Source: a virus
Reading direction: 5' to 3' (one strand)
DNA length: 23,775 nucleotides
Virus record (IMG/VR): IMGVR_UViG_3300042392_000667
Coordinates: 1 to 23,775 of that record
Position numbers and translations under genes: made by a program. This document shows positions 1 to 23,775 of the stretch, in pieces. The stretch's first letter is position 1; each line of letters starts with the position of its first letter. Below the pieces are notes generated by a model that did not search any database, had not been told where the DNA came from, and was given only the letters and a program-made list of their open reading frames with translations.

Positions 1-324
1 CACATGCTTGTCGCCTGAGTCGGCTCCCGATCCTAGCGAATAGATCGTAAGCTTCTCCCCAGACTCACCATCAATCAGGTGCCACGAGTACTTGAACGTA
101 AGGATAACCTGCTTGCCAGAGGCAGATGCTCCTTCGCTCAGCTTCTCAATGTCGCCTGGAATGATTGCAATTCCCTTAGCCGAGAGCTTCTCTCGGATTG
201 CGTCGGCCACCTGCGACGCCATGACGTACTTGTACCCCTGGGCGCTGTTGGTGCCGCCCTTCGTGATGTAGCCAATCTCGCCCATCACTTCGGCCAGCTT
301 TCCGGCCAATGTCTTACTTGCCAT
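1..324 (-). CDS. erf: ERF-family single-strand DNA annealing protein, C-terminus missing (partial)
   Basis: The 108 codons to the window edge give an N-terminal fragment without a stop. The pattern fits the ERF recombinase superfamily: KTLAGKLAEVMGEIGYITK, GYKYVMASQVADAIREKL, KGIAIIPG, a beta segment (VILTFKYSWHLIDGESGE), and the GSGADSGDKHV motif typical of the family core. ERF proteins anneal complementary single strands during phage recombination and genome circularisation. AGGAG lies 6-7 bases upstream of the ATG, and the start overlaps the nuclease stop by 11 bases. Paired exonuclease and annealing genes work like lambda Exo/Bet. Confidence 0.88.
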   Translation of the reverse strand, partial: MASKTLAGKLAEVMGEIGYITKGGTNSAQGYKYVMASQVADAIREKLSAKGIAIIPGDIEKLSEGASASGKQVILTFKYSWHLIDGESGEKLTIYSLGSGADSGDKHV

Positions 325-1009
325 TTTCTTCTCCTCTGCACTTTGTGAAGAACTCGCAGTACCCGCAAGGGAAGAGCCAGTTCCCGGTTTTCTTGGACTT
401 GTACTTTTCTTCTGGGAGTCTCCACGGGGGAGTGTCTCGCCATCGCTCACTGTTCAGTACCTCCAAAATCCTCAGAGCCTTATCTCGCCACGACTCATCA
501 ACGATGAACTCCTCGGTGACAAGATCCCCTGCCCTGATGTAAACCAACCTGGCTGAGTAGTCGTGGCCTCGCATGCGCCGCAACGACTCTGCATAGATTG
601 ACGCTTGGATCTGGTGCTCCGGCTTTGGAATGAACTTCCATGCCGAATCCTTAACAGACTTGTACTCAATCAATTCATGTTGGCCGTCCTTCCATTGTAC
701 CACACCATCAGCGTTGCCGCCAAAGTTAAGCTCTGGGATCGATACTGGCACCTCCTCCTCGTAGGAGATCAGATGCTCTGAGCCCCGCAGGCGCTCGTTA
801 AAGGACGTGTTGATGATATGACCACGCTCAAAAATACGAAAGACCCCTTCGTCTCGGACGTCCGTAGGCTCAACGCCATGAGCGTAGTACCACTGTTGCC
901 GTAGGCAGCTCCCGAGTAGGGAGCCACGCCACTTCGCGCTAGCTGGCCGCTCTGTGCGTGTCTTACGGAGGCCCTCATCAAAGAGGTCTCCAATTAGCTT
1001 CCTGACCAT
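314..1009 (-). CDS. Cas4/RecB-like PD-(D/E)XK nuclease with probable 4Fe-4S cluster, 231 aa
   Basis: ATG 1009 is chosen because AGGAGGGG lies about 5 bases upstream; a longer frame to 1108 would run through the hairpin and the HAD gene end. The full RecB-nuclease motif set is visible: H64 (ERGHIIN), D101 (GGNADGVV), E115-x-K117 (LIEYKSV) and Q135-x3-Y139 (QASIY). Four cysteines, C35 (LGSC), C215, C218 and C224 (PCGYCEFFTKC), have the Cas4/AddB-type arrangement that binds an iron-sulfur cluster. The predicted activity is 5'-3' resection of DNA ends, giving single strands for the ERF annealing protein encoded just downstream with an 11-base overlap. There are no CRISPR elements in the window, so a role in adaptation is not indicated. 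Confidence 0.88.
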   Translation of the reverse strand: MVRKLIGDLFDEGLRKTRTERPASAKWRGSLLGSCLRQQWYYAHGVEPTDVRDEGVFRIFERGHIINTSFNERLRGSEHLISYEEEVPVSIPELNFGGNADGVVQWKDGQHELIEYKSVKDSAWKFIPKPEHQIQASIYAESLRRMRGHDYSARLVYIRAGDLVTEEFIVDESWRDKALRILEVLNSERWRDTPPWRLPEEKYKSKKTGNWLFPCGYCEFFTKCRGEENGK

Positions 1010-1035
1010 CGCCCCTCCTGTGCCCCTGATTAGAA

Positions 1036-1065
1036 CCCCCAGCCGGAGGGGCGCCCGGCTGGGGG
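1036..1065 (-). terminator. Perfect 11-bp hairpin after the HAD gene
   Basis: CCCCCAGCCGG and its exact complement are separated by an 8-base loop. The hairpin begins 6 bases past the HAD stop and is followed on the minus strand by TTCTAATC, so the U-tract is weak. It is either an imperfect terminator for upstream transcripts or an attenuator in the leader of the nuclease mRNA, since a candidate promoter lies just before it. Confidence 0.6.
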
Positions 1066-1071
1066 AGAACT

Positions 1072-1425
1072 CTACCCGTTCAGAATGGATTCTACAATTG
1101 CATCCCAATTGTTGTCAAATCTGAGCGCCCTATCGTCAACGTAGGCCTTGGCCACGGGCTTGCCTGCCCCAACCCAGATCTCGTTGTATGGCACACCCCA
1201 GGTGTCCAAGTAGTAGCGCATTTCGTCAATTCTATCTGCTCTGTCTTCAAACTTTTCCCATGCTCGGGCAGAGTGAATGATGATCTTGTATCCGTTAGCA
1301 CGCAGCCTCTCCAAGCCCTCAATAACACCCCTTGCCGGCACGATTGTTCCAAACACTCGCACGGAGATTGTGTCGTCAAAGTCCACGCAAATGTTGCGTG
1401 CGCCCTCAAGGTCTGCGTTGATCAT
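1072..1425 (-). CDS. Small HAD-superfamily phosphatase, 117 aa
   Basis: Motif I is CVDFDDTI with nucleophile D15 and acid/base D17. Motif II is IIIHSAR with S52. The motif III Lys is probably K89 (GKPVAKAY), and motif IV is YVDDRA with D97/D98. All HAD catalytic elements are therefore present. At 117 residues it is a minimal, capless domain similar in size to phage polynucleotide-phosphatase or nucleotidase-like HADs; substrates could be 3'-phosphate DNA/RNA ends or nucleotides. It begins in an ATGA overlap with the exonuclease and has no clear Shine-Dalgarno sequence, so it is probably translated by coupling. A promoter and palindrome for the next gene lie within its last 40 bases. Confidence 0.85.
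   Translation of the reverse strand: MINADLEGARNICVDFDDTISVRVFGTIVPARGVIEGLERLRANGYKIIIHSARAWEKFEDRADRIDEMRYYLDTWGVPYNEIWVGAGKPVAKAYVDDRALRFDNNWDAIVESILNG
1089..1118 (-). promoter_or_regulatory. Sigma-70-like promoter upstream of the nuclease/ERF pair
   Basis: A perfect TTGACA (1113-1118), an 18-base spacer, and TAGAAT (1089-1094; 5 of 6 match to TATAAT) lie on the minus strand inside the 3' end of the HAD gene. A transcript would start near 1082 and pass through the hairpin at 1036-1065 before the nuclease start at 1009. Confidence 0.5.
1094..1112. promoter_or_regulatory. 19-bp palindrome filling the promoter spacer (candidate operator)
   Basis: ACAATTG-GGATG-CAATTGT is a perfect inverted repeat with 7-bp arms and a 5-base centre. 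It spans the spacer and touches the first base of the -10. It also encodes part of the HAD C-terminus. Geometry matches the palindrome at 2194-2212, though the arm sequences differ. Confidence 0.45.
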
Positions 1426-2153
1426 CGGTGAATGCTGTTGATCAGTGGCTTCATCTTTGCGAACACGTCGCGCAATACGAGCACGTCCGCTTCGCAGTGT
1501 TCCACGATTGTACGGAAGGCCTGCTTGCCCTCCTTAGTGTGCCGTCGCTCGGCTTCCTGCCACAGGCGCACGTCAAGCGGCGTCTTGCTATTGTTGGTGC
1601 GGAAATACTTGGAGATGTTCTCCAAGCTGCGTCGCCCGGCACGCATGTGTCGGCCTGTCGCGTACCACATCAAGTCAATGTGCATCTGCGTTCCAATTGG
1701 CCGCTGGCCAGTCTCAAGCAGTCGCGCATTGATGATTGGAAGGTCAAACATCTTCGAGTTCCAACCGACCAGGATATCGTACTGCGCCAGCTCGTCGGCG
1801 ATAGCCTTAACAAGCTTGCTGTCGTCCATCCATGTCTTGCCCTTGTGCGTCTCTAGCGACAGTGTCTTAACGTTACCGTGCTCGTCTGCGACACTCATGC
1901 AGAAGATCGTAGTCCACGAGGAATAGGTAGTCTCCAGGTCGTAGAATGCGATACGCAAGCCTGCGTAGTCACCCTTCGGAACTGACTTAACTACCTGTGC
2001 CTCCTTAGGCGCTTCCGGGTGCGTTGCTGCGTAACGCTTATGCAGCTTCTGCGCCTGGTCCTTGCTGATGTCTAACTGGGCAGCGATCTCCTGAAAGGAG
2101 AGCCCCTTTTCCTTGAGCGCAGCAATGCGCTCAATCGCTCCATCGTTTGCCAT
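1422..2153 (-). CDS. DEDD-type 3'-5' exonuclease (RNase H-like) with N-terminal HTH, 243 aa
   Basis: ATG 2153 is chosen because GGAGG lies 5 bases upstream; an ATG at 2165 would add MEEK but lacks a good RBS. Residues 5-42 form a helix-turn-helix-like segment (LSFQEIAAQLDISKDQAQKL). The nuclease domain starts near 65. Exo I is FYDLETT with D72/E74, Exo II is VGWNSKMFDLPIINARL with D137, D160 lies in HIDL, and Exo III is EHCEADVLVLRDVF with D223. The spacing at Exo III (four residues from H219 to D223) is that of the Y-x3-D class used by PolB and YprB-like exonucleases, but with His in place of Tyr. No polymerase domain is attached. Likely roles are DNA end processing or proofreading in trans. 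The stop overlaps the HAD start as ATGA. Confidence 0.8.
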   Translation of the reverse strand: MANDGAIERIAALKEKGLSFQEIAAQLDISKDQAQKLHKRYAATHPEAPKEAQVVKSVPKGDYAGLRIAFYDLETTYSSWTTIFCMSVADEHGNVKTLSLETHKGKTWMDDSKLVKAIADELAQYDILVGWNSKMFDLPIINARLLETGQRPIGTQMHIDLMWYATGRHMRAGRRSLENISKYFRTNNSKTPLDVRLWQEAERRHTKEGKQAFRTIVEHCEADVLVLRDVFAKMKPLINSIHR

Positions 2154-2172
2154 CTTTTCCTCCATAGCTTAT

Positions 2173-2189
2173 GAAGGGAAGTCCCCTTC
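2173..2189 (-). other. 5' leader stem-loop at the predicted transcript start
   Basis: GAAGGG and CCCTTC form a perfect 6-bp stem with a 5-base loop (GACTT), beginning within a base or two of the predicted start site. A hairpin at an mRNA 5' end can slow decay; the inverted repeat could instead be a second operator. Confidence 0.4.
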
Positions 2190-2193
2190 GCTC

Positions 2194-2212
2194 GGATTAT
2201 ACCACATAATCC
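2194..2212. promoter_or_regulatory. 19-bp palindrome over the -10 box (candidate operator)
   Basis: GGATTAT-GTGGT-ATAATCC on the minus strand is a perfect inverted repeat of 7-bp arms around 5 bases. The right arm includes the -10 hexamer. A dimeric repressor bound here would occlude polymerase. The promoter at 1089-1118 carries a palindrome of the same 7-5-7 geometry. Confidence 0.5.
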
Positions 2213-2225
2213 TACCCTCTGCCGA
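2196..2225 (-). promoter_or_regulatory. Sigma-70-like promoter with extended -10, before the nucleic-acid genes
   Basis: A TATAAT (2196-2201) preceded by TGG makes the extended -10 TGGTATAAT. An 18-base spacer upstream leads to TCGGCA (2220-2225), a 4 of 6 match to TTGACA; an extended -10 tolerates a weak -35. The predicted transcript starts near 2188-2190 and reads into the exonuclease, HAD, nuclease and ERF genes. It lies in the one clear non-coding gap between the structural and nucleic-acid modules. Confidence 0.7.
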
Positions 2226-5073
2226 AATCGCTCGCTTTCACAAGGTCTAGAGTGATCCTCTCCGCCCCGTCTGGGGGGAGCTCAAACCGTACCCCGCCAA
2301 CGATGTAGGCGTCGGTCATCAGGTCAGGCTGGATGGGGTCAGAGAAGTTGACGTTCCTTCTGCGGATGGCAACCTGCACGACGTCACCAAGGAAGAAGTC
2401 CTCAAACGGTCGCACTGTGTCTGGGCCAATCTGGATACTAGCGGTTGATACGTTGAGAATGTCTGAAAGCTTTAGCAGCTGGGAGTCAGCGTACTTCTGT
2501 AGCTCTTCCTCGTCTGCAAAGTTGGCCTGGGTGGAAAGGACTGGGGCGTACCCATACTCTTGGATCGCAGCCTGGCTTTCGGCCAGCTTACCCTGCGACC
2601 TAGATCCAGACGAAGCCGTACTGCTTCCAGTAAGGAATGCTGTTGATGGCACGATTCGCACTGAGTTGCGCAAACGCTTTCCGTCTCTTCGGTAACGGAA
2701 CGCGTCCACGTTGCCCGGGTAGTCAAACAGGAATCGTGGAGAAGAGTCTGTCTTGGCTGGGGCAATGCACAACTTTGCGCCAGGGAACGAAGCCCCGCGG
2801 ATTCCAACAAAGTTAAACACTGTTCTCCATGGGATCTTAATGTCATCAATGATATCCCACCTACGGTTCGCGTCGTCAGATGTCAGCAAGTTGTCTGCCA
2901 TCTCCTTCTCGCACATCTCTCGTAGGAACTCAAGAACAGATTGCCCAGAAGTAAAGTACCTGAGAAGACCAGTGCCGTAGGATTGGCCAGACGCAGTCTC
3001 AGTGCTGAGCCATCCAAACCTTGAGAAGTCTCCTCCGGTTGCCTCAAGCTCTGAGATGTACTCGGTGAAGATATCCTGAATCGTCTTCTTCTTCAGGCCC
3101 ATGATCGAGCTGTCGTTAGGGTCGGTTGACGCCAGCACGCCGTTGAGGTCATGGATTGCCCCAGAGCCGCCGTAGTCTGGGTTCGTGGAGGATGTCTGCG
3201 GAGATACCACTGCAATCTCCACCATAGGGAAAGCGCTAAAGTTGTACTGCAGACCGCTGGTCAAGCAGTTGATTTCGTAAGCATTGGTGGTGTTCTCCGT
3301 TGTCCCAGTAAAGTTCCCGTACACTCCACCAACAGTGCTCAGAGTTGGCGTTGTGCCAGCTGGGGCTAGAACCTCAGCGACCCCTGAGTCATGCTGCCGA
3401 AGCTTAAGGCTCCACTTGAACTGCGCAGGAGTCTCGGGAGTGCCTACTTGAGTCCAAGATCCAGGCCATACGTTGATGGTGCATACCTCTTCCCCTGGGC
3501 TTGAAAGGATGGCCAACTTGATTGACTCAATGTTGAACCTATTGGGGACGTAGTTGTCGTTCTCCCCATCGTACAGCTTCTCAGCGTCGTTGATTGCTGA
3601 GCGCTCAACGAATACTGTGCCGGAAAGCGTGTAGGTCTGCGTTGTCTCGTCGTAGGCTAGGTCAAGCTCATTAGGATCGCCAGCTGAGTTCTTGCAATAG
3701 ATTGCGATTTCTTTACCATCGTGTCGCGAGTAGCTGTTGGAAGTTCGCTGGCCCATGAGTGACTTGGTAGCCTTTGGTCCTTTCTCAAGACCGTTGGCGT
3801 TAACGTTTGTTGCTGGATTTAGGACTTCTGTGTATGTTAGCGTAAGCGACGGCCTGTATGCAGCGCTGTAAAACGTGCTGGCCAATGTGAATCCGTTAGT
3901 CACGATTGACTCGTCGGTATTCTTAAGTCGAAGGCCGTTGTTGGTAGCGCCATTCTTCCAGTCGTCAACAATACTTGTGATACTTGCTGTAATCTTGGTA
4001 AGTGGCACGTTTGTGTGGCTGTTGTACGACACTTCAGTCCCGGCAACGTCGCCTCCCATAGTTCCCCAATCAAGAGTCGTACCGGCATCAACCCATGAGT
4101 TCTCCGCACCAGCAGAGCTGTTAGTAGTCCAGTCGTTTACGCTAACCCTTTGGATTCTAAGGTCACCAGGCGAGCTGTCTGGTATAGTGTGGTCGCCGCT
4201 CTCGTTAGTCTGATACAAGACCAAATCTGCCTGAGTTACTGTTGAGTCGCTATTAAGATTGGCAGGTAGATTAAACTTAACAAACCCTCGTGACGCGTAC
4301 CTGGCAAAAGCCACGGTGCCGCTAGCCCCTCCACCGCCGGTTGAGCCAGACGTGGTGTTAAAATCAAAATACCCAGAGGTTGAAGAAAACGTTCCAACGG
4401 CAGTGATTACCCTAGCACCGTTGATCCTGCTTTGAGAATTTCCGTAGATAAAAACAGTGTCGCCCACTGCAAAGAACGAGGTAGATACACCACTGTAGGT
4501 TACCCTGGCGGTGGTGGTGCTAAGACTCCACGCAATAATGCTGGCAGTGCTAAATACAACTCCAAGTGGAATGTGCTTCTCCGCGTCATTGGAGTTCCAT
4601 CGTCGGTCTGTTAGCGACCCGTCGGTAAGCACAGATGCCGAACGTGACGCTACGATCGTGGTGGGCCCGATTGTCGTCGTTGTTGACTCAGCTTCTGGTC
4701 GCTGAATCGCCGTCTCTGATCCGGACTGAGGCCCGACAAGCTCGGTGTAGTGCATGCTCATCATGGTCATGTAGTCCATTCCTTCGTACACAATTTCATC
4801 GTTGGTGGCGTCGTAGGCAGATAGCAATCCAGCCCCGATGAGCACCCAGCTATTGCCGCTCTTGCGCTCAATCTTGTAGTGCCGGCGCAGTGGGATAAGG
4901 TCTGGGATTAGTGGGTGGTCAATAGGCAAAGTCCAAAATGCGCTGCCGACGTCATTAGCGTATACCTCGGAGCCGATGTTCTTTGCGTCAAAGATGACGC
5001 AAACCTCGTTGCCCACACCCCTGTTGGCACCAATATCAAAGATACGAATGCGTACGCTACTGTTCAAAGCCAT
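2212..5073 (-). CDS. Baseplate-hub/tail-tip protein (Gp37-like) carrying an inserted DNRLRE-type domain, 953 aa
   Basis: Residues 1-120 (for example GNEVCVIFDAKNIGSEVYA, LIGAGLLSAYD, YEGMDYMTM) and 660-953 (IFTEYISELEATGGDFSRFG, SVLEFLREMCEKEMADNLL, PFEDFFLGDVVQVAIRRR, GVRFELPPDGAERITLDLV) resemble the two halves of the siphovirus ReqiPepy6 Gp37-like tail hub. Between them lie about 540 residues. A Thr/Ser-rich linker and small beta module occupy about 125-255. A DNRLRE/CBM96-type domain spans about 260-415 (RGFVKFNLPANL, DLVLYQTN, VSVNDWTT, SITSIVDDWKNGATNNGL, YRPSLTLTY). A further beta-rich part spans 440-655. DNRLRE domains are linked to carbohydrate binding or surface attachment, so the insert may contact host glycans. 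The ATG at 5073 is only 1 base from GGAGG; the in-frame TTG at residue 3 has a normal 7-base spacer and may be the real start. Confidence 0.75.
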   Translation of the reverse strand: MALNSSVRIRIFDIGANRGVGNEVCVIFDAKNIGSEVYANDVGSAFWTLPIDHPLIPDLIPLRRHYKIERKSGNSWVLIGAGLLSAYDATNDEIVYEGMDYMTMMSMHYTELVGPQSGSETAIQRPEAESTTTTIGPTTIVASRSASVLTDGSLTDRRWNSNDAEKHIPLGVVFSTASIIAWSLSTTTARVTYSGVSTSFFAVGDTVFIYGNSQSRINGARVITAVGTFSSTSGYFDFNTTSGSTGGGGASGTVAFARYASRGFVKFNLPANLNSDSTVTQADLVLYQTNESGDHTIPDSSPGDLRIQRVSVNDWTTNSSAGAENSWVDAGTTLDWGTMGGDVAGTEVSYNSHTNVPLTKITASITSIVDDWKNGATNNGLRLKNTDESIVTNGFTLASTFYSAAYRPSLTLTYTEVLNPATNVNANGLEKGPKATKSLMGQRTSNSYSRHDGKEIAIYCKNSAGDPNELDLAYDETTQTYTLSGTVFVERSAINDAEKLYDGENDNYVPNRFNIESIKLAILSSPGEEVCTINVWPGSWTQVGTPETPAQFKWSLKLRQHDSGVAEVLAPAGTTPTLSTVGGVYGNFTGTTENTTNAYEINCLTSGLQYNFSAFPMVEIAVVSPQTSSTNPDYGGSGAIHDLNGVLASTDPNDSSIMGLKKKTIQDIFTEYISELEATGGDFSRFGWLSTETASGQSYGTGLLRYFTSGQSVLEFLREMCEKEMADNLLTSDDANRRWDIIDDIKIPWRTVFNFVGIRGASFPGAKLCIAPAKTDSSPRFLFDYPGNVDAFRYRRDGKRLRNSVRIVPSTAFLTGSSTASSGSRSQGKLAESQAAIQEYGYAPVLSTQANFADEEELQKYADSQLLKLSDILNVSTASIQIGPDTVRPFEDFFLGDVVQVAIRRRNVNFSDPIQPDLMTDAYIVGGVRFELPPDGAERITLDLVKASDFGRG

Positions 5074-5912
5074 GCCTCCGTAAACGTCAATGTTGCGTTA
5101 GACGTGTTGGTATCGCCAATCGTCACGGTGCCAGGATATACCAAGAAATCCCCTGAAGTATTAGCATGAACGACTCGGCAGTTTGTCTGCTGCATCGTGT
5201 CGGTGTCAATGCTAATAGTTCCAGTTTCAACAGCCGTAGCCTGGACAATGCTAGATGTTCCTCCGCCAGACCAAGAGAATGTCACCGTGTCCCCAGCAGT
5301 GCATGATGCCTTGGAAAGGATGGGGTAAACAGCTGCCGAGCCGCGGTGCTGTGCGGTTCCAGTGCTAAGAGACTTTGACGTCGTCAGGAACTTCTTTGGA
5401 TTTGGGGCAATGAACCTAAGGGTAGCTGGCTGAGAGAACCCGTCGGTCTCCTTGCCGATTGAGTTGCGCCGTCCGACGTTGTAGGTCGGCAAGGCGGCTG
5501 GTCGACATAGCATGTCTAGCTCAATGCCGCCAGGGAAGTCTGCGGCCATCTCCCAGCTTGGCTGGAAGAAGCGCAGGGATCGTACACCGAATTCCGCAGA
5601 AAAGTCCAGTGGCATTGGCTGCATGGCCGCAGTAAGCTGGTCAAGCTTGTCCCAGAAATCCCCCATAGTCTCTCCGTATACTGAGACTAGGATATCAATC
5701 GTGCGTGCGCCAAGGTAGGCTTCGGTAACGGTTGCACCGTCTCGGAGCGCTGCCTTGTCAACAAATCCCTGGGCAGACACCGAAGCGTATGCAGCAGACT
5801 CCACCTTAAACCCCGACAGGGGCGCTGCGCCAACTCGGACGCCAGCTAGTGAGTTGATATCAAGGAACGTGTTTGTTCCAGTCTGGATCTTGATCGGCCT
5901 ATTGAAATCCAT
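5064..5912 (-). CDS. Distal tail (Dit)-like protein, 282 aa
   Basis: Dit proteins form a hexameric ring joining the tail to the baseplate hub. Residues 1-140 look like the N-terminal belt domain (LDINSLAGVRVGAAPLSGF, then EAYLGARTIDILVSVYG and FWDKLDQLTAAMQPMPLDF). Residues 145-282 form a galectin-like beta domain (ATLRFIAPNPKKF, AVYPILSKASCTAGDTVTF, GDFLVYPGTVTIGDT, ending LTFTEAWL). The order connector, Dit, hub supports the call. GGAGG precedes the ATG by 8 bases, with TAATG at the junction. The stop overlaps the hub start by 10 bases. Confidence 0.7.
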   Translation of the reverse strand: MDFNRPIKIQTGTNTFLDINSLAGVRVGAAPLSGFKVESAAYASVSAQGFVDKAALRDGATVTEAYLGARTIDILVSVYGETMGDFWDKLDQLTAAMQPMPLDFSAEFGVRSLRFFQPSWEMAADFPGGIELDMLCRPAALPTYNVGRRNSIGKETDGFSQPATLRFIAPNPKKFLTTSKSLSTGTAQHRGSAAVYPILSKASCTAGDTVTFSWSGGGTSSIVQATAVETGTISIDTDTMQQTNCRVVHANTSGDFLVYPGTVTIGDTNTSNATLTFTEAWL

Positions 5913-6577
5913 TAGCCAAGCCTCCGGATCTTTCTGATTCTAGACATGAGGCGCTCAAAGCGCTGGCGTGCAATCGTGTAGTTCTGACCAATCATCGGCA
6001 CAGATACGTCGGTTGCGCCAGAGTTTACCTGCCACTGCTGGAACATCGTTCGGTCTGCCATGAGCTTGAAGAATGCCTCAGCCTGAACGAAGAATCGTAC
6101 AGCCTGCTCGGCGTTGACGTCAAGTGTGTCCACGGTCCAATCCCCGTACCCTACGACTCGTAGGTGAGAGGTGCTTGGGGCGATGCGCCCGGGCTGGAGG
6201 TAAACCGTTGAACCATGGATCTCCCAGCCGCTGTATGGCCCCCATCCGTTAGCTGGGTCAAGCGTGTCGTTAATGTCAAACCACTCTTTAATTGGGCTGG
6301 AGGTACTATCAATACGGTACTTCATGGAGTCGATGCGGATGACTGAATCCATGCCAGCTGGGAGTGCAATACTGATTGCCTGGAATGAGGTAAGAATCTC
6401 TGGGACCGCAACCGTTGACACAAGCTCGCGAGGGTATGCCCGAGAGATCTCAGGCAAGGCCAAGTTTACCAGGTCTTCTAGCTCGGCGCTGCTCCAGGTT
6501 CGGTCTACGCCGTCAGACGTGCCGGTATCCCGAAGGTCCCTTCTAATCTTCTGCATGAGTGTGTCAATAGCTGCCAT
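5912..6577 (-). CDS. Head-tail connector/adaptor protein, 221 aa
   Basis: It is the first gene after the capsid and comes immediately before the Dit-like gene, where head-completion adaptors usually lie. The N-terminus is helical and similar in style to gp6-type adaptors (IDTLMQKIRRDLRDTG, WSSAELEDLVNLALPEISRAYP). A beta-rich middle follows (GWEIHGSTVYLQPG, HLRVVGYGDW), then C-terminal helices with a strongly basic end (RFERLMSRIRKIRRLG). These adaptors attach beneath the portal ring. AAGGAG lies 6 bases before the ATG, and the stop is shared with the next start (TAATG). The family assignment is by context and fold impression. Confidence 0.7.
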   Translation of the reverse strand: MAAIDTLMQKIRRDLRDTGTSDGVDRTWSSAELEDLVNLALPEISRAYPRELVSTVAVPEILTSFQAISIALPAGMDSVIRIDSMKYRIDSTSSPIKEWFDINDTLDPANGWGPYSGWEIHGSTVYLQPGRIAPSTSHLRVVGYGDWTVDTLDVNAEQAVRFFVQAEAFFKLMADRTMFQQWQVNSGATDVSVPMIGQNYTIARQRFERLMSRIRKIRRLG

Positions 6578-6590
6578 TATTTCTCCTTAA

Positions 6591-6630
6591 GAGGACCCGG
6601 CCGGGTCATAATCCCGGCCGGGTAGTCCTC
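6591..6630 (-). terminator. Strong stem-loop between capsid and connector genes
   Basis: A 15-bp stem (GAGGAC plus CCGGCCGGG with its complement, interrupted by a 3-base bulge) closes on a 7-base loop (ATTATGA on the minus strand). It sits 10 bases past the capsid stop and just before the AAGGAG of the connector gene. There is no U-tract, so it is not a classical intrinsic terminator. It may lower downstream transcription, act with a factor, or protect the 3' end of a capsid mRNA. Confidence 0.65.
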
Positions 6631-6640
6631 TACGCTCTGA

Positions 6641-7963
6641 TTACAGGGCGGTTGCGCGGGTCTCAAGACGCAGGTAACGGGTAATGCCCGTGCTGGTCTG
6701 TGGGACCACGTTGCTTACGATACCGTCGGAAACGGCGACCGAAGAAACGGCAGTATAAGTGCCGGTGATCGTGAACGTCGTGTCGCTTGGTACCGTGGCA
6801 ATTGTCAAGGTCGTGCCGTTGAGCTGGCTGTCAACGCCAACCAACTTGACCCTCTCGCCTGCAAACAGCCCGTGGGCTGCGCTGGTCGTGATGGTCGCGG
6901 TGGTGGTGGTGAGGGCCTTGTTCGTAACGACAGCTGCCTTGTCGCGACCGCTGTACTCGCTCACAGCAGCTTCGCCGATGATCATGGCACCAAAGCGAAC
7001 CTTGTAGCCAAGCAGTGCGCGCTGCGAGAGTGGGTCAGTGTGGTCGCCACCTGGGGCGATGAAGTACGTCTGCATCGTCTGCGAGTCGCCGACGACGAAT
7101 GCGTCAGGACCGAAGAAGAGTGCCGAGTAAACGGTTACGCCGTCCTGGGTAAACGTCTTTGCCTCGTTGGAGACAAGGAAGCGAACGCCAGAGTAAGCGC
7201 CGATCTCACCATTAAGCATGGTGAGGTTCTGAACGTACTTCGAAGCTTCAAGGAAGCCGTGTCCTGAGGTATCCGTCAGGAGGTCAAACTGCTGATTCGG
7301 GTGAATGATGCAGCGGTAGAACCCGTCTGGGAACGCAGGAATGTTTGCTGCCTTGAGGCGAGCAACAGCCTTCTTGACTTCAAGACCGCTGAGCTTGTAG
7401 TCCTGGCGAGCAGCACCCTCAGCAATGTTGCTGATGGTGGCGCCTGCAAGGCCGGCTCGGGTCGTGATCGTGGACGACGTGGACTGGGCCTGTGCGTAGT
7501 GCACGCGAGCCGAGCCAGCGTTCATCACATCGCGTACGATGCGGTCCATTGACTGAGCGGCTGCGAACGAAACGCGCTCCGACGCAATCGACACGAGGTC
7601 GTGCGGCGAATCCAGCTGAACGATGTCGCTCAGGCTGGTGTACGCGCCGTACTGCTTCACCGAGAAGTACTCAGTCCGAACCGCGAGGTTAATCGTCGGA
7701 TCAGGCGTCACACCTTCGTTGAGCTCAGTCAGCGAGTGGCTAACATCCGGGTAGCGGACGTAGCGGATTCGGTCCGTGCCCTTGACAAACGTGCCAGGGA
7801 CATAGTTGCTCGGAAGAGCGTGGACCATGTTGTTGCGAAGTTCCTTCTGAACCGACTGCGAAACGAGCTCCTGAACGAGCTTCTGGTAGGCATTAGCCTC
7901 AGAGCCATTCAGCGAGTTCGTCAGGTGCAGTGGTGGGCCAGAAAGCGTAGTGCTTGTAGCCAT
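6641..7963 (-). CDS. Major capsid protein, N4 gp56-like, with extra C-terminal beta domain, 440 aa
   Basis: Residues 1-345 resemble the N4 gp56 family of HK97-fold capsid proteins. The landmarks are a helical N-terminus (ANAYQKLVQELVSQSVQKEL), a charged loop region (DRIRYVRYPDVS), an AVRTEYFSVKQYGAYTSLSD strand, the long helix (SERVSFAAAQSMDRIVRDVM), the FPDGFYRCIIHPNQQFDLL segment, and late FFGPDAFVVGD and YKVRFGAMII strands. Residues about 347-415 form a Thr-rich beta module (for example TTATITTSAAHGLFAGERV) of a type found repeated in phage surface proteins. It is followed by a short C-terminal segment. The extra domain could project from the capsid surface as a built-in decoration. AAAGGAG lies 6 bases before the ATG. 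It is expected to be the most abundant virion protein. Confidence 0.9.
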   Translation of the reverse strand: MATSTTLSGPPLHLTNSLNGSEANAYQKLVQELVSQSVQKELRNNMVHALPSNYVPGTFVKGTDRIRYVRYPDVSHSLTELNEGVTPDPTINLAVRTEYFSVKQYGAYTSLSDIVQLDSPHDLVSIASERVSFAAAQSMDRIVRDVMNAGSARVHYAQAQSTSSTITTRAGLAGATISNIAEGAARQDYKLSGLEVKKAVARLKAANIPAFPDGFYRCIIHPNQQFDLLTDTSGHGFLEASKYVQNLTMLNGEIGAYSGVRFLVSNEAKTFTQDGVTVYSALFFGPDAFVVGDSQTMQTYFIAPGGDHTDPLSQRALLGYKVRFGAMIIGEAAVSEYSGRDKAAVVTNKALTTTTATITTSAAHGLFAGERVKLVGVDSQLNGTTLTIATVPSDTTFTITGTYTAVSSVAVSDGIVSNVVPQTSTGITRYLRLETRATAL

Positions 7964-7979
7964 TTTCTACTCCTTTAAA

Positions 7980-8522
7980 CTATTCTGCCCAAGGGTTGCC
8001 AAGTGCCTCTAGGGCCTTGACGATATCCTCAGACTTCATGGGCTTGTCCTTGCCAACGCCACGCTTTGGAGCGTTTGCGTCGCCAGGTGTCTCGGCGGTG
8101 GCCTCACCGCCAGTAAACTGCTTAACGAAGTTCTCAAACTCCGCAGCCCGTTCGGACTCAGACAGGTTACGAGCCTTCTGCTGGAACTCGTAGTACTTAG
8201 GGAAGTTGAGTTTCAACTGCTCCTGCTGGTACTTCGTTTCCGCGTCCTTCAGCTGGTCTTCCAGCTGCTTGATCTTACGCGCTGCCCGTTCGAACTCCGA
8301 CAGCGAAGACTCCTCTTGCGAGGCCTTCCACTGTGCGAGCTCCTCGTACTTGGACTTGAACTCGTCAGCTGCCTTTTTAGCAGCAGTCAGAGCTTGATCC
8401 TTTCCGGCGAGACGACGCTTATAAGTGGCGACATCCTCCACCGCTTCAGTGGTAACCTCTGGAGTTTCCTCCACCGGCTGCGACTCAAGCGGCTGATTTG
8501 CCGCGACTTCAAGGTCTGCCAT
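7980..8522 (-). CDS. Capsid scaffolding protein, 180 aa
   Basis: Scaffold proteins template the procapsid shell and then leave it or are degraded. This one lies immediately upstream of the major capsid gene (17-base gap). It is highly charged, with an acidic N-terminus (residues 1-33), a long coiled coil at about 34-105 (RRLAGKDQALTAAKKAADEF, then IKQLEDQLKDAETKYQQEQ), and a C-terminal Gly/Lys linker ending in a small helix (SEDIVKALEALGNPWAE) that may contact the capsid protein. AAGGAG precedes the ATG by about 7 bases. No protease domain is seen in it or next to it. Confidence 0.85.
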   Translation of the reverse strand: MADLEVAANQPLESQPVEETPEVTTEAVEDVATYKRRLAGKDQALTAAKKAADEFKSKYEELAQWKASQEESSLSEFERAARKIKQLEDQLKDAETKYQQEQLKLNFPKYYEFQQKARNLSESERAAEFENFVKQFTGGEATAETPGDANAPKRGVGKDKPMKSEDIVKALEALGNPWAE

Positions 8523-8569
8523 CTCTGGCTCCTTTCTAACTATCCCCAGACCAGTACTTCTGGCCTGTG

Positions 8570-11500
8570 TTATTTCCTAAACTCTCCGCTATATTCTATC
8601 GGATTCGTCTTCTTTACTCCGGTTACAAAGTCTGCTGCTGCACCAGTAAGCTCTGACAGGCCGCTAAGCGCTAGCTGCCCAACGCCGATCGCACCGCTCT
8701 TGGTAAATGCGTTTGGTGCTTCCATGAGAAGGTCTGTGGCGTTAAACTGGTCATAGCCTTGGCGTGAGATCGTGGAGATTGACCGACGCAGCCAACCTGG
8801 GGTCACGACGGTCATGTCCTCAGGGATACCAGGGATGAGCTGGACCATGAGGAACTGGTAGTCTGGACGCTCTGAGGCCCTCTCCCATCCCTCTGGTAGC
8901 CCGTCGTACGACAGGTACTCAGAAAGCTTGTTGTAGGCCGCGTAGCCAGCTCCTGGTGCAATTGCCCCAAATGGTCGCCAGAACATGAACCGAGTCAGCT
9001 CTGGGAGTACCTTGCCCATCATGTATGAGTATGGGTACAAGCCAAGGAACTGGTGGTTAATGCCTCGCTCAAAAAGGCTTCGGTTTGGGTTAAAGTAGTT
9101 TACCCTTAGCATAGCTTCGTAGGCCTCTTTGTATGACCACTTTGCTGCCTGGAAAAGCATCTCCTCGCCACCGTGGTCCTTAAGCATCTTGTTTGTGCTG
9201 TCGGTGAGAATCTCTTGCAATGACCGAGTAGTCGCTGCTCTAGCGCTTTCTCCTGAGCGGTAGCTACGGACGATTTCTCGGATGCGATCTCGTGCGCCCG
9301 GAACTAGGGACCTTAGGTCACCAGCGTCTAGTCGTACGCGCTCAATGATGTCGGTCAGTTCGCCGAATTTAGCGCCGTACTTCTTGGAGTTGGCGAGAGC
9401 CTCAATGACTGCCTTTGCATCGGCTGTGCCGGAGAACCCTGGCAAGAAGTCGTCCATGAGCTCTTCAACAATTGCCTTCTGAACATCGGCAACGCGCAAC
9501 TGCTCCTTCAACTTACCGAACTCATCTGTAAGAGCCTTGAGAGAAGCCTCGTACGCCTTAGCGGTCTCAGGGATGTCAAATGCCGACCTCTTAAGTGACC
9601 TGCCGTACCGTTCTGCTGCTGATCGGAACTCAACGAGCGAGCTGCGCACGGCCGCCACATCGTAACCAGCATCTGAAGCAGCGTTAACAAACTTGGCGTT
9701 GATCATTGATCCGATGAACTGAGGACGAACTCCGTTAGCAATCGTTGCGGCGAAGTTTGCTGCACTGTATTGCTTCTGCACAGCGGCAAGGTCGTCCACC
9801 AAGAAGGTAAGCTCCATGGCGTTAGGGTTCACTGCGAATCCAAAACCAGGAGCCTTTGCCGCGTCAAGAGCTCGATCCCCAAACTTGAACTGGTGTAGAC
9901 GCCTGTAGTCGCCGTACCACCCAAGAAGCTGATCAAGCGGGTCTGGGCCGTACTTGTTGTACAACTCAACGTACTCCTTAGGCATGTTGGTCCTAGCCCA
10001 TTGTTGAAACTTTGGAGCCATGTCAGCTACGGCCATGATATCTTGGGAGTTTTCCTTAAAGCTAGCAATGCTATCCCAAACTCCGTCAATCTTTTCAGTT
10101 ACCTTGGCCCGAGGGCCCTTGACGGTGGCTGCGTTTTCAATAACTCCAGCCTTTAGCGCCGACTCGGCACCCATTCGGGACCGAGCCGTAGCGGTAAAGA
10201 AGGCCTGTTCGTGCAGCTGGGTTGCCGCAGCGGCAGTTCGTTCTCCAAACGCCTGGCGAAGTTCTCGGGCGTTAACCCCGGAAGCCTCAATCCTTGCAGA
10301 CAAGGAATCTGTGCTGATGCCTCGCATTTCAGCATAGAATGGGGACTCAATCGTCTCTTGGAGCGCGAAGAGTGGGTTGACCTTATACTTCATGGTCGGG
10401 TAAGCGTTCTCTGCAACCCGAGCTAGGAATCCACCGATGGCCGGAAGAGTCTTGAACGATCCGGTCGTCCACTGCGTGATTCCGACCTGGGAAAGCTCTC
10501 CCTTGTAAGCACGAAGAACCGCGTCCTGTAGATTAATTGGACGAACCCCTGCCTTTGAGAGTGTCTTCATTCGCTCTGAGAGCTTCTCTAGCGGGTTAAT
10601 GTCACGAAGCACCGTATCCATGATGTCGTTGTACGTTTCCCCAGCCATACCTCGTTGTCCGATTCGGCCCTTAACTGCTCGCTCGGTTACGGCCTGCTGG
10701 AACTTCTCAATCTCCTCAAGACTGAAGTAAGGTCGCAGTAGGATCGTAAGACGCTGGAATGAAGCGGCGTTTGAGCTTGACTGGTAAGCTGGCGACAGAA
10801 GATGCTGCAATGTGCCCCGAACCCCGCCAACCACATAATCTCCCTTGCTTGACAAGCTTGGCAAGCCGTCAACAAAGTCTGATGTAATGTCTGTAAACGG
10901 CCTTCGGATAGCGCCGAACTCTGGCACGGCAACCGTATCCTTTTGAAGCGTAGCGATGCGCTTGGGGATTACAATTGTGTTGTCTAGTGGAGCTACGCCG
11001 AGAACATACCCGTCCGATGCCGCCGCGGCCGCAACGCTGTCAAGCTCATCAATAGATCCACCAGCTGCCATCCACAGTTGGCGCATCTGATTGAACTCTT
11101 TGGAGTTCATCTTTGCAATAGTGGCACCACTCTCAATAGTTCGTAGCATGAAAGCACGGACGGCATCTGGTCGAGCCATCTTTGAGGACACCGACGCACC
11201 AGGGAACTCCTTGGCAATGTCAGGGAAGTGGGCTGTGGCGTGAGCGGCCCACACCCTGGTCAACTCTTCTACCCCAACGCGGTTGTCAGAAAGCATGTCA
11301 GTTAGCTTGGCCAGAAGTGAGTCTGATACCCCGACGTAGTTGCTTGGTACTACCCTTCTCCCTTGGATATCGTCAAACAGCTTAAGCCAACCGGTGAGGT
11401 TTTCCTCAATGAGGCCATCTGATCTCACAAGCGTAGGTCGGGTAACTGCAACGTTATCCGGGATTGAGTCAGCCATCTTGGCGACTTCCTCAACGGTCAC

Positions 11501-13558
11501 TGGTCGTCCAAGGCCCTTGGAAATCTCTTTTGCGAGAACGGCCCTATTAGCCTGGTCAGCAGTCTTGAATGCTGCTACCGAATGGAGAACGCGGCGAACA
11601 TTTCCAAGCCTATTGATGTTGTAGCCGTAGCTTACCTTACGAGCGAAAGCAAACTTCCTAGCGAGCTCTCTCTGAATGTTAGCTGGCACATTTACAAATT
11701 CTCCAGTATCGTCGGCAATCCTTGGGAAATACTTTCCCTCAACGATCATCGTGCCCTCAACCTTGCCGCCGTCAAATAGGACATCAGCAACCCGGGCAAT
11801 CTGCTCGTCGGTTGGCTTTACCCTTCCGGCCGTTCTAGCCGCATCGTCTGAGTTGCTGTTGACTAGGTCTTCAGCCAATCGACGTGCGTACTGGTAGGCA
11901 AGGCTTCGTGCGTTGCGAGCGCTGAGTCCGATTGCCTGAGCTTCCTGGGTAACCATGTAATCAATGTCTTCAGAGACCCTACGCTTAAGAGTATCCATGC
12001 TGTGCACGGCCTCTCGCTGAGCGGCGACAACCGGGTCAAAGTCGCGCAGTTCGCTATCCATCTTGTTGTTCGTGATGCGATTTCGCAATCTATGCTGAAC
12101 GATCTGCTTTGGGCTGACGTCGTCAACGATTCGGTATCCCGTGGTGTTGTCAAAGTTATCTACTAGCCCCTTAGTGTCGTTAATATACCCAAGAATTTCA
12201 CCCTCGGAAAGGCTGTAGGAGAGAGCCAAGTCTTTTCCTGCGGCTTCCTTGAGCTGCGCCATAACAAAGTCTTCAGCGCTTGGGTAAATTGGCCTTGCGT
12301 TTGGTCCATCTCCGACAACCTTAATAAGACTTTCGTAGAGAGGGTCGTTGCTAATGATGCCGTTCTTAATGTCCCGGTACCGCTCAAAGGCCACAGATAG
12401 GTCGGCGTCAAGGTTCTCAACAATGTTCTGAGACATTGACTCAATCTCTGTAACTTTAGACCGAGCCACGCCGTTGATGATCTCATCCTGGTTTGCCAAA
12501 GCAAACCTTCGTAGCATCACCCCATCTGCTCCCTCTCCGCCAATCTCGGCAGCGAGCTTGGTACTATCATCAATGAGGGTACCGCCATTGGCGTAGCTTC
12601 GGTTAATCATCTGGCCCATCGTAAGTGTAAGCGCCGTCTTCATAGGCTGAGACAGGTCCCTAATTCGACCGAAAGTAGCTTTCTCAATTTCGTTGAGAAG
12701 CTGCGGCATGCCGCGTAGTTCCGCTGGCAGGGCCACCCCGGCCTGCTCAAAGGTCTTTACATCAGCAACTTTCCGAGCGTAGTCAAGACCTCGAGCCTTA
12801 CCGCCTAGGCCTACTGATCGTGCAGCTGGCACTGCCAGCTTGCTGCCAATTGAGAGACCAGCTGCAGCACCGGCTGCCGCTCCGACTGGGCCAGCGATAG
12901 AGCCAAGCGCCAACCCTGCGGCTGCAGGGCTGAAGCGAGCAAGGTTCTTTAGTAGGTTAACCTTTCCAAAAGCGAATGGTGTCAAGTTAAGCGGGTCAAG
13001 TAGCATTGCAAGGCCTAGGTTCACTGTTCGGTCGTTAGCAAACGATCGACCAGTCTCTCGCATGTATTTAGCCAAATCATCAAGGCCAGTTCCGCTATTC
13101 TTCATTGCCATCATGTCGGCATCAAGAGTCCCTGTCATGTGGTTAATACGGAACTTAGCAAACTCGTCCTGAACAAACTGGCCTGGTGCAGCTACTAGAC
13201 CAAGCATGTACTTTCCAAGATTCCCTAGGACATCGCCAACCTGCGTGTCTCCACCAAGTGGGATGCTGCCAATCTGTCCGATTGGAGATTGTCCGATAAG
13301 GTTCGCTGCGCCACCAAGGCCAGCTCCGATGCCCTCGCCTAGGACTCCAACCCCGCGGAAAGGTAGCGAAGCTACATAGTCAAGTGGGTTTGAGGAGTCA
13401 CCACCATCATTGAGGGCGGCTGGGACTTCCGACCATCGTCCGGTGTCAATGCCGTACTCTGGCGTAACCTTGAGCGTAAGCTCACGGGAAGAAATACCAG
13501 TATTACCACCCTGTTGGTTGGAATTACCAGAGTCTCTACCTGGATCGTATGCTGGCAC
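8570..13558 (-). CDS. Very large virion protein, probable internal/ejection protein, 1662 aa
   Basis: GTG start at 13558 overlaps the previous stop as TAGTG, with AAGGAG about 9-10 bases upstream. This is the largest gene in the window, close to 5 kb. Residues 1-120 are Gly/Ser/Asn-rich with several hydrophobic patches. Residues 211-245 form a long Gly/Ala zipper (for example LGSIAGPVGAAAGAAAG) able to pack in a membrane. The middle is helical and mixed in charge. The C-terminal 150 residues are rich in aromatics and hydrophobics (LGLYPYSYMMGKVLPELTRF, then FMFWRPFGAIAPGAGY). No catalytic motif (lysozyme, polymerase or peptidase) was identified by eye. A membrane-penetrating or DNA-ejection role is an inference from the zipper, the size and the position beside the portal. 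A tape-measure function is an alternative, though its position before the capsid genes argues against the usual siphovirus arrangement. Confidence 0.6.
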   Translation of the reverse strand: MPAYDPGRDSGNSNQQGGNTGISSRELTLKVTPEYGIDTGRWSEVPAALNDGGDSSNPLDYVASLPFRGVGVLGEGIGAGLGGAANLIGQSPIGQIGSIPLGGDTQVGDVLGNLGKYMLGLVAAPGQFVQDEFAKFRINHMTGTLDADMMAMKNSGTGLDDLAKYMRETGRSFANDRTVNLGLAMLLDPLNLTPFAFGKVNLLKNLARFSPAAAGLALGSIAGPVGAAAGAAAGLSIGSKLAVPAARSVGLGGKARGLDYARKVADVKTFEQAGVALPAELRGMPQLLNEIEKATFGRIRDLSQPMKTALTLTMGQMINRSYANGGTLIDDSTKLAAEIGGEGADGVMLRRFALANQDEIINGVARSKVTEIESMSQNIVENLDADLSVAFERYRDIKNGIISNDPLYESLIKVVGDGPNARPIYPSAEDFVMAQLKEAAGKDLALSYSLSEGEILGYINDTKGLVDNFDNTTGYRIVDDVSPKQIVQHRLRNRITNNKMDSELRDFDPVVAAQREAVHSMDTLKRRVSEDIDYMVTQEAQAIGLSARNARSLAYQYARRLAEDLVNSNSDDAARTAGRVKPTDEQIARVADVLFDGGKVEGTMIVEGKYFPRIADDTGEFVNVPANIQRELARKFAFARKVSYGYNINRLGNVRRVLHSVAAFKTADQANRAVLAKEISKGLGRPVTVEEVAKMADSIPDNVAVTRPTLVRSDGLIEENLTGWLKLFDDIQGRRVVPSNYVGVSDSLLAKLTDMLSDNRVGVEELTRVWAAHATAHFPDIAKEFPGASVSSKMARPDAVRAFMLRTIESGATIAKMNSKEFNQMRQLWMAAGGSIDELDSVAAAAASDGYVLGVAPLDNTIVIPKRIATLQKDTVAVPEFGAIRRPFTDITSDFVDGLPSLSSKGDYVVGGVRGTLQHLLSPAYQSSSNAASFQRLTILLRPYFSLEEIEKFQQAVTERAVKGRIGQRGMAGETYNDIMDTVLRDINPLEKLSERMKTLSKAGVRPINLQDAVLRAYKGELSQVGITQWTTGSFKTLPAIGGFLARVAENAYPTMKYKVNPLFALQETIESPFYAEMRGISTDSLSARIEASGVNARELRQAFGERTAAAATQLHEQAFFTATARSRMGAESALKAGVIENAATVKGPRAKVTEKIDGVWDSIASFKENSQDIMAVADMAPKFQQWARTNMPKEYVELYNKYGPDPLDQLLGWYGDYRRLHQFKFGDRALDAAKAPGFGFAVNPNAMELTFLVDDLAAVQKQYSAANFAATIANGVRPQFIGSMINAKFVNAASDAGYDVAAVRSSLVEFRSAAERYGRSLKRSAFDIPETAKAYEASLKALTDEFGKLKEQLRVADVQKAIVEELMDDFLPGFSGTADAKAVIEALANSKKYGAKFGELTDIIERVRLDAGDLRSLVPGARDRIREIVRSYRSGESARAATTRSLQEILTDSTNKMLKDHGGEEMLFQAAKWSYKEAYEAMLRVNYFNPNRSLFERGINHQFLGLYPYSYMMGKVLPELTRFMFWRPFGAIAPGAGYAAYNKLSEYLSYDGLPEGWERASERPDYQFLMVQLIPGIPEDMTVVTPGWLRRSISTISRQGYDQFNATDLLMEAPNAFTKSGAIGVGQLALSGLSELTGAAADFVTGVKKTNPIEYSGEFRK

Positions 13559-16377
13559 TAGAGGGCTCTCCTTCCGAATCGGATGTCACGCTTGATTGTG
13601 GCGGGTCCTCCTGACGGGGGGGTTGTCGGGATAGACAGGCCCCTGGCCTGCGGGCCAGAACCGCGCTCTCCTTCAATGTCAATCGTAGGCTGAGTTGAAG
13701 GAGGCCTTACGCCAGGCGCAATCTCGGGTGCGATTGTAGGTCCACCAGGCCTGAGGCTTGGCCCGATATTCCTAAGCGTATGCTCAAGCAAATCGCTTGT
13801 TGGAATAACATACGAGCCTCTCCCGGTACCAGATGATGCCCCAACCCCGGCAGACGCCCCTGGGGCGTTTGGCCTTGACGAGGCAATTGGCGCTGGTCCT
13901 GTTGGCGCTGGTGCGCTTGGCCGCATCCCAAACTGTGGGTCTGTTGACGCTGTCGCGTTAGGGTCAACGCCTGCTGGGGCAGGCGGCAATCGATCTTGTG
14001 TTGGGTCTGGCATGTTGAAGAAGAATTCATTATCTTCCGAACGCCACGACCACCCGTCTCCGTAAGCGGCAAGTCCACTCTTAAGGATTGCGTCAGTATA
14101 GTTAAATACAGTGTCATCAATTCCTTGAGTATCCTTAAGCCACTTCTGAATTGAGCTACGAGCATCTTTAGAGTCAATCCCTGCGTCAAAGATCGCTCTT
14201 GCCCATTGCTTAAGCTTGCTATCGTTTAGCACAATTTGACCGCCAAGGTTCTTAATTTTAATAGTGGCTAGGAAATTTCCGCCCTTTGACTGAGCCCAGC
14301 GTGCAATAGCGTTGTAGTCAAGAAGCCCATCCTTTAGGGCCTGACCAAGTACCAGTGTGCTAATTCCTCCGTCAGCCTTAATGTACGGCGTTGCAAAATC
14401 TCCGCCCTTACCTTGAGTGTTCCGAAGCCAGATTGAGTACTCAACGAGCTGGTTAACGGTTAGCTTAAGCGTGACTGGGTTTTGGTTTCCAGCACCGTCG
14501 CCTTCGTTGAAGTCGGTCCTAATAATAATCAAGTCGTTGGTGTCTCCAACGTTGTTTCCGCCGCCAGGAACAGCAACGTACCCAATGTTTGTATTCTGGT
14601 CATCCATTCGAACGACTCTTGCGTAGTAAAGCTCTCCCTTGTCGTTCTGCGTTAGGGCGTAATTCTCCTTGTTGACGTTAGCTGCCAGCTCTACACGGTG
14701 CGTAAAGGTGCTCCTACCTGCAACTGTCTGCTTAGGGTCATAGTCGTAAACCATAACATACCCAGGAGTTGCCTTCACTAAGGCAGGGATGGTGCTTGAC
14801 TCAAGAGCCAAACGAAGCACATCAGCGGTTGTAAACGTTCCGAAACCACCAATAGTCGTAATCGTCTCCTGGAGAAGCTGGCGATTCCCGCCAAGCAGCA
14901 AGAATGTTTGACCCATAGGCAGAGAGAATGCATCATCAGGACTTGACTTTAGAATGTGCAAAAACTGCGCAAAGTCGGCAGCAATATCAACTGGTGAGGC
15001 ACCAGCCATATTTCCCTTAGTCTGAACAAGCTGAATAAACGAATTCACGTCTTTGATTGTCGGGTCAGTGAATAGGCCAGTCAGATCTCCCTTGGCAAAC
15101 TTTGTAATGATCTCTTTCTTGCCTGAGTCTGTTACGTTGTTTGGCGAGTATCCGCCAATTTCCATAGCCAAATTGTTTAGGAGGTCAGCTGTCGCTGACG
15201 GGTCACCTGATCCTCGGAATGCGATGTTGCCGCCAACCTCTCCGTATCGAGTGCTGAACCGTAGCACAGAGGCGCTGGATGAAGCTGCAAATAGACCGTC
15301 CGTAGCGCTATCGCTAGTCATTGCGATGAAAGCTGGCCAGTCTCCAAGCTCCTTAGCGTACCCTTGGCCCTGTAGGGTCTGGATTTGCTTTGTTGTGTCT
15401 GAAATCGCACGAAGGATCTGGTCCATGTCATCTTTAGAAAGCCCTAGGACAGTTGCTCCGCTGCGGTAGATCTCAGCGACGTCCCAGTTGTTATCGTTCG
15501 CAAGCTTGCTAAAGGTAGCAAACCAGGCTCGGCCGCCACCCTTACCGAATGCCTGCTTAAGCACGTCTTGAGTTGACTTGTCTGTAGTGTAGTTTTCAAT
15601 AACTGGTGTCATAAGCTTCTGCAGAGCCTTGGCCATAGCGTCAACCTCATCATTGATTTGGTTGTCCACGTTAGTCTGTCGACCGGCTTCAATGTCGTTC
15701 TTGTTGCGAGCAATGGCGCTGGAACGAGCCGACTGAATGGCGCGATACGTCTTGCTGGTCTCAGTGAGGCCAGCTGCCGTAGCCGCCTTGAGCTCCTTGT
15801 CGTAGAACGCTACCAGCTGAGCGGCAGTGTACTTACCCTCGTTAAAACCGTTGACCATCTGCTCGTTGGCGTAGTCGTAAGATACAGTGTAAATCTTACC
15901 CTGCATTCGTTGCTTGTCGGATGTAGTCATTGATGGGTCGTTAGAAATACCCTGCATGATCTGCTCATAGATAGAGGCAGTGATCTTGTCTGTGCCGCTA
16001 AGGCCAAACAGGGCAAGGTCAACTCCGTTGCCTTCCTCGTATGCTCGGTCAAGTACGCGCTCCATGTCGGCAAGGGCCGAAACTCGGAACTCCTCAGCTC
16101 GTGCGCGGAAACGTGAGGCACCTACTGTATCGCCAGAAGCGGCAGCAGCCGAAGCCTGGTCAAGGTACCACTGTCGCACTGCGTTAGCAGTCGCGGCAGT
16201 CGTTGATCCGCCGGAAGTAAACGTGCCAGCTGCGGTTCCGGACGTCATGTTAGTCCGATACGCTGTGAGCATCGTGTCCTCTTGAGCCTGCCTCTCCTCC
16301 TTGAGTAGTGAGTAGACTAGCGCAGAGAGGTTCTGCGATCCTGCCGCTGAGCGGCCAAATTTACCTTTACGAGCCAT
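13558..16377 (-). CDS. Large virion-associated protein of unknown family, 939 aa
   Basis: The start is ATG in a shared TAATG with the portal stop, with GGAGG 6 bases upstream. The N-terminus is basic (MARKGKFGRSAAG). Residues to about 780 look like a soluble alpha-rich protein with long helical stretches (for example around YLDQASAAAASGDTVGASRFRARAEEF, given here only as a landmark near residue 75-100) and no recognisable enzyme motif. The last 150 residues (790-939) are rich in Pro, Gly, Ala and Ser and end in a basic IKRDIRFGRRAL. Position between portal and scaffold, adjacency to the 1662-aa gene and large size suggest an internal virion or ejection protein, or a head-vertex protein. I do not recognise the family and do not assign an activity. 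Confidence 0.6.
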   Translation of the reverse strand: MARKGKFGRSAAGSQNLSALVYSLLKEERQAQEDTMLTAYRTNMTSGTAAGTFTSGGSTTAATANAVRQWYLDQASAAAASGDTVGASRFRARAEEFRVSALADMERVLDRAYEEGNGVDLALFGLSGTDKITASIYEQIMQGISNDPSMTTSDKQRMQGKIYTVSYDYANEQMVNGFNEGKYTAAQLVAFYDKELKAATAAGLTETSKTYRAIQSARSSAIARNKNDIEAGRQTNVDNQINDEVDAMAKALQKLMTPVIENYTTDKSTQDVLKQAFGKGGGRAWFATFSKLANDNNWDVAEIYRSGATVLGLSKDDMDQILRAISDTTKQIQTLQGQGYAKELGDWPAFIAMTSDSATDGLFAASSSASVLRFSTRYGEVGGNIAFRGSGDPSATADLLNNLAMEIGGYSPNNVTDSGKKEIITKFAKGDLTGLFTDPTIKDVNSFIQLVQTKGNMAGASPVDIAADFAQFLHILKSSPDDAFSLPMGQTFLLLGGNRQLLQETITTIGGFGTFTTADVLRLALESSTIPALVKATPGYVMVYDYDPKQTVAGRSTFTHRVELAANVNKENYALTQNDKGELYYARVVRMDDQNTNIGYVAVPGGGNNVGDTNDLIIIRTDFNEGDGAGNQNPVTLKLTVNQLVEYSIWLRNTQGKGGDFATPYIKADGGISTLVLGQALKDGLLDYNAIARWAQSKGGNFLATIKIKNLGGQIVLNDSKLKQWARAIFDAGIDSKDARSSIQKWLKDTQGIDDTVFNYTDAILKSGLAAYGDGWSWRSEDNEFFFNMPDPTQDRLPPAPAGVDPNATASTDPQFGMRPSAPAPTGPAPIASSRPNAPGASAGVGASSGTGRGSYVIPTSDLLEHTLRNIGPSLRPGGPTIAPEIAPGVRPPSTQPTIDIEGERGSGPQARGLSIPTTPPSGGPATIKRDIRFGRRAL

Positions 16378-18386
16378 TATTCACCTCCGAGGGCTGCAGC
16401 GACATCTTCAGGCAGCTGCCCACTAGACATCATCTCTTGTGCCAGTTGCTGTTCAGGCGAGATACCGCCTGGCTGTCCTGGCTGTTGTGCGTTGGCAGGT
16501 AGCATCTCAGGCGGCATTTCGCCCATCTCTCCGCCATTCATCATCTCCGTACCAGTAGCCGCTCCGGCCTGTCGGAATGCGTTCATTGCCGAAGCCTGCT
16601 GCTCTGCGAACTGCGCTTCTGCGCCAGGAGGTGCCTGAACTGGTCCCTGCTGTTGCTGCATCTGAGCCTGCATCTGAGCCTGCATCTGCTGGAGCTGCAT
16701 GAACATCATCATGAGCTGGCCCATCGTGAGCACTGCTGCTGGGTTCAGTGTTGCGTCGGTCTGCTCGTCGCGGATGAGCTCCTTCTCGCCCTCTGGGTCT
16801 TCCACGCCAACGCGGTCCATTGCGCGCTCTGCGCTCCAGACTCGACCTTGTACGAGGTTGAGAGCGGTCTGAGCAAGCTCCAGCGTGTCTCGTGGGGTGA
16901 GCTCAGGTGGGGTAATCTCAATACGGTACTCTGCGCCGATGACTTCGCCGACTGCCTTGTCCTTCTCTTCCCAAAGGCGAGCGGACATCTCCCAGACCTT
17001 CTTGATCCAGGAGTACAGAAGCTTGCGCTTCGGAGCAATGCGCTGCTCGTAGTTAGCCACAAGGGAAGCGATTGCTCGGCTTGAGCCGAGAACGCTGGAT
17101 GGGGCAAGGCCGAGGAGCAGGTCGTTAAGACCAGTCACCACCGCAATTTCGCGGTCAATGCGCTTGTTGTAATCTTCTACTTGGAACTCAGGGATGAACG
17201 GCGTAATCGGTCGCAGCTCATTGCCAGGTCCTGGAGTTGCAACGCGGCCCGGCTTCGGGATCGCGCTAGCTGGCACTTCATCTGGGGCGTCGCCTCCAAC
17301 GAGCTGCCACATCTGTCCGCCGACGACCGACTGGATCATCTGGGCTTGAGCAGTAATTCGCTCGTCCTTCTCGCGGAGAAGCTGCTCTACGTCAAACAGT
17401 TCCGACTTGCCGTACGGGCTGCCTGGGATCATGCTATTGCGCAGCGGGATGTATGGCAGGAGTCCGCCAAGCTCTGGGTGCTTGCTGGATCGGACAACGG
17501 TGTTGCCGACGATCAGGGCGTTGCACACAATCGGAGCCTTGCCCGGCTTGGTTGGGTGCTTGTACCAGTAGTCAAGAACAGTGATCTTCATCTCGTCGTA
17601 GGCTGTCTGTACACGGGCAGGGTCTCGGCTGTACTCCTTAGTGTACAGATTAGCAAGCGGATCTGAGTGGCCAGCGTGGTAGGTGTATGGGTGCCACTGA
17701 TTGCCCTCTTGGACAGGGATCACATCAAGACCAAAGTCTTCCTTAACCGCCTGTGGGCTGAGGCCGTAGGTGTAGATGGCCCAGTCAATGCGGTTGTAGT
17801 TGGAGTCGCCGTATCCAAGATACAGGTTCTCTGGGGTGTCAATGATGCTGACCTTAGGAATCTTGGCGATTGGGTCCCAGCTTACCTTGGCAGCGGTGGT
17901 ACCGTAGAGGCTCTTAAACAAGCAGGCTTCTTCCAGGCGCACTTCAAACTCATTTGCCTCAAACCATGCGAAGAATAGTCGCTCTCGGCGAGCTGCCGAC
18001 TGCCGACCAGCCTTGTCCATAGCGGTAGGAACATAGTTGATGACTGGCACAACGGCCTGCAGAGATGCTGGAATGTTGACATACGAAGGATGTACGTTGA
18101 CAGAAACGTGCGCACGCCCGGCAGTGCGAGCTGACGGGTCCTCCGCCCAGTGATCGGCACCGCCGAGCGTGAGCGTGTTTGGGTTGTAGAAGTGGTCGTA
18201 TCGTCGGAATTGTGATCGAAGGCGTGCCTGCTCTGGCTCCTGGAGCTGCTTCTTAGTGTAAGCTTCCTTCAGGAGAGCGTACTCTTCGCTGGTTGACGGG
18301 TCAACTTCCTGCATCTGCAGTGACGCTGCAGCCATAGAAATGGCCTTTGCCTCGTACGGCGGCAGCTTAACGGGCGGAATAGCCAT
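16377..18386 (-). CDS. Portal protein, 669 aa
   Basis: The portal forms the dodecameric ring at the capsid vertex through which DNA passes. The call rests on position directly after the large terminase (shared TAATG), length, and a portal-like core. That core runs from an N-terminal helical region, through wing-type segments (CLFKSLYGTTAAKVSWD, then IDTPENLYLGYG), to a region with SPYGKSELFDVEQLLREKDERITAQ and a long helix before a VTGLNDLLLG loop and SSRAIASLVANYEQR. The C-terminal 120 residues are low complexity, rich in Met, Gln, Gly and Pro (QMQAQMQAQMQQQQ, then PPEMLPANAQQPGQPGG). These probably form a flexible barrel extension or tail facing the capsid interior. GGAGG lies about 9 bases before the ATG. 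Specific family not assigned. Confidence 0.88.
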   Translation of the reverse strand: MAIPPVKLPPYEAKAISMAAASLQMQEVDPSTSEEYALLKEAYTKKQLQEPEQARLRSQFRRYDHFYNPNTLTLGGADHWAEDPSARTAGRAHVSVNVHPSYVNIPASLQAVVPVINYVPTAMDKAGRQSAARRERLFFAWFEANEFEVRLEEACLFKSLYGTTAAKVSWDPIAKIPKVSIIDTPENLYLGYGDSNYNRIDWAIYTYGLSPQAVKEDFGLDVIPVQEGNQWHPYTYHAGHSDPLANLYTKEYSRDPARVQTAYDEMKITVLDYWYKHPTKPGKAPIVCNALIVGNTVVRSSKHPELGGLLPYIPLRNSMIPGSPYGKSELFDVEQLLREKDERITAQAQMIQSVVGGQMWQLVGGDAPDEVPASAIPKPGRVATPGPGNELRPITPFIPEFQVEDYNKRIDREIAVVTGLNDLLLGLAPSSVLGSSRAIASLVANYEQRIAPKRKLLYSWIKKVWEMSARLWEEKDKAVGEVIGAEYRIEITPPELTPRDTLELAQTALNLVQGRVWSAERAMDRVGVEDPEGEKELIRDEQTDATLNPAAVLTMGQLMMMFMQLQQMQAQMQAQMQQQQGPVQAPPGAEAQFAEQQASAMNAFRQAGAATGTEMMNGGEMGEMPPEMLPANAQQPGQPGGISPEQQLAQEMMSSGQLPEDVAAALGGE
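16657..16688 (-). repeat. 12-bp tandem repeat in the portal C-terminal tail
   Basis: Two exact copies of TGCATCTGAGCC (16657-16668 and 16669-16680) and a partial third (TGCATCTG) lie in tandem. They encode repeated MQAQ units in the Gln/Met-rich tail. The near-identical DNA suggests recent slippage expansion. Confidence 0.75.
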
Positions 18387-19879
18387 TAATCAGAACCTCC
18401 AAAGTAAGTGAATACTGGGTTTTCAACGTACCCAGATCCATGCCTAATAGCATAGCGCACAGCTACGGCCAAAGCCATCACCGCGTCCTGCTCCAACTTT
18501 TTGTCGTCTAGCTTGTATGAAAGCAACTGACGACGTAATTGCATCCATACCCCTGTCCGGGGAAACTTGATCATCTTCTTATCCATTACAGCTTTTAGGT
18601 CCGAGAGCAGCTCAAGCTTCTTAGCCTTTGTTCCGCCGAAGTCGTATCCCCTTAACGGCTTGATCACGCTAAACTCTTGCTTGAACAGTTTACCTCCGAA
18701 TCCTGTCTCATCCACTACCGTCACGCATGTCGACTGTTGACTGTAGAGCAGATGTCCTTCTCTAACCATATTCACAATCGCTTGTATGGTTTGTTTTCCA
18801 CCTCTTGTCCTCGCTCGCACTCCAATTATACCATTTCTGTCGGTGCTGTCAAGTGTGATGGCCCAGGTACTATCACTAGAGATGCCAGGGTCGCAGCCCT
18901 GGATGTATCGGTGCTTGCCAGCTGGGAGCTGCTCGGGTGGCAGGGTGTCCACAAAACAGGCGTCTACCGAGGCGGAACTGAAGTATGAGTCCGATGCCTC
19001 AATGAAATACCCATCAATGTTCTGTGGGATGAGGTACTCCGCCTGTTGCCGAAGGATGGCATCAAATGTGTCAGTAGCTAGACCGTACCCAACGTTGTCC
19101 CTGGTTGATAGGCGGAAGCTAAAGAACTGTGGATCTCGGTCTGGGTTGGCGTCGTTGCCCATTTCCCAGAGGTCGGCGTAGTCGTTAATGCCCTCGGTTG
19201 GGGTGCCGATGAAGTGGAGCTGGCCACCAGTGGAGAGTCGACGAAGGTTCAGAACCTCTTGGTAGATCTGGATGAGGTGGGGCTCAAAGGCCGCCTCGTC
19301 AAAAGAGATGCCATTCATGTCCTTGCCGAGGAGGGCCTTAGCCTTATCCTGGGTTGTGCGGAAGTGAATGTTCGCTCCGCCCACAAGGGGGTGGAACTGT
19401 AGCCAGAGGTACTCGCCCCGATACTTCTTGGTGTGCTCCACTACCCTGCCAATCTCTGAGATTAGGGGGCAGCCCCGGCCTCTCTGTGCCGGGTGACCGC
19501 CTTCCAGAATCATAGCTACCTCACGGTGTACGAGTTCAGCAGTCTCCTGCTGGATACCAACGTGGTACCACTCGTACGGTGCCGTCTGCCACCGCATGGC
19601 ATCCTTGGATGTCCCGTCTGGTGGCTGAATGCCCAACTTGTAGAATGCGCTATGGAATACTGCTACTGCCATCCCCAGTGTCTTTCCTGCTCGGTTACCA
19701 GCAGAACACACAGTTGTGAGGTATTTAGGTCGCCAACCAGAGCCATCGCGAGCTGCAATCCCTGTAACCCAGCGCTCCTGGCCCGGGTGTAGATCAATCC
19801 CCAGCCACCTCTTAGCGAAGAAGACAGGATCGTGCCTGCCAGCTGCTAGGTCTCTAGCAGCTTCGCTTGTTACGTTCAA
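18386..19879 (-). CDS. terL: Terminase large subunit (packaging ATPase/nuclease), 497 aa
   Basis: This is the motor that cuts concatemeric DNA and drives it into the prohead through the portal. Visible motifs are Walker A GNRAGKT at 61-67, preceded by the HPGQ adenine-binding-type motif at 31-34; Walker B ISFDEAAF with D194/E195; and the coupling motif GTPTEG at 225-230. An RNase H-like nuclease domain follows, with acidic residues D330 (GCDPG), D390/E391 (VVDETG) and D466 (EQDAVMALA). The length is normal for the family. The start is TTG, overlapping the preceding stop as TTGA; no ATG or GTG lies between it and the conserved N-terminal region, so the TTG is needed. An AAGGG sequence lies about 10 bases upstream. 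The portal gene begins on its stop (TAATG). A consensus promoter is embedded in the nuclease-domain coding sequence. Confidence 0.97.
   Translation of the reverse strand: MNVTSEAARDLAAGRHDPVFFAKRWLGIDLHPGQERWVTGIAARDGSGWRPKYLTTVCSAGNRAGKTLGMAVAVFHSAFYKLGIQPPDGTSKDAMRWQTAPYEWYHVGIQQETAELVHREVAMILEGGHPAQRGRGCPLISEIGRVVEHTKKYRGEYLWLQFHPLVGGANIHFRTTQDKAKALLGKDMNGISFDEAAFEPHLIQIYQEVLNLRRLSTGGQLHFIGTPTEGINDYADLWEMGNDANPDRDPQFFSFRLSTRDNVGYGLATDTFDAILRQQAEYLIPQNIDGYFIEASDSYFSSASVDACFVDTLPPEQLPAGKHRYIQGCDPGISSDSTWAITLDSTDRNGIIGVRARTRGGKQTIQAIVNMVREGHLLYSQQSTCVTVVDETGFGGKLFKQEFSVIKPLRGYDFGGTKAKKLELLSDLKAVMDKKMIKFPRTGVWMQLRRQLLSYKLDDKKLEQDAVMALAVAVRYAIRHGSGYVENPVFTYFGGSD
18825..18852 (-). promoter_or_regulatory. 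Consensus sigma-70-like promoter inside terL
   Basis: On the minus strand, a perfect TTGACA (18847-18852) is followed by a 16-base spacer and a perfect TATAAT (18825-18830). The bases just before the -10 are TGG, making an extended -10 (TGGTATAAT). It points towards the portal and the rest of the structural genes, whose first start is about 440 bases downstream. The identical 9-base extended -10 occurs in the promoter at 2196-2225. Confidence 0.65.
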
Positions 19880-20175
19880 GCTCTGCTGCCCTTATTTCGA
19901 GCGCTAATAGCAGCGGCCTTCTTCTTGGCGTCGGCTTTGCTGCTTGCTCCCCATGCCTGTAGGCTAAGGAGCAGGCGAGTAGGACGACCCTTCTCGTCTC
20001 GCTCCGGCCCCTGCATGTTCCCCATACGGGCCAAGAAAGAAGCTCGTCGTGGATTGTCGCCCTTCTTGACTGGTGGGCGTAGCTTCCCACCCTTGTAGGA
20101 TGCGCGACCCTTCGCGTTCAGGCCGCCCTTAGGGTTCTTCCCCTCTTTACGGGTCCAAGCTGGTGTCTTAGGCAT
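19876..20175 (-). CDS. DUF6321-like protein, 99 aa
   Basis: A small, very basic protein with the conserved-looking pattern TPAW-x-RKEGKNP-x-GGLNAKGRAS, GDNPRRASFLARMGNM, PTRLLLSL-x-AWGASSK and a Lys/Ala-rich C-terminus. I recognise this as the DUF6321 pattern known from phage and virus genomes; its function is not established. ATG 20175 is preferred: it has AGGAG 10 bases upstream and overlaps the small terminase stop as ATGCCTAA. An in-frame ATG at 20205 would add ten residues. It sits between the two terminase genes and its stop overlaps the large terminase start as TTGA. A packaging-linked DNA-binding role is only an inference from position and charge. Confidence 0.75.
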   Translation of the reverse strand: MPKTPAWTRKEGKNPKGGLNAKGRASYKGGKLRPPVKKGDNPRRASFLARMGNMQGPERDEKGRPTRLLLSLQAWGASSKADAKKKAAAISARNKGSRA

Positions 20176-20653
20176 GCTCTGTGATCTCCTCTGCTTCCAT
20201 CTCAATCATCTGTACTACTGGCCCCCCGCCGAGAATCCCGGCCAATGCTACCGAAAGCTCACGATCAGCGGACTTCTCAACCCTTCGGTCAATCATCTCC
20301 TGGGCTCGGAGACCTTCTGCCAGTGTTGGCAGCAGTTCACCAGAGTTTACCATAGATAGGACGTGGTCGCGGACCACAGAAGCTAGGTCGCCGTCGGTCT
20401 TAAGTGTCTTCTGATTCTTTTTAAACTGCTTCATTGCAGCTGCCTTAAGCGTCTGGAACTCGTCAGTCAGGTGATCTCGCTTGTGATTACCAAGTGTAAT
20501 CCTAGAAATGTAGCCGCCGTTGTCTTTAAGCCAATTGGCGATCTGCGTGTCTGGCACGCCTCGCTTCATGCGGCTGTTGATCTCATCGGCAAATGGGCTG
20601 CGGCAAGCAGCACACTGCACGAGTACCGGGCTAAGATTACCGAGTACGGCCAT
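20168..20653 (-). CDS. Putative terminase small subunit with CxxC/HxxxH site, 161 aa
   Basis: It lies one small gene upstream of the large terminase, the usual place for the DNA-recognition subunit of the packaging motor. Residues 14-61 combine C14-x2-C17 and H57-x3-H61, a likely zinc site, around a helix-turn-helix-like stretch (INSRMKRGVPDTQIANWLKD, then YISRITLGNHKRDH). Residues 62-125 are helical and basic to amphipathic, suitable for oligomerisation. The acidic C-terminus (EMEAEEITEHA) could contact the large subunit. The start overlaps the holin-like stop by 17 bases and the nearest SD-like GAGG is about 13 bases away, so translation may be coupled. Family membership is inferred from position and pattern. 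Confidence 0.65.
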   Translation of the reverse strand: MAVLGNLSPVLVQCAACRSPFADEINSRMKRGVPDTQIANWLKDNGGYISRITLGNHKRDHLTDEFQTLKAAAMKQFKKNQKTLKTDGDLASVVRDHVLSMVNSGELLPTLAEGLRAQEMIDRRVEKSADRELSVALAGILGGGPVVQMIEMEAEEITEHA

Positions 20654-20846
20654 ACTTAGCGTTGTCCTCGTCCAGCCAGCGCTGCAGTACGAGCAGTGCA
20701 GCGCTAATCGCTGAAGCTGCTACTGCCTTTGCGCCTTCGCCGTCAAGGTCAAAGATGCTTACGCCTAGCCCAAGGAAGACTGCGATTGCAGTCGACAGAG
20801 CCGCCTGAAGCGCGTCCAGGCTTGCGGCGATGATCTGTTCTTTCAT
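20637..20846 (-). CDS. Putative r1t-like holin, internal in-frame start, 69 aa
   Basis: An ATG at 20846 lies in frame inside the peptidase ORF and is preceded by AAAGGAG with an 8-base spacer (ACAAGACG), one of the best ribosome binding sites in the window. The resulting 69-residue protein starts MKEQIIAASLDALQ. It has two hydrophobic segments (about residues 17-32 and 40-56) joined by an FDLDGEGAK turn, and ends in a charged tail (LDEDNAKYGRTR). Size and pattern match class II holins of the r1t family, which form the membrane lesion that times lysis. The stop at 20637 overlaps the small terminase start by 17 bases. It could be expressed alone, alongside the fusion, or both. Confidence 0.62.
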   Translation of the reverse strand: MKEQIIAASLDALQAALSTAIAVFLGLGVSIFDLDGEGAKAVAASAISAALLVLQRWLDEDNAKYGRTR

Positions 20847-21665
20847 CGTCTTGTCTCCTTTGGCCACCTTGATTTTACCGACAATGCCCTGGGCGACCTG
20901 TAGGGCGAGAATCGTGTCTACCGCTGTCTTACCCTGGGTAGCGGGTTTCTGCGGCTCTACGGGCCGCAAATCGGCCTGTACGGTCGTTTTAGAGGTAGTC
21001 TGAGCAGCTAGCGTAGTAGCCACAAGTGCAGATGAGCTTACAGGCACGATCTGTGAGCTGAGCACCGCAGTTGGGGCAGGTGCGGATGACTTCTTCGGGA
21101 CTGCTGAGAAGATCAGGCAGCGCTTGTGTGGCAGGTCGCCCTTGGAGCTGGCAATCTTCTTGAGATCTGCAAGAGAGATCTCCACAGCATAGGTCTCTTT
21201 CCCCTTGCCGCTCATCGTTGGGTCCGCCCATTGTACCTTTCCTCCCACCATAATCGCGCAGGTCATGTGCCCGTACGTCTTGCCTGGCTTGCGCTTCTGG
21301 TGCGCCTTGTGCCATGCGCTCATAGGAACGGTCGCTGGGTAGCCCTTAGCCTGCTCTACGTTGATCCCTACAACCGCCCCAGCCTTCAGATACTCAACTA
21401 CCTGGTCCCATCCCTTTGGGTACCTAGGCTTTAGACCTACGAGTGGGGATGCCTTTACTAGCTGGGCAAGAGAGGTGGGCGTACCCTGACCCTCTACGTC
21501 TATCCTTCCAACCTTGGTGAGGAACTTGACACCATCGAATGAGTTGTAATTAGAGCCGGTAAGGAAGTTAGCGGCAGCCATAAGCGTGGCCGGACCGCAG
21601 TCGTCCATCCAGCCGTTGCCCTTCTCAATGTTGTCTGTCTGAGTTACGATCTTTAGTTTAGTCAT
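20637..21665 (-). CDS. C39-like cysteine peptidase (putative endolysin) with holin-like C-terminus, 342 aa
   Basis: The ATG at 21665 is preferred because GGGAG lies 3-4 bases upstream and the start shares TAATG with the preceding stop. An in-frame ATG at 21686 would add seven residues (MDEWWEI). Residues 1-190 look like a C39-type papain-fold peptidase: nucleophile C23 in DDCGPATLMAA, H133 in YGHMTCAIMV, D148 in WADP, and a possible oxyanion-helper Q9. In a phage lysis cassette this is most likely the peptidoglycan cross-link endopeptidase. Residues 191-245 are a Ser/Ala/Thr/Pro-rich linker. Residues 274-342 contain two hydrophobic spans (about 290-305 and 313-329) separated by an acidic DLDGE turn, as in r1t-type holins. 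M274 has its own strong Shine-Dalgarno sequence, so the holin part is probably also, or only, made separately. The linker overlaps a zinc-ribbon sequence in the -1 frame. Whether full-length fusion protein is the main product is uncertain. Confidence 0.75.
   Translation of the reverse strand: MTKLKIVTQTDNIEKGNGWMDDCGPATLMAAANFLTGSNYNSFDGVKFLTKVGRIDVEGQGTPTSLAQLVKASPLVGLKPRYPKGWDQVVEYLKAGAVVGINVEQAKGYPATVPMSAWHKAHQKRKPGKTYGHMTCAIMVGGKVQWADPTMSGKGKETYAVEISLADLKKIASSKGDLPHKRCLIFSAVPKKSSAPAPTAVLSSQIVPVSSSALVATTLAAQTTSKTTVQADLRPVEPQKPATQGKTAVDTILALQVAQGIVGKIKVAKGDKTMKEQIIAASLDALQAALSTAIAVFLGLGVSIFDLDGEGAKAVAASAISAALLVLQRWLDEDNAKYGRTR
20950..20968 (-). other. Small stem-loop downstream of the -1-frame stop
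   Basis: TGCGGC and GCCGCA form a perfect 6-bp stem around a 7-base loop. It lies about 20 bases past the stop of the -1-frame zinc-ribbon segment and about 100 bases before the internal holin start. No U-tract follows. It could pause ribosomes or polymerase, or be incidental. Confidence 0.3.
20989..21099 (-). other. Zinc-ribbon coding segment in the -1 frame of the peptidase ORF
   Basis: Reading one base back from the peptidase frame, DNA encoding residues about 190-226 of the main ORF gives PEEVIRT, then CPNCG, a seven-residue spacer, CKLIC, and TCGYYASCSDYL, followed at once by TAA (20989-20991). Five of the six cysteines form two CxxC-like knuckles. The CK-x-x-C, CGY and C-terminal CSD signature, with the stop just after CSD, is that of small bacterial and phage zinc-ribbon proteins, so it is unlikely to be accidental. 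The same DNA in the main frame gives only a low-complexity Ser/Ala/Thr linker. No ATG, GTG or TTG lies just upstream in this frame. The nearest ATGs are far inside the peptidase coding region, for example at 21315. Expression would need a -1 frameshift, an unusual start such as CTG, or correction of an indel. Confidence 0.5.
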
Positions 21666-21847
21666 TATCTCCCACCATTCATCCATGCTAGTACTCCACC
21701 GAGTCCGCTTATCCCAAGTAGTGCAATGACGAACTTCGCCAACCGATATGCTCCGCGTGTCTCCGCGAGCTCAACCTTGATATCCGCCAAGTCGCGCTCA
21801 ATGCGCTCAAGGCGTTCAAGGACCTGGCTGACGTCGTTCTTAGTCAT
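21665..21847 (-). CDS. XhlA-like coiled-coil membrane protein, 60 aa (lysis accessory)
   Basis: Residues 1-33 form an amphipathic heptad-rich segment (VLERLERIERDLADIKVELAETR). A single hydrophobic span follows at about 38-55 (FVIALLGISGLGGVLAW) and then a short NGGR tail. Small size, an N-terminal coiled coil and a C-terminal membrane helix match the haemolysin XhlA type of phage protein, which sits in the cytoplasmic membrane and takes part in host lysis together with a holin and an endolysin. Its start overlaps the stop of the 48-aa gene, and its stop shares TAATG with the peptidase start. Assignment is by architecture; a spanin-like or antiholin role cannot be excluded. Confidence 0.7.
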   Translation of the reverse strand: MTKNDVSQVLERLERIERDLADIKVELAETRGAYRLAKFVIALLGISGLGGVLAWMNGGR

Positions 21848-21986
21848 TTGCCTGTAGGTTCGTCATATCGCTTTTGCACGATCCGCATGTAGCTACAACT
21901 GGCTCAGAGGTATCAATGGCAAACACATAAACGACACCAGCTTCTTGGCATCCTTCGGTTTGGCAAGATCCAGAAAAATCAGTCAC
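21840..21986 (-). CDS. Small Cys-motif (zinc-ribbon-like) protein, 48 aa
   Basis: This short gene starts with GTG at 21986, one base after the fibre stop, and ends at TAA 21840-21842. A GAGGG Shine-Dalgarno sequence lies about 7 bases upstream, inside the end of the fibre gene. The product has two Cys pairs, C8-x4-C13 (SCQTEGC) and C34-x2-C37 (TCGSCK), which suggests one zinc site between two beta hairpins. The stop overlaps the next start as ATGACTAA, the same style of 8-base overlap seen between the small terminase and DUF6321-like genes. The next gene has only a weak ribosome binding site of its own, so translational coupling fits. I do not recognise a family. The role is unknown; the position suggests a lysis or structural accessory. 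Confidence rests on the RBS, the exact packing and the Cys pattern. Confidence 0.7.
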   Translation of the reverse strand: MTDFSGSCQTEGCQEAGVVYVFAIDTSEPVVATCGSCKSDMTNLQAND

Positions 21987-21987
21987 T

Positions 21988-23775
<1,788 letters not shown>

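Follow-up and report, generated by a model that had tools for sequence, protein, structure and literature searches.

The HAD-like gene of this virus ends in a near-consensus promoter whose spacer holds a perfect palindrome, and the locus raises the question of what is maintained there and how the genes that follow are controlled. The window, by which we mean the whole stretch of DNA that was analysed, is a 23,775-base virus record (IMG/VR IMGVR_UViG_3300042392_000667). Its minus strand carries all of the main genes, in the order terminase, portal, major head protein, RNase-H-like exonuclease, HAD-like protein, PD-(D/E)XK/Cas4-like nuclease, and Erf-like annealing protein. The HAD-like phosphatase gene (phrog_1238) lies at 1072-1425 and its translation contains VDFDDT, which we take to be a DxDxT-type motif. 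The exonuclease gene of the PD-(D/E)XK/Cas4-like type (314-1009; PF12705, phrog_1706, and phrog_1990), which is putatively under the control of the leader described below, is followed by the second gene of the operon, an Erf-like single-strand annealing protein (1-324; phrog_155) that is truncated by the window end; the full-length Erf-like gene of a relative matches the Pfam family ERF (PF04404). A search of cultured phages gave no match to the window DNA or to the nuclease protein, and no relative of the nuclease was found in the bacterial genomes searched with it.

The sequence-only reading had proposed that TTGACA-N18-TAGAAT in the end of the HAD gene is a promoter for the nuclease/Erf pair. 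The site is indeed present on the minus strand; it lies within the open reading frame 1425-1072, and the nuclease (1009-314) and the Erf-like gene (324-1) follow downstream. The sigma-70-like core spans 1089-1118, with the -35 hexamer at 1118-1113 and the -10 hexamer at 1094-1089, and it matches 11 of 12 hexamer positions with a spacer of 18, inside the range of 16 to 18 for a sigma-70-type promoter. The pattern TTGACA-N15-19-TANAAT occurs twice in the window and in none of 100 shuffles, and a looser scan of the window allowing 9 of 12 positions gave no excess (6 sites found versus 5.6 expected). Transcription would be expected to start about 6 to 10 nt past the -10 hexamer, at 1079-1083. As a separate observation, a full consensus extended promoter, TTGACA-N16-TATAAT with TG ahead of the -10 hexamer, lies inside the terminase gene at 18825-18852 on the minus strand, ahead of the portal gene.

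The codons that underlie the hexamers were compared in 21 distinct sequences (nine clusters at 85% identity), the window included, out of 29 full-length ungapped HAD sequences; L030-L033, L034 (partial), and L035 were left out. F103 is TTT, D104 is GAC, and V111 is GTA in all 21, so that TTT and GAC supply the TTGAC of the -35 hexamer and GTA the TA of the -10 hexamer, while the Ser113 codon is always TCN and supplies its T. The codons between them vary. Only 9 of 111 testable HAD codons are fully frozen, and these include three of the four hexamer codons (hypergeometric P = 0.0015). Two sequences from the exonuclease search, L053 and L054, joined the set later, and both count against the promoter: 21 of the resulting 23 sequences share TTT-GAC and GTA although the encoded amino acids permit other codons, and both hexamers are lost in these two. 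An extended -10-like element (TGCTATACT) about 9 bp further downstream in L053/L054 is a candidate only; the promoter scan calls none there, and in L091 the scan likewise finds none at the nuclease junction.

Relatives of the L030 nuclease turned up at 37 loci (L174-L210) in a wider search. The L030 nuclease shares 43% identity with that of the window and is preceded by a gene other than HAD. This gene, at about 4336-4990 of L030 between the HAD gene and the nuclease (GGILDDCGPSSVAAAASW...), presumably encodes a C39-type peptidase, judging by eye. All 26 distinct leaders of this sister clade (clade 2; L188 is not among them, having only 34 nt upstream) carry TTGAC(A/G)-N17-TAAGAT at the same junction, just before the nuclease. 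As a like promoter precedes the nuclease in both clades, the promoter at that position appears to be old, and its surroundings differ. In the sister clade (L174-L209, e.g., L174:2427-2503) the -10 hexamer overlaps the 5' arm of a 14-bp terminator-like hairpin with a U-rich tail, which may terminate upstream transcripts while the clade's own transcripts, starting inside the arm, would escape. The 17-nt spacer region of this clade was folded for 18 of the 26 leaders; a hairpin of 6 to 8 bp, with G-U pairs allowed, is present in 15 of these 18 (L174-L208), with differing arm sequences, and in 12 of the 18 the folding surpasses that of shuffles (p <= 0.05).

Frozen hexamer codons and a comparable promoter at the same operon position make the promoter well supported, to the extent that sequence comparison can do so, and point to selection on the hexamers. 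It is quite unlikely that there is no promoter and that the hexamers are kept solely by the protein sequence and the preferred codons. In favor of this reading, the protein is conserved over F-D-N-N-W, 70% of the Asp codons in the window are GAC, and L053/L054 survive without the hexamers. However, TTT (44% of its family) and GTA (24% of Val codons) are not preferred in the window, and yet they are fixed across all nine clusters. Moreover, the HAD lineage L030-L033, in which the nuclease is not directly next, lacks the key bases (TTTGAA and GCAAGA) and has a promoter at the nuclease junction instead.

The palindrome fares differently. A perfect 7-5-7 palindrome, ACAATTG-CATCC-CAATTGT, is present in the promoter spacer at 1094-1112 as had been described, and the second one, GGATTAT-ACCAC-ATAATCC at 2194-2212, belongs to the other promoter of the sequence-only reading (2194-2225, minus strand), which precedes the RNase-H-like exonuclease gene. 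Two promoter-like sites are thus each overlapped by a perfect 19-bp palindrome with this 7-5-7 geometry, and it had been suggested that the palindromes imply one or more dimeric regulators, with drift of the arms at synonymous sites as the observation that would speak against this. Comparison of the HAD 3' end shows such drift: the arms pair 7 of 7 in the window alone among the 23 HAD sequences (the 21 distinct full-length ones plus L053 and L054), the others retain two to six of the seven pairs, and already in the nearest relatives (L002, L005, and L006, with 97 to 99% protein identity) a synonymous change in an Asn codon gives ACAACTG and breaks the palindrome. The palindrome at 2194-2212 is lost in all 21 of the relatives listed, the closer of which still carry the TGTGGTATAAT element. 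The proposed search for other 7-5-7 palindromes at promoters found five perfect ones in the window, compared to 1.59 +/- 1.27 in 200 shuffles, and the remaining three (at 1608, 7206, and 12681) are all within genes. At least two occur in 49% of shuffles; they are not rare, and two near promoters are weak evidence. On this window-wide count a family of promoter palindromes was rejected. When the window spacer was recoded synonymously with amino acids and hexamers fixed, an inverted repeat this long arose with p = 0.025, but of the 15 distinct spacers of the window's clade (clade 1), 3 (the window, L021, and L027) surpass their recoded versions in folding at p <= 0.05 and 12 do not. An operator over the promoter core, bound by a phage or host repressor with a sister site at 2194-2212, is therefore very improbable; judged from the sequences compared, the spacer palindrome arose by chance from the codons used in this one phage.

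Beside the exonuclease gene there is another hairpin, GAAGGG-GACUU-CCCUUC at 2173-2189 on the minus strand, shortly past the -10 hexamer of that gene. In relatives the stem bases differ but remain paired (GCGGG/CCCGC and GCAGG/CCUGC), and the loop is GACUU or GAUUU. The likely true start of the exonuclease gene is the ATG at 2153, which is preceded by GGAGG.

The more informative feature, missed by the earlier reading, lies downstream of the promoter. A hairpin at 1036-1065 on the minus strand, CCCCCAGCCGG-GCGCCCCU-CCGGCUGGGGG, has an 11-bp stem and a C-rich loop (1054-1047); it begins about 24 bp downstream of the promoter in a leader of about 75 nt, and with transcription likely starting at about 1080 the whole hairpin would be inside the leader. 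All 31 nuclease relatives with at least 62% identity for which upstream sequence exists (L138 and L140, loci that begin inside the nuclease gene, are not among them) have the hairpin, as against 0 of 19 distant ones (24 to 27%). Comparison of 17 distinct leaders shows a perfect stem of 11 to 14 bp in all, in which 6 of the 11 inner pairs change on both sides (stem position 3, for example, is C-G, U-G, A-U, or G-C), whereas the loop (g)CGCCCCU and the two closing G-C pairs are invariant. In the ten leaders with an 8-nt loop, 100% of the cells are paired and five pairs show two-sided change. The covariation score of the hairpin is 0.384, compared to 0.098 +/- 0.033 for shuffled alignments, none of 500 of which reaches it, and slid versions give at most 0.055. 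The folding energy of the leader region is no better than that of shuffles (z = 0.02 and 0.42), because the region is very G+C-rich. On these comparative grounds we consider the leader hairpin well supported.

The leader appears to belong to the nuclease and not to the HAD gene. At the junction in L091 the HAD gene is missing, and the leader comes directly after the exonuclease gene, ahead of the nuclease; L030-L033 have the HAD gene without the leader hairpin, and the record of L030 (G006) has no leader match. One strong match per record was found in 12 of 14 records searched, and none in G006 and G010. Pattern scans returned 28 stretches, 27 of the leader family and one unrelated (L084), and another scan returned 30, of which L171 is unrelated. 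A second leader copy elsewhere in the phages was considered and rejected, the next matches being for the most part weak or antisense to this hairpin, and a short upstream frame, ATG AGG GGG CTA TGA, noticed by eye in L019 and L022, is not kept in other leaders. The leader model also matches weakly (16.7 bits, E = 0.015) at 6566-6626 on the minus strand, where gene 6577-5912 begins; that gene carries a hairpin of its own (GACCCGGCCGGGTC) ahead of the Shine-Dalgarno sequence. Rfam gave no match at the gathering score in the window, only subthreshold ones. Among the papers listed by a literature search there was no report of this leader element, which is no proof that none exists.

What the invariant loop may do is suggested by two G-rich boxes downstream of the stem. 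Box 1, GGGGC at 1022-1026 on the minus strand, is complementary to the loop and lies 7 to 12 nt past the stem; its GGGG is found in 17 of 17 leaders, and the box is absent from the sister clade. Box 2, found in a repeat search, is the Shine-Dalgarno region of the nuclease gene itself (GGAGGGGCG, 1010-1018, minus strand), which is complementary to the loop over 9 nt including the closing CC (duplex of -14.9 kcal/mol in the window); its G-run lies 16 to 23 nt past the stem, again in all 17. The loop duplex energies are -9.0 to -13.8 kcal/mol for box 1 and -10.5 to -14.9 kcal/mol for the Shine-Dalgarno sequence, compared to -2.4 to -10.6 kcal/mol for the same loop against 14 other genes of the window. 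Both sides of the loop:box pairing are nearly invariant in the 17 leaders, with only single G-U or lost end pairs, so this pairing yields no covariation proof of a pseudoknot. All 17 clade-1 leaders have both box 1 and the C-rich loop, and none of the 26 sister-clade leaders has either. In L030, a member of the sister clade, the loop is not complementary to the Shine-Dalgarno sequence (-5.4 kcal/mol), and some leaders of that clade have GGAGGGG without a complementary loop, which indicates that a G-rich Shine-Dalgarno sequence does not need the loop. Both the C-rich loop and box 1 are missing from that clade although its Shine-Dalgarno sequence is G-rich, which makes box 1 the partner with the better support.

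The model that we favor, and that is probably correct as a whole, combines a selected promoter, a chance palindrome, and a leader that controls nuclease/Erf translation by means of a pseudoknot. A sigma-70-type promoter in the last codons of HAD would start the mRNA of the Cas4-like nuclease and Erf operon, and its leader of about 75 nt would fold into the hairpin of 11 to 14 bp with the C-rich loop. Pairing of the loop with box 1 would give an H-type pseudoknot that ends a few nucleotides before the Shine-Dalgarno sequence and leaves it free; alternatively, the loop may pair with the Shine-Dalgarno sequence itself, which would be the closed state. As the two pairings are mutually exclusive, the level at which the nuclease is translated is most likely set by the leader, which may also act as a switch. 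The candidate pseudoknot would have a stem 1 of 11 to 14 bp, a stem 2 of 5 to 7 bp, a first loop of 1 to 2 nt, and a last loop of 7 to 12 nt, a geometry that we take to resemble the coronavirus IBV frameshift pseudoknot in a minimal form. The competition between the two boxes, the existence of two states, the effect on translation, and any trans-acting signal are what such an arrangement would predict.

Two other readings of the hairpin must be weighed. It is unlikely to be an intrinsic terminator or insulator for upstream transcripts with a loop kept for another reason. Its position after the HAD stop codon and the U-rich tail of the sister-clade hairpin at the same place (GGTCUUUU...) would fit such a role, but the clade-1 tails, such as CUACAGCA and UUCUAAUC, have no U-tract, and the hairpin is absent from the list of the terminator scan, on which grounds it was rejected as an intrinsic terminator. 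It also lies downstream of the promoter, where it would cut off its own operon, an invariant loop is not needed in a terminator, and in L091 a different gene precedes it. Rather unlikely, too, is a leader in which a translational repressor recognizes the loop and the G-boxes without any pseudoknot: an invariant loop on a changing stem is also typical of a protein-bound hairpin, but this would leave the complementarity of the loop to two nearby boxes unexplained.

The pseudoknot model has a parallel in phage T4, whose gp32 binds to a pseudoknot in the leader and acts as a translational repressor of its own gene (PMC535899 and PMC3014915). As in the gene 32 leader described there, a pseudoknot, here a candidate, would precede the ribosome-binding site of a phage DNA recombination/replication gene; Erf is a single-strand annealing protein and gene 32 encodes a single-strand binding protein. 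The 17 leaders differ in having none of the A+U-rich UUAAA/UAAA repeats between pseudoknot and start that PMC535899 gives for gene 32. Unlike in T4, the loop is complementary to the Shine-Dalgarno sequence and to a second box, the stem of 11 to 14 bp is G+C-rich, and the first gene of the operon is a nuclease. The preQ1, SAM-II, and SAM/SAH pseudoknot riboswitches are described as sharing with our prediction a single hairpin whose loop pairs with downstream leader or Shine-Dalgarno bases; the leader here differs from them in the lack of an Rfam match, a known ligand pocket, and a metabolic gene, and in its long G+C-rich stem. The standby-site pseudoknot of tisB also affects access of the ribosome to the start site, as our candidate might, but there (PMC7708055) the standby site is about 100 nt upstream of a sequestered start, whereas here everything lies within about 60 nt.

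A rather unlikely extension, drawn by analogy, is that this uncultured phage group has a two-state switch in which pairing with the decoy GGGGC box would be the on state and pairing with the Shine-Dalgarno sequence the off state, the choice being set by the annealing or nuclease protein of the operon or by unwinding, so that the recombination proteins may restrict how much of them is made, in the manner of T4 gp32 but with another RNA architecture. That the operon's own proteins would drive it in a gp32-like manner is speculative. The case shows a promoter maintained within the last codons of a gene through the freezing of single synonymous sites. If the leader model is true, the leader would add a second, unrelated phage case in which a covarying stem and a Shine-Dalgarno-complementary loop precede a recombination operon, and it would test the generality of such control.
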